The position numbers and the translations under genes were made by a program. A DNA stretch of 52,417 nt from Vibrio tasmaniensis 1F-187 (GTDB lineage Bacteria > Pseudomonadota > Gammaproteobacteria > Enterobacterales > Vibrionaceae), in the NCBI RefSeq assembly GCF_000272405.2, contig NZ_AJZM02000153.1, positions 39,641 to 92,057 on the forward strand, read 5' to 3'. The notes beneath the pieces were generated by a model. The model ran no database searches. It saw only the letters and a program-made list of their open reading frames with translations, and was not told the DNA's origin. Below are positions 1 through 52,417 of this stretch, piece by piece. Position 1 is the first letter of the stretch, and each line of letters begins with the position of its first letter.

Positions 1-53
1 GCAGGAAGGGAGTGTAAAAAGAATCTGTTGTAAGGACTTAGGCAGACGGAAAC

Positions 54-79
54 AAAAAGGCCGATACAAAGTATCGACC
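54..79 (-). terminator. Rho-independent terminator of the broken metal exporter
   Basis: Read on the minus strand, a 9-bp stem (GGTCGATAC / GTATCGGCC, one G-T pair) with a TTT loop is followed by TTTTTG. It lies 34 bases past the stop codon of the exporter reading frame. Confidence 0.75.
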
Positions 80-112
80 TAATAGAGACCTATGGAATTG
101 AATCAGCTTGAG

Positions 113-1341
113 TTAAATCTCGAACATAAACCAATAACCGTATGCACAGATTAATGCGGGTATGCCTGAATATAATGTGGCCACAAGAGCCGCTTTCGGT
201 GCCATTGCGATAGCAGGGAATAAAGCATCACCATCATTTGAAATTGCGTTACCGACCTGAGCTGAAAGTGGCAGTGCACCTGAAAGGTAAAGGCTAGTGA
301 CCAACAATTGTGGACCACACCCCGGCAGTAAGCCCATCAACACACCCGCCAGGGGGAGCATCATCCCCCAGCTTGAGAATAGCGTCGCAAAATCGACATT
401 TGCAAGCACAGAGCCAAACTCGAAGAAAAGAAAAGAAAAGCCACCACCACCCATGCAGTGACAAAGTTTGTATCTTGAGCTGTTTTTTGTAGTGGGTGAG
501 AACCTATACATTTTTCATCTTCACTTACGGCCGATTTGTAATCCTCAATTTCACGAGTAAGCCCCCACAAAAACATCGAGCTAATCAGTAAAATCGTTCC
601 CGTCCATTCCATAGACATCTCAGGCAGTGTCAGCAACTGGTTTACATCGATTTGAAAAGAGCCAAGCAGGGCAACAGCGGCTCCCGGAATAATAAGCACA
701 GACCATAGGTAACCCTGAAGGTTTATCGCTTTTTTAGAGACAGGGCTTTGACCTTGAGGTTGTGAGGTACAGCTGTTTTCCGCTTCATTTCTCTCTGCTT
801 GTTTCGGGCGTAAAAAGTCGTCTGCGTGAAACAAGTTTATGATTCGTCCTGAGGCGGTACCCACGATTACACCCATCGCCATCATGGCTAAACCTGTTTT
901 GGGTTCGCTAGCAATTAACAGGAAGGCCGCGTCACCCATGGTTGAGACGAGTACAGCCACGACCGCACCAAATCCGAGTTTGCCTGAAATAAATTGTGTG
1001 GTGACCACAATCGCTCCCCCACAGCCTGGCAATGCGCCCATTAGCGCGGCGAATACAACTTGGTTTGAACGAGATTGATGGACGAGCTTATTGAAGACGT
1101 TATCTTTGTTGATGTATAGACTTAACCAGTGGTAAATCGCTAGGGTTAGCGCAACGTAACATGACACTGCCCAGAAGGCGTCAGACAAGGTAGTGACCGT
1201 CAATTCTCGCGTAGCAGGAGCTGCAACTAACGCCGCAAGTGAAATAGGTAAAAGCAGGCGCTTAAAAGACAGTGAAAACTGAGTTGTTTTCGCAGCGCTG
1301 CTGCTTGGCAAAAAAGAGATTAGTCGATCCATAAGTGTCAC
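113..1341 (-). pseudogene. Putative 10-TM manganese/heavy-metal exporter (DUF2899/ArsP_2-like), frameshifted
   Basis: A single transporter gene is split over two frames. The N-terminal part (positions 1341 down to about 440) encodes hydrophobic segments and the motif LPGCGG. The C-terminal part, in another frame ending at 113, carries the matching motif LPGCGPQ, so the protein is an internally duplicated membrane protein. The frames differ by +2. Removing one 5-bp unit from the triple repeat at 425-440 restores a continuous 407-residue protein reading AFLFFEFGSV across the join. The family assignment (putative manganese transporter, DUF2899) rests on recalled resemblance, especially the paired LPGCG motifs; the substrate is not proven. 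A hydrophilic linker lies around residues 180-205. A perfect Fur-type box sits upstream at 1376-1390. As read, translation gives a truncated 326-residue product lacking the second half. It could be a true mutation, a phase-variable state or a sequencing error. Confidence 0.65.
425..440 (-). repeat. Triple pentanucleotide repeat (GAAAA x3; TTTTC on the coding strand)
   Basis: Three perfect tandem GAAAA units followed by G lie inside the exporter gene exactly where its two frames meet. Two units give an open frame and three give a +2 shift. This is the kind of short repeat that changes length by polymerase slippage. Confidence 0.9.
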
Positions 1342-1375
1342 TCAAAATTTGTGTATTAAGATAATCATATACGAA

Positions 1376-1390
1376 TGATAATAATTATCA
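1376..1390. promoter_or_regulatory. Perfect Fur-type 7-1-7 box
   Basis: TGATAATAATTATCA is a perfect 7-1-7 inverted repeat and matches the core of the known gamma-proteobacterial Fur operator. It lies 35 bases before the exporter start (minus strand) and about 145 bases before ppaC, so it may control either gene. Binding is inferred. Confidence 0.75.
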
Positions 1391-1488
1391 ATTGCATTCG
1401 TTGTTTTTTTATCTTTTGTTACCATTGGCCAAACCCACGAAACATGACCAATCTAAAAAAATGAGGTAAAGTATGCCTAATAAAGAGA

Positions 1489-1506
1489 GACTCTAAAGGT
1501 AGAGTC
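1489..1506 (+). other. Leader hairpin upstream of ppaC
   Basis: GACTCTA / TAGAGTC forms a perfect 7-bp stem with a 4-base loop, ending 27 bases before the ppaC start codon. No T-run follows, so it is not a terminator. Its function is unknown. Confidence 0.5.
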
Positions 1507-1533
1507 ATAATTGTTAGTGTAATAGGAAGAAAC

Positions 1534-2439
1534 ATGATTTTAGTTGTTGGTCACAAAAACCCTGATAGTGACAGTATTTGTAGTGCGTTAGTTGCAACTG
1601 AGCTTCTTAAAGCTCGTGGCGAGGAAGCGACACCAATTCGCCAAGGCGAGATCAACCGCGAAACTCAACACATTCTAGAAGTCGCTGGTGCTGAAAAGCC
1701 AGAACTTCGTACTTCTGTTGCTGGTGAAAAAATCTGGTTAGTAGACTACTCAGATCTTGCACAAGCACCAGACGATGTAGCTGATGCTGAGATCGTAGGT
1801 ATTGTCGATCACCACCGTCTAGGTGACGTGATGACAGTTAACCCTATGGAAGCTTGGATCTGGCCTGTTGGCTGTACAAATACAGTACTTTTCAACATGT
1901 TTAAGATTGAAGGTCACGCTATCTCTCAACAAATCGCTAAACTGATGATGTCTGCAATTCTTTCAGACACAGTTGGTTTTGCTTCTCCAACATGTACTCA
2001 AAAAGACAAAGACGCGGTTGCTGAGCTTGCTGAAATCGTTGGCGTAACAGACGTTGATGCATTTATCAAAGCGCTTCTAATTGCTAAGACAAACATCGAA
2101 GGCCTATCTGCTGCACAGTTAGTAGAAAAAGACCTTAAAGGCTACCCATTCAACGGTCGTGATGTTGTCGTTGGTCAAGTTGAGCTTGCGACTCTTGAGC
2201 AAGTAGACGGCATGATCGAAGCGCTAGAAGCTGATCTTGAAGCGCGTTGTGAGAAAGATGGTCTAGCATTCGCTGCAGTAATGCTGACAGATATCACTAC
2301 AGCTCAAACTCGTCTTCTATACAAAGGTGAGTGGGCTGATAAGCTGGTTAAATTCGAGAAAGACGGTGTATTGATGATGGAAAATACATTGAGCCGTAAG
2401 AAGCAAGGTTGGCCTTGGCTTCAAGGCGAGCTTGTTTAA
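1534..2439 (+). CDS. ppaC: Manganese-dependent inorganic pyrophosphatase (family II)
   Basis: This cytoplasmic enzyme hydrolyses pyrophosphate to two phosphates and so pulls biosynthetic reactions forward. At 301 residues it has the usual family II length. The DHH-family metal site is visible: GHKNPDSDS at residues 6-14 (His7, Asp11, Asp13 as manganese ligands) and the DHH triplet near residues 92-94. The C-terminal substrate motif SRKKQ lies at 287-291. The start is ATG, preceded by AGGAAG. The gene stands alone between a Fur-type box and a strong terminator. Its divergent neighbour is a putative manganese exporter, so a link to manganese or iron homeostasis is plausible but inferred. Confidence 0.95.
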   Translation: MILVVGHKNPDSDSICSALVATELLKARGEEATPIRQGEINRETQHILEVAGAEKPELRTSVAGEKIWLVDYSDLAQAPDDVADAEIVGIVDHHRLGDVMTVNPMEAWIWPVGCTNTVLFNMFKIEGHAISQQIAKLMMSAILSDTVGFASPTCTQKDKDAVAELAEIVGVTDVDAFIKALLIAKTNIEGLSAAQLVEKDLKGYPFNGRDVVVGQVELATLEQVDGMIEALEADLEARCEKDGLAFAAVMLTDITTAQTRLLYKGEWADKLVKFEKDGVLMMENTLSRKKQGWPWLQGELV

Positions 2440-2458
2440 CCAAGTCGCTTAATTATAA

Positions 2459-2486
2459 ACGCCTGCTAATTTAGCAGGCGTTTTTC
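2459..2486 (+). terminator. Terminator after ppaC
   Basis: The stem ACGCCTGCTAA / TTAGCAGGCGT is followed by TTTTT, starting 20 bases after the ppaC stop codon. Confidence 0.9.
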
Positions 2487-2588
2487 TTTGAAGTAGGCTT
2501 TCTTCTTCATCGATAGTGTTTGAAGTTAAAAACACTCGGCATAAAATAGCTTTAAGAACATAGTTACTGACTAAAGTAGGAAATTGAG

Positions 2589-2978
2589 ATGACTACACAG
2601 CTAGACGATAAAAAAATCGCTGAAATCAATAAGTATACGGGTGAGCAACGCCTGAAGTACTGTGTGAAAGAAATCGTAGCGAACCGTGAAGTATGGATCT
2701 TAACCGATGAACACGGTTGTGTAATGCTGAACACAGAAGATGAAGACTGTGTTCCTGTATGGCCAAATCAAGAGTTTGCGGAGTCTTGGGCGACGGGTGA
2801 TTGGTCTGAGTGTAAAGCTGAGTCTATTTCACTAAACAAATGGCATAGCCGTTGGACTAACGGTCTAGAAGACGACGAGCTTGCAGTTGTTGTGTTCCCG
2901 AACGAACAGGAAGAAGGTGTTATCTTGTTCCCGGATGAGTTCGACTTCGAGCTGAAGAAGCAGGCTGCTAAGCGCTAA
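2589..2978 (+). CDS. DUF2750 domain-containing protein
   Basis: A 129-residue soluble, acidic protein recognised as DUF2750, a family of unknown function. Visible features are a conserved-looking region of aromatic and acidic residues (VPVWPNQEFAESWATGDWSECKAESI), where SLNKWHSRWTNGLEDD follows, and a C-terminal FPDEFDFEL stretch. There is no signal peptide or membrane segment. The ATG start follows AGTAGGAAATTGAG, a usable ribosome binding site. It is flanked by the ppaC terminator and a convergent minus-strand gene, so it is probably monocistronic. No function is proposed. Confidence 0.8.
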   Translation: MTTQLDDKKIAEINKYTGEQRLKYCVKEIVANREVWILTDEHGCVMLNTEDEDCVPVWPNQEFAESWATGDWSECKAESISLNKWHSRWTNGLEDDELAVVVFPNEQEEGVILFPDEFDFELKKQAAKR

Positions 2979-3000
2979 TTCTCTCGTCAAATTGTAAGCC

Positions 3001-3026
3001 AGCGTTGTCTTACCTCGGGCAACGCT
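3001..3026 (+). terminator. Weak possible terminator after the DUF2750 gene
   Basis: AGCGTTG / CAACGCT can pair over a 12-base loop, followed by GTTGTTCT. The T-run is poor, so this is tentative. Confidence 0.35.
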
Positions 3027-3071
3027 GTTGTTCTATTCTTCCCTTCTAAGCTACTTTCCAACGTATTTTCG

Positions 3072-3851
3072 TCAATACCCAATAAGTTGATACAAAGGCG
3101 CTTGCTGTGCTGCTTTAGAAGCTTGCTGAAGTACACCTGTTTTGCTGTATCTTTTCAGTATTTTTCGCACAACTGGTTTTGCCTGTTCTTTTGTCATTCC
3201 CACTTTCAATTGAGGCTCATACAGTAGCTTTAGCAGCACTACATCTAAGGGGGATAACAAGTCTTCTGGCGTGTGATCATTGAAAATAGAAGGGTAGGCT
3301 TTATCTGAGTCATTGGGTAACCCAAGTACCTGTGTGATCTCTTCAACAATACATGCGACCAGCTTTCCTCTTGCTCTCGCTTGATCTACTGGGATCACAA
3401 TTCCTGCATATACAATCTCCCCTTTGGAATTAGTTCGATAACCTGCAGTGCAGATAGCGCTGTTTAGATGCTGTGTCGATTTCAGTTTGAGTACAGTTTT
3501 GGCTTCAGCTATCCACTGACTCTGCCTTGTGTATATCCATTTAACGTTTGCATCCGATTCTCGTGTGACGATTTTAATCGGATGTTGGGTGACTTGCGAT
3601 AGGTGCTGGACGTGTAATTCGGTGAGTTCTTGATGAAGCTCTTCGTCGCCGACTCGGTGATCGATCCATATCTTAATAGGTTGTTTCCATTTAGCGAGGA
3701 GCTTGTCGCCTTGTGAATATTCGTGTTGAAGTGCGACGTGATAAAAGGCAGTTTCGACGAAGGTTCTATCTAGCCATGTGAGTGGTGTGCTTGCTGCATT
3801 AAAGGACAGCAGCGCCAACAAGAGGGAAAGCATTGAAGCTCTTGGTAACAT
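3072..3851 (-). CDS. DUF2927 family exported protein
   Basis: I recognise this as a DUF2927 protein; the biochemical role is not established. I place the start at ATG 3851 rather than the upstream GTG at 3884. AAAGGGGAAAG lies just ahead of the ATG, and the resulting N-terminus (MLPRASMLSLLLALLSFNAAS) is a clean signal peptide. The mature part is about 240 residues. It includes VEEITQVLGLPNDS, which resembles a degenerate zinc-protease helix region, and PLDVVLLKLLYEP near the end. It lies 36 bases downstream of sapF on the same strand with no terminator between, so it probably belongs to the sap transcript. That suggests an envelope role connected with peptide uptake or stress, which is inference. 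Confidence 0.75.
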   Translation of the reverse strand: MLPRASMLSLLLALLSFNAASTPLTWLDRTFVETAFYHVALQHEYSQGDKLLAKWKQPIKIWIDHRVGDEELHQELTELHVQHLSQVTQHPIKIVTRESDANVKWIYTRQSQWIAEAKTVLKLKSTQHLNSAICTAGYRTNSKGEIVYAGIVIPVDQARARGKLVACIVEEITQVLGLPNDSDKAYPSIFNDHTPEDLLSPLDVVLLKLLYEPQLKVGMTKEQAKPVVRKILKRYSKTGVLQQASKAAQQAPLYQLIGY

Positions 3852-3887
3852 ATCTTTCCCCTTTGCGGAATATAGCGCGATCACCGA

Positions 3888-4670
3888 TTAATGGCTTGGT
3901 GCTTTATAGAAGTGGCTCTCAACTAACCTTTGTGTGATTTGGTGAGTTGGGTTAGTCAGTACTTCATGTGTTTCGCCACTTTCAACCACATTGCCTTCGT
4001 GCATGACGATGATCTTATCTGTGATGTGTTTAACAATGCCGATGTGTTGAGAAACATAAACGAACGATACGCCCATCTCTTCTTGAAGTTCTAGGAACAG
4101 ATTGATGATTTGCGAACGCATCGCCATATCCAAACCATTCAACGCTTCATCAGCAACAATGATGGAAGGCTGAAGTATCAAAGCGCGAGCCAAACAAACC
4201 CTCTGCTTCTGGCCTGCAGCAAGCATCTGAGGATAGAAGTAAGCATGTTCTGGTAGAAGCCCAACACGTAATAATGTGTCCTTTACGCGGCGCATGCGGG
4301 CTTCTGGTGGCATGTTGGTATTTCGCTTCAATGGTCCTTCAAGGATTCGACCAATCTGGATGCGTGGGTTTAGCGAGGTGTTCGGATCTTGGAAGATCAT
4401 TCGAATCAGTTTGCAGCGAGTTGAGTAGTCTTTGTGCTCTAGCTTTTCACCGTTCACTCGGATCTCACCTGCTGTTGGTTCCACCATACCCGCTAGCATT
4501 CTTGCTAATGTCGATTTCCCCGACCCATTCTGACCGATAAAACCAATAGTCTGTCCCGCTTCAAGGGAAAAGCTGACTGGCTTCACTGCCTGATGAATCT
4601 TTTTGCGGAAAAGACCAGAGCGAGTCGTAAAGTCTTTAGATAAATCACTGACCTCTAATAATGCACTCAT
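3888..4670 (-). CDS. sapF: Peptide ABC transporter ATP-binding protein SapF
   Basis: This is one of two ATPases of the Sap (sensitivity to antimicrobial peptides) importer, acting on the cytoplasmic face. In 260 residues it shows Walker A GQNGSGKS (about 46-53), a signature region written LAAGQKQR in place of LSGGQ, Walker [13 protein letters not shown] and the H-loop Gln-His (SQHIG). The glycine-poor signature and DEALNGLD are typical of SapF as I recall the family. Its ATG overlaps the sapD stop by four bases (ATGA), so translation is probably coupled. Together with SapD it would form an asymmetric ATPase pair for SapBC. Confidence 0.93.
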
Positions 4671-5668
4671 GATTTCTTTTTCTTCTCCATATTCAGAGGG
4701 AAATGACAGTTAAATTTGTGGGTCTTTATACGTTTAGTATGCGGGATCTCGACACACTGTCTTTGCGCGTATGGACAACGTGGTCCAAGTCGACAACCAA
4801 TCGGGAGGTGCTGCAGCGGCGGAATTGACCCTGGTAAAGATTGCAGTTTTTCTTTATGGGGAATCCAGTCGTTAAAATCGGGCATCGCTTTTAGCAGTGC
4901 AACGGTGTAAGGATGCTTTGGTACATCCAACAGTTTTGTCGTATCTGCAGACTCAACGGACTGACCGCAGTACATCACGGTTATTCGTGTCGCCCATTGA
5001 GTGATAGTCGTTAAATCGTGCCCAATGAGGAGAATTGTCGTGTTATGAAGTTGATTCATTCGGCTCAATAAGCGCAATATTTGAGACTGAGTAATCGGGT
5101 CTAAATCGTTGGTTGGCTCATCGGCAATTAGCACTTTTGGCTTGGCAGCGATCGCCATGGCGATCATGACTTTTTGACACTCACCATCGGTCAACTCATA
5201 AGAATAACTGTCCATTAGGTGAGAGTGATTTTTGATCCCCACTTTATGCAGTAATGCTATTGCTTGCTTTTTTCGCCACTTAAACCGTTGCCACCATCGA
5301 CCTTCAAATGAACGCGAAGGAATCGCCTCTATTAGCTGGCGTCCCACTTTTTCGGAAGGGTCAAGACATGTCGATGGTTCTTGGAAGATCATCGCGATAT
5401 CGCGAGCGATCACACGGCGTCGTTCTTTGGGCGTTAGTTGTAGCAGGTCGATATTGCCAAGGCGCATTCGGTCGGCAGACACTTTCCAGTTTTCTTTGCA
5501 AACACCAACGATCGCTTTTGCAACCAAGCTCTTACCAGAACCTGATTCACCTACTAAGCCACGAATTTCTCCCTCATTGAGGGTAATACTCATTCGATCT
5601 ACTGCTTTAACCATCCCTTGAGGGGTCTCAATCTCGATGGTTAGATGTCGAATATCAAGTAACGGCAT
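4667..5668 (-). CDS. sapD: Peptide ABC transporter ATP-binding protein SapD
   Basis: ATPase subunit of 333 residues in the dipeptide-transporter style. Walker A is GESGSGKS (about 40-47). The signature is degenerate ([10 protein letters not shown]), as in enterobacterial SapD. Walker B is [12 protein letters not shown] and the H-loop is LLIGHDL. The C-terminal oligopeptide-type extension has cysteines ([14 protein letters not shown]) that in related OppD/DppD proteins bind an iron-sulfur cluster. The start codon overlaps the sapC stop by one base (TAATG). In enterobacteria SapD is also linked to potassium uptake through Trk; whether that holds here is not visible. Confidence 0.93.
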
Positions 5669-6555
5669 TATTCGATTCCTGCATTTAGCGCTTGGCGAAC
5701 ACCTTCACCGACAAGGTTAATCACGATCACTGTAAACATAATGGCTAAGCCGGGTAGAGTTACTGTCCATGGCGCAAGGTAAATCAGCTCTACAGAATCA
5801 CCCAAAATTGAGCCCCATTCGGTACTTGGTGCTTGAGCGCCAAGCCCTAAGAAACCCAAGGCCGTGATATCAAGAATGGCGACTGACAATGCCAGTGTAA
5901 TTTCAAGTGCCACTACAGTAAGAATATTAGGAAGGATTGAATTCCATAACAGGTAGAAGTCATTCGCACCATCAAGGCGAGAAGCCAAAATATAGTCTTT
6001 TTCTACTTCTGCATGCACGGCAATGTATACCGAACGAATAAAGCGTGGAATCAATGCCAAACATAAGGCTAGCAAGATATTAAACTCGCCAAAGCCAAGA
6101 AATGCCACGAAGATAATCGCAAGTAGCAACGACGGAATAGACATTACCGTGTCAAGCAAGTGGTTTAGCGTACTTGATAGCAACCCACGAGTCATACCTG
6201 CAAGTACGCCAATCAGACAACCGATGACTGCTGCGATAAAGGTAATCACTACTGCGGCACCAAATGTCAGCTGAGAGCCAATAATCAGACGGGATAGAAT
6301 ATCTCGGCCTAAATCATCAGTGCCTAGAAAATACTCAACTGTTCCAGCCGGATCCCAAGAAGGAGGTGTTAGTAGGTGCCCCGTCTGCTCTTGAGCATCA
6401 TGTGGTGCTAGCCATGGTGAAGTGATGGTGATCAAAATGATCAAGACCAAACACCATAGTCCAAACATTGCGAGATTATTGCCACGGAAGCTGCGCCAGA
6501 AACGCTCGAATTGGGTTGGAATCTGTTCTTCTTGGTAGACGTTATTTGTTAGCAT
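5668..6555 (-). CDS. sapC: Peptide ABC transporter permease SapC
   Basis: Inner-membrane permease of 295 residues. A cytoplasmic N-terminus ([19 protein letters not shown]) leads into a first membrane helix, a periplasmic loop with [15 protein letters not shown] (typical DppC/OppC-type sequence), and a five-helix permease core. The EAA-type loop is [20 protein letters not shown]. The start lies 14 bases inside the end of sapB, so translation is coupled to it. It pairs with SapB to form the channel. Confidence 0.93.
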
Positions 6556-7504
6556 ACCATTCCTTCCTTACCAGAGGATTGACCATCGCGCCCAGTAGAT
6601 CGGACAGTATATTCGCGGTCAAAACCAAGGTTGCTACCACAATTACACCAGCTTGAATTGAAACGTAATCTTGATTGGATAATGCATCCAGCAACCAGCG
6701 GCCAATACCCGGCCAGTTAAAGATAGACTCGGTGATGATAGCGAGCGTTAACATACTGGAGAGTTGAACGCCGACCTTAGGAATAATCGGTGGTATTGCA
6801 TTTCTTAATACATGTTGAGTGACGATCTCTCTTGTTGAAAGACCTTTGATTCGCGCGGCACGGATGTAGTTTTGAGCCATCACTTCAGCCACTGACGCTC
6901 TCATTAGTCGGATAACCTGGGTTGTTGGAGCGAGCGCCAAAACAAGACAAGGTAACGCCATATGGTCTATTACGCTCTGTAGGGCGTGTGCTCGATAGTT
7001 ACCTTCGGCAAAGAAGGCATCAATCATTGCAAAGCCAGTCACGTGTTCAATTTCGTAAAGTAGATCGTATCGTCCCCCAACAGGGAACATCTCGAAGTGC
7101 AGTGAGAACACCATGATCATTAGCAATGCGACCCAAAATATAGGTGCTGAGTAGCCTGCCATTGAAGTAAACGATATAGTGGTATCAACAAACTTACCTT
7201 GTCTCATGCCGGCAATTGTGCCGAAAGGGATGCCGATAAACAGTGCGAGTAGAAAAGCAAAGAAGCACAATTCTAACGTCGCAGGGAATACCACGACAAG
7301 CTCTTCGATGATAGGAACACCGTGTTTGCTCAGGCCGAAATTCAGCGTCGATAATTCGGTGACGTAGCTAAGCCAGCCGGGCCAAAAATCTTGAATTGCC
7401 CAAGGTGAGGTTTGGTCTAATCGAAGTAGAGCAAAGCCCACCAAAGTCAGAATTCCAAGTGTAATAATGAATAAGTTTACACGTCTTAATGTATACCAAA
7501 ACAT
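6542..7504 (-). CDS. sapB: Peptide ABC transporter permease SapB
   Basis: Inner-membrane permease of 320 residues with an N-terminal helix (LFIITLGILTLVGFALL) and a DppB/OppB-type core. The EAA loop is AARIKGLSTREIVTQHVLRNAIPPII, followed by IFNWPGIGRWLLDA. The ATG overlaps the sapA stop codon by one base (TGATG). Gene order sapA-B-C-D-F matches the enterobacterial operon. Confidence 0.93.
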   Translation of the reverse strand: MFWYTLRRVNLFIITLGILTLVGFALLRLDQTSPWAIQDFWPGWLSYVTELSTLNFGLSKHGVPIIEELVVVFPATLELCFFAFLLALFIGIPFGTIAGMRQGKFVDTTISFTSMAGYSAPIFWVALLMIMVFSLHFEMFPVGGRYDLLYEIEHVTGFAMIDAFFAEGNYRAHALQSVIDHMALPCLVLALAPTTQVIRLMRASVAEVMAQNYIRAARIKGLSTREIVTQHVLRNAIPPIIPKVGVQLSSMLTLAIITESIFNWPGIGRWLLDALSNQDYVSIQAGVIVVATLVLTANILSDLLGAMVNPLVRKEWYANK

Positions 7505-9126
7505 CAGTTCACCTCCCTTCTGACTTGATCAAAAGGTTGAGCATTAAAAGGACTGCGTTTAAAACCTGTTAGCGAACGATCGTGCACACGGAATTGCACG
7601 CCATGAGCGAGAGGTATCACAGGAACTTCTTCATTAAGAATGTTTTGGGCTTGTCGATACAAGTTCACGCGATGCCTTTGTTGATTAATCTCTAATGCCA
7701 AGTCGAGAAGGAAATCAAAGTCTGAGTTGCACCACATAGAGACGTTTAATCCCGCGCGTTCCGAACTACATGATAGAAGTGGACGCAAGAAGTTGTCTGG
7801 GTCGCCCGTACTGCCAATCCAACCTGTGAGTAACAAATCTGTTGAGGAAATTGAAGACAGCTGTGTTCGGTCAAATCGATCGTCGGTATAGAGTTTCAAT
7901 TCAATACCAATATCAGCCAAGTTTGCTTGGATCAGTTCTGCCGTTTTTCTTGGACTTGGATTGTATGCGCGTGGCTCTAGTGGCACCCACATTGAAAGCT
8001 CTAACCCTGGTTCTACACCGGCCTCTCTAAGAAGTGCGATCGCATAGTTTCGATCATAGCGAACTTGAACGCTGTCTTTTTGATAAGCCCAAGAAGTAGG
8101 GGGAAGTAACGTGTAGGCTTTTGTACCTGTACCGTAGTACACAGAATCAAGAATGTTCTGACGGTTAATAGCCAAGTTCAATGCTTTACGTACTCGTGAG
8201 TCACGCAATGCAGGGTGTTCTGTGTTTAGCGCGATGAAAGAGACATTTACTGCAGGTGTGGCAGAAATCTTCAACTCTTCATGAGCTTGAATAATAGGGA
8301 TCTGGCTAGAAATTGGTGAGTTCAACACGTCACACTCACTGCGGAGAAGCTTGGCAAGTGTGCCTGTACCGCGTTGTGAAGTATCAAATACAACTTGGTC
8401 CATTTGTACTTCACCCTTCCAGTAATGCATGTTCTTTTTCAAGCGTACAAGATCATTAATTTGATATTCATCCAAGTAGAAAGGGCCTGTGCCTACGGGC
8501 TTGGAGTCTATTTCATTTTTTTCATCTGTGGTAATCAGCTTGTTGGCATATTCTTTGGAGTGAATGACCGCATAGCTGGTGGCGATATTGTTAAGAAATG
8601 AATTATCTGGGCGACTTAACTGGAACTTCACCGTTAGGTCATCCACCGCCGTGATTTCAACTATCAGGTTTTGAAAGTCTATGCCAGCGAACCATGGATA
8701 TAAACCGCCACCCACATAATGAAATGGGTTTGAAGTATCAATGATACGTTCAAAACTAAAGACCACATCCTGTGCATTCATGCTGCGGGTTGGGGTAAAC
8801 CAATCTGTGGTTTGAAACGCAACATTTGGGCGCAGTTTGAAAGTGTACTCTGTACCTGATTTATCGACAGACCAGCTTGTTGCCAAGTTCTGTTTTGGTC
8901 GGTAAGTCATAGGATCAAGAGTGAGCAGGGTATCGAAAATTTGAGGGCTCAGCGACTCTGAGGTAATGCCACTATCAACCAATTGTGGATTGAAGGTACT
9001 AGGATTACCTTGGCCGCAATAAATGAAGCCTTTTTCACGGATTTGCTCGTGAGTGACACTTTCACCACATCCAGCTAAAAAGCCAAGCGTGCAGATGCTA
9101 AGTGATAGTCTTATTAGTGCTTTCAT
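7504..9126 (-). CDS. sapA: Peptide-binding lipoprotein SapA
   Basis: Periplasmic solute-binding protein of the Sap importer, family SBP_bac_5 (DppA/OppA-like), 540 residues. The N-terminus is a lipoprotein signal with lipobox LAGC and Cys20. In classical SapA the protein is exported to the periplasm; here it would be anchored. Family hallmarks include NPSTFNPQLVDSG near the start, FSFERIIDTSNPFHY, and GTGPFYLDEYQ. It binds host antimicrobial peptides or heme in Haemophilus; that ligand range is family knowledge, not shown here. The first gene of the operon, it follows pspF by 102 bases on the same strand. No strong terminator is seen in that gap, so read-through from pspF is possible. Confidence 0.93.
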   Translation of the reverse strand: MKALIRLSLSICTLGFLAGCGESVTHEQIREKGFIYCGQGNPSTFNPQLVDSGITSESLSPQIFDTLLTLDPMTYRPKQNLATSWSVDKSGTEYTFKLRPNVAFQTTDWFTPTRSMNAQDVVFSFERIIDTSNPFHYVGGGLYPWFAGIDFQNLIVEITAVDDLTVKFQLSRPDNSFLNNIATSYAVIHSKEYANKLITTDEKNEIDSKPVGTGPFYLDEYQINDLVRLKKNMHYWKGEVQMDQVVFDTSQRGTGTLAKLLRSECDVLNSPISSQIPIIQAHEELKISATPAVNVSFIALNTEHPALRDSRVRKALNLAINRQNILDSVYYGTGTKAYTLLPPTSWAYQKDSVQVRYDRNYAIALLREAGVEPGLELSMWVPLEPRAYNPSPRKTAELIQANLADIGIELKLYTDDRFDRTQLSSISSTDLLLTGWIGSTGDPDNFLRPLLSCSSERAGLNVSMWCNSDFDFLLDLALEINQQRHRVNLYRQAQNILNEEVPVIPLAHGVQFRVHDRSLTGFKRSPFNAQPFDQVRREVN

Positions 9127-9228
9127 AAAAAGAAATACTTTTCGAAACGAGGCGTTAGAGGAGCCTCAAGATCCCGACAATTTAACATTTTATTTATTCG
9201 GCTCCAAATAATAATCAAGTGTGGGCAG

Positions 9229-10251
9229 CTATTTATCGTTCGCTTGTCCTACAATCGCGTACTTCCTCACCATTCCACGTAATTGGTTGTAGGTTAACCC
9301 AAGTAATTCTGCTGCTTGTTTCTGGTTATACTTGCTCTGTTTTAGAGCTTGATTGAGTAATTTAATGTCTTGCTGTTCTTGCCATGCTTTGTAATCAAGC
9401 GGCAAAGAAAATGAGCGCTCTAATGGAGTATGGCTGTTGGACAGATCATTGCCAGTTTCGTGCGTGGAATCTTGATCTATTTTCCATGTTGGTTTGAAGG
9501 GGTTAAACACCAAAGATTCAATAGTATATGGATCTTTACCGTGCTGGTAGATAGCTCGTTCAACGACGTTTTTGAGTTCTCTCACATTTCCCGGCCAAGA
9601 ATAATCCAATAGTGCCTCAACAGCAGATGGAGTAAAACCGACAAACAGCTCCAATTCTAACTCTCGACACATCTTAATGGCGTAGTATTCTGCTAGCAGC
9701 GTGATGTCTTCTTTTCGTTCGCGAAGAGGTGGGATAGTAATGACATCAAACGCCAGTCTATCTAATAAATCGGGTCTGAATTCGCCTTTTAACGCCATGT
9801 CTGGTAAGTCAGCATTGGTCGCACACACCAGTCTTACATTGGCACTTAGCGCCTTTTGTCCGCCGACACGCTCATATTGCCCGTATTCAATAACACGCAA
9901 TAGCTTCTCTTGAACGGCAAGGGGGGTGGTCGCTAGTTCATCTAAGAACAGAGTTCCACCTTCAGCCCTTTCAAAACGACCTTGATGACGACCTTTTGAA
10001 CCGGTAAAAGAACCTGATTCATGACCAAATAACTCTGAATCAATCAACCCTTCGCTAAGGGTTGAGCAGTTCAGTGAGATCAATGGCTGGTCCCAGCGCC
10101 TTGAAAGGTAATGCAGCCTTTGAGCGATTAACTCTTTACCTGTACCACGCTCCCCGATGATCAGAATCGGTCTTTCGATTGGTGCGAGTTGAGACACTTT
10201 ATCCAAAACAGAGAGAAAACTAGGGGATTCACCAATGAGATTCTGCTGCAT
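9229..10251 (-). CDS. pspF: Phage shock protein operon activator PspF
   Basis: Sigma54-dependent enhancer-binding protein that switches on pspA. It has an AAA+ domain directly at the N-terminus with no receiver domain, as in E. coli PspF. Walker A is GERGTGKE (33-40), Walker B is GGTLFLDE, and the sigma54-contact loop reads GSFTGS rather than the usual GAFTGA. A C-terminal Fis-type helix-turn-helix includes QKQAAELLGLTYNQLRG. I use ATG 10251 (MQQNLIGES), which aligns with the known protein and has AAGGA six bases upstream; the longest frame would add 26 residues over a palindromic control region. It is transcribed divergently from pspABC. PspA is expected to bind PspF and hold it inactive until membrane stress. 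Confidence 0.93.
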   Translation of the reverse strand: MQQNLIGESPSFLSVLDKVSQLAPIERPILIIGERGTGKELIAQRLHYLSRRWDQPLISLNCSTLSEGLIDSELFGHESGSFTGSKGRHQGRFERAEGGTLFLDELATTPLAVQEKLLRVIEYGQYERVGGQKALSANVRLVCATNADLPDMALKGEFRPDLLDRLAFDVITIPPLRERKEDITLLAEYYAIKMCRELELELFVGFTPSAVEALLDYSWPGNVRELKNVVERAIYQHGKDPYTIESLVFNPFKPTWKIDQDSTHETGNDLSNSHTPLERSFSLPLDYKAWQEQQDIKLLNQALKQSKYNQKQAAELLGLTYNQLRGMVRKYAIVGQANDK

Positions 10252-10301
10252 AATGGGTCCTTGTATGGTCTGATTTCCAATGGGCATGATATAGAGAGCT
10301 T

Positions 10302-10325
10302 TATTTACATCACTTGATGTAAATA
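10302..10325. promoter_or_regulatory. Perfect 24-bp palindrome between pspF and pspA
   Basis: The half site TATTTACATCA is followed by CT and its exact reverse complement TGATGTAAATA. It lies 51 bases upstream of the pspF ATG and about 120 bases upstream of the sigma54 promoter. Symmetry at this length suggests a dimeric regulator site. It could be a PspF enhancer site, but I cannot match it to a known consensus. Confidence 0.6.
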
Positions 10326-10443
10326 GCATTAGTCACAAAGCTGTGGTGGTGAAAAATACCAATACTTGGCTAAATTCATCATAGCATGGTTCGGGTTAAT
10401 CACCATTTTATTGTAAGTGTTTGATAAACAATGGCTTAAAAGT

Positions 10444-10459
10444 TGGCACGCTACTTGGA
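10444..10459 (+). promoter_or_regulatory. Sigma54 promoter of pspABC
   Basis: TGGCACG-CTAC-TTGGA fits the -24/-12 sigma54 consensus (TGGCACG-N4-TTGCA) with one change. It lies about 110 bases before pspA and downstream of a palindrome suitable as an enhancer, as expected for PspF control. Confidence 0.88.
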
Positions 10460-10567
10460 TTACTTATGGTAGGTTTAACAACAAACGTAGATTTTTGAGC
10501 AAGTGGATTGAGAAATCGAAAAACGATTTAAAACCTATTTGCCATTATTGCAATTAAGGAGTTTCTT

Positions 10568-11239
10568 ATGGGTATTTTTTCTCGCTTTGCAGACATTGTA
10601 AATTCAAACATCAGTGCACTATTAGATAAGGCTGAAGATCCTGAAAAGATGATTCGCCTCATTATTCAAGAAATGGAAGACACGCTGGTTGAGGTTCGTA
10701 CTAACTCAGCAAAAGCTATTGCAGACAAGAAAGAGCTAGCACGTAAAGTTGAAGCTATCGAAACTCAGATTCTAGATTGGCAGAATAAAGCGACACTAGC
10801 CCTGACTAAACAACGTGAAGATCTGGCTAGAGCGGCACTAATCGAAAAGCAAAAACTTGAAGATATCATCAAGGGCCTTCATACCGAGCAAACTTTGGTT
10901 CATGAAACCATCGAAAAACTAACCAGTGAGATCGGTAAGCTTGAAACCAAAATCGCCGAGACTCGTGCAAAACAGCAAGCACTAATGATTCGCAATAATG
11001 CAGCAAGCAATCGTCGCGATGTTCAAAAACATCTGCATTCAAGCAAAACCAACGAAGCAATGGCGAAGTTTGAGCAATTCTCACGTAAAGTGGATGAATT
11101 AGAAGCTGAAGCTGACGTTTACGCAAAAACCGGTAACGCAAAATCTTTAGACCAAGAGTTTGCAGAACTACAAGCTCAAGACGAGATTGAAAAAGAGCTG
11201 GCGAAACTGAAGCAACAAGTTGAAAACCGCGATAAATAA
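10568..11239 (+). CDS. pspA: Phage shock protein PspA
   Basis: Peripheral inner-membrane protein of the PspA/IM30 family, 223 residues, nearly all predicted coiled coil. The N-terminal amphipathic helix ([28 protein letters not shown]) is the family signature for binding stressed membrane. It both represses PspF and, as an oligomer, supports membrane integrity and proton motive force. AAGGAG lies just ahead of the ATG. It is first in pspABC, behind the sigma54 promoter. Confidence 0.96.
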
Positions 11240-11254
11240 TTTTAGGAGTTGTCT

Positions 11255-11488
11255 ATGTCAACATTTCTAATTGCAGGTCCACTGATTGTCTTTTTGATCT
11301 TCGTGGCACCGCTATGGTTATTCTTACACTACCGCAGCAAGAAGAAATCCAGCAATGGTCTTTCAGAAACGGATCTTCAGCGTCTGCATAAGCTTTCTGA
11401 GCAAGCTGAGTCGATGCAAGACCGAGTGAAAACGTTAGAAAAAATACTGGATGCGGAGTCACCTAACTGGAGACGAAACTATGAGTAG
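11255..11488 (+). CDS. pspB: Phage shock protein PspB
   Basis: Small inner-membrane partner of 77 residues. One N-terminal transmembrane helix (FLIAGPLIVFLIFVAPLWLFLHY) is followed by a cytoplasmic coiled coil (LSETDLQRLHKLSEQAESMQ). ATG 11255 is chosen over TTG 11249 because TAGGAG immediately precedes it at proper spacing; the TTG lies directly on that site. With PspC it senses membrane stress and recruits PspA away from PspF. Confidence 0.93.
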   Translation: MSTFLIAGPLIVFLIFVAPLWLFLHYRSKKKSSNGLSETDLQRLHKLSEQAESMQDRVKTLEKILDAESPNWRRNYE

Positions 11489-11867
11489 AGAACTGTATCG
11501 CGATCCGATTAACGGTAAATTGTCTGGCGTGTGTGCCGGATTAGCGAACTATTTTGGCCTTGAAGTTTGGTTGGTTCGTATCTTAGTGATCTCAGCCGCA
11601 CTGCTAGGTGGTAGCTTTTTGGTGTTATTAGCGTATTTAGCTTTGACATTTATGCTTGAAAAACAACCACCTCAATATGTCGATCAGATGAAAGCCAAAC
11701 AAGAGCACACACTCAAGCAAAAACCCTGGGAAAAAGGGCAAACAGCAGAGTCTTTGTTGGGCACTTTAGAGGGCGATTTCCAGACGTTAGAGACCAGTGT
11801 ACGCAATATGGAAGCGTATGTGACTTCGGACACTTTTAAAGTCGACCGTGCATTTAAGAACATGTAG
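11481..11867 (+). CDS. pspC: Phage shock protein PspC (envelope stress sensor)
   Basis: A 128-residue PspC-domain protein. ATG 11481 (MSRELYRDPINGKLSGVCAGLANYFGLEVWLVRI) is the classic family N-terminus. It overlaps the pspB end by eight bases, arguing for coupled translation. A strongly hydrophobic stretch (ILVISAALLGGSFLVLLAYLALTFML) forms the membrane part. The remaining C-terminus is polar and may be helical. No pspD or pspE follows, unlike E. coli; the operon ends at a terminator 23 bases downstream. Confidence 0.93.
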   Translation: MSRELYRDPINGKLSGVCAGLANYFGLEVWLVRILVISAALLGGSFLVLLAYLALTFMLEKQPPQYVDQMKAKQEHTLKQKPWEKGQTAESLLGTLEGDFQTLETSVRNMEAYVTSDTFKVDRAFKNM

Positions 11868-11890
11868 TGGTCAAGCCTCAAAAAGATTAG

Positions 11891-11931
11891 ATAACGGTTA
11901 GGAAAATTTATCCCAAGCCGTTATTTTTTTT
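11891..11931 (+). terminator. Terminator after pspABC
   Basis: ATAACGG pairs with CCGTTAT, with an inner imperfect stem, followed by a run of seven or more T. Confidence 0.88.
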
Positions 11932-12014
11932 AATAATTTTGTCTAAATAAATCTTACGATAACTGGTAAGTTACATGTGATTAATCTATGTTAATAAAAT
12001 ATTTATAGATATGG

Positions 12015-13058
12015 ATGATCGCAATGTACAAAGCCTCCCTAGTCCTATTGGTGACCTTATCCGGGTTATCTGGGTGTGGTAAGGAGCTCCCTCCGGTTCC
12101 AGAACCCGAATCACGACCAGCCAAACTCTTCACCGTCTCGGTCGGTAACAATGCCTTCGAACGAAATTTTCCTGCGACTACTGAAGCGGGCGATAAAGCC
12201 GTATTGGCATTTCGAGTCCCCGGTTTACTAAAAACGATCGATGTCACTGCGGGGCAACAGGTCTCCAAAGGTGATGCATTGGCAACGCTTAATCCTGATG
12301 AGTATCAGTTGCTAGAAAAGCAGGCAAGAGCTAACTTCAAACTTGCCGATGTGCAATACCAACGTTCCATCAAGCTACGTAAGGATAGAGTGGTTTCTGA
12401 GCAAGATTTTGACCAAGCGAAAGCAAATCATAACTCTGCAAGAGCGGTTTTAAATCAAGCAAAAGCTAATCTTCGCTACACCACACTCGTTGCGCCATAT
12501 GATGGTACTATTTCTATTATTCCTGCTGAAAACCACGAATACATCGCGGCTAAGCAAGGTGTAATGAATATCCAAACGAATCAGATCCTCAAAGTTGTCT
12601 TCTTATTGCCTGATCAATTAATTGCACGCTTTTCTGCAGGGTTTGAGACAGACGCAACTATGGTATTCGATGCCTTCCCTGAACATTCTTATGTCCTCAC
12701 CTTTCAAGAAGTCGATACCGAAGCCGATCCTAAAACCGGTTCATACAAGGTCACTATGGTAATGGAGAGACCGACTGATATAGGGATCCTGCCGGGTATG
12801 TCTGGCACGGTTAACCTTGTTTCTTCACAAGCAGCGGCGACAAAAATTCCAACCTCAGCAATGATGACCAATGGAGATGATGTCTCAGTATGGCGCGTTA
12901 ACAACGATGGTATCGTCGAAGAAGTCGCGATAGTCATTGATGAAAAACGTCATATTATTTCGGGTCTTAACGACGGAGATCGCGTTGTGACCTCGGGCGT
13001 TAATGGATTAGAAACTGGTGTCAAAGTTCGTGAGTGGATCAAGGAAAGGGGGCTCTAA
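12015..13058 (+). CDS. RND efflux periplasmic adaptor lipoprotein (first of two)
   Basis: Membrane-fusion protein (HlyD/AcrA-like), 347 residues. The lipobox LSGC with acylated Cys21 anchors it to the inner membrane. A lipoyl half-motif (LKTIDVTAGQQVSKGDALATLNPDEY), an alpha-hairpin (KQARANFKLADVQYQRSIKL onwards) and the second lipoyl half (YTTLVAPYDGTISI) follow in the normal order, then beta-barrel and membrane-proximal domains. ATG 12015 or ATG 12024 could be the start; neither has a strong Shine-Dalgarno, and both give a lipoprotein. The next gene begins one base after its stop. The adaptor would bridge the RND pump at 14138 to an outer-membrane TolC-type channel encoded elsewhere. Confidence 0.88.
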   Translation: MIAMYKASLVLLVTLSGLSGCGKELPPVPEPESRPAKLFTVSVGNNAFERNFPATTEAGDKAVLAFRVPGLLKTIDVTAGQQVSKGDALATLNPDEYQLLEKQARANFKLADVQYQRSIKLRKDRVVSEQDFDQAKANHNSARAVLNQAKANLRYTTLVAPYDGTISIIPAENHEYIAAKQGVMNIQTNQILKVVFLLPDQLIARFSAGFETDATMVFDAFPEHSYVLTFQEVDTEADPKTGSYKVTMVMERPTDIGILPGMSGTVNLVSSQAAATKIPTSAMMTNGDDVSVWRVNNDGIVEEVAIVIDEKRHIISGLNDGDRVVTSGVNGLETGVKVREWIKERGL

Positions 13059-13059
13059 C

Positions 13060-14145
13060 ATGAAGACAGTATCAAAAGCCATCGGCCTATCATGTTTGGC
13101 GTTGTTGACAGCCTGTAAAGACAAAGGTGTCACTGAAGTCGAAAAGCTTCCTCTTGTTAAAGCCATTGAAATCTCCGTCTTAGACTTTAACGATAAACTC
13201 TATTTTCCAGCAGTGGCTAATGCTGCTGAGAAAGCGCACCTAAGTTTCCGTGTCGCTGGTGAGATTTTTAAACTTGATGTCAAAGAAGGTGAACAAGTTA
13301 AAAAGGGTGATGTTCTTGCCGAGTTAGATCCAACAGATTATCAGTTGGACGTTGATAACGCTCAAGCTCGATACACAGTGATTAACAGCCAATACAGACG
13401 TTCAAGTCCGTTGGTCAAAAAGGGGTTATTGGCTAAGTCTCAATTCGATGAGATTGCCGCTCAGCGTCAAATCGCTTATGCCGAGTTAGAATTGGCAAAA
13501 CTGCGTTTGTCATTTACTAAGCTTCGCGCACCGGTTGATGGAATTATCTCTCGTGTCAGTGTTGACCAATACGAAAATATTCAGGTTGGCCAACAGATTG
13601 TGAATATTCACAGTGTTGAGGATGTTGAAGTTGTTATCCAATTGCCTGACCAAATCTATGTAAATCAACCAAATGAAGCGACTATCTCGAATATTGAGGC
13701 AGTAGTTAGAGTTCCAAGTGGGAATGAATACAGTGCGGGGATAAAAGAGTTTACGACTGAACCCGATCCAAACACAGGTACATTTACCGTCACGCTTGCT
13801 TTGCCTATGCCAGAAGATGATTTGATTCTTGACGGTATGGCCGTTGAGGTCACGTCAAATGGGCGTGATATCGGGTTGAAATTAAAAGCCGGCGTACTTA
13901 TTCCTATTGAGGCTGTGTTCAATGCCGATGGGGATGAGTTAACTCGTCAAAACTCTTACGTGTGGATTCTTAATGACGACAATACAGTATCTAAACAGCA
14001 AGTCGTATTAGGCAAAGCGAATCAGAAAACATTGCAGATAATCAAAGGATTAGAAATGGGGCAGCATGTCGTTGTTGCAGGCGTATCGCGATTGCGAGAT
14101 GGGATGACAGTGGAAGTATTGTCTCAGGAGACGAACAATGAGTGA
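13060..14145 (+). CDS. RND efflux periplasmic adaptor lipoprotein (second of two)
   Basis: A second membrane-fusion protein of 361 residues, only distantly similar to the first. The start at ATG 13060 has GGAAAGGGGG upstream and gives lipobox LTAC. Lipoyl halves (IFKLDVKEGEQVKKGDVLAELDPTDY and FTKLRAPVDGIISRV) flank the hairpin. The proximal frame extension to 13018 runs through the previous gene and is rejected. Two different adaptors with one pump resemble TriABC of Pseudomonas and VexIJK-type systems of Vibrio, where both adaptors are needed. Confidence 0.88.
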   Translation: MKTVSKAIGLSCLALLTACKDKGVTEVEKLPLVKAIEISVLDFNDKLYFPAVANAAEKAHLSFRVAGEIFKLDVKEGEQVKKGDVLAELDPTDYQLDVDNAQARYTVINSQYRRSSPLVKKGLLAKSQFDEIAAQRQIAYAELELAKLRLSFTKLRAPVDGIISRVSVDQYENIQVGQQIVNIHSVEDVEVVIQLPDQIYVNQPNEATISNIEAVVRVPSGNEYSAGIKEFTTEPDPNTGTFTVTLALPMPEDDLILDGMAVEVTSNGRDIGLKLKAGVLIPIEAVFNADGDELTRQNSYVWILNDDNTVSKQQVVLGKANQKTLQIIKGLEMGQHVVVAGVSRLRDGMTVEVLSQETNNE

Positions 14146-17100
14146 AGTCAATAACAAACCCCAAAGTGATGATCAACAGGGTGATGACCAAATCACTGGA
14201 GTGGCGGCTTATTTTATACGAAATAAGGTCATTAGCTGGATGCTATCACTGATCTTTCTTATTGGTGGTGTGTCTGCATTCTTTGGTTTGGGCCGTTTAG
14301 AAGATCCTGCCTTTACCATCAAAGATGCCATGGTAGTGACCTCTTATCCGGGAGCGACGCCTCAGCAAGTGGAAGAGGAAGTGACTTACCCATTAGAGAA
14401 AGCGATTCAACAGCTTACCTATGTTGATGAAGTTAACTCTATCTCTAGTCGTGGCCTGTCTCAGGTTACGGTAACGATGAAGAATAATTACGGCCCTGAT
14501 GATCTTCCACAAATTTGGGATGAACTTCGACGTAAAGTGAATGATTTGAAAGGTCAACTTCCACCCGGGGTAAATGACCCTCAAGTCATAGACGATTTTG
14601 GTGATGTTTACGGTATTTTGCTTGCCGTAACGGGGGACGGTTACAGTTACAAAGAGTTACTTGATTACATTGATTACCTAAGGCGAGAGCTAGAACTTGT
14701 TGATGGGGTCAGTAAAGTCTCGGTATCCGGCCAACAGCAAGAGCAAGTGTTCATTGAGATATCGATGAAACGGATCAGCTCTCTGGGTTTGTCTCCAAAT
14801 ACTGTATTTAACCTTTTATCCACTCAAAATATTGTTTCAAGTGCAGGTGCTGTAAGGATTGGTGACGAGTACATTCGAATCCATCCAACAGGAGAGTTCC
14901 AGAATGTTGAACAGCTCGGTGATTTGATTCTTACGGAAGGTGGCGCTCAAGGGCTTATCTATCTAAAAGATGTGGCGAATGTAACTCGTGGTTATGTTGA
15001 AGTGCCTACTAACATCATTGGCTATAACGGGAAGCTCGCACTTAACCTTGGTGTTTCTTTTGCACAAGGCGTGAACGTGGTCGCAGTGGGCGAAGCCTTT
15101 GACCGAAGGCTCGCCGAGCTGAAATACCAACAGCCCGTAGGTATTGACATATCAGAGGTTTATAACCAACCCAAAGAAGTCGATAAGTCAGTTAGTGGAT
15201 TTGTAGTGAGTTTAGGACAAGCGGTTGCGATCGTAATCGTAGTGTTACTGTTCTTTATGGGGTTACGCTCTGGCCTGTTGATTGGTTTGATACTGCTGTT
15301 GACCGTATTCGGTACCTTCATTTTCATGCAGTACTTCAAGATCGACCTTCAACGTATTTCATTGGGCGCGTTGGTTATCGCGCTGGGGATGCTGGTGGAT
15401 AATGCCATTGTGGTGGTGGAAGGGATATTGATCGGCACGCAGAAGGGGCGAACCCGAATGCAGGCCGCTACAGATATTGTGACCCAAACTAAATGGCCAC
15501 TGCTTGGTGCAACGGTTATTGCGGTCACCGCTTTTGCTCCAATTGGTTTGTCTGAAGACTCGACGGGCGAATATTGTGGCACCTTGTTCACGGTTCTACT
15601 TATCTCCTTGATGCTGAGTTGGTTTACGGCCATCTCACTCACGCCATTCTTTGCCGATATGTTCTTCAAAGGTCAAAAGGTTGACCCAGATAGTGAAGGT
15701 AAAGACCCATACAACGGGATGGTTTTTGTTATCTATAAAAACTTCCTTGAGTTTTGTATGAAGCGTGCGTGGTTAACCATGTTTGTGTTGGTCATTGGTT
15801 TAGGCGCGAGCGTTTATGGTTTTGGCTTCGTAAAACAAGCCTTTTTCCCATCTTCAACCACGCCGATGTTCCAAGTTGATGTCTGGATGCCGGAAGGTAC
15901 GGATATTCGAGCGACCAACACCAAACTGAAAGTACTGGAAAGTTGGTTAGCAGAGCAGGACGAAGTTGAACATATCACGACAACGGCGGGTAAAGGTCTG
16001 CAACGTTTCATGCTGACTTATGCGCCAGAGAAAAGTTATAGCGCATACGGTGAGATAACGGTTCGTGTGAAGAGTTATGAAGTACTTGAAGGTTTGATGT
16101 TGCGCTTTCGTGAGCATGTAAACGGCCAGTTCCCTGAAATTAATTACAAACTTAAACAGATCGAATTAGGTCCTGGTGGCGGTGCTAAAATTGAAGCGCG
16201 AATTGTGGGTTCTGATCCAACGGTTTTACGTTCAATCGCAGCTCAAGTTATGGACATCATGCGTGCTGACAATGGGTCGTTTAACGTTCGTCACGATTGG
16301 CGTGAAAGAACTAAGGTACTGGAACCTCAGTTCAACGAAAGCCAAGCGCGTCGTTATGGTATTACCAAATCTGACGTTGATGATTTCCTAGCGATGTCTT
16401 TCTCTGGTAAGTCGATTGGTGTGTATCGTGATGGTACTACGCTGATGCCTATTGTGGCTCGTTTACCTGAAGATGAGCGAATTGATATTCGCAACATCGA
16501 AGGTATGAAGATTTGGAGCCCGGCATTAAGTGAATACATCCCACTACAACAAGTAACACTAGGCTACGAATTGGAATGGGAAGATCCACTGATCATCCGT
16601 AAGAACCGTAAGCGTATGCTGACGGTAATGGCGGATCCTGACCTACTGGGTGAAGAGACAGCATCAACTTTACAGAAACGCTTACAGCCACAAATAGAAG
16701 CGATTGAGATGCCACCGGGTTATTCATTGGAATGGGGTGGTGAATACGAGTCGTCAGCTGACGCTCAAGCGTCACTGTTCACAACTATGCCGTTAGGCTA
16801 CTTGTTCATGTTCTTAATCACGGTGTTCTTGTTTAATTCGGTGAAAGAGCCCCTGATTGTTTGGTTAACGGTACCACTCGCCTTGATAGGGGTAACGACA
16901 GGCTTGCTAGCCTTGAATACACCGTTCGGTTTTATGGCACTTCTGGGCTTCTTGAGTTTGTCTGGAATGCTTCTGAAGAACGGTATCGTACTGCTTGATC
17001 AAATTGAGATTGAGATGAAGTCAGGTAAAGACCCATATATAGCGGTTGTTGATGCGGCATTGAGTCGTGTACGTCCTGTATGTATGGCGGCTATCACAAC

Positions 17101-17248
17101 GATTCTCGGTATGATTCCATTGTTACCGGATATCTTCTTCAAGCCAATGGCGGTAACCATCATGTTTGGTTTGGGCTTCGCCACCGTACTGACGCTAATC
17201 GTGGTACCTGTGCTGTATCGTCTATTCCATAAAATTGAAGTCTCGTAA
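14138..17248 (+). CDS. RND multidrug efflux pump (AcrB/HAE1-like)
   Basis: Inner-membrane proton-driven pump of 1036 residues, normal AcrB length, with 12 expected helices in two repeats and large periplasmic porter loops. Visible marks are the first helix (VISWMLSLIFLIGGVSAFFGLG), the early loop YPGATPQQVEEEVTYPLE, and the TM4 motif GMLVDNAIVVVEGI. The usual proton-relay Asp-Asp pair is Asp-Asn there, as in other non-AcrB members. The C-terminal repeat has LSLSGMLLKNGIVLLDQIEIE. The start overlaps the second adaptor by eight bases. No outer-membrane channel gene is present, so TolC is presumably shared. Substrates cannot be read from the sequence. Confidence 0.92.
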   Translation: MSEVNNKPQSDDQQGDDQITGVAAYFIRNKVISWMLSLIFLIGGVSAFFGLGRLEDPAFTIKDAMVVTSYPGATPQQVEEEVTYPLEKAIQQLTYVDEVNSISSRGLSQVTVTMKNNYGPDDLPQIWDELRRKVNDLKGQLPPGVNDPQVIDDFGDVYGILLAVTGDGYSYKELLDYIDYLRRELELVDGVSKVSVSGQQQEQVFIEISMKRISSLGLSPNTVFNLLSTQNIVSSAGAVRIGDEYIRIHPTGEFQNVEQLGDLILTEGGAQGLIYLKDVANVTRGYVEVPTNIIGYNGKLALNLGVSFAQGVNVVAVGEAFDRRLAELKYQQPVGIDISEVYNQPKEVDKSVSGFVVSLGQAVAIVIVVLLFFMGLRSGLLIGLILLLTVFGTFIFMQYFKIDLQRISLGALVIALGMLVDNAIVVVEGILIGTQKGRTRMQAATDIVTQTKWPLLGATVIAVTAFAPIGLSEDSTGEYCGTLFTVLLISLMLSWFTAISLTPFFADMFFKGQKVDPDSEGKDPYNGMVFVIYKNFLEFCMKRAWLTMFVLVIGLGASVYGFGFVKQAFFPSSTTPMFQVDVWMPEGTDIRATNTKLKVLESWLAEQDEVEHITTTAGKGLQRFMLTYAPEKSYSAYGEITVRVKSYEVLEGLMLRFREHVNGQFPEINYKLKQIELGPGGGAKIEARIVGSDPTVLRSIAAQVMDIMRADNGSFNVRHDWRERTKVLEPQFNESQARRYGITKSDVDDFLAMSFSGKSIGVYRDGTTLMPIVARLPEDERIDIRNIEGMKIWSPALSEYIPLQQVTLGYELEWEDPLIIRKNRKRMLTVMADPDLLGEETASTLQKRLQPQIEAIEMPPGYSLEWGGEYESSADAQASLFTTMPLGYLFMFLITVFLFNSVKEPLIVWLTVPLALIGVTTGLLALNTPFGFMALLGFLSLSGMLLKNGIVLLDQIEIEMKSGKDPYIAVVDAALSRVRPVCMAAITTILGMIPLLPDIFFKPMAVTIMFGLGFATVLTLIVVPVLYRLFHKIEVS

Positions 17249-17269
17249 GACGAGTGAGTCTTTGAATTA

Positions 17270-17289
17270 ATGCCCCTGTTTAGGGGCAT
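17270..17289 (+). terminator. Terminator after the RND operon
   Basis: ATGCCCCT / AGGGGCAT is a perfect 8-bp stem with a 4-base loop, 21 bases after the pump stop. The following bases (TATCATTTCTG) are only moderately T-rich. Confidence 0.6.
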
Positions 17290-17326
17290 TATCATTTCTG
17301 AGTGATTTAAAATAGGTAGCAATAAC

Positions 17327-17893
17327 ATGGAAACAAACACTGAAGGTAGAACGTGTGCATGGGCACTGAAGCACGAACTGGAAAGGGAGTACCACGACGC
17401 AGAGTGGGGCGTGCCTGTTTATGATGACCAAGTTCTGTTTGAGTTCATTACTTTAGAAGGCGCTCAGGCGGGCCTGAGTTGGATTACGATCCTTAAAAAG
17501 CGCGAAGGCTATCGTGCTGCCTTTGATAATTACGATCTAAACAAGTTAGCCGAATTGAATGAAGACAATGTGCCACACGTCATAGAGAACTTTGATGTGG
17601 TTAAGCATAAAGGCAAGATTGCCTCTGTGTATAACAACGCTCGAGCAACGCTTGAACTGCAGAAAGAGTTTGGTTCTCTTTCAAACGCCTTATGGCAATT
17701 TGTCGATAACAAGGTGATCGAAAACCACTGGATTGAGATGACTCAAGTTCCCGCTTCTACCGAGCAATCCAAAGCGATGAGTAAGTTTTTGAAGAAGAGA
17801 GGCTTTAAGTTTGTTGGGGAAACAATCTGTTACGCGTTAATGCAAGCGACAGGTATGGTTAATGACCATTTAGAAGGTTGCCCACATAAATAA
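17327..17893 (+). CDS. tag: DNA-3-methyladenine glycosylase I
   Basis: Base-excision repair enzyme that removes 3-methyladenine from alkylated DNA. 188 residues, family length. The N-terminal RTCAWA with Cys10, the block EYHDAEWGVPVYDDQVLFEFITLEGAQAGLSW, and the C-terminal MVNDHLEGCPH carry the Cys/His residues that bind the structural zinc in Tag. Catalytic-pocket residues fall in the block around residues 22-50. It stands alone after the RND terminator; no Ada-type regulation signal is visible. Confidence 0.95.
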   Translation: METNTEGRTCAWALKHELEREYHDAEWGVPVYDDQVLFEFITLEGAQAGLSWITILKKREGYRAAFDNYDLNKLAELNEDNVPHVIENFDVVKHKGKIASVYNNARATLELQKEFGSLSNALWQFVDNKVIENHWIEMTQVPASTEQSKAMSKFLKKRGFKFVGETICYALMQATGMVNDHLEGCPHK

Positions 17894-18002
17894 AGGTGTT
17901 ATTTCTCGACGCGAAATAATTGTGTGTAAATTGAAAAATTCACTGGTCATTTATAAACTTTTCAATATTATATGCGACCAAATTCAAATGTAGACAACGA
18001 TA

Positions 18003-19025
18003 GTGAATCAACAAAACTACCAAATATGTGATGCTAACTATGATCCCTTGCTTAGGCAGTTTATGCGTGAGGATGGCCACGTAGAAACTATCGCGCCGCT
18101 AGAAGGTAAAGTGTTCCTATTCTTGCTTGAAAATACAGGCGAATGCATTGAGCGAGGCCTGATCTTTGATAGATGTTGGGGGGATGTGATTGTCTCTGAG
18201 CAAGCGTTGACCAACGTGATATCTAAGCTTAGAAAAACACTGAACAGAGTGACTTGTGGTTGCGCCACGATTCGTACCGTCAGTAAAATGGGGTATTCTC
18301 TGGAGATAGAGGAATCATCTCAACCTCAAAATACAGAGCCTAAAGCGACAGTCCCTGAGGCGGATTTAGTATCAGAGTCTCCTCAAACGATAGGATTATC
18401 GCAAGCCGAACTTAACCCATCATCAATAACGACAAATCAAACACAAACCTCAGGCGAGTCACCTGAGAAAAAGCCGCAAGATGAGCAGGCTCATGTTATG
18501 CCTGCATCAGTAACACAAAGCGTTGAAGGCGACATGGAAATGCCATTGTCCACAGTTAGCCCGAGAGGTTCAGTCAACGCGGTACCACCTAGCTTTAAGC
18601 TTTTTGTTCATCGTCATTTAGCCTGCGTGGGCTACTTTTTAGCCTTTACCTGTGTGTTGATCTCTTTGTTTAATATATTTCAGGCTTACTATCAGCCATT
18701 GCCATACTTTGTTGATAAAAGTGAGTATCACGACAGCTTCGTAGATGAAACTAATCACTACTTTTTCCATATTGTTCGCAATGAAGCCTACTCGTTGCCT
18801 GCGATCACTGAGAGACTGATACAAGTTATACCTAGCCACTGTAATGTTGATGTTTTTGTTCGCATTTATCCATCTGTCAACCAACCTGAAAATGATGCTT
18901 TGTATATGCTAATTGAGAGAAAGGATGGCGAAGCTCTTAATTACTTGTCATCTATTTTTGAAGTTGAGTCATCTTTTGATTCGTTTGTGAATTACATGGC
19001 TCAAAGGAGTTACTTTTGCGAATAA
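18003..19025 (+). CDS. ToxR-like membrane-bound winged-helix transcriptional regulator
   Basis: One-component sensor of 340 residues. Cytoplasmic winged helix at about 25-100: ends with VIVSEQALTNVISKLRKTL (recognition helix) and TIRTVSKMGYSL (wing). A Ser/Thr/Pro/Gln-rich linker covers about 100-200. A single transmembrane helix lies near 207-228 (VGYFLAFTCVLISLFNIF). The periplasmic domain of about 110 residues has two cysteines, Cys280 and Cys339, 59 residues apart; V. cholerae ToxR has a similar periplasmic pair (Cys236, Cys293). GTG is the start, since no in-frame ATG precedes the domain; its ribosome site is weak. The 3' end overlaps a small ToxS/VtrC-like gene. This is not ToxR itself; the target genes and signal are unknown. 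Confidence 0.88.
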   Translation: MNQQNYQICDANYDPLLRQFMREDGHVETIAPLEGKVFLFLLENTGECIERGLIFDRCWGDVIVSEQALTNVISKLRKTLNRVTCGCATIRTVSKMGYSLEIEESSQPQNTEPKATVPEADLVSESPQTIGLSQAELNPSSITTNQTQTSGESPEKKPQDEQAHVMPASVTQSVEGDMEMPLSTVSPRGSVNAVPPSFKLFVHRHLACVGYFLAFTCVLISLFNIFQAYYQPLPYFVDKSEYHDSFVDETNHYFFHIVRNEAYSLPAITERLIQVIPSHCNVDVFVRIYPSVNQPENDALYMLIERKDGEALNYLSSIFEVESSFDSFVNYMAQRSYFCE

Positions 19026-19489
19026 TTGGTTTGCTATTGGTATTAGCACTCACAGCTGCAAGTTTCATGATTGATAGAAACGTACTCGCGGGCACTCGTT
19101 GGCACTGTAAAACCATCAAAACGGGCTTTATGACGCAGGCATTTCAACCTTATCAATCGTTGTATGAACGTATGACTTTTACCTTCCAATCAGACAATAC
19201 GTTTATGATTGCAGAGGCGGTAAAGATTGAAGAGAAGGATGGTCAGGTGAGTAAATTGGAGCACCACTCCTCAGGTCGTTATTCGTTAGAAGATGGCGAG
19301 TTGTCTATCTCTATCATTGATTATTCGCCGACAACTGAAACTGATGACCCTGTGATTAATCGAGAGTATAGCTCGTATAAGGGGCTGAATATTGATTACT
19401 CAGTTGTTGTCACCGATGACTCACTCTATTTATTTAATAAAAATCGTTTCGAAATTTTTAATTGGGTATGTTTTAAGGTTCAGAAGTAG
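19016..19489 (+). CDS. Small single-pass periplasmic partner protein (ToxS/VtrC-like)
   Basis: 157 residues: an N-terminal membrane helix (IIGLLLVLALTAASFMI) and a periplasmic part rich in beta strands. The pattern GTRWHC ... FTFQSDNTFMIAEA ... GRYSLEDGELSISI ... FNWVCFKV resembles a lipocalin-like barrel, the fold of VtrC. Cys31 and Cys152 sit in the first and last strands and could form a disulfide. The start is TTG, 10 bases inside the preceding gene, with GGAG six bases upstream, so it is translationally coupled. By analogy to ToxS and VtrC it would stabilise or sense ligand with the ToxR-like protein. The assignment is by architecture and context, not by a sequence search. Confidence 0.7.
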   Translation: MRIIGLLLVLALTAASFMIDRNVLAGTRWHCKTIKTGFMTQAFQPYQSLYERMTFTFQSDNTFMIAEAVKIEEKDGQVSKLEHHSSGRYSLEDGELSISIIDYSPTTETDDPVINREYSSYKGLNIDYSVVVTDDSLYLFNKNRFEIFNWVCFKVQK

Positions 19490-19522
19490 TCATATAACTT
19501 CTACACCAAGAGCTTACCGAAC

Positions 19523-19552
19523 TAAAAAAGGCAGGTTGTCCCTGCCTTTTGT
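19523..19552. terminator. Bidirectional terminator between the ToxR-like operon and metC
   Basis: AAAAGGCAGG and CCTGCCTTTT pair over TTGTC. A-runs and T-runs on both sides suit termination of both convergent transcripts. Confidence 0.88.
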
Positions 19553-19574
19553 GGAAACTTGTTTATTGTTTTAC

Positions 19575-20759
19575 TTAAACCAGAGCGTTGTAACGATCTA
19601 GTCCAGCATCTAGATCCGCAATCAGGTCATCGACGTCTTCTAAGCCGATATGAACGCGTATCAAGGTTCCTTCGAAGTTAGGGTTCGCTACCGTTCTCAA
19701 GCTATTAAAGCTGCTCGGTTCGTTCGCTAGAATCAAACTTTCAAATCCACCCCATGAGTAACCCATACTAAAGTGCGTCATACCATCAAGCAGCGCTGTG
19801 GTCGCTTTTGTGTTTGAGTTCTTAAGAACGAAAGAGAACAAACCATTACCGCCAGTGAAGTCTCGTTTGAAGAATTCATGACCGGGACAAGACTCAAGGG
19901 CAGGGTGACGAACATGGTCAACCTCAGGGCGTGTTTCTAACCACTTTGCTACTTTTAGGCTGCTTTCAGCATGTTGGCGAAGTCGAACGTCAAGAGTGCG
20001 AATACCGCGAAGACCAAGATAAGCGTCATCTGGAGATACGCACTGTCCCATCAAGTAACTCTGCTCTCTCAGTTGATCCCAACATTTTTCGTTGGCTACT
20101 GCAGTTCCTAGCATCACATCAGAGTGACCAACAATGTATTTAGTCGCCGCTTGAATTGAGATGTCGACGCCAAAATCGAACGGTGAGAAGTTAACACCAG
20201 CCGCCCACGTGTTATCGAGCATTACAATGATGTCATGTTCATGGGCAATACGTGCGAGTGTTGGGATGTCTTGAACTTCCATGGTGACTGAACCCGGAGA
20301 CTCAGTAAATAGAACCTTAGTATTTGGCTTAATAAGGTCTTGGATACCTTCACCGATCGTTGGCTCGTAGTAAGTGGTCTCTACACCCATCTTTTTCATT
20401 ATGGTGTCACAGAAATCACGAGTGGGTTCGTAACAGGTATCGACCATCAGAATATGGTCACCTGTTTCAACAAAAGAGAGGATGGCATTAGAGATGGCTG
20501 CCGTACCACAAGGGTAAAGTGCGCAACCTACACCACCTTCAACTTCAACCATTGCATCTTGAAATGCGAAATGAGTCGTGGTGCCACGGCGTCCGTAGAA
20601 AAGTGTCTTGTTAGCGCGGTTGATGGTCGCTTTGCGTTTCTCTTCTACTGTGTTGAACACGACAGTTGAAGCGCGTTGTACTGGTGGGTTAACGACACCA
20701 TTAGTCCACTTCTTATCACGACCTGCAGTGATCAGTTTAGTGGTTTTGTTCTCGGACAT
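19575..20759 (-). CDS. metC: Cystathionine beta-lyase
   Basis: PLP enzyme of the methionine pathway: cystathionine to homocysteine, pyruvate and ammonia. 394 residues. The PLP lysine is Lys207 in SIQAATKYIVGHSDVMLG. The phosphate and substrate pocket includes YGRRGTTTHFAFQ and YPCGTAAISNA. MetC rather than MetB is favoured by the overall MetC-type sequence (FYGRRGTTTH, RQHAESSLKVAKWLETRPEVDHVRHPAL). It is monocistronic, convergent with the ToxR-like operon. I found no convincing MetJ box upstream. Confidence 0.93.
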   Translation of the reverse strand: MSENKTTKLITAGRDKKWTNGVVNPPVQRASTVVFNTVEEKRKATINRANKTLFYGRRGTTTHFAFQDAMVEVEGGVGCALYPCGTAAISNAILSFVETGDHILMVDTCYEPTRDFCDTIMKKMGVETTYYEPTIGEGIQDLIKPNTKVLFTESPGSVTMEVQDIPTLARIAHEHDIIVMLDNTWAAGVNFSPFDFGVDISIQAATKYIVGHSDVMLGTAVANEKCWDQLREQSYLMGQCVSPDDAYLGLRGIRTLDVRLRQHAESSLKVAKWLETRPEVDHVRHPALESCPGHEFFKRDFTGGNGLFSFVLKNSNTKATTALLDGMTHFSMGYSWGGFESLILANEPSSFNSLRTVANPNFEGTLIRVHIGLEDVDDLIADLDAGLDRYNALV

Positions 20760-20861
20760 GCTGTGAATTCCTTATCAATCGGTTATGTCCTATTTAAAAC
20801 ATGCCAATAGCCTTCAAAGCAAGAGGAGAGCGGGAGTTTTTGCGCTTTTCTTTTGCTTTTT

Positions 20862-20891
20862 AACCTTCCACGTCGTTTATCGTGAAAGGTT
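20862..20891. other. Imperfect hairpin between cls and metC
   Basis: AACCTTCCACG and CGTGAAAGGTT can pair with one mismatch over an 8-base loop. There is no clear T-run on either strand, so I only record the structure. It lies downstream of cls and could still act as its 3' end. Confidence 0.4.
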
Positions 20892-20942
20892 TAAAATCCG
20901 ATAGTCGGCGAGTGATGAGCCGCGGTGGACGCATTGATGGAA

Positions 20943-22397
20943 TTAAAGCAGCGGGTTGAATAAGTAAAACAACCTTTCGAAGAAGCGGTTGCGTAGGTTT
21001 CTCTGCTCCCATTGCTCCAATTCCACTGGATGAGATGATTCAATATAGGATTGCTGCAAATCAAACAGTTGCTTGGTGAAGTGCACATCATCAACGGCTA
21101 GCGTTACTTCGAAGTTAAGCCATAGGCTGCGCATGTCGATATTGACCGTTCCGATTAAGCAAAACTCTTCATCAATCACTACCGATTTGGTGTGAAGAAG
21201 CCCGCCGTAAAACTCATATATCTTCACTCCGGCTTCAAGCAGTTCGGTATAGAAGGCGCGAGAAGCCCATTTAACCATTAATGAATCGTTGTTATGTGGA
21301 ATGATTAATTCGACGCTGACACCACGTTGTGCCGTCATTTTGAGTGTTTCTAATAAGTCGGCACTCGGTACAAAATAGGGTGTTGTAATACGAACTGAAT
21401 GGTTTGCTTGATTAATCGCAATAGTAAGAACTTGCAGAATCAAATACTCCGGCATGCCCGGCCCAGATGGCACTACTTGAACTGGATGATGCGTCATTAT
21501 TTCTTCAACCGGGCACTCTGGTAAATCAGGAAGAATGCGTTCACCGGTTTCCACTTCCCAATCCCAACCATGAATTGCTGACAACACGTTAACGGTTGGC
21601 CCAGTGACGCGAACCATGACATCAATCCATTGGCCGACACCTGAGCTCTGTTTGAAATGAGCTGGATCTACCATATTCATTGACCCGGTATAGGCGATGG
21701 ACTCATCAATCACGATGATCTTCCGGTGCTGCCTTAGATCTAAACGGCGTAAGAAAATACGCCAAGGACTAACCTCTAATGCTTGGACAACGTGAACGCC
21801 AGCGTCTTTCATCATTGAACGCCAGTGACTTTTGAAAAAACGCTGGCTACCTGCAGAATCGAGTAAAACTTTAACATCGACACCACGTTTTGCTGCTCGA
21901 ATAAGTGCGGAAGCAACGGAGTCAGTTAAGCCACCGGGGTGCCAAATATAGAAAACCATTTTGATACTCGTCTGGGCGTTTTCTATATCTTCGATAATTG
22001 CGTGTAGGATTTCATTAGGAGAAGCTTGCAGTGAAAGTGTGTTTCCGCTGAGAGCTGGAATGCCCATCCGATTGTTACAAAGCTCATCAATTTTGTGGAT
22101 AGGAGAGCCGACTTTACCTGGAAGGTGGACTTGGCAATCATTTAATTGGCGGAACCAATCACCAAAAGGCGTAAACATGCGATGTGCCCGCTCAGCCCTC
22201 TTTCTACCGAGATTTAGCTCTCCGAAAAGGAAGTAACAAGCGACGCCAACAATAGGGATAATGTAGATAACCATCAACCATGCGAGAGAAACGCTGACAG
22301 AGCGTCGTTTTAGTACGACACGAAAAGTCACACCGGCGACAAGGACCCAGTATAAAGCGACAGAAGCTAAAGTTAAAAAATGGTAGAGCTTTTCCAC
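20943..22397 (-). CDS. cls: Cardiolipin synthase (ClsA-type)
   Basis: Inner-membrane enzyme that joins two phosphatidylglycerols to form cardiolipin and glycerol. 484 residues. Two N-terminal membrane helices (LASVALYWVLVAGVTFRVVL and LAWLMVIYIIPIVGVACYFLF) are followed by two phospholipase-D HKD motifs: His224-Arg-Lys226 with Asp231, and His402-Thr-Lys404 with Asp409. Length and the two helices fit ClsA rather than ClsB or ClsC. The start ATG is preceded by AATGTGGAAAAG-type purine-rich sequence. It is probably monocistronic. Confidence 0.93.
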   Translation of the reverse strand: MEKLYHFLTLASVALYWVLVAGVTFRVVLKRRSVSVSLAWLMVIYIIPIVGVACYFLFGELNLGRKRAERAHRMFTPFGDWFRQLNDCQVHLPGKVGSPIHKIDELCNNRMGIPALSGNTLSLQASPNEILHAIIEDIENAQTSIKMVFYIWHPGGLTDSVASALIRAAKRGVDVKVLLDSAGSQRFFKSHWRSMMKDAGVHVVQALEVSPWRIFLRRLDLRQHRKIIVIDESIAYTGSMNMVDPAHFKQSSGVGQWIDVMVRVTGPTVNVLSAIHGWDWEVETGERILPDLPECPVEEIMTHHPVQVVPSGPGMPEYLILQVLTIAINQANHSVRITTPYFVPSADLLETLKMTAQRGVSVELIIPHNNDSLMVKWASRAFYTELLEAGVKIYEFYGGLLHTKSVVIDEEFCLIGTVNIDMRSLWLNFEVTLAVDDVHFTKQLFDLQQSYIESSHPVELEQWEQRNLRNRFFERLFYLFNPLL

Positions 22398-22764
22398 ATT
22401 GAATACTCGAAAAAAGAGACACTTAGATAGTAATGCTATTTTACGGATATGGGAATTTAAGGAATCAACTATTTACAAAATAGAGCAAAAGCTGTAAACA
22501 GGTTAAAGTTGTTAAGTTTTAGTTAACTTAAGACGAATGCAATTGTTTTGTATGAAAAACCGGCATTTAACCATAAAGATTTACATTGATAACGAAATAT
22601 ATACGGTTCGGGCTTCCAATTGTATTCTTAAACTGGTTTACTTGCTAGATAACGAGCGTCAATCAAATCTTTTAATGGTGTAAATTATTATATACACCTT
22701 ATCTTTTAATGACGCCACACAAAGCAAAATACAACATCACATAACACAAAAGTTTGGAGTAAAC
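22398..22764. promoter_or_regulatory. Intergenic region with divergent promoters for cls and the NSS transporter
   Basis: This 367-base AT-rich gap separates two divergent genes. It holds a TyrR-like box at 22679-22696 and a Shine-Dalgarno (TTTGGAG) before the transporter. I could not place convincing -35/-10 elements and saw no small gene. Confidence 0.5.
22679..22696. promoter_or_regulatory. TyrR-like box
   Basis: TGTAAA-TTATTA-TATACA differs by one base from the TyrR strong-box consensus TGTAAA-N6-TTTACA and sits within a slightly longer inverted repeat (GGTGTA...TACACC). It is 69 bases upstream of the transporter start. Binding is inferred. Confidence 0.55.
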
Positions 22765-24198
22765 GTGGCTACTAGTAATACAACCACTACACCCCGCGAT
22801 ACCTGGGGTTCGAAATTAGGATTCGTAATGGCTGCAGCAGGTTCTGCTGTTGGCTTAGGTAACATCTGGAAATTCCCATACACAGCAGGTGAAAGTGGCG
22901 GCGGTGCATTCGTTGCAATTTATCTGTTTTTTGTAATCTTCATCGGTTTTAGTGTGATGCTAACTGAATTTGCGATTGGCCGTCATACGCAAAAATCAGC
23001 AGTAGGTGCATTTAAATCAACTGACCGTCGCTGGACGTTCGCTGGTGTTATTGGCGTAGTCAGTGGTTTACTTATCATGGGTTTCTACCCTGTAGTAGGT
23101 GGCTGGTCTATCGCATACATCGGTAAAATTGCTGGTGGTCTACTAGACGCACCTGAAGCAATTGGCGACAGCTTCGGTGGCTTTATCTCAAACCCAGTTC
23201 AGCCACTAATGTGGATGGGCCTATACCTACTACTGAACGTTGTCATCGTTATGAAGGGTATTTCTGGCGGTATTGAGAAAGCGGGTAAGATTCTGATGCC
23301 ACTTCTTTTCATCATCCTTATCGTGGTATCAATCAAAGGCCTAATGCTTCCGGGCGCGATGGCTGGTCTTGAATTCCTATTCAGCCCTGACTTCTCTAAA
23401 GTAGACAGCGGTGTAATCCTAGCTGCACTAGGTCAAGCATTCTTCTCACTATCTCTTGGTATGGGTTGTATGTTGACTTACGGTTCTTACCTTAAGAAGA
23501 AAGAGAACCTAGTTCAAACTACAGCTATGGTTACGGCGATGGATACAGGCGTTGCTATCCTAGCTGGTGTTGCAATGTTCCCTGCAATGTTCGCATTCGG
23601 TATGGAGCCTGCAGCAGGTCCTGGTCTAGTATTCGTTGTTGTTCCTCAGCTATTCGCTGAAATGGGCGGCGTAGTTGGTCTTCTATTTGCTCTTATGTTC
23701 TTCGTTGGTCTAAGTGTTGCGGCACTGACTTCTTCAGTATCTCTACTTGAAGTTGTTGTTTCGTACCTAATCGATGAGAAAGGCATGAAGCGTGTAACAG
23801 CTGTACTGTCTGCAAGTGTCGTAATGGCGATTCTATGTATCTTCGCTTCTCTATCTCTTGGTGGCTTTGGTCCAACGCTGTTTGGTACTGGTGCATTCGA
23901 TATCTTCGACCTACTAACGGATAAGATCTTCCTAGCAGTTGGCGGTATGTTGGTATGTATCTTCGCTGGTTGGAGACTGAACCGTGCTGACCTAGAGAAA
24001 GAAATCACTAACGACGGTGAAGTATCTTTCCCTCTATTCGGTCTATGGTACACACTCGTTAAGTACATCATCCCAGTAGCTATCGCTATCGTAGCGTTCA
24101 TGGGTATCTCTTCTGGCTTCGACAGCGGTAAAGGTGCAATCATGCTACTAGGTATTGGTATCATTGCCGGCTCTGCGCTTATCTCTAAGAAGCTATAA
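22765..24198 (+). CDS. Sodium-dependent amino-acid transporter (NSS/LeuT family)
   Basis: Sodium symporter of 477 residues, about 11-12 helices. The TM1 signature GSAVGLGNIWKFPY, which forms part of the sodium and substrate sites, is clear (Lys where Arg is more usual). The TM6 region AALGQAFFSLSLGMGCMLTYGSY matches the LeuT family. The start is GTG with GGAG eight to nine bases upstream. The substrate is not readable directly; a TyrR-like box upstream points to an aromatic amino acid such as tyrosine, an inference. A strong terminator follows. Confidence 0.92.
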   Translation: MATSNTTTTPRDTWGSKLGFVMAAAGSAVGLGNIWKFPYTAGESGGGAFVAIYLFFVIFIGFSVMLTEFAIGRHTQKSAVGAFKSTDRRWTFAGVIGVVSGLLIMGFYPVVGGWSIAYIGKIAGGLLDAPEAIGDSFGGFISNPVQPLMWMGLYLLLNVVIVMKGISGGIEKAGKILMPLLFIILIVVSIKGLMLPGAMAGLEFLFSPDFSKVDSGVILAALGQAFFSLSLGMGCMLTYGSYLKKKENLVQTTAMVTAMDTGVAILAGVAMFPAMFAFGMEPAAGPGLVFVVVPQLFAEMGGVVGLLFALMFFVGLSVAALTSSVSLLEVVVSYLIDEKGMKRVTAVLSASVVMAILCIFASLSLGGFGPTLFGTGAFDIFDLLTDKIFLAVGGMLVCIFAGWRLNRADLEKEITNDGEVSFPLFGLWYTLVKYIIPVAIAIVAFMGISSGFDSGKGAIMLLGIGIIAGSALISKKL

Positions 24199-24239
24199 TT
24201 CTTAGAAACTCTAATCGCAAACTAAAGTTAATTGATAAG

Positions 24240-24265
24240 CGGGAGCCATTGGCTCCCGTTTTTTT
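24240..24265 (+). terminator. Terminator after the NSS transporter
   Basis: CGGGAGCC / GGCTCCCG over ATT, followed by seven T. Confidence 0.92.
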
Positions 24266-24310
24266 ATGCGGCGCACTTATTGTTTTTCGAGAAATAAAAA
24301 CATCGTCCCC

Positions 24311-24337
24311 TAAAGTTATCCGTGTGGTGGCCGATAT
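24311..24337 (+). promoter_or_regulatory. Sigma28 (FliA) flagellar-class promoter of the chemoreceptor gene
   Basis: TAAA, exactly 15 bases, then GCCGATAT matches the sigma28 consensus TAAA-N15-GCCGATAA at all but the last base. It is 51 bases upstream of the chemoreceptor start. Confidence 0.88.
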
Positions 24338-24362
24338 ATCTTTCGGTTAGGCTATATCGGCC
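24329..24362. repeat. 10-bp perfect inverted repeat over the sigma28 -10 region
   Basis: GGCCGATATA (24329-24338) and TATATCGGCC (24353-24362) are exact complements separated by 14 bases. The left arm is the sigma28 -10 element itself; the right arm lies in the leader. It could be a regulator site or an mRNA hairpin. Confidence 0.75.
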
Positions 24363-24387
24363 TGTATTTATTTTAGGTAGGTGTTCT

Positions 24388-26004
24388 GTGAAATTGTCAG
24401 TGAGAAAAAAACTATATTTGGGTTTTGGATCTATATTGGCGGTGCTTGTCACGTTAGTAGGGATTGTATCGATAGAAGTGATTGGGGCTCACGAGAGCTC
24501 TGATGAAATTAGACTGGATGATGTTCCAGGAACTGTTACCTACCTTATATTGATCGATGAAGCTGGTGATGTTTACCGTGATGCTTTGGGCGCGGTTGTT
24601 CAGGGCGGTAATGCGCTCAATGATTATCGAGCTAATAAGACTCAATTTTCTCAAGCAATTGAAGAAGCAAAGCGTTTAGAGAGTAAAGGCTCAGAGGACC
24701 ATCGTCGTGTTCAGCGAATTGAAGAGCTAATGGGGCGCTTTACTCAAGAGTTTGAATCGAAGCTCGTACCTATGCTTAATGATGAAACTGCATTGTTATC
24801 AAATATCCAGCAGCTTCGCTCTTTGTATGAGAGTAATCTTATCCCGATTGAAAATTTGCTTGATCAAGCATCTGAAAGTGAGATTGCTGATACAGAGCGA
24901 GCTCTGCTAACACTAACGGATTCGTTTATTACAATCGAACGCACGATTATGGTGTTGACTGCGGTTGCGATTGTGTTTGGTTGCGTAATTGCGTTTGTAT
25001 TGTCTAGCTCTATTACCAACCGTTTGACTCGTGTTGAACAAGTTGCACGCCGCGTAGCAAATGGTGATCTGACGGCTGGAGATATTGTTGATGATTCTGG
25101 TGATGAATTGGCTGATCTTGCTCAATCGATCAACCAGATGCAAAAGTCATTGGTCGATCTCCTCGGTTCTATTTCATCAGTGACTACCCAAGTTCAATCC
25201 GTTACTGGTGAGCTATCATCAATCAGCCACGACATCGTATCTGGCGCCTCTGCTCAAGCAGATAAAGCGACATTGATTGCGACTGCGGCAGAAGAACTAA
25301 GCTTAACCATTTCTGAAGTAGCGCAACAAGGTACTTCTACTTATGAAGAAGCGCGCCGCTCAGAAACGTCTGCAGAAGACGGTCGTAAAGTGATCGTGGA
25401 GATGGTTGCGAGCATCCAACAAGTGTCTACTCAAATGAGCGACATGTCGTTACAAATGAACACGCTGGGTTCACATGGTGAGCAGATTGGCAGTGTTATC
25501 AAGGTAATCGAAGATATCGCAGAACAAACCAACCTCTTGGCTCTGAACGCGGCGATTGAAGCTGCGCGTGCTGGTGAGTTCGGTCGTGGTTTTGCCGTGG
25601 TAGCTGATGAAGTACGAGCGCTAGCGGAGAGAACGACTAAAGCAACACAAGAAGTGTCTGGTATCATCCAATCTATTCAATCTGGTACTCAAGAAGCGGT
25701 TACTTACACTCAAGACAACTGTCGTTTAGTTGAAATTGGTGTAGAGCAAAGTACAGGGGCGGTATCGGCTCTAGAAGCAATTGTTAGCGGTGCGGGCAAC
25801 GTACAAAGTATGGTTAACTCAATTGCGACTGCGGCAGAAGAACAGACAGCGGTGACAAAAGAAATCGCAGCGGATATTACGGCAATCAGTGATATCTCTG
25901 AACAGTCATTACAGTTAGCGACTCGCAGCTCTGAGAACACATCAGGTTTGAATGCTAAAGTTGCCGAACTTGAAGGCTTAGTAGGTAAGTTCAAACTTGC
26001 TTAG
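24388..26004 (+). CDS. Methyl-accepting chemotaxis protein
   Basis: Transmembrane chemoreceptor, 538 residues from GTG 24388, which has AGGTAGGTG upstream and starts right before the first helix ([21 protein letters not shown]). Upstream codons of the longer frame run through the sigma28 promoter and are rejected. A periplasmic, mainly helical sensor domain covers about 30-185 (four-helix-bundle style). TM2 is at about 186-207, then HAMP ([20 protein letters not shown]), and a signalling domain with the conserved hairpin tip [36 protein letters not shown]. No CheR-docking pentapeptide is at the end. The ligand is unknown. Sigma28 control ties it to flagellar expression. Confidence 0.93.
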
Positions 26005-26028
26005 AGCTTAGAGCTTAGAGCTTAGAGC
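26001..26028 (+). repeat. Four tandem copies of TTAGAGC at the chemoreceptor stop codon
   Basis: Four perfect 7-bp units start at the stop codon (the TAG lies in unit one). A fifth copy occurs alone at 26054-26060. Copy number changes would leave the coding frame intact. Confidence 0.9.
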
Positions 26029-26105
26029 TGGATCATAAGTCTAGAACATAAGCTTAGAGCGAATTGATTAAAGACTTCCCAGTGAAAGTTGACTATTGAA
26101 ACATA

Positions 26106-26146
26106 AGCCCAACGATTCAATGTTTATTGAACTCGTTGGGCTTTTT
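26106..26146 (+). terminator. Terminator of the chemoreceptor gene
   Basis: AGCCCAACGA (26106-26115) pairs with TCGTTGGGCT (26133-26142), followed by TTTT. It lies upstream of the pseudouridine synthase start and argues against that gene starting earlier. Confidence 0.85.
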
Positions 26147-26209
26147 CGTAGCTGGAATCTGGATTCAGACACGGTATACTCCACGTTCTACAATGGAGTT
26201 AGCCTTTAC

Positions 26210-26908
26210 ATGTTCGACATTCTTCTGAATCACTCTGATTTTTTACTTATAAACAAACATCCAGGCGTCAGCGTCCATAAAGACGATGGTGATACGATGT
26301 TATTGCAAGAAGTTGCTAAGGCAATCAATGAGCCGAAGCTATATTTAGTCCATCGTCTCGATAAAATGACGTCAGGAATTCTACTGCTGGCAAAAGATGC
26401 CCCGGCAGCGAGTGAGCTTTCACAGTTGTTTGCAAAGCGTGAAGTAGAGAAGTACTACCTTGCGATAGGCTCCAAGAAGCCGAAGAAAAAGCAGGGGCTG
26501 ATCTCAGGAGATATGGAGCGTTCACGACGCTCAAGCTGGAAGCTGCTGACAACCAAAGAAAACCCAGCGATTACCCAATTTTTATCTGCAACGGCTGAAC
26601 CCGGTGAGCGTCTACTTTTATGTAAACCCTATACGGGGCGAACTCATCAGATCCGTGTCGCGATGAAGTCCATTGGCTCGGCTATTGTTGGTGATCCTAT
26701 TTACAATCCATCGAACGAGGCTGACAGAGGCTATCTGCATGCCTTCGCGATTCGATTTACCTATCAATCACAAGCCTACGAATATGTCTGCGATCCAAGA
26801 AACCTCGACTCTTTGGGTGAGAAATGGCATCAAGAGATCGTGTCTAATGGTTTAGACGGTTGGCTTGAACCTTGGTCATTAACGTGGCCAAAGCTAAACA
26901 CTAAGTGA
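26210..26908 (+). CDS. RluA-family RNA pseudouridine synthase
   Basis: Isomerises uridine to pseudouridine in rRNA or tRNA. 232 residues from ATG 26210, with GGAG about 11 bases upstream. The longer frame to 26096 contains the chemoreceptor terminator and is rejected. The catalytic motif HRLDKMTSG has Asp51. Other family motifs are INKHPGVSVH and RTHQIRVAMKSIGSAIVGDPIY. There is no S4 domain. Small single-domain members like this (TIGR01621-type) have no fixed target, so none is named. Its stop overlaps the GTG codon that could open the next gene. Confidence 0.88.
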   Translation: MFDILLNHSDFLLINKHPGVSVHKDDGDTMLLQEVAKAINEPKLYLVHRLDKMTSGILLLAKDAPAASELSQLFAKREVEKYYLAIGSKKPKKKQGLISGDMERSRRSSWKLLTTKENPAITQFLSATAEPGERLLLCKPYTGRTHQIRVAMKSIGSAIVGDPIYNPSNEADRGYLHAFAIRFTYQSQAYEYVCDPRNLDSLGEKWHQEIVSNGLDGWLEPWSLTWPKLNTK

Positions 26909-26916
26909 GTGAAATA

Positions 26917-27870
26917 ATGGAAGCATCAGCTTTACCTCTGTTTTTTAGTCATATTGAACAGCAATTGAATGAAGTGCCGAATGAACTACGTCGTATTTTT
27001 CACGGGCGTGGCAAGTTTTGGCCCGGCCTAGATCAACTCACTTGTGATTGGGTTGATGGACAGTTATTGGTTAACGTGTTTAAAGAAGTGGACCAAGCGT
27101 TCTTATCATCTCTAAAGACTGGATTGGTCGACCTCACTAACAAAGATATCTGGCAAGTAAAACAGGGCACAAGCATTGTGCTGCAACACCGTTATGCTGA
27201 TGGCGCGCCCTCTGAAGTGTTGTGGGGTCAATTGAACGACTCACCAGTCGTGGTTGAACATGGGCTTAAGTACCAACTAGACATTGGCCGCAATCAGAAC
27301 TTCGGTCTGTTCCTAGACATGCGTAATGGCCGTCAGTGGGTACAAGATAATGCTAAGGATAAGAACGTTCTTAACCTGTTCGCATACACTTGTGGTTTCT
27401 CTGTGGCGGCGATTGCGGGTGGCGCTCGACAATGTATGAACGTAGACATGTCTCGCGGATCACTGAACAAAGGCCGTGATAACCACCGCTTGAATGAGCA
27501 TGATATGCGCTCGGTGAACTTCCTTGGCTACGATATCTTTAAGTCGTGGGGAAAAATCAAGAAGGGTGGCCCATACGAGCTGGTTATTATCGATCCGCCT
27601 TCGTTCCAAAAAGGCAGCTTTGCACTGACTAAAGACTACAAAAAGATCTTACGTCGTTTGCCTGAGCTTCTAACCGAAGGTGGTGAAGTGATTGCTTGTG
27701 TTAACTCACCAGCAGTGTCACCAAACTTCTTGATTGAGACGATGGCAGAAGAAGCGCCAAGTGTTGAGTTTATCGAGCGTTTAGATAATCCACCTGAATT
27801 TGTCGATGTCGACCTCGATTCAAGTTTGAAAGTCCTGAGATTTAAAATTAACGTTTCTGAAGACGCTTAA
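26917..27870 (+). CDS. Class I SAM-dependent methyltransferase, RlmI/RlmK-like
   Basis: 317 residues from ATG 26917; GTG 26905 is an alternative adding four residues. The core is a Rossmann methyltransferase: NLFAYTCGFSVAAIAGG (SAM loop), NVDMSRGSLNKGRDNHRLNE, and the catalytic-type IIDPPSFQKGSF (DPPS motif of m5C and m2G rRNA methylases). LFLDMRNGRQWVQ before the core is shared with the YcbY/RlmK C-terminal group. 23S rRNA is the probable substrate, but the site is unknown. It is likely in an operon with the pseudouridine synthase. Its terminator has been split by an insertion sequence 41 bases past the stop. Confidence 0.88.
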   Translation: MEASALPLFFSHIEQQLNEVPNELRRIFHGRGKFWPGLDQLTCDWVDGQLLVNVFKEVDQAFLSSLKTGLVDLTNKDIWQVKQGTSIVLQHRYADGAPSEVLWGQLNDSPVVVEHGLKYQLDIGRNQNFGLFLDMRNGRQWVQDNAKDKNVLNLFAYTCGFSVAAIAGGARQCMNVDMSRGSLNKGRDNHRLNEHDMRSVNFLGYDIFKSWGKIKKGGPYELVIIDPPSFQKGSFALTKDYKKILRRLPELLTEGGEVIACVNSPAVSPNFLIETMAEEAPSVEFIERLDNPPEFVDVDLDSSLKVLRFKINVSEDA

Positions 27871-27902
27871 TTTGGAGTAAACAAATATCAACGTTTGAAA
27901 GT

Positions 27903-27923
27903 AAAAAAGCCACTCAAATGAGT
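27903..27923. terminator. Left half of a bidirectional terminator split by an IS
   Basis: AAAAAAGCC plus the loop sequence ACTCAAATGAGT lies here; the matching right half (ACTCAAATGAGT then GGCTTTTT) is at 29349-29368. Joined, they would form one A-run/stem/T-run hairpin between convergent genes. Confidence 0.85.
27912..27923. repeat. Target-site duplication, left copy
   Basis: ACTCAAATGAGT, itself a palindrome (5-2-5), repeated at 29349-29360. Confidence 0.9.
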
Positions 27924-27930
27924 TAATGCC

Positions 27931-27956
27931 GATCGTTTAAGAAGACTTGAACGATC
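27931..27956. other. Subterminal hairpin at the IS left end
   Basis: GATCGTT (27931-27937) pairs with AACGATC (27950-27956), with an inner AAG/CTT pair. It lies between the left terminal repeat and the terminator-like hairpin. It may be a transposase site or a transcript structure. Confidence 0.5.
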
Positions 27957-27971
27957 TTGCAGTTAGCAGAT

Positions 27972-28005
27972 AATCCCCATCAACAACGTTGATGGGGATT
28001 TTTTT
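27972..28005 (+). terminator. Inward-facing terminator right before the transposase start
   Basis: AATCCCCATCAAC (27972-27984) and GTTGATGGGGATT (27988-28000) form a perfect 13-bp stem over a 3-base loop, followed by five T that touch the ATG at 28006. It would stop transcription entering from the left flank and bury the translation start. Confidence 0.8.
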
Positions 28006-29328
28006 ATGCTTGAACAAGAATTAGCAATGGCACACGAGACCATTGAAGATGCCGACAATTATGAATCTGTCGTCGACGCCATTCAGATTGAGTGGATAGA
28101 ACAAGCTCTTCTTGAAACCAATAAAGCGAGCATAAGACGACGTCGGCTTCCCGCTCAGCAAGCTGTCTGGTTAGTTATTTGGATGGGGCTGCAACGCAAC
28201 ATGTCTATCAAAGAGGTATGCAGTTCATTAGACATTGCGCTTCAGCCTAAACCTGAAGATAGCTGGTCTCGTGTTGCACCTAGTGTCCTAACTGATTCAC
28301 GCCGACGTCTAGATGAGAGTCCATTAGCGGCTCTGTTTCACACAACAGTAAAGGCTTGGAACGGAGATATCCTTCAACAAGATAAAGACTTGGAGCTTAA
28401 TGTTCTTGCTGTGGATGGAACAACATTTAGGTGCCAAGATTCCCCAGAGAACGCTGAAGAATTTGGGTTCATCTCTAAAAAATTGAAACCTTACCCTCAA
28501 CTTCGTTTAGTCGCTTTGATGTCAACAGAAACTCGAATGATTATGGGGGCGGCTTTTGATGGCTGTCATGTCGGTGAAACGACCTTAGCTAAGCGCCTAT
28601 TCAATGATATCCCCGCACATTCATTGACCTTATTTGATCGTTGTTATTTCTCGGCAGACCTCTTGTTGTCGTGGCAAGAGAGTGCGGAAAATGCTCACTG
28701 GTTAATGTCTGCAAAACGTAAGCTACGCTATGAAGTGTTGGAGAAATATGCGGAGAACGACATGCTCATCTCAATGCCCATATCTCCTCAAGCTCAACGG
28801 CAGAATCCGAATTTACCCGCACGTTGGGAAGCTAGATTAGTCCTATATCAAGAGCCAAAAGGTGAGATAAAAGGTTTTATTACTTCACTTACAGACCCTA
28901 GTAGATACTCGCTAGAAAGCCTGCTGCGTATTTATTGGCAACGCTGGGAGATAGAAGAAGGTTATGGTGAAATTAAACAGACTCAACTGCAAAGTCACGT
29001 CACTTTACGAAGTCGTTTTTCTGCCGGTGTGAAGCAAGAGCTTTGGGGCGTATTACTTGCCTATAACTTAGTGCGATTAGAGATGGTTAAGATAGCTTCA
29101 GAAGCCGGGGTTCGAGCGACTAGGGTCAGTTTTACCGCCGCAATTAACCTTATTGATGCGCAATTACGTTGGTTAGCTTTAAGCCCAGACGGAACTCTAC
29201 CTGTAAAACTGAAAAGGATGAGAGACAGTTTGAGTCACTTCATTCTTCCAGATAAAAGAAAGGACCGAACGTTTCCACGTTCAGTCCTCTTTGTCCCAGC
29301 CAAATATCCGTTCAGGTTCAAGCAATAA
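28006..29328 (+). CDS. IS4-family transposase
   Basis: 440-residue DDE transposase. The catalytic residues visible are Asp137 (VLAVDGTTF), Asp211 (LFDRCYFSADLLL) and Glu317. The last lies in the IS4 signature Y-(2)-R-(3)-E-(6)-K: Tyr310, Arg313, Glu317 and Lys324 in YWQRWEIEEGYGEIK. N-terminal IS4-type domain with RRRRLPAQQAVWLVIWMGL. ATG 28006 abuts a terminator T-run; ATG 28027 (MAHETIED) is a possible start. No frameshift or stop interrupts the gene, so it is probably active. Confidence 0.93.
   Translation: MLEQELAMAHETIEDADNYESVVDAIQIEWIEQALLETNKASIRRRRLPAQQAVWLVIWMGLQRNMSIKEVCSSLDIALQPKPEDSWSRVAPSVLTDSRRRLDESPLAALFHTTVKAWNGDILQQDKDLELNVLAVDGTTFRCQDSPENAEEFGFISKKLKPYPQLRLVALMSTETRMIMGAAFDGCHVGETTLAKRLFNDIPAHSLTLFDRCYFSADLLLSWQESAENAHWLMSAKRKLRYEVLEKYAENDMLISMPISPQAQRQNPNLPARWEARLVLYQEPKGEIKGFITSLTDPSRYSLESLLRIYWQRWEIEEGYGEIKQTQLQSHVTLRSRFSAGVKQELWGVLLAYNLVRLEMVKIASEAGVRATRVSFTAAINLIDAQLRWLALSPDGTLPVKLKRMRDSLSHFILPDKRKDRTFPRSVLFVPAKYPFRFKQ
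29261..29288 (-). terminator. Inward-facing terminator inside the 3' end of the transposase gene
   Basis: AGGACCGAACGT and ACGTTCAGTCCT pair (one mismatch) over TTCC. On the minus strand TTCTTTTATC follows, so transcription entering from the right flank would be stopped. Confidence 0.55.
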
Positions 29329-29348
29329 TGCTTATCCGAACGGCATTA

Positions 29349-29360
29349 ACTCAAATGAGT
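29349..29360. repeat. Target-site duplication, right copy
   Basis: Identical to 27912-27923, directly beyond the right inverted repeat of the IS. Confidence 0.9.
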
Positions 29361-29390
29361 GGCTTTTTGGTCTTTAGGTTTCTAAGAAGT

Positions 29391-30644
29391 TTAAGCTTGT
29401 TGTTTCTCTAGCTCAGCTTCTTTCACTTCGTCTTTGATTAGAGAATCAACGATTACCGCACATGCTGCATCACCAGTGATGTTAAGAGCAGTACGGATCA
29501 TGTCGAAGATACGGTCTAGAGCGAACAATAGAGGTAGACCTTCGATAGGGATACCAGCTGCTAGAAGAACCGCAACCACTAGGAAAGAAGGACCTGGAAC
29601 ACCTGCTTGACCAACTGCGCCTAGAGTCGACGTTACGATGATAGCAATGTAAGCGCCCATAGACAGGTCGATGTTGAACAGTTGTGCGAAGAAGATAGCA
29701 ACTAGGCCGTAGTAAATTGCGTTACCAGACATGTTGATCGTCGCACCAAGTGGCAGAACGAATGAAGCCGTAGAGTTACGAACGCCAAGTTCTTTCTCTA
29801 CCGTTTCCATTGTTACTGGCAGTGTCGCCATTGAAGAGGCTGTTGATAGTGCAACCGCTTGAGGCTTCTTCATCGCAACTAGGAACTTCTTCGCAGAAGT
29901 CTTAGTGAAGATTTGAATCATTAGCGGGTAAGCAACAAAGCCGAAGATCAGAATCGCAACAATGTAGACAATGAACAGCTTGAACACGACCATAAGCGCG
30001 CCAAAACCGAATGTACCGACTGCTTCTGCCATTAGGCCAAATACACCAAGTGGTGCAATGATCATAACCTTGTTGATCATCCAAACCATAGCGTCAACAA
30101 TCGCGTTTACGCCATTGATGATTGGGTCGCGTTTTTCTTTCGCTTGTTTAGAAATCGCAATACCGAAGAATAAGCAGAAAACGAGAATTTGCAGAATGTT
30201 AGCTTCGTTCAGTGATTGGAAAACGTTGGTAGGGATCATGCCCGTGATGGTTGCCCAGAACGTTGGAAGTTCGCCTTTCGCAGCGTATTCAGAAGAGAAC
30301 ATACCTTCAACGCCAGAAACATCGATACCACGACCCGGTTCGAATACTTCACCCATTACAAGCGCTAGTGCTACAGCAAGTGCAGACGTTAGTGCAAAGT
30401 AACCCAGTGTAACCACACCAACTTTACCTGCTGATGAGCTATTACCTAGACCTGCAGCACCTGAAATTAGGGCAACTGCGACTAGAGGAATAACCAGCAT
30501 CTTGATTAAGTTGATGAAGATTGCGCCCAGTGGAGCGAACATTGTTGCGCTGTCACCCATCATTGCACCGACAGCGGTACCGATGATCATTGCAATAACG
30601 ACTTGAACGCCGATGTTGCTTAGTAAACTCTTTTCTTTTAACAC
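29391..30644 (-). CDS. Dicarboxylate/amino acid:cation symporter (DAACS family)
   Basis: Inner-membrane sodium or proton symporter, 417 residues. I use GTG 30644 (then LKEKSLLSNIGVQVV): AGAGG sits eight bases upstream, while the ATG two codons earlier would be only two bases from it. Family features are PLGAIFINLIKMLVIPLVAVALISGAAG, the serine-rich hairpin, LPLGATINMSGNAIYYG and the C-terminal FALDRIFDMIRTALNITGDA. In GltPh terms the substrate Arg (of DMIRT) is kept, favouring an acidic substrate, but NMDG reads NMSG. It is convergent with the RNA methyltransferase and shares the terminator that the IS split. Confidence 0.9.
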   Translation of the reverse strand: MLKEKSLLSNIGVQVVIAMIIGTAVGAMMGDSATMFAPLGAIFINLIKMLVIPLVAVALISGAAGLGNSSSAGKVGVVTLGYFALTSALAVALALVMGEVFEPGRGIDVSGVEGMFSSEYAAKGELPTFWATITGMIPTNVFQSLNEANILQILVFCLFFGIAISKQAKEKRDPIINGVNAIVDAMVWMINKVMIIAPLGVFGLMAEAVGTFGFGALMVVFKLFIVYIVAILIFGFVAYPLMIQIFTKTSAKKFLVAMKKPQAVALSTASSMATLPVTMETVEKELGVRNSTASFVLPLGATINMSGNAIYYGLVAIFFAQLFNIDLSMGAYIAIIVTSTLGAVGQAGVPGPSFLVVAVLLAAGIPIEGLPLLFALDRIFDMIRTALNITGDAACAVIVDSLIKDEVKEAELEKQQA

Positions 30645-31120
30645 TTCCATAACCTCTGTGCTACTAAATATAAAAATCCCAGAACTACTCACCAATGTAC
30701 GATGTACCATTGGATTAATATTTCGCGACGAGTTTTACACGTATCCTTTACATTTATCAATATGAGCAGAGGTGAAAGTCTCTGAAAAACTGGTGGTCTA
30801 ATGTCATTTGTTGATTTTGCACAACAATGCAATCGTTTGCCTTGGTTTTTTATTGCGATGTTATTTGTTGAATTTATAAAAGACTTTTCGCTGGAGATTT
30901 TGTGAATGATTTACAAGCGCTGGTATTGAAAACGTCTTGTTAACATTTTGATTTCATTTGCGAGTGTTTTTTGAACGCCTATGTTGGGGGGAATCCACAG
31001 CTACGTGTTGTGTGAAATTTAGCCTGAACTATGCTTAAGGTATCTATTTATTACCAAGATGTTACCTCTGCGCTTTAAATAAAACGTCTATCTAGCATCT
31101 CAGTTGTAAGGAGAGGGGCT
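30645..31120. promoter_or_regulatory. Divergent intergenic region, DAACS symporter / nfeD
   Basis: 476 bases without a supported gene. A possible sigma70 promoter for nfeD is TTGTGT (31008-31013), 16 bases, TATGCT (31030-31035). GTAAGGAGAGGGG gives nfeD a very strong ribosome site. I saw no clear operator, repeat or small RNA. Confidence 0.4.
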
Positions 31121-32527
31121 ATGACTTTTATATTAAAGTACTTGTTTGCGTTTCTTCTGTTGTTCAGCTCTGTGTTCGCTCAGGCCGATGATGTCTGGGT
31201 GATTGAGGTGAACGGAGGGATAGGTCCGGCGACCAGTGATTACCTCACTAGAGAAATAGAACAAGCTCACGATGAGCAAGCAAAGCTCATCATTTTGAAA
31301 ATGAACACGCCTGGCGGGTTAGATTCGTCGATGCGTGACATTATTCGATCCATCACCACATCACCGATTCCGATAGCAACTTGGGTTGGGCCTGCGGGTT
31401 CACGAGCAGCGAGCGCCGGAACCTATATTTTACTTGCTAGTCACATCGCTTCTATGGCGCCCGGAACTAATCTAGGTGCAGCAACCCCTGTGTCGCTCGG
31501 TGGGGGCAAAGCGCCTGCTAATCCGTTATCTCCTCAAGACGACGCCAATAAAGATGACAACACGTCAACGAGTGAGCAAGACGAAACAAAACAAGAGAAC
31601 TCAGACCAAGTAAAAGCCACCACTGCGATGGAAAAGAAAGTCATCAATGATGCTGCGGCTTACATTGTCAGTTTGGCTAAGTTACACAACCGTAATGAAG
31701 AATGGGCAGAAAAAGCGGTGCGAGAGGCAGCAAGTTTGGATTCTGAGAATGCACTGACTCTTAACGTGATTGATTTTATTGCCAGCGACCTTCAGCAATT
31801 GGTTGAACTGAGTAACGGGCGCACCGTAACCATCAACGGTGTCAGTCAGGAAGTCCAACTTAGTGATGTTGCTTTTGTCGAGCGAGAACAAGACTGGCGC
31901 TTTAGTTTGCTGTCAGTGATCACGAACCCGAACGTTGCATATATTTTGATGCTGATTGGTATCTACGGTTTGTTACTCGAATTCTATAACCCCGGCGTCG
32001 GGCTACCGGGTGTTTTGGGCGGTATCTGTCTGTTATTAGCGATGTACTCCTTACAAATGCTGCCTGTGAGTTACGCGGGCCTTGCTTTAATCCTATTGGG
32101 AATTGCTTTGATGGTCGCAGAGGCCTTTAGCCCCAGTTTTGGCATCTTCGGTTTGGGCGGCGTCGCTGCGTTTACGCTCGGTTCGATCATGTTGATGGAT
32201 ACCGAAGTGCCGGGTTATCAAATCGCATTGCCGCTAATTATCGGGATCAGTTTGTTCTCTGTTGCCTTTATCGTCGTAACAATATCAATGCTAGTCCGAG
32301 TGAGAAACAAACCGGTGACTACGGGGATGGAAGCGGTAGTCGGTGACACGGGCAAAGTGGTAAGCGGCTTCCCCGGTGAGGGGCGTGTGCTAGTCGAAGG
32401 TGAGATCTGGCAAGCCAAATGTGCGAGTGAATTGCAAGTGGGGCAGATCATCAGAGTGACCAAGCTGACGGGGCTATCTTTGGATGTTGAAGCGCTGCCC
32501 GATGATACATCATCGAAATCTAGCTAG
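31121..32527 (+). CDS. NfeD family membrane-bound serine protease (ClpP-class)
   Basis: 468 residues. A signal peptide (LKYLFAFLLLFSSVFAQA) precedes a ClpP-like periplasmic protease domain with catalytic Ser98 in SRAASAGTYI. The helical MEKKVINDAAAYI segment carries the likely Lys partner. Four to five membrane helices follow (VAYILMLIGIYGLLLEF onwards), then a C-terminal OB-fold NfeD domain (GDTGKVVSGFPGEGRVLVEGEIW). Between Ser and Lys is a hydrophilic insert rich in Asp, Asn, Ser and Gln (about 125-165). In archaeal homologues the protease cuts stomatin C-termini. The gene next door encodes just such a protein, so the pair is probably one operon and membrane quality-control unit. Confidence 0.9.
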   Translation: MTFILKYLFAFLLLFSSVFAQADDVWVIEVNGGIGPATSDYLTREIEQAHDEQAKLIILKMNTPGGLDSSMRDIIRSITTSPIPIATWVGPAGSRAASAGTYILLASHIASMAPGTNLGAATPVSLGGGKAPANPLSPQDDANKDDNTSTSEQDETKQENSDQVKATTAMEKKVINDAAAYIVSLAKLHNRNEEWAEKAVREAASLDSENALTLNVIDFIASDLQQLVELSNGRTVTINGVSQEVQLSDVAFVEREQDWRFSLLSVITNPNVAYILMLIGIYGLLLEFYNPGVGLPGVLGGICLLLAMYSLQMLPVSYAGLALILLGIALMVAEAFSPSFGIFGLGGVAAFTLGSIMLMDTEVPGYQIALPLIIGISLFSVAFIVVTISMLVRVRNKPVTTGMEAVVGDTGKVVSGFPGEGRVLVEGEIWQAKCASELQVGQIIRVTKLTGLSLDVEALPDDTSSKSS

Positions 32528-32596
32528 CGCGGAATGCTAGAACAAACGTTATTGAATTATTAATTGCTTAACCATCGTTACCATTAGGGGGCGGTT

Positions 32597-33394
32597 ATGT
32601 TTATACACACTATAGGTATTGTCATTGTGCTCGTTATCTTGTTGATAGCCAGCATGTTCAGAGTGCTGCGCGAATATGAACGTGCAGTGGTGTTTTTCCT
32701 TGGGCGCTTTTACGGCGTGAAAGGACCGGGGTTAATTATCATCATTCCTTTCATCCAACAAATTGTGCGAGTGGATCTACGAACTATCGTGTTGGACGTG
32801 CCGACGCAAGATTTGATCACACGCGATAACGTGTCAGTGAAGGTGAATGCCGTGGTCTATTTTCGAGTGCTGGATCCGAAGATGGCGATCAATAACGTAG
32901 AGAACTACCTCGAAGCGACCAGTCAACTGTCACAAACAACGTTGCGTTCAGTATTAGGACAGCATGAGTTGGATGAGCTATTGTCTGAGCGTGAAGAGCT
33001 CAATAGAGACTTACAAGCGATACTGGATCAGCACACCGATAACTGGGGAATTAAGATTGCCAATGTCGAGATCAAGCATGTGGATCTTGATGACAGTATG
33101 GTGCGAGCTCTTGCTAAACAAGCCGAGGCGGAACGTTCACGTCGAGCTAAGGTGATCCATGCAACAGGGGAATTAGAAGCATCAACCAAGCTGAAAGAGG
33201 CTGCAGAGGTTCTTAATCAAGCGCCCAACGCCATTCAATTGCGATATATGCAAACACTAACAGAAGTAGCTAATGAGCGAACTTCCACAATCATATTCCC
33301 AATGCCCATCGATCTGGTCGAGAAGATAACCGACCCGATAAAAGCGACGCTCAATGAGGCAGCGATTAAGAAAGCGATGAAAGCCGATGAGTGA
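32597..33394 (+). CDS. Slipin / stomatin-like SPFH protein
   Basis: 265 residues: an N-terminal membrane helix ([19 protein letters not shown]) and an SPFH/band-7 domain ([39 protein letters not shown]). A helical coiled-coil follows ([20 protein letters not shown]), then a C-terminal hydrophobic stretch. TTAGGGGGCGG precedes the ATG. Slipins form membrane-bound oligomeric scaffolds; this one is the expected substrate or partner of the NfeD protease upstream. The spacer to nfeD is 69 bases with no terminator. Confidence 0.92.
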
Positions 33395-33416
33395 TTGGCT
33401 TAAATGAAGAGCAATA

Positions 33417-33446
33417 AAAAAGGCTCCACAGTTGTGGAGCCTTTTA
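33417..33446. terminator. Bidirectional terminator between the slipin gene and trpA
   Basis: AAAAGGCTCCACA / TGTGGAGCCTTTT, a near-perfect stem with flanking A- and T-runs. Confidence 0.92.
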
Positions 33447-33463
33447 GTATTTGAATCATTGGT

Positions 33464-33513
33464 TCTATTTAATGACCATTGATTACGAGCGTCTATTTAA
33501 TGACCGTCGATTA
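33464..33513. repeat. Two 22-bp direct repeats at the trpA stop codon
   Basis: TCTATTTAATGACC then ATTGATTA (33464-33485) recurs as TCTATTTAATGACC then GTCGATTA (33492-33513), with two mismatches in 22. The second copy includes the trpA stop codon. Confidence 0.8.
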
Positions 33514-34317
33514 TTTCTGCGTAGCCGCTTTCATTGGCGTAACAAACTCCGCAAGTGCTTTAAGCATTGCTTCTGGTTGTTCAACGTTGTTTTCAATGAT
33601 TTTGACTACGGCTGAGCCAGAGATCGCACCTGCAGCGCCAGCTACAATCGCTTCTTTCACTTGTTCAGGAGCCGAGATACCGAAACCAAGCAGTGCTGGT
33701 GGCGCATCGAACTTGTTCAAGCGATCAAGCAGTGCCGTTACTGGCATGTTTGCTTTTGTTTCTGCACCCGTTACGCCTGAGCGAGAAAGTAGGTAGGTGT
33801 AGCCGCCACCTAGCTCAGATACTGATTGAAGCGTTTCATCGCTTGCTGTTGGTGGAGCAATAAAGATTGGGTGAACGCCAAACTTTTCAGCTGCAGCAAC
33901 AAATTCACCGCTTTCATTGGTAGGTACATCAGCAATCAATACTGAATCGATACCTGCTTTTGCGCAGCGTTCGTAAAAATTTTCTATACCACGTGCGTAA
34001 ACCAGGTTTGCGTACATCAGTAGGCCGATTGGCAGCTCTGGGTATTTAGCACGAATTTGACCGATAAGATCGAAGCACACATCTGGCGTGACTTTTGAAT
34101 CTAATGCACGGATGTTTGCGCCTTGGATTGTTGGGCCATCTGCAAGCGGATCTGAGAATGGAATACCAAGCTCAAGAGCATCAGCACCCGCTTCAACTAG
34201 CGTTTCCATGATCTTAAGTGATTGCTCGGGGTTAGGATCGCCAACCGTTACGAATGGTACAAATGCGCCCTGATTCTTTTCAGCTAAGCGAGTGAAGAGT
34301 GATTGATAGCGATCCAT
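33511..34317 (-). CDS. trpA: Tryptophan synthase alpha chain
   Basis: 268-residue TIM barrel that cleaves indole-3-glycerol phosphate to indole and glyceraldehyde 3-phosphate, passing indole to Trp[16 protein letters not shown] and [20 protein letters not shown] hold the catalytic Glu and Asp. [26 protein letters not shown] gives the phosphate loop. Its start overlaps the trpB stop by one base (TAATG), so translation is coupled. It is the last gene of the trp operon. Confidence 0.97.
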
Positions 34318-35507
34318 TATAATGCTCCTTTCTCTTTAAGAATGTCGTGTACAGAGAAAATATCTTTGTCACCACGGCCAGATAAGTTAACGACTAATAG
34401 CTGTTCTTTCTCTGGGTCGTCGTGAGCCATTTTTACAGCGTGAGCCACAGCATGAGATGACTCTAGCGCTGCGATAATACCTTCTTTGCGTGCAATCAAT
34501 TGGAACGCTTCTAGCGCTTCATCGTCGGTTACGTTGTCGTATTCAGCACGGCCAATAGCATTTAGGTGCGCGTGTTGAGGACCAACTGATGGGAAATCTA
34601 GACCAGCAGAAACAGAGTAAGACTCTTCTACTTGGCCGTTCTCATCTTGCATCAGTGGTGCTTTCATACCGAAGAAGATACCGGTTTTACCGTGCTTAAG
34701 TGGCGCGCCGTGTTGGTCGGTATCAATACCTTTACCAGCAGGCTCTACACCGATCAGGCGAACAGACTCTTCTTCAATGAAGTCAGCGAACATACCGATA
34801 GCGTTTGAACCACCGCCGACACAAGCGATAACCGCATCTGGAAGGCGACCTTCACGCGCTAGAATTTGGTGCTTCGTTTCTTCACCAATCATGCGTTGGA
34901 AATCACGAACAATCGTTGGGAATGGGTGAGGGCCAGCTGCAGTACCCAATAGGTAGTGCGCGTCTTCATAAGTTGCAGACCAGTCACGTAGCGCTTCGTT
35001 ACATGCATCTTTTAGCGTTGAAGAGCCAGAATGAACAGGGATAACCTCTGCGCCCATTAGCTTCATACGGAACACGTTCGGGCTTTGACGTTCAACGTCT
35101 TTTGCACCCATGTAAACACGACACTTAAGGCCCAATAGAGCACAAGCTAGAGCCGTTGCAACACCATGTTGGCCTGCGCCAGTTTCAGCGATGATTTCCT
35201 GTTTGCCCATACGTTTTGCTAGCAATGCTTGGCCAAGAACTTGGTTTGTCTTGTGAGCACCGCCGTGAAGTAGATCTTCACGCTTTAGGTACAGTTTGGT
35301 TTTTGTACCTTTAGTCAGGTTACGCGTTAGCGTTAGTGCCGTTGGACGACCTGCGTACTCTTGAAGAAGCGTCATGAATTCACTGCGGAACTCAGGATCT
35401 GCTTGTGCATCGATAAATGCTTGTTCCAGTTGGTCTAGTGCTGGCACTAGGATCTGCGGTACGTATTGACCACCGTATTCACCAAAGTAGGCATCGAGTT
35501 TAGCCAT
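34317..35507 (-). CDS. trpB: Tryptophan synthase beta chain
   Basis: 396-residue PLP enzyme condensing indole and serine to tryptophan. The PLP lysine lies in [25 protein letters not shown] binds the phosphate. The start follows AAGGAATAACAC. A 131-base gap with a hairpin separates it from trpCF, long for this operon. Confidence 0.97.
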
Positions 35508-35563
35508 TGTGTTATTCCTTCAATTCTATCGATGTGTATTCACACCAAGTCATTTAATCTTGC

Positions 35564-35590
35564 TTGAGCTTCGCAAAAGGCAAAGCTCAA
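35564..35590. other. Hairpin in the trpCF-trpB spacer
   Basis: TTGAGCTT (35564-35571) and AAGCTCAA (35583-35590) form a perfect 8-bp stem with an 11-base loop. There is no T-run on the minus strand, so it is not a simple terminator. It may set mRNA processing or stability between the two halves of the operon. Confidence 0.6.
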
Positions 35591-35638
35591 AAATATGTTT
35601 TTAGTTTCTGCTTTCTAATTTCTAGCGCCGAGCTTGGA

Positions 35639-37090
35639 CTAGTAATTACGAATCGCTGCAAAAGCGCGTTGCAGCTTGTCTGCGTCTTTTTTACCTGGAG
35701 TGGATTCAACGCCTGAGTTTAGGTCTAGCCCTAAGCAGCCTAGTTTCGCTGCTTGGTTAGCATTGTCTGGGGTTAGGCCACCCGCCAACATGATTGCGCT
35801 TTGGTTGTTGATTAGGCTCCAATCGAACGCTTGACCTGTACCACCCGTTTGAGAACCCACTTTAGTATCTAGCAGGTGACGAGTCACGTTGCTTTTCAGT
35901 AATTCTGGTAGCGCGCTTTTAGCACCGTTTTCAGCACCAGAAGCCACACCGTAAGCTTTCCAAATCTCAACGTGTTCAGGTAGTGATTGTTTTAACTCAT
36001 CGACAAATGCTTGAGACTCATCACCGTGCAGTTGCACCGCAAACAGACCGAGTTCAGAAACTGTGTTAGCAACGTCAGCAACACTATGATTTTGGAACAC
36101 ACCCACGTAGTTCAAAGGTGCGCCGCTCATGGTTAAACGAGCTGCCTCGATATCCACATGACGCTTAGACGCTTCAACGAAAATCAAACCACCGAATACT
36201 GCACCTGCTTGATACGCTTTCGCGGCATCGTCAGAGTGAGTTAAACCACACACCTTGTTTTCACCGAGTGTCACTTTACGCACCGCAAGCTCTAGGTTCT
36301 TTTCAGCCATCAGAGAGCTACCGATTAGGAAGCCGTCTGCAAATGTTGAAAGGTCACGTACTTGCTGATGATTGTAGATGCCAGACTCTGAAATCACGAC
36401 TGCGTTTGGAGCCAGTTCGCGAATCAGCGGAGCCAACTCTTTGGTACGGTTCAAATCAGTCGAAAGGTCACGCAGGTTACGGTTATTAATGCCGATCACT
36501 TTTGCTTTTAAAGCGACTGCGCGGTGAAGCTCTTCTTCGTTGCTGACTTCGGTAAGTACACCCATGTTGAGTGAGTGAGCGACTTCCGCCAGTGCTTGGT
36601 ACTCTTCGTCATCTAATACCGATAGCATCAACAAGATAGCATCAGCAGAGTAGTGACGAGCTAAGTAAACTTGGTAGGTATCAACCATGAAGTCTTTACA
36701 AAGAATAGGCTGCTTAGCAATGCTGCGAACCTTTGGTAAAAACTCAAAGTCACCTTGAAAGTATTTCTCGTCTGTCAGTACTGAAATTGCGTTGGCGTGG
36801 TTGTTGTACACCGATGCAATATAGTCCAAATCAAACTCGTCACGGATTAAACCTTTTGACGGAGATGCCTTCTTACATTCAGTGATGAAAACCGTTTGTT
36901 CGCCGCTCAATGCATCATAAAAGCTGCGGTCTGTTGCGGTTAACGCTGCTTTAAACTCGTCCAATGGTTGAGTTTGCTTACGCGCTTCAACCCATTGGTA
37001 TTTGTCACGAACGATTTTTGCTAATACTTCCGCCATTTCAGCGTCTTTGACTGAAACGTGGGTCGACAGTTTATCGGTAGTCTGTGTCAT
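35639..37090 (-). CDS. trpCF: Bifunctional indole-3-glycerol phosphate synthase / phosphoribosylanthranilate isomerase
   Basis: 483-residue fusion. The TrpC part (about 1-255) has FITECKKASPSKG, LCKDFMVDTYQVYLARHYSADAILL and VVISESGIYNHQQV. The TrpF part (about 257-483) begins KVCGLTHSDDAAKAYQAGA and includes LAGGLTPDNANQA. It catalyses two successive steps: isomerisation of phosphoribosylanthranilate and ring closure. The order TrpC then TrpF is the enterobacterial and Vibrio fusion. Confidence 0.97.
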   Translation of the reverse strand: MTQTTDKLSTHVSVKDAEMAEVLAKIVRDKYQWVEARKQTQPLDEFKAALTATDRSFYDALSGEQTVFITECKKASPSKGLIRDEFDLDYIASVYNNHANAISVLTDEKYFQGDFEFLPKVRSIAKQPILCKDFMVDTYQVYLARHYSADAILLMLSVLDDEEYQALAEVAHSLNMGVLTEVSNEEELHRAVALKAKVIGINNRNLRDLSTDLNRTKELAPLIRELAPNAVVISESGIYNHQQVRDLSTFADGFLIGSSLMAEKNLELAVRKVTLGENKVCGLTHSDDAAKAYQAGAVFGGLIFVEASKRHVDIEAARLTMSGAPLNYVGVFQNHSVADVANTVSELGLFAVQLHGDESQAFVDELKQSLPEHVEIWKAYGVASGAENGAKSALPELLKSNVTRHLLDTKVGSQTGGTGQAFDWSLINNQSAIMLAGGLTPDNANQAAKLGCLGLDLNSGVESTPGKKDADKLQRAFAAIRNY

Positions 37091-37116
37091 ATTCTTTGTC
37101 TCAACTCCGTCGTTCG

Positions 37117-38112
37117 TTAGGCGTGTGCAGCAAGCTTTTGTACAAGCTCGTATGCTTTGCCAGAGTTCATCGCGTCAATCGCTTGCTGTGTGTTGGCTTT
37201 TAGATCTTCGTGACCAAATAGACGCATTAGCAGAGCAACGTTGACTGCCACAGCGCCAACTTGAGCATCTGTGCCTTTACCCGTCAGGATATCGGTTGTG
37301 ATGGCTTTGTTCTCTTCTGGCTCGCCGCCCTTGATTGCTTCAAGAGGGTGAGTGTTCAGGCCAAAGTCTGCCGGTGTCACTGTGTACTCGTGAATTTTGC
37401 CATCTTTAATTTCAGCAACGATTGTCTCGCCATGAATAGCCACTTCATCAAGGCCACTACCATGCACAACTGCAGCACGCTTCATACCCATTTGCAGCAT
37501 GGTTTCCGCGATAGGGCGGACGAGCTCTTTGCTGTAAACACCCATTAACTCGATATTAGGGCGAGCAGGGTTAATCAGTGGACCAAGGATGTTGAAGATA
37601 GTGCGCGTTTTCATCGTCTGACGAACAGGCATCGCGTGACGTACACCGACGTGATATTGCGGAGCAAATAGGAATGCTACGCCAAGCTCGTCGACTGCAG
37701 TACGAGTGTCTTCTGCTGTCATCGCTAGGTTAATACCGAACGAATCCAGTAAGTCAGAAGAGCCTGATTTGCTCGATACGCTGCGGTTGCCGTGCTTAGC
37801 TATTTTTAAACCACACGCTGCTGCTACAAATGCAGAAGTTGTAGAAATGTTGATGGTGTCATGACCGTCGCCACCTGTACCTACGATGTCTGCAAAATCG
37901 TAATCAGGACGTGGGAACGGGTTTGCATTGGCAAGCAGTGCTTTTGCTGCGCCAGCGATCTCATCGGGCGTTTCGCCTTTGATTTTTAGTGCAGTTAGCG
38001 CAGAAGCCATCAAAATTGGGTCTAGTTCGCCCTTGATGATCACATCAAACAGTTGTTGGCTTTCTTCTTGAGTAAGAGACTGTTGTTCGTAAAGTTTATT
38101 AATCTGTTCCAT
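37117..38112 (-). CDS. trpD: Anthranilate phosphoribosyltransferase
   Basis: 331 residues. Transfers phosphoribose from PRPP to anthranilate. The PRPP loop VGTGGDGHDTINIST and KHGNRSVSSKSGSSDLL are diagnostic. TrpD and TrpG are separate genes here, unlike the E. coli fusion. It starts nine bases after the trpG stop. Confidence 0.97.
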   Translation of the reverse strand: MEQINKLYEQQSLTQEESQQLFDVIIKGELDPILMASALTALKIKGETPDEIAGAAKALLANANPFPRPDYDFADIVGTGGDGHDTINISTTSAFVAAACGLKIAKHGNRSVSSKSGSSDLLDSFGINLAMTAEDTRTAVDELGVAFLFAPQYHVGVRHAMPVRQTMKTRTIFNILGPLINPARPNIELMGVYSKELVRPIAETMLQMGMKRAAVVHGSGLDEVAIHGETIVAEIKDGKIHEYTVTPADFGLNTHPLEAIKGGEPEENKAITTDILTGKGTDAQVGAVAVNVALLMRLFGHEDLKANTQQAIDAMNSGKAYELVQKLAAHA

Positions 38113-38121
38113 GATCGTTTC

Positions 38122-38748
38122 CTAGTTAGTCTTTTTATCAAGAGTAGAGCTTTTCTCTAGATGAAGAGGTTTCTCAAGAGCCCATTCGATAGCGTTCGCT
38201 AGAAGCGTTGCACCGTAGGTCGTCATTATCGATTCAGGGTGGAATTGGAATCCACAAACCTTGTCTTGTTCTTGAACTACAGACATCACCAAATCATCGA
38301 CTTCAGCGGTCACCGTTAAGCTATCAGATACATGCGTTGCCACTAAAGAGTGGTAGCGAGCAATAGCCAGTGGCGAAGGTAAGCCTTGGTAAGTCGCATG
38401 GTTTTGGTGTTCCATCATCGACACCTTACCATGAATGATTTCGCCAGCGCCTGCAACGGTGCCGCCGTAGGCTTCAACAATCGCTTGGTGACCTAAACAA
38501 ATGCCAATCATTGGCACTTTGCCTTTTAGCAGCTGAATTAACTCAGGCATGCAGCCCGCATCCGCTGGAGCGCCAGGGCCTGGTGAAAGCAGTGCAACAG
38601 GGTTGTCTAGTTCGTTGATCGCCGCTTCAACTACTTTTGCAGGAATGTTGTTACGGTAAATTTTTACGCTGTGACCCAACGAACGAAATTGGTCTACAAG
38701 GTTGTAAGTGAATGAGTCGAAGTTATCGATGAATACAATATCAGCCAT
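38122..38748 (-). CDS. trpG: Anthranilate synthase glutamine amidotransferase component
   Basis: 208-residue class I glutamine amidotransferase that gives ammonia to TrpE. The nucleophile Cys is in GICLGHQAIVEAYGG; His-Glu are in FQFHPESIMT; the oxyanion region is LLSPGPGAP. It starts two bases beyond the trpE stop, so coupled. The short tail after residue 190 is polar. Confidence 0.96.
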   Translation of the reverse strand: MADIVFIDNFDSFTYNLVDQFRSLGHSVKIYRNNIPAKVVEAAINELDNPVALLSPGPGAPADAGCMPELIQLLKGKVPMIGICLGHQAIVEAYGGTVAGAGEIIHGKVSMMEHQNHATYQGLPSPLAIARYHSLVATHVSDSLTVTAEVDDLVMSVVQEQDKVCGFQFHPESIMTTYGATLLANAIEWALEKPLHLEKSSTLDKKTN

Positions 38749-38750
38749 GA

Positions 38751-40358
38751 TTACGACTCCTTCTTATTTGATGAGTGTTGGTTTGTAGCAGAGCTCTTAG
38801 TGTGAGCTGCTTGAATCGCAGAGATAACCGCTTGTGCTTTGCCGCGAGTTTCATCGGCTTCTGCTTGTGGGTCTGAATCGAACACCACACCAGCACCCGC
38901 TTGTACTTGTGCTACGCCATTTTCAACGTAAGCAGAACGAATCACGATACACGTATCTAACGTGCCTTCACCGGTTAGATAACCGACTGCACCACCGTAG
39001 CTACCACGACGCGTTTTTTCTACGTCACGAATAAGCTGCATTGCGCGGATTTTTGGTGCGCCCGTTAGCGTGCCCATGTTCATACAAGCTTGGTAAGCGT
39101 GTAGGGCATCTAAGTCTTCACGTAGCTGACCAACAACACGAGAAACCAAGTGCATCACATGGCTGTAGCGATCCACTTTCAACAAGTCTGCTACGTGGCG
39201 AGTGCCTGCTTCGGCAATACGAGCCACATCGTTACGTGCTAGGTCAACAAGCATCATGTGCTCGGCGTTTTCTTTCTTGTCGGTACGCAGTTCAAGCTCA
39301 ATACGGCTGTCTAGATCGAAATCGATTTGGCCATTTGGGCGCTTACCACGACGGCGAGTACCAGCAATTGGGTAAATCTCGATTTGGTTGGTTTCGGTTT
39401 CGTACTTCAGTGCACTTTCTGGAGAAGCACCAAACAGAGTAAACAGCTCGTCTTGCATATAGAACATGTAAGGGCTTGGATTACTTTGCTTGAGCTCTTT
39501 ATAAGCCGCCAGTGGAGCAGGGCAAGGCAGCGTGAAGCGGCGTGAAGGTACCACTTGGAACACATCGCCTTTTACTACGTACTCTTTTAGGTCACGAACC
39601 GTTTGGCAGAAGTCTTCATCTGAAACACTTGGTACAGCGTCAACATTGTCGAGCGGCGTTACTTCTGTGATGGCTTTCAATGACTGACATTGTGTTTGAA
39701 TGTCAGCTAGACGCTCAGTTAATTGTGTTCTGATGTTTTCATCTTGAGTGAACAAGCTGGCGTGAAGCAGACCTTCGTTCTCTTGGTGATCGAAACGCAA
39801 TAGTGTTTCTGCAACGTAGAAAACAAAGTCAGGGCAGTTGTTGGTCGCTTCTGCATCGCCTAGCGGTTCAAAGTTCGCCACGATGTCGTAAGCGAATAGG
39901 CCAGCCATGAATAACGCGTGCTTGTTATCCGCGTCTTGCTCAAAGCTGTGTTGAACCAAACGCAGTGCATCGAATGAAGACGCTTCTCTTAAACGTGAAT
40001 CTTCGTCTAATTCGTTGCTTGGTTCGACAAAAGTCAGCGTCAATACGTTATCCGTAAGGTCAGATTTTATCTCTGTTTTAACGTTTTGAGCTAGGTGTTC
40101 GATTAGCGCTTGACCATTTTGAGTCAACGCTTGAAAGGTTACTTCATGTCCGCGACATACGATGCGAACAGCAGAGTCGATAAGGAGTAGGCTTGTCAGG
40201 TTCTGTTTAGATTCAATCTCAGCAGATTCCAACAACAGACTGTCTGTTTTGTTTTCACACAGAGTATGAAAAACACTGGTTGGATCTTGCGAGTAAGGAA
40301 CGGAAGAATTGATGACCTCAATGGTTCCCAGCTTTTTGATTTCAATGGCCTTGTTCAC
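38751..40358 (-). CDS. trpE: Anthranilate synthase component I
   Basis: 535 residues. Converts chorismate to anthranilate with TrpG. GTG 40358 (then NKAIEIKKLG) is the start: AAAGGAGG lies directly upstream, and the longer frame runs back into the leader. The feedback site LLLESAEI (tryptophan-binding LLES) is visible early. The catalytic core includes PIAGTRRRGK, LRTDKKENAEHMMLVDLARND, and GAPKIRAMQLI with GAGVVFDSDP. It is the first structural gene of the operon, controlled by TrpR and attenuation. Confidence 0.97.
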   Translation of the reverse strand: MNKAIEIKKLGTIEVINSSVPYSQDPTSVFHTLCENKTDSLLLESAEIESKQNLTSLLLIDSAVRIVCRGHEVTFQALTQNGQALIEHLAQNVKTEIKSDLTDNVLTLTFVEPSNELDEDSRLREASSFDALRLVQHSFEQDADNKHALFMAGLFAYDIVANFEPLGDAEATNNCPDFVFYVAETLLRFDHQENEGLLHASLFTQDENIRTQLTERLADIQTQCQSLKAITEVTPLDNVDAVPSVSDEDFCQTVRDLKEYVVKGDVFQVVPSRRFTLPCPAPLAAYKELKQSNPSPYMFYMQDELFTLFGASPESALKYETETNQIEIYPIAGTRRRGKRPNGQIDFDLDSRIELELRTDKKENAEHMMLVDLARNDVARIAEAGTRHVADLLKVDRYSHVMHLVSRVVGQLREDLDALHAYQACMNMGTLTGAPKIRAMQLIRDVEKTRRGSYGGAVGYLTGEGTLDTCIVIRSAYVENGVAQVQAGAGVVFDSDPQAEADETRGKAQAVISAIQAAHTKSSATNQHSSNKKES

Positions 40359-40485
40359 AAGACCTCCTTTATGATTCTTTAAATTTCCTGCCGTACATAG
40401 TCGCATAAAGATACCTTTCACCCAATCTAGAATATTGTCAATTCGTTGATTTGTTAGTCAGTTGAATGTGAGATGTTCGACAAAT

Positions 40486-40511
40486 TAAAAAGCCCGCTAT
40501 GAAAGCGGGCT
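40486..40511 (-). terminator. trp attenuator
   Basis: On the minus strand AGCCCGCT / AGCGGGCT over a 5-base loop is followed by TTTTTAATTT. It lies 34 bases beyond the leader peptide stop and about 130 bases before trpE, as expected for a transcription attenuator. Confidence 0.92.
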
Positions 40512-40544
40512 TAGTGATAACTTTTTTATAAACAAACTGTTTAA

Positions 40545-40670
40545 TTAGAAGTACACGTTGGCCCACCAAGAACTTGTCCAAGTGCGCCACCAATTAAGCT
40601 CTGAACTTGCTTCTACTGAAGAAAGTTCTAAAACTTTATCTTTATGGTTTTGGTTAAATTCTTGTAACAT
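40545..40670 (-). CDS. trpL: trp operon leader peptide (attenuation)
   Basis: A 41-residue peptide beginning MLQEFNQNHKDKVLE, with five Trp codons near its end (NWWRTWTSSWWANVYF). Ribosome stalling at these codons when charged tRNA-Trp is scarce would prevent the attenuator hairpin at 40486-40511 from forming. It is too short for most gene finders. The ATG lies just after the TrpR-controlled promoter. Confidence 0.95.
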   Translation of the reverse strand: MLQEFNQNHKDKVLELSSVEASSELNWWRTWTSSWWANVYF

Positions 40671-40706
40671 AGTGAACCTATCAAATGTGATACTTCGTAT
40701 TTGTGT

Positions 40707-40738
40707 ACTAGTTAACTAGTTTTGCGCTTGCAGGTCAA
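40707..40738 (-). promoter_or_regulatory. trp promoter with TrpR operator
   Basis: On the minus strand TTGACC (40738-40733), 17 bases, TTAACT (40715-40710) matches the E. coli trp promoter layout. The -10 box sits inside the perfect 14-bp palindrome ACTAGTTAACTAGT (40707-40720), the TrpR operator core. Confidence 0.93.
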
Positions 40739-40790
40739 GTGCGTTGACACAAATATAACGATAAAAATTGAAAACAATGAAAAAGAATAT

Positions 40791-41645
40791 ATGAGAATTG
40801 ATCTACATAGTCATACAACAGCCTCAGATGGCCGACTTACTCCACCTGAACTGATTGACCGAGCGCTAGGCTTTAACATCGAAGCGTTAGCGATTACAGA
40901 TCATGATACGACTGATGGGCTTGCAGAAGCACGCAGCTATATTGCTGATAACAATCTTCCTATTCAGTTGATTAACGGCATCGAGATCTCAACTGTTTGG
41001 CAAAACAAAGATATCCATATTGTTGGGTTAAACGTCGATCCTGAATCACCAGAATTGAAAGCGTTAATTGAACAACAGAAGCAACACCGTGTCGGACGTG
41101 CAGAGATGATTGCTCAACGTCTTGAGAAAGCGACTCGTGAAGGTGTGTTAGAAGAGGTTAAGTTGATTGCAGGTGATGCACCAATTACTCGAGCTCACTT
41201 TGCGAAATGGTTAGTCGACAATGGCTACGCGAAAACCATGCAGCAGGTGTTTAAAAAGTTTCTTACGCGCAACAATCCAGGTTATGTGCCGCCAACATGG
41301 TGCTCAATGGGTGATGCTGTCACGGCAATTCATGCAGCTGGTGGCCAAGCGGTGCTTGCTCACCCTGCGCGATATGGCCTAACCGCCAAGTGGGTTAAAC
41401 GCCTTCTCGCTGCATTTGTTGAAGCAAATGGTGACGCTATGGAAGTGGCTCAACCTCAGCAAGCACAACAAGAAAGACGCACACTTGCGGATTATGCTAT
41501 ACAATACAAACTATTAGCCTCCCAAGGCAGCGACTTCCATTACCCATCCCCATGGATGGAACTTGGACGTAATCTCTGGCTACCTTCTGGGGTCGAAGAA
41601 GTATGGAAAGATTGGGAGTTTCAAACGGTTTCACCATCTGAATAG
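40791..41645 (+). CDS. rnm: PHP-domain nuclease (RNase AM / YciV-like)
   Basis: 284 residues from ATG 40791; the longer frame to 40722 overlaps the trp promoter and is rejected. The PHP metal site is visible: HSHTTASDG (His6, His8, Asp13), [16 protein letters not shown], and HPARYG and GSDFHYPS downstream. The E. coli homologue trims 5' ends of short RNAs and 5S/other rRNAs and also hydrolyses 3',5'-nucleoside bisphosphates. Divergent from trp as in E. coli (old name trpH). A TTGACA at 40744-40749 could be its -35, but no good -10 was seen. Confidence 0.88.
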
Positions 41646-41707
41646 TCTTTAGGTGAACCAGCTCCTTCTGATGATAGAGTCGAGAGATTCGATAACGAGG
41701 ATCAACA

Positions 41708-42328
41708 ATGAGCCAGTTTTTTTATGTACACCCAGATAACCCACAAGCGCGCTTAATTACTCAAGCGGTTGCGATTATTCGCAATGGCGGCGTTGTGGTT
41801 TATCCAACAGATTCAGGTTATGCACTGGGTTGTCAGCTTGAGAATAAACAAGCACTCGAACGCATCTGTAAAATTCGTCGAATTGATGATAAGCACAATT
41901 TCACTTTGTTATGCCGTGACCTTTCTGAGTTGTCACTGTATGCACGAGTAGATAACGTGGCTTTCCGTCTGCTTAAGGCGCACACGCCAGGTGCTTACAC
42001 GTTTATTTTCAAAGCAACAAAAGAAGTGCCAAAGCGTTTGATGAACGCTAAGCGTAAAACGATCGGTATTCGTGTACCGGACAACAAAATTGCCCTAGAC
42101 CTTCTAGAAGCAATGGGCGAGCCATTAATGTCGACGTCTCTGATTCTTCCGGGGAACGAGACAACTGAATCGGATCCTGAAGAAATTCGTGACAGCTTAG
42201 AGCATGCGGTTGATGTCATTTTGAATGGCGGCTACTTAGGTGAGCAACCTACTACGGTTATTGACTTTAGTGACGATGACGCCGTTGTTTTACGTCGTGG
42301 TGCCGGTGATCCAGCGCCGTTTGAATAA
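41708..42328 (+). CDS. yciO: YciO/Sua5/YrdC-family threonylcarbamoyl-AMP synthase-like protein
   Basis: 206 residues with the conserved double-stranded-RNA-binding-type fold: GGVVVYPTDSGYALGC, KIRRIDDKHNFTLLCRDLSE, LLKAHTPGAYTFIFKAT and KTIGIRVPDN. It resembles YciO rather than TsaC, whose activity is essential; YciO may have weaker or different activity. The position between rnm and rluB matches E. coli order. Confidence 0.9.
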   Translation: MSQFFYVHPDNPQARLITQAVAIIRNGGVVVYPTDSGYALGCQLENKQALERICKIRRIDDKHNFTLLCRDLSELSLYARVDNVAFRLLKAHTPGAYTFIFKATKEVPKRLMNAKRKTIGIRVPDNKIALDLLEAMGEPLMSTSLILPGNETTESDPEEIRDSLEHAVDVILNGGYLGEQPTTVIDFSDDDAVVLRRGAGDPAPFE

Positions 42329-42416
42329 TAGCGTTACTGATTAACAGTCTGTAACGAAACAGCAAACCTGTCAGAGTAAATAACAAGTGCTTTTTGGCAG
42401 GTTATTTGCGATAATA

Positions 42417-42465
42417 CGCGACCGCGATTTGGTCGCGAAAAATTCATTCGACGTCTGTGAAGACG
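42417..42465 (+). other. Two leader hairpins before rluB
   Basis: CGCGACC / GGTCGCG (42417-42437, 7-base loop) and CGTCT-GTGA-AGACG (42452-42465, with a GNRA-type tetraloop) precede the rluB start by 22 bases or more. No T-run follows either. Confidence 0.5.
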
Positions 42466-42487
42466 ACAATTAGGTAGAAAAGAGTAA

Positions 42488-43516
42488 ATGAGCGAAAAAT
42501 TACAGAAGGTTTTAGCGCGAGCTGGTCACGGTTCTCGTCGTGAACTAGAAGGTTTAATCAAATCTGGTCGTGTAAGTGTTAACGGTCAAGTTGCGAAATT
42601 GGGTGAGCGTCTTGAAGACGAGAACTCAGTGATCCGTATCGATGGCCACACAATTACAGGCAAAGCCTCTGAAGAAGTGGTTTGTCGTGTACTTGCTTAC
42701 TACAAACCTGAAGGTGAGCTTTGTACTCGTCACGATCCTGAAGGTCGCCGTACTGTTTTCGATCGTCTACCTAAGATCCGTGGTTCTCGTTGGATTTCAG
42801 TTGGTCGTCTTGATGCAAACACATCAGGCCTACTGTTGTTCACAACCGATGGTGAACTAGCTAACCGCCTAATGCACCCAAGCCGTCAGGTTGAGCGTGA
42901 GTACCTAGTACGTGTATTTGGTGAAGTAACCGAGCAAAAAGTTAAGAACGTGACTCGTGGCGTTCAACTTGAAGATGGTATGGCTCGTTTCGAAGATGTG
43001 GTTTACGCTGGCGGTGAAGGTATGAACCATACTTTCTACGTGGCAATTAACGAAGGTCGTAACCGTGAGGTTCGTCGTCTTTGGGAATCACAAGAAACAA
43101 CAGTAAGCCGTCTGAAACGTGTACGTTACGGTGATATCTACCTTGATAAGAAACTGCCTCGTGGCGGTTGGAAAGAGCTAGATCTTCAAGAAGTAAACTA
43201 CTTGCGTGAGCTTGTTGAACTTCAGCCAGAAAAAGAGACACTGTTGGATCTTGATCCTGCAAACACTTCTCGTAAGCGTGAGCGTTCTCGTAGCCAGAAA
43301 ATTCGTCGTGCTGTTAAGCGTCATGAAGAGCGCGCAAATGCTCCTAAAGGCCGTAGCAACCAGACTAAGCGTAAGAAGCCTGCAACTCGCGGTACTACAA
43401 CACCTGATTCAGGCCGTAGTGCTCCAGCGACCAATGGCAAACCTCAGGCTACCAAAAAGCCTAAACTAAACAACGGACGCCCGGCTAAACCGGCTAAGCC
43501 AAGATCACGTAAGTAA
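42488..43516 (+). CDS. rluB: 23S rRNA pseudouridine(2605) synthase RluB
   Basis: 342 residues. An N-terminal S4 domain ([29 protein letters not shown], about 1-60) is followed by the RsuA-type catalytic core with Asp109 in [14 protein letters not shown], and [13 protein letters not shown]. The C-terminal tail (about 255-342) is Lys/Arg-rich, disordered and probably binds RNA, as in E. coli RluB. The start ATG follows AAAAGAGTAA. A strong terminator closes the gene. Confidence 0.94.
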
Positions 43517-43567
43517 TTACACCAGTAGTTGCTACAGTTCTTAAGCTTAATCCAACGTTTCGAATAC

Positions 43568-43598
43568 TAAAAAACCTGCTAACTTAGCAGGTTTTTTT
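43568..43598. terminator. Bidirectional terminator after rluB
   Basis: AAAAACCTGCTAA and TTAGCAGGTTTTT with runs on both sides, lying between convergent genes. Confidence 0.9.
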
Positions 43599-43713
43599 TC
43601 GTCTTGAATATGGCGCAGTTCAAATCATGTGGAAGTGCTTACCAAGTAGAAACGATTAACCAGGTAGAAGTGCTTCACTAGCTAGGGTGACTAGCTATGG
43701 ACTACGATTGGTT

Positions 43714-44205
43714 TTAGGTCACTTTCAAATGATTAGAAAAGTTATCACCCTTCGCCATGCGGTCATACAAAATGACATTGACCGCAGCAGCAAGGTTCAT
43801 GCAGCCATTAGTCGGAACATAGATAGTTTCACGACAGAAGTCTGTGATCTCTTTTTTCAGAGTCCCATCTTCAGGGCCGAAGATATAAAAAGCACGAGGT
43901 GGGTGCTTATAATCAGGCAGAGGCTTGGCGCCTTCTATCAAATCAACCGCGATGGGCACGCAGCCAACAGGAATAATATCTTTAAGATCTTCAACACCAA
44001 TTAATGGCAACTCAAGGTGCTTTTCTTTGGTGTCGGTATGAAACTGTCGAGCGTGGTCATAACGGGTGCCTGTATAAAATACAGAGTTTGCTCCATAGCA
44101 ACCAGCTGCTCGCATTACTGAGCCAACATTTTCAGGGGTTTTGGGATTTACTAATCCAACACAGGCATAGCCTTTGGATAGGGTATCTGTCTTTGCTTTG
44201 GTCAT
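43714..44205 (-). CDS. TrmH/SpoU-family RNA 2'-O-methyltransferase
   Basis: 163 residues, a minimal SPOUT domain. Conserved SpoU motifs are NPKTPENVGSVMRAAGCYGA (motif 1), FIFGPEDGTL (as YIFGPEDGTL, motif 2) and VPTNGCMNLAAAVNVILYDRM (motif 3). No extra RNA-binding domain is seen. The RNA target is not readable from the sequence; TrmL-like activity is possible by size but unproven. The gap to rluB (43517-43713) contains the terminator and two imperfect copies of a GTAGAA-type string, nothing more. Confidence 0.88.
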   Translation of the reverse strand: MTKAKTDTLSKGYACVGLVNPKTPENVGSVMRAAGCYGANSVFYTGTRYDHARQFHTDTKEKHLELPLIGVEDLKDIIPVGCVPIAVDLIEGAKPLPDYKHPPRAFYIFGPEDGTLKKEITDFCRETIYVPTNGCMNLAAAVNVILYDRMAKGDNFSNHLKVT

Positions 44206-44257
44206 AATTTTGTAGAGTTGCAGTTTGGTAAAGTGATGAGGCTATGAAGTCGTAAGA

Positions 44258-44287
44258 AAACCAGCTCAGTACTCTGAGCTGGTTTAA
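44258..44287. terminator. Terminator of the dsDNA-mimic gene
   Basis: AAACCAGCTCAG / CTGAGCTGGTTT, a perfect 12-bp stem over TACT; on the minus strand TTTTC follows. Confidence 0.85.
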
Positions 44288-44294
44288 GAAGAGC

Positions 44295-44624
44295 CTAGTC
44301 GCGTTTCCACAACATGTGACAGAACTTGTGTTCAGGGTCACGGCTGATCAGTAGACGAGCGAATACGTCATCTAAGACATCATCAGCTTCATTTACAAGA
44401 CCAATGCGTACTTCAGCGTAGATCTCTTTGTCGACTTCAAAGCCAACATGTTCAACCCAATCGTCACCAGTTTCAACAAGTTCTGCAGCGCCACGATCTT
44501 CAAACTGAGCCGTGAATAAGATCACGTCTGCAGGTTCAAGATTATCAGCAGCCATCTCTAGAAAGATGTCGTATGCAGTGTCAATTGCGTCGTCGTAAGA
44601 CATTAGGTCGTTAGCTTCGGTCAT
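44295..44624 (-). CDS. HI1450/YciU-family dsDNA-mimic protein
   Basis: A 109-residue, very acidic protein, e.g. DEAIDTAYDIFLEMAADNLEPAD-like stretches (here YDDAIDTAYDIFLEMAADNL). It is recognised as DUF440, whose structure in Haemophilus mimics DNA; HU or HMG-type proteins are proposed partners. C-terminal DPEHKFCHMLWKRD is typical. It lies ten bases downstream of efpL, so it is probably cotranscribed. Confidence 0.9.
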   Translation of the reverse strand: MTEANDLMSYDDAIDTAYDIFLEMAADNLEPADVILFTAQFEDRGAAELVETGDDWVEHVGFEVDKEIYAEVRIGLVNEADDVLDDVFARLLISRDPEHKFCHMLWKRD

Positions 44625-44634
44625 AATCAGTATC

Positions 44635-45204
44635 TTAGCTTGCGCGGTTCATGTATTTACGTTCAGCTGTGTTCACAACAACTTTGTCGCCAGTTGCAAT
44701 GTACTCAGGAACTTGAACAGTAAGGCCTGTAGACAGACGAGCTGGCTTAGTACGAGCTGAAGCAGATGCACCTTTGATTGAAGGGTCTGTCTCTTCGATT
44801 ACTAGCTCAACTGAAGTTGGTAGTTCAAGAGTCGCTGCAGTACCGTCGATAAGAATCGCGTACATACCTTGCGTATCTTCGTTGATGAACAGTAGTTCGT
44901 CTTCGATCATTTCACCGTTGAAGATGAATTGTGTGTAATCTTCGTTATCCATGAAGATGTACTCGTTGCCATCAACGTAAGAGAACATCACTGCACGCTT
45001 AGTTACGTCGATCGTTTCAACGATTTCGTCAGCCTTGTGACGAACTTCTGTTTTAACGCCAGTTGCTACATCGTGACCACGGAAGCGGTAAATCTTTTGA
45101 CCGCCACGGCCACCTGGTGTTGTTACTTCGATATCTTTAACTAGTACTGTTTTGCCATCAACATTGATCGCAAAACCTTTTTTAATCTCACTTGCTCTAG
45201 GCAT
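44635..45204 (-). CDS. efpL: Elongation factor P-like protein EfpL (YeiP)
   Basis: 189-residue three-domain translation factor. The loop that reaches the ribosomal P-site tRNA reads TPGGRGGQKIYR, with unmodified Arg33 at the tip, the diagnostic EfpL feature; EF-P proper has a modifiable Lys there. EfpL relieves stalling at polyproline and other difficult motifs. The OB domains follow (VMFSYVDGNEYIFMDNEDYTQF). Followed closely by the dsDNA-mimic gene. Confidence 0.95.
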   Translation of the reverse strand: MPRASEIKKGFAINVDGKTVLVKDIEVTTPGGRGGQKIYRFRGHDVATGVKTEVRHKADEIVETIDVTKRAVMFSYVDGNEYIFMDNEDYTQFIFNGEMIEDELLFINEDTQGMYAILIDGTAATLELPTSVELVIEETDPSIKGASASARTKPARLSTGLTVQVPEYIATGDKVVVNTAERKYMNRAS

Positions 45205-45341
45205 TTTGTGTTTGTCCTTATTGGGTCTATCCGGTGATTATATCTCGTAGACGCTATAAATAGGAATAGCTTGAATCATAAAGTCACCTAAGCGATCATA
45301 GAGAGACAGTTAAATCATTATTTTATTTACCGAAACGACCT

Positions 45342-46109
45342 ATGCAGCTATCTGTTATTGACCCAACACAGCCATTTCAACCTGAATTTCAACCTGTGGT
45401 TAACGATCTGATTACCTTTCTAAAAGGTGGGTTAGGTTCTAATCTGCACAGTGTCTATGTTTATGGCAGTGTGGCACGCAAACAAGCCGTTGTCGGTCGC
45501 TCGAATCTAGATGTGGTTGTGGTTACCCATCGTCCTTTCCCAGATCAACGAACCACGCTGCTGAATACCATTAAATGGCGCTTCCAAAAGAGCTTCCCTC
45601 AGGTCACTCAAGTGGCGATCAAAACCACCTTGGTGAGCGAGATAGTTGATTTCGACAATATCTTTACGTGGGGCTTCATGCTTAAGCATTTAGCTGTGTG
45701 TGTGCATGGTGAAGATTTATCAGACTGCTATGGCGATTTCGAAACGAGTTGGGAAATTGCCAAACACTGGAATATGGACGCGGAGAATTGGTTAGCGGTT
45801 TATCATAATAAGATTGCCCGAGCAACAACGCCAGAGCAGCAAGTCGCCGCGCAAGTGATTATTGCCAAGAAGCTTCTGCGAGCCAGTTACTCTTTGATTA
45901 TGTACCGAGACAAGAATTGGTTCGATGCACCTATGGAGTGCGGTCAACAGTTCTTGAGATATCATCCAGAGAAAGAAGTTGAGATTCAAAGATTGGGTAT
46001 TCTGCTGTCTGGACGAGCGATTCCCAAACGTTCGGTGATAGGGATTCTTGATGGCTTTGGTGAATGGCTGGTTAAGCAGTATCAGAAAACTGAGTTTCGA
46101 ATCGGATAG
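45342..46109 (+). CDS. Nucleotidyltransferase-fold protein (KNTase/AadA-like), function unknown
   Basis: 255 residues. The N-terminal nucleotidyltransferase motif is YVYGSVARKQAVVGRSNLDVVVV: the GS helix and the second Asp are present, but the first metal-binding Asp of the usual SDLD is Asn. A helical C-terminal half follows (HWNMDAENWLAVYHNKIARA, then KKLLRASYSLIMYRDKNW), as in aminoglycoside adenylyltransferase-like proteins. No toxin-antitoxin partner is adjacent. It could be a weak or inactive enzyme; no resistance function is claimed. Confidence 0.7.
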   Translation: MQLSVIDPTQPFQPEFQPVVNDLITFLKGGLGSNLHSVYVYGSVARKQAVVGRSNLDVVVVTHRPFPDQRTTLLNTIKWRFQKSFPQVTQVAIKTTLVSEIVDFDNIFTWGFMLKHLAVCVHGEDLSDCYGDFETSWEIAKHWNMDAENWLAVYHNKIARATTPEQQVAAQVIIAKKLLRASYSLIMYRDKNWFDAPMECGQQFLRYHPEKEVEIQRLGILLSGRAIPKRSVIGILDGFGEWLVKQYQKTEFRIG

Positions 46110-46135
46110 GGCTTCGTAAGCTATCCGTTGATATG

Positions 46136-46172
46136 AAAAAGCAGAGCGAGTTAAGAACTCCTCTGCTTTTTT
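46136..46172. terminator. Bidirectional terminator between the nucleotidyltransferase gene and polB
   Basis: AAAAAGCAGAG pairs with CTCTGCTTTTTT, with an inner GAGTT/AACTC stem. T-runs occur on both strands. Confidence 0.9.
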
Positions 46173-46242
46173 CGTTTTGATGTCCGGTTCGAGTTTTAAT
46201 AGATATCTCGAGTCTAATGTCGCCTCGAAAAGAGAATTAAAT

Positions 46243-48606
46243 CTAGAACAGGCCTAGTTGCTGCCCGCTAACTCTTTCAAAATCTAAACCAATGAAGGGC
46301 AAAATCGCTTCTGCGACCGGTTTAATCTGCTTGTCGATGTAATGTTGATAATCGATGCCACTCTTTAAGTACTCCTTGGGCTCAGGGCCACTCAGCGTAA
46401 TCAAATATTCAATACGTCCTTTGTTTTGGTATTGAAGTGGGCGACCGAGCTGAGCATTGATCTCATCGGCTAATCTTGCTGCGCGAACCTGTGGCGGAAT
46501 GTTCTTCTGGTATTCATGCAATTTACGGCGCAAGCGCTTTTGATAAACCAGTAGGTCATCGTGTTTGCCTGCGGATGTTTCATCGACAAACTGTCTAACA
46601 TAATCACTTGGATCTTGGTCGTGAAAGACCATCTCATACAAGGTTTGTTGGAACTGTTGTGCGAGAGGCGTCCAATCGGTTCGTGCACTTTCAAGGCCTT
46701 TAAAAATGATCTTCTCTTGGTCACCTTGATTGATTAAGCCTGCATAACGTTTCTTCGATCCTGTCTCAGAGCCCCGAATTGTCGGCATTAGAAACTTGCG
46801 GTAATGGGTCTCGTATTCCAATTCAAGTATCGAGGTGAGGTTGTAGACCTCTTTCAGGTGATTCGTCCACCAGTCGTTGATGTAAGCAACAAGAGAGTGA
46901 CCAATCTCGTCTGCTTGTTCTTGCTCAAAACTGCCATTAAGAGACACGAAAGTTGAATCGGTATCTCCGTAAATTACTTGATACCCTTTATCTTCGATCA
47001 GAACCTTGGTTTGCTTCATGATCTCATGACCACGCATGGTGATCGATGACGCCAATCGAGTATCAAAGAAACGACAACCAGAAGAACCCAGCACACCATA
47101 GAAAGAGTTCATGATGATCTTAATCGCCTGAGAAAAAGCTTTCTCGTTATTTTTCTTTGCGACATCACGCGCTGCCCAGAGATTTTCGATCATCTCTGGT
47201 AGAAAGTGCTTAGAGCGGTGGAATTGACCGCCACGAAACCCAGCCACCGCTTGGTCTTCTTCAGAGCCTAACTCTAACTTTAGTCCTTCAATTAACCCCA
47301 TCGGGTCAATTAAGAAAGAACGAATGATCGATGGGTAAAGGCTCTTAAAATCGAGTACCAACACAGAGTCATAAAGGTTGGGAATCGAATCCATCACATA
47401 ACCACCGGGGCTAGCGATCCAGTTCTCAGGCTCTAAGTTCGGCGCGACGTAACCTGCTCGGTGTATTTGAGGCATGTATAAATTAGTAAAGGCCGCAACA
47501 GAGCCACCAACACGATCCAGCTCGACACCGGTTAATCGAGAGCGCTCAATCGCGAAGTCGAGTAGGTGAGTGTGTTCGAAGATGCGATTTACTAGCACGC
47601 AGTCTTGAAGGTTGTACTTGGCGAGCGAAGGCTTATCGAACTTAAACATCCGGTTTATCTCATCCATGCGGTCGTGAACGTTATGGATGTCTTTGCCTTC
47701 GCCGAGTAGCTCTTGAGATACCGATTCAAGAGACCAAGAGCGGAAGTGGTAGGTCGCTGTCTTGAGCATGTCGATGCCATCCAACACAACGCGGCCTGGG
47801 ATAGTGATAAAGCCTTGCTGGTTTTGTGCAGAACTACGGAAAAAGCTTGGTTGATTGTCTCTACCGATACTGAGTTTCACTTCGTTCCATTCCGAACGCT
47901 TGTGCAGCAGCCTAAAGTCGAAATCAATGACATTCCAACCGATGATGATGTCTGGGTCAAACTCGGAGAACCACGCAATCATAGCTTCAAGCAGCTCTTT
48001 CTCGTTGGTAACCCATTGGACGTTTGTGTCAGCCTCTTGTGGTTCGCCGACCATGATGACTCGGCTGTCCATCGGGCTGTCTAAGCCAATGGAATAAAGT
48101 ACGCCTTTTTCCGAGCATTCAATATCAAGCGAAACCACAGACAAGTTTGGCAAGTAATCGCCAGTTCGACATTTTGCGTTCGATACTCTGCGATGCTGTC
48201 TTTTTGGGGTGATAGTGCCTGTGAATTCGATACTGCCTTTAATAAAGCGTTCCATTAAGAATCGATCGGCGAGTCGAATATCGCTTTCAAAGGTTTGGAT
48301 TTCTTCGCTGTGAAAGGCTTGCGCTAAACTAAAGCTACTTCTCGACAGAGAGGTGTAACAAGCGGCTAAAGGGGTTTGGTCAAATGTTGCTAGCTCTAAA
48401 GGCTTTAACTGGCAATTGATAGACTCTTTCGCTGCGATAGCCTGACATGCTTCAACATCAGTTTGCGCGACAAAAAATACAGGCTTTTCATTTTGAATTA
48501 TCAGTAGAGTAGGGCCTTGAGGGGTGCTTAACCACAAGTCGATTTGTGTGCGCCCTGAAAAGTCTCTTGCTTGTCTTGTGAGTACAAAGCCTTGCTGAAT
48601 ATCCAA
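46243..48606 (-). CDS. polB: DNA polymerase II (family B)
   Basis: 787 residues. The 3'-5' exonuclease has VSLDIECSEKG (Exo I), NVIDFDFRLL (Exo II) and YNLQDC (Exo III). The polymerase has VLDFKSLYPSIIRSF (motif A), KIIMNSFYGVLG (motif B) and VIYGDTDS (motif C). The start is TTG, since an in-frame stop lies 12 bases upstream and the next Met is far inside. In E. coli it is SOS-induced and helps restart and bypass; I could find no clear LexA box here. It is convergent with the nucleotidyltransferase gene. Confidence 0.95.
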   Translation of the reverse strand: MDIQQGFVLTRQARDFSGRTQIDLWLSTPQGPTLLIIQNEKPVFFVAQTDVEACQAIAAKESINCQLKPLELATFDQTPLAACYTSLSRSSFSLAQAFHSEEIQTFESDIRLADRFLMERFIKGSIEFTGTITPKRQHRRVSNAKCRTGDYLPNLSVVSLDIECSEKGVLYSIGLDSPMDSRVIMVGEPQEADTNVQWVTNEKELLEAMIAWFSEFDPDIIIGWNVIDFDFRLLHKRSEWNEVKLSIGRDNQPSFFRSSAQNQQGFITIPGRVVLDGIDMLKTATYHFRSWSLESVSQELLGEGKDIHNVHDRMDEINRMFKFDKPSLAKYNLQDCVLVNRIFEHTHLLDFAIERSRLTGVELDRVGGSVAAFTNLYMPQIHRAGYVAPNLEPENWIASPGGYVMDSIPNLYDSVLVLDFKSLYPSIIRSFLIDPMGLIEGLKLELGSEEDQAVAGFRGGQFHRSKHFLPEMIENLWAARDVAKKNNEKAFSQAIKIIMNSFYGVLGSSGCRFFDTRLASSITMRGHEIMKQTKVLIEDKGYQVIYGDTDSTFVSLNGSFEQEQADEIGHSLVAYINDWWTNHLKEVYNLTSILELEYETHYRKFLMPTIRGSETGSKKRYAGLINQGDQEKIIFKGLESARTDWTPLAQQFQQTLYEMVFHDQDPSDYVRQFVDETSAGKHDDLLVYQKRLRRKLHEYQKNIPPQVRAARLADEINAQLGRPLQYQNKGRIEYLITLSGPEPKEYLKSGIDYQHYIDKQIKPVAEAILPFIGLDFERVSGQQLGLF

Positions 48607-49032
48607 TGTAGTAACCTATTGAAATTGGGAATCGAATACTACCACCTAGCGACCCTCAGCGCATAACAGGCAGCAAAAATACTAACTAAATTCTAGTTAA
48701 CAGAGGCAAATAACGGGACTCTATAAGCAAATAAGTGAAATTGTCGCGAATGGCTATTCAATGGTATTGAAAATATCTTTATCTTGTGTGATTTTATTGG
48801 GCGTTGTTTTAACTGGTTGATTTTTAGAAAAAGCTTGTTGTTTTAGTTGGCTTATTTGTTAATAAGTACTTGCTAAAGTTCGTGTTTCAGCACATATTCA
48901 ACAGAGCTTTTTTTTAGTAATTAAGTTAAGATGTACTCAATGCTGCGATTCACTGTTCCTTTGTTCAATTGTTTCAAACAGATGAAATGACACAGTGGTT
49001 GCAGAGCCAATTAATAGTGTGGAGATACAAGT
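48607..49032. promoter_or_regulatory. Divergent intergenic region polB / varA
   Basis: 426 AT-rich bases between two divergent genes. No LexA box, no supported small ORF and no terminator. A T-run after ACAGAGC (48900-48918) is not preceded by a good stem. I could not assign promoter elements confidently. Confidence 0.35.
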
Positions 49033-49677
49033 TTGATAAATGTTTTCCTTGTAGATGATCACGAGCTGGTTCGCACAGGGATACGACGTATTATTGAAGA
49101 CGTCCGTGGAATGAACGTAGCAGGGGAAGCTGAGAGCGGTGAAGATGCTGCAAAATGGTGTCGTACTAACAATACTGACGTTATTTTGATGGATATGAAT
49201 ATGCCTGGTATTGGTGGCTTAGAAGCAACCAAGAAAATCTTGCGTTTCAACCCTGATGTTAAAATCATCGTTTTAACTGTTCATACGGAAAATCCGTTTC
49301 CAACTAAAGTGATGCAAGCTGGAGCTGCTGGTTACCTTACTAAAGGGGCAGGTCCGGATGAAATGGTAAATGCAATTCGAGTGGTTAATAGTGGCCAACG
49401 ATACATTTCGCCAGAAATTGCGCAGCAGATGGCTTTGAGCCAATTCTCGCCTGCGTCTGAAAATCCATTCGCAGACTTATCTGAACGTGAACTTCAAATC
49501 ATGATGATGATTACCAAAGGTCAGAAAGTGACGGATATTTCAGAACAACTCAATCTAAGTCCTAAAACAGTCAACAGTTACCGCTACCGTTTGTTCAGCA
49601 AATTGGATATCAGTGGCGATGTAGAGCTGACGCATTTAGCGATTAGACATGGAATGTTAGACACTGAGACCCTTTAA
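49033..49677 (+). CDS. varA: Response regulator VarA (UvrY/GacA family)
   Basis: 214-residue NarL/FixJ-type regulator. Receiver domain with VDDHELVRTG, phosphorylation site Asp54 (VILMDMNMP) and conserved Thr/Lys in VLTVHTENPFPTKV ... AGAAGYLTKGA. The LuxR-type helix-turn-helix lies near 145-205: LSERELQIMMMITKGQKVTDISEQLNLSPKTVNSYRYRL. The start is TTG with GGAG eight bases upstream. Its sensor kinase VarS/BarA is elsewhere. In Vibrio it drives Csr small RNAs that control metabolism and quorum sensing; those RNAs are not in this window. uvrC follows after 15 bases, as in E. coli. Confidence 0.94.
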   Translation: MINVFLVDDHELVRTGIRRIIEDVRGMNVAGEAESGEDAAKWCRTNNTDVILMDMNMPGIGGLEATKKILRFNPDVKIIVLTVHTENPFPTKVMQAGAAGYLTKGAGPDEMVNAIRVVNSGQRYISPEIAQQMALSQFSPASENPFADLSERELQIMMMITKGQKVTDISEQLNLSPKTVNSYRYRLFSKLDISGDVELTHLAIRHGMLDTETL

Positions 49678-49692
49678 CACTGAGATCGTATA

Positions 49693-51525
49693 GTGACCAA
49701 CTTGTTTGACTCAGTCTCATTCCTCAAGACAGTAACAGAGCAGCCCGGCGTTTATCGAATGTATAACGCCGAGGCTGTTGTTATTTACGTCGGTAAAGCT
49801 AAGAACCTCAAAAAACGCCTTTCCAGTTATTTCCGTAAAAAAGTCGACAGTGAAAAAACACGCGCTTTAGTCAGCAATATTGACAAGATCGATGTCACTG
49901 TAACGCACACGGAAACAGAAGCGCTCATCCTTGAGCATAACTACATCAAGCAGTACTTGCCTAAATACAACGTACTTTTGCGTGATGATAAGTCGTACCC
50001 TTATATTTTTATTAGCGGTCACAAGCATCCTCGTTTGTCGATGCATCGTGGTGCTAAAAAGAAAAAGGGCGAATACTTTGGTCCTTACCCTGATTCCGGC
50101 GCTGTGCGTGAGACGCTACACCTAATCCAAAAGATTTTCCCTGCCCGTCAGTGTGAAGATACCGTTTATGCCAATAGAACGCGCCCGTGTTTGATGTATC
50201 AGATTGGCCGTTGTGCTGCGCCATGTGTCAGCTCAATCATCTCTGATGAAGAGTACAGTGAACTTATCGATTACGTTCGTCTGTTCTTGCAAGGGAAGGA
50301 CAAGTTAGTCCTTGAGACGCTCATCGAAAAGATGGACACAGCAAGCCGAGAGCTTCGCTTTGAGCAAGCTGCCGCGTTCCGTGACCAAATCCAAGCGATT
50401 CGACGCGTGCAAGAACAACAATATGTATCCGACGATTCAATGGAAGATATGGACGTGTTGGGCTTTGCTCAAGAGAATGGCGTAGCGTGTATTCATATCT
50501 TGATGATTCGCCAAGGCAAGGTTTTAGGCAGTAGAAGCCATTTCCCGAAAATTCCCACCAATACGGTGCGAGAAGAGGTTTTTTCGAGCTTTTTAAGCCA
50601 ATACTATCTTGCGCATAATGAAGCGAGAACCATCCCAACTCGTTTGATTCTCAATGCCGATTTGATGGAAGATATCACACCGATTCAAGAAGCCTTGTGT
50701 GAAGTGGCGGGTCGTAAGATTCACTTCAATACCAACCCTTCAGGTACTCGAGGTCGTTACCTTAAACTCTCGAATACCAATGCATTGACGGCTATTACCA
50801 CCAAGATTAATCACAAGATGACCATCAACCAGCGCTTTAAAGAGCTTCAAGAAGTGTTGTCGATGGATGTGATTAAACGGATGGAATGTTTTGATATCAG
50901 TCATACCATGGGTGAAAGTACGATAGCGTCTTGTGTGGTGTTCAATCAGGAAGGCCCTGTTAAGCCGGAATACCGCCGTTACAACATCACTGGCATTACC
51001 GGTGGTGATGATTACGCGGCAATGGCTCAGGCGCTTGAGAGGCGTTACTCGAAGCAACTTGATGTCGATAAGATCCCAGACATCATTTTTATCGACGGTG
51101 GTAAAGGTCAGCTCAACCGCGCTCATGAGATCATTTCTCAATATTGGGGTGATTGGCCATTTCGACCAAGAATGATGGGTATAGCCAAAGGGGTTACGCG
51201 CAAACCGGGTTTAGAAACCTTGGTGACTCTTGAAGGCGAAGAGTTCAATTTACCCAGTGATGCGCCAGCGCTACACCTTATCCAACATATTCGTGACGAA
51301 AGCCATAATCATGCTATAGCCGGGCACAGAGCAAAACGTGGTAAAACGCGTAGAACCAGTGCACTTGAAGGAATTGAAGGGGTAGGGCCTAAGCGTCGTC
51401 AATCTTTGTTGAAATATATGGGTGGCTTACAAGAACTTAAGCGTGCAACTGTCGAAGAAATAGCCAAAGTGCCGGGCATTAGTCATTCTTTGGCAGAAAA
51501 CATTTATCAAGCATTGAAACAATAG
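49693..51525 (+). CDS. uvrC: Excinuclease ABC subunit C
   Basis: Nucleotide-excision-repair nuclease, 610 residues, standard length. A GIY-YIG domain ([25 protein letters not shown], 3' incision) is followed by a UVR motif region ([25 protein letters not shown]), the RNase H-like 5' nuclease ([33 protein letters not shown]) and two C-terminal helix-hairpin-helix motifs ([21 protein letters not shown]). A cysteine cluster (RQCEDTVY...[15 protein letters not shown]) is present. GTG start. It is co-transcribed with varA. Confidence 0.97.
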
Positions 51526-51571
51526 TAAAAATCCCGCACCATTAAAGCGCAATTGATAAGAGCCTAATAAT

Positions 51572-52129
51572 ATGCGTTTGAATATACCTAACATTTTGTC
51601 CTTACTGAGACTATTTTTAATCCCAGTATTCGTTGTTGTTTTTTACCTACCTTATGAATGGGCTCCTTTTGCTGCTGCAATGGTGTTTTGGGTAGCGGGT
51701 TTTACTGACTGGCTAGATGGCATGCTGGCTCGTAAACTAGGACAAACGTCTCGCTTTGGTGCCTTTATTGACCCCGTGGCGGATAAAGTGCTCGTTGCTA
51801 CTGCTCTTATCTTAGTTACCGAGCATTATCACTCGATCTGGGTGACTATTCCTGCTGTGACCATGATTGGTCGTGAAATTATCATCTCGGCGCTTCGTGA
51901 ATGGATGGCTGAAATCGGCAAACGTGCAAGCGTTGCGGTATCTTGGGTTGGTAAAGTGAAAACCGTTTCTCAGATGTTCGCTCTTTGGGTACTTATCTGG
52001 CGATACGACGACTGGATGGTTTGGGTGGGTTACATTGCACTCTATGTTGCAACCGTTCTTACTTACTGGTCAATGGCGCAATACTTGATGGCCGCCAAAG
52101 ATGATTTGTTAGACGAAAAACACCATTGA
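51572..52129 (+). CDS. pgsA: CDP-diacylglycerol--glycerol-3-phosphate 3-phosphatidyltransferase
   Basis: 185-residue inner-membrane enzyme making phosphatidylglycerophosphate, precursor of phosphatidylglycerol and, through Cls, cardiolipin. The CDP-alcohol phosphotransferase motif is complete: [23 protein letters not shown] (Asp-Gly-x2-Ala-Arg-x8-Gly-x3-Asp-x3-Asp). Several membrane helices flank it. It follows uvrC by 46 bases and is followed by a terminator, then the tRNA promoter. Confidence 0.96.
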
Positions 52130-52134
52130 TGAAG

Positions 52135-52158
52135 AAGCGAGCTGAGGCTCGCTTTTTT
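52135..52158 (+). terminator. Terminator after pgsA
   Basis: AAGCGAGC / GCTCGCTT over TGAG, followed by TTTTTT. Confidence 0.9.
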
Positions 52159-52316
52159 GATCTTTAACCTAAGGTTAAATTATCAATAGTGGATATCTAA
52201 TGTGATATAGATCTCCTTTGAATAGCCTGTCCACAAAGTGCTTTGCACACAAAGTCAGCTATTTAGCCTGTTTCGTATAAAATCTATTCAAACGAATTAA
52301 AAATACAAAAATAATA

Positions 52317-52344
52317 TTGACTCAAACGCTCGAATCCGTAGAAT
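52317..52344 (+). promoter_or_regulatory. Promoter of the tRNA operon
   Basis: TTGACT (52317-52322), 16 bases, TAGAAT (52339-52344), then a GC-containing discriminator (GCATCCCG), typical of stringently controlled stable RNA promoters. It is about 50 bases before the tRNA 5' end. Confidence 0.75.
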
Positions 52345-52395
52345 GCATCCCGTACCCAAGAGGATGGCAATAAGCGATTCGATTGGAGTTACTAA

Positions 52396-52417
52396 GGCGC
52401 CTTGGCAGAGTGGCTAT
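52396..52417 (+). tRNA. tRNA-Cys, 5' part only (cut by the window edge)
   Basis: GGCGCCTTGGCAGAGTGGCTAT gives the acceptor-stem start and D-arm of a Cys-type tRNA, compared with E. coli tRNA-Cys. It lies downstream of pgsA, as in the E. coli glyW-cysT-leuZ locus. The anticodon is outside the window. Confidence 0.7.

Follow-up and report, generated by a model that had tools for sequence, protein, structure and literature searches.

The overlapping genes at 18003-19489 of the window, the whole 52,417-nucleotide stretch of Vibrio tasmaniensis 1F-187 DNA analysed here, very probably form a co-component system, and the full explanation, that they are a co-component transmembrane transcription regulator of the VtrAC/ToxRS superfamily, is likely. 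The pair looks like a real member of this known superfamily, and its own family is apparently uncharacterised. What goes beyond the known superfamily is a wide spread in the Vibrionaceae, a linked candidate target in most of the paralogous loci, and an allele conflict at a fixed chromosomal site that reads as exchange. ToxRS and VtrAC have been studied as virulence switches of human pathogens, and the same device is found here in many other Vibrionaceae. The candidate target gene beside most loci examined makes sensing and control outside the known pathogens directly testable, and the alleles that differ at one site offer a ready-made natural comparison between sensor halves in the same chromosomal position.

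The gene pair and its superfamily

The window comes from a 5.3-Mb genome in 435 contigs (G000). The tag gene (17327-17893) precedes the pair, and a metC-like gene (19575-20759) on the opposite strand comes after it. Both names are presumptive, given by a sequence-only reading of the window or by eye, as are the presumed identities of the htpG, AraC, RND transporter, serine recombinase, transposase and ToxRS (L186) genes below. The sequence-only reading had proposed a winged-helix regulator with one membrane helix, coupled to a small membrane protein with a lipocalin-like barrel, and both reading frames and both descriptions hold (Table 1). A sigma-70-like match, TGGTCA-16-TATTAT, lies at 17944-17971 inside the conserved upstream block, although the promoter scan is not above chance (4 sites found against 4.1 expected). 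Most of the orthologue contexts displayed have a purine-rich stretch at the position of the AGGAG. A possible terminator at 19524-19550, hairpin-like by eye, is absent from the output of the scan and was dropped.

Table 1. Features of the two-gene locus, in window positions
Feature	Position	Strand	Basis
Candidate promoter/operator, conserved block 5' of the regulator	17942..17976	+	By-eye reading of 12 aligned upstream regions, including V. fortis and D404a
Regulator, membrane-anchored winged-helix protein, 340 aa, GTG start	18003..19025	+	ORF list, homologue search, alignment
Winged-helix DNA-binding domain, residues 30-100	18090..18302	+	PF00486; PDB sequence matches
Hypervariable cytoplasmic linker	18306..18600	+	Few conserved columns in regulator alignment A2; low nucleotide identity
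Single membrane helix, about residues 206-228	18618..18686	+	Hydropathy; helix 196-230 in model
Putative periplasmic alpha/beta domain with Cys280 and Cys339	18702..19022	+	
AGGAG, ribosome-binding-like, 6 nt 5' of the partner's TTG	19005..19009	+	By-eye reading
Partner TTG start overlapping the TGC codon of Cys339	19016..19019	+	30/30 orthologue loci
Lipocalin-like partner, 157 aa, TTG start, membrane anchor about residues 1-19	19016..19489	+	ORF, homologues, alignment, model, hydropathy
Predicted eight-stranded barrel, residues 27-154, Cys31 in first strand, Cys152 in last strand	19094..19477	+	AlphaFold2 model

The regulator has 131 homologues at E <= 1e-3, including the window's own near-identical protein, and 24 sequences make up its alignment (A2). 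Its winged helix belongs to Trans_reg_C (Pfam E 6.1e-10), and the PDB sequence matches of this domain include CadC (1.6e-5) and V. cholerae ToxR (1.9e-4). Hydropathy has one peak, with the best 19-residue window at residue 208 (2.11) and the next best elsewhere at 1.02. The structural model is poor overall (pLDDT 49.4, with winged-helix blocks at 28-40), and Foldseek finds no match to it at E <= 0.001. The modelled periplasmic part matches VtrA, tied with ribosome hibernation factors, and ToxR chains are absent from the structural matches of this low-confidence model; the predicted fold agrees with VtrA without settling the matter.

The partner is better modelled. AlphaFold2 predicts eight strands (pLDDT 80.7), the top PDB structural matches of the model are ToxS and VtrC, and an N-terminal membrane helix is indicated by a hydropathy of 2.33 at residue 1 (next 0.45). 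Its sequence has 40 homologues at E <= 1e-3, again including the window's own near-identical protein. There is no above-cut-off match in Pfam or NCBIfam, with Lipocalin_4 reaching an E of 0.022 only, and a PDB search with the partner profile A1 (18 sequences) returns nothing up to E 10. Neither protein of the pair matches PADLOC at E 1e-3, so a role in anti-phage defence was rejected.

The two genes are, on sequence, locked together by a 10-nt overlap at the final cysteine codon of the regulator, where the partner's TTG (19016-19018) shares two bases with the TGC of Cys339 (19017-19019). The overlap is kept in every one of the 30 orthologue loci, with a TTG start in 27 and ATG in three, each placed identically over the last cysteine codon. 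Among the 37 paralogous pairs that overlap, 33 have their listed start on this codon; two others (L138 and L205) have a GTG there, yet an earlier ATG makes a longer ORF, and two (L074 and L139) have no start on it. A start codon overlapping a cysteine codon is described as a tendency in TcpP/TcpH, PsaE/PsaF and others (Kinch 2022, PMC9214523), and in those two pairs the second start lies one nucleotide upstream of the codon, as in the window.

The likeness to ToxRS, TcpPH and VtrAC that was noted from the sequence alone is thus borne out by the partner fold, the overlap at the cysteine codon and the cysteine positions. In the regulator, an N-terminal winged helix of the OmpR/PhoB/CadC type is separated by a membrane helix from the periplasmic domain, and Cys339 stands at the C-terminal end, where the superfamily as surveyed has a cysteine in all but VtrA. 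The second gene lies directly 3', its start sharing bases of the cysteine codon, and its product is an anchored protein with a predicted eight-stranded lipocalin-like barrel. The FidL/YqeJ types (MarT/FidL, YqeI/YqeJ and GrvA/FidL) are described with partner cysteines in the first and last strands, as here, and MarT/FidL is reported to switch on the MisL autotransporter, a surface protein (PMC9214523). The 121-residue spacing of Cys37 and Cys158 in E. coli YqeJ is identical to that of Cys31 and Cys152. The partner is nonetheless outside the FidL/YqeJ sequence family, with no profile similarity of the A3 profile to YqeJ (hhalign probability 0.4%, a weak test with a single YqeJ sequence). VtrA/VtrC is the T3SS2 bile sensor of V. 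parahaemolyticus, whereas the pair in the window lies between tag and metC, and its regulator has a cysteine pair that VtrA, as far as PMC9214523 describes it, lacks.

The pair also differs from ToxRS proper, since the partner family has no sequence similarity to the ToxS of the same genome (hhalign probability 2.8%, one ToxS sequence). Orthology to ToxRS was rejected, because a ToxRS-like pair lies elsewhere in the genome (L186), beside an htpG-like gene, and is taken by eye to be ToxRS. This ToxS has no cysteine, and its toxR/toxS overlap is of a different kind. Further pairs of similar layout occur in the genome. At L184 (C305, 334-2817) two regulator/partner-like pairs stand in tandem, followed by what is presumably an AraC-like regulator, and L185 (C377, 621-1906) holds another overlapping winged-helix membrane regulator and small membrane protein; neither the second L184 partner nor the L185 partner has profile similarity to the window's partner family.

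The suggestion that this is an undescribed signalling system applies to the window's family, but the superfamily itself is described (PMC9214523). That survey was of 18 genomes of pathogens, and the word "splendidus" does not appear in its main text. A publication on the tag-metC cassette was not found in the open-access literature searched.

Proposed ligand sensing and the role of the cysteines

By analogy with ToxRS and VtrAC as reported (PMC9214523, PMC10624426), it is fairly probable that the pair detects a hydrophobic molecule bound in the barrel and passes the signal on as a heterodimer. The cytoplasmic winged helix, single membrane helix and periplasmic domain of the regulator, and the predicted anchored, ToxS/VtrC-like barrel of the partner, would provide the parts. 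As in VtrAC and ToxRS, the regulator's sheet would complete the partner's barrel in the periplasm, and a small hydrophobic molecule, such as a fatty acid, a bile-like sterol or another lipid, may enter the barrel under a lid loop. The ligand would then stabilise or re-orient the regulator, which would bind promoters from the membrane. The main output may be a small OmpA/AcfA-like outer-membrane protein, which would amount to remodelling of the envelope, judging from the gene neighbourhood of the wider family and not from the window's subfamily.

It is possible, though unlikely, that the partner is a stability factor only, which shields the regulator from periplasmic proteolysis and senses the state of the membrane through its helix. 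TcpH is reported to inhibit proteolysis of TcpP, with alpha-linolenic acid acting via the TcpH transmembrane domain (PMC11323476), and the partner does have an N-terminal membrane helix. However, just 2 of the 48 invariant columns in the partner alignment A1 lie before residue 24, which favours a function of the barrel, and ToxS and VtrC, the nearest folds, are reported to bind bile acid in the barrel (PMC9214523, PMC10624426).

The cysteines had been taken from the sequence alone to point to redox or ligand sensing. Cys280 and Cys339 of the regulator and Cys31 and Cys152 of the partner are invariant in the 24 aligned regulators and 18 aligned partners, and AlphaFold2 places the partner pair in strands 27-33 and 150-154. 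Over the family, 61 of 62 regulators have the periplasmic pair (the exception is the split ORF of L079), with the equivalent of Cys339, residue 339 of 340, likewise in 61 of 62; both partner cysteines occur in 60 of 61 partners, the second being lost in L137. Seven further regulator cysteines, unmentioned in the sequence-only reading, comprise two in the membrane helix and five in the winged-helix part (Cys9, 48, 58, 85 and 87, within 18027-18263). Cys58 is present in all 62 family regulators, and Cys48 in 17/17 regulators of the window's subfamily and 19/45 others. The five winged-helix cysteines are a possible thiol or metal site, to judge by sequence.

A redox sensor, in which the making and breaking of Cys280-Cys339 and Cys31-Cys152 bonds is the signal and the cysteine-rich winged helix adds a cytoplasmic thiol or metal input, is improbable. 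The near-invariance of the periplasmic cysteines would suit such a sensor, as would the presence of Cys9 and Cys85 (each 17/17 against 0/45 others) and Cys87 (17/17 against 1/45) as marks of the window's subfamily, and a thiol-peroxidase-like gene between regulator and partner in three paralogous loci (L067-L069). Cys58, on the other hand, is common to the whole family compared, and, because the start-codon overlap couples the last regulator cysteine to the start of the partner in the DNA itself, conservation of Cys339 cannot be counted separately in favour of redox sensing. The superfamily is also described as commonly having a cysteine close to the C-terminal end of the regulator and a partner pair in the N-terminal and C-terminal strands (PMC9214523), and these fit structural disulfides. 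Taken alone, the cysteines give no indication of redox sensing, and by analogy the periplasmic ones are read most simply as putative structural disulfides.

A CadC-like one-component regulator with an unrelated barrel protein as downstream neighbour is very improbable, given the overlap in 30/30 orthologue and 37/44 paralogous loci, a periplasmic part of the regulator that is about 107 residues long where CadC chains have over 300, and the predicted ToxS/VtrC fold of the partner.

Spread of the family and the linked outer-membrane protein gene

Partner profile A1 matches 45 of 227 genomes of the genus and leaves 182 without a match. Its hits comprise 32 weaker ones and 30 strong ones; the strong ones, each in a different genome and with an E of 2e-79 or better, were taken as orthologues. 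In 12 loci with the orthologous pair, the species named in the records include V. splendidus, V. lentus, V. chagasii and V. fortis. With the broader profile A3, matches come from 72 of the family's 329 genomes, spread over 5 of 13 genera, and from 17 of 394 sampled genomes of the order; four of these 17 belong to one genus of a second family. A tblastn search with the partner against 72,556 plasmid records gives one match, 27% identical, and plasmid carriage was rejected. The match lies in V. campbellii NZ_CP050465.1 (1427511-1427987), a 2.06-Mb replicon filed as a plasmid, and has no feature in the PLSDB gene table, which is incomplete.

Outside the orthologues, 46 loci were fetched as a selection of the non-orthologue profile matches, and 44 hold both genes; L203 and L204, without an intact pair, were dropped before this count. 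Many rows are close relatives, and the counts are of non-independent events. The pair overlaps on one strand in 37 of the 44 paralogous loci, if the split L079 is counted. In L067-L069 regulator and partner are on opposite strands, and the intervening thiol-peroxidase-like gene has a Redoxin domain in L067, the only one of the three examined; in L199-L202, from the genus of the second family, regulator and partner are divergent and do not overlap. Broken copies also occur: a regulator split into two ORFs (L079, 2983-3824), a remnant at the tag-metC site (L198) and partner fragments (L203 and L204).

A small outer-membrane protein (OMP) gene adjoins the cassette in 33 of the 44 paralogous loci, and 11 lack it. 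It lies on the opposite strand in 25 loci (L070-L085 and L129-L137). In six (L140 and L142-L146) it follows the partner, and in two (L199 and L201) the regulator, each time in the same orientation. The OMPs of 16 loci went into the search model and so match by construction; 17 of the other 28 loci match. All five OMPs tested carry OMP_b-brl and OmpA_membrane, and two of four tested have sub-cut-off matches to the AcfA family. Chance adjacency should be rare, because a genome has just 12 to 24 OMP_b-brl matches (nine genomes). It is reasonably probable that the linked OMP is the main output of the wider family. No OMP gene was found near the orthologues in the 16 loci examined (12 + 4), so the link belongs to the wider family and not to the window's pair.

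In two genomes a winged-helix-only protein of about 104 aa, in which no membrane helix is seen, is encoded divergently from a small OMP gene (L182, 3118-3483 and 3825-4460; L188, 1403-2038 and 2430-2744). It looks like a stub or soluble version of the regulator of a paralogous cassette.

Allele conflict at the tag-metC site

The cassette had been assigned to the core chromosome between tag and metC. The site is indeed fixed, being occupied in all 30 orthologue genomes, but the core label fits only in part, given the genomes that have no A1 match, a remnant in G209, and a conflict between the cassette and flank trees. In G209 the tag protein is 98.9% identical to that of the window, and just short partner-like fragments remain at the site.

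The conflict is clearest for G081. Compared with the window, its partner is 89.0% identical and its membrane/periplasmic segment 83.1%, while the upstream flank is distant (transporter 84.2%, tag 79.9%) and metC is 88.5% identical. Strain 14G-20 has closer flanks (transporter 89.1%, tag 85.9%; metC 87.5%), with 65.8% identity in the partner and 69.5% in the membrane/periplasmic segment. Sites that G081 shares with the window, against those it shares with G015, number 58 to 409 (14000-17249) and 16 to 78 (tag) on the 5' side, 324 to 90 in the cassette (18003-19489), and 30 to 91 (metC) and 30 to 157 (next gene) on the 3' side; of 19 segments, 18 put the control G213 with the window.

The group of window-type alleles, type A (G000, G213, G019 and G081), was named once the partner identities were known, which makes the tests on the trees post hoc to that extent. 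In the sensor-half tree G081 joins the window and G213 (support 100/100), and a grouping of G081 with G015 and G014 is rejected (p 1e-56). The window-type group is rejected by metC (p 3e-5) and by tag (p 5e-5). The tag tree (29 of 30 rows, G204 having no tag) places G081 with G015 and G014 (99/100). In metC (28 of 30 rows, with three type-A rows tested, since G019 and G203 have no long enough metC) the careful tree does not show this placement, and the test does not reject it (p 0.38). The tree of the winged helix decides neither way (p 0.45 and 0.06). Nucleotide identity of the linker to six type-B loci is 42-47%, where that of the winged helix is 82-85%; for V. fortis the values are 47.7% and 71.9%.

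From these sequence comparisons, recombinational exchange of about the length of the cassette is the simplest reading of the conflict, and sorting of an old polymorphism is a possible alternative. More tentatively, tag-metC may be a sensor-exchange locus, at which Vibrio species would trade entire cassettes through homologous recombination between the conserved genes on either side. This would change the sensing half and keep the overlap and position, so that strains of one clade could answer different lipids or hosts from one and the same place in the chromosome. The ancestral output would then be the adjacent small OMP, from which the window's subfamily has been uncoupled; this whole proposal is quite possible, if somewhat less probable than its negation.

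Both kinds of allele occur under the name V. lentus, with partners 90% (P0123) and 61% (L121) identical to that of the window. Genes that appear transposase-like lie between partner and metC in G019 and G203 (L196, 4462-5856; L044, 2025-3268). In V. splendidus MOR1 (G204, L120) tag is reduced to a C-terminal fragment 5' of the cassette, and a gene which we take to be serine-recombinase-like (2290-3834) stands in its expected place.
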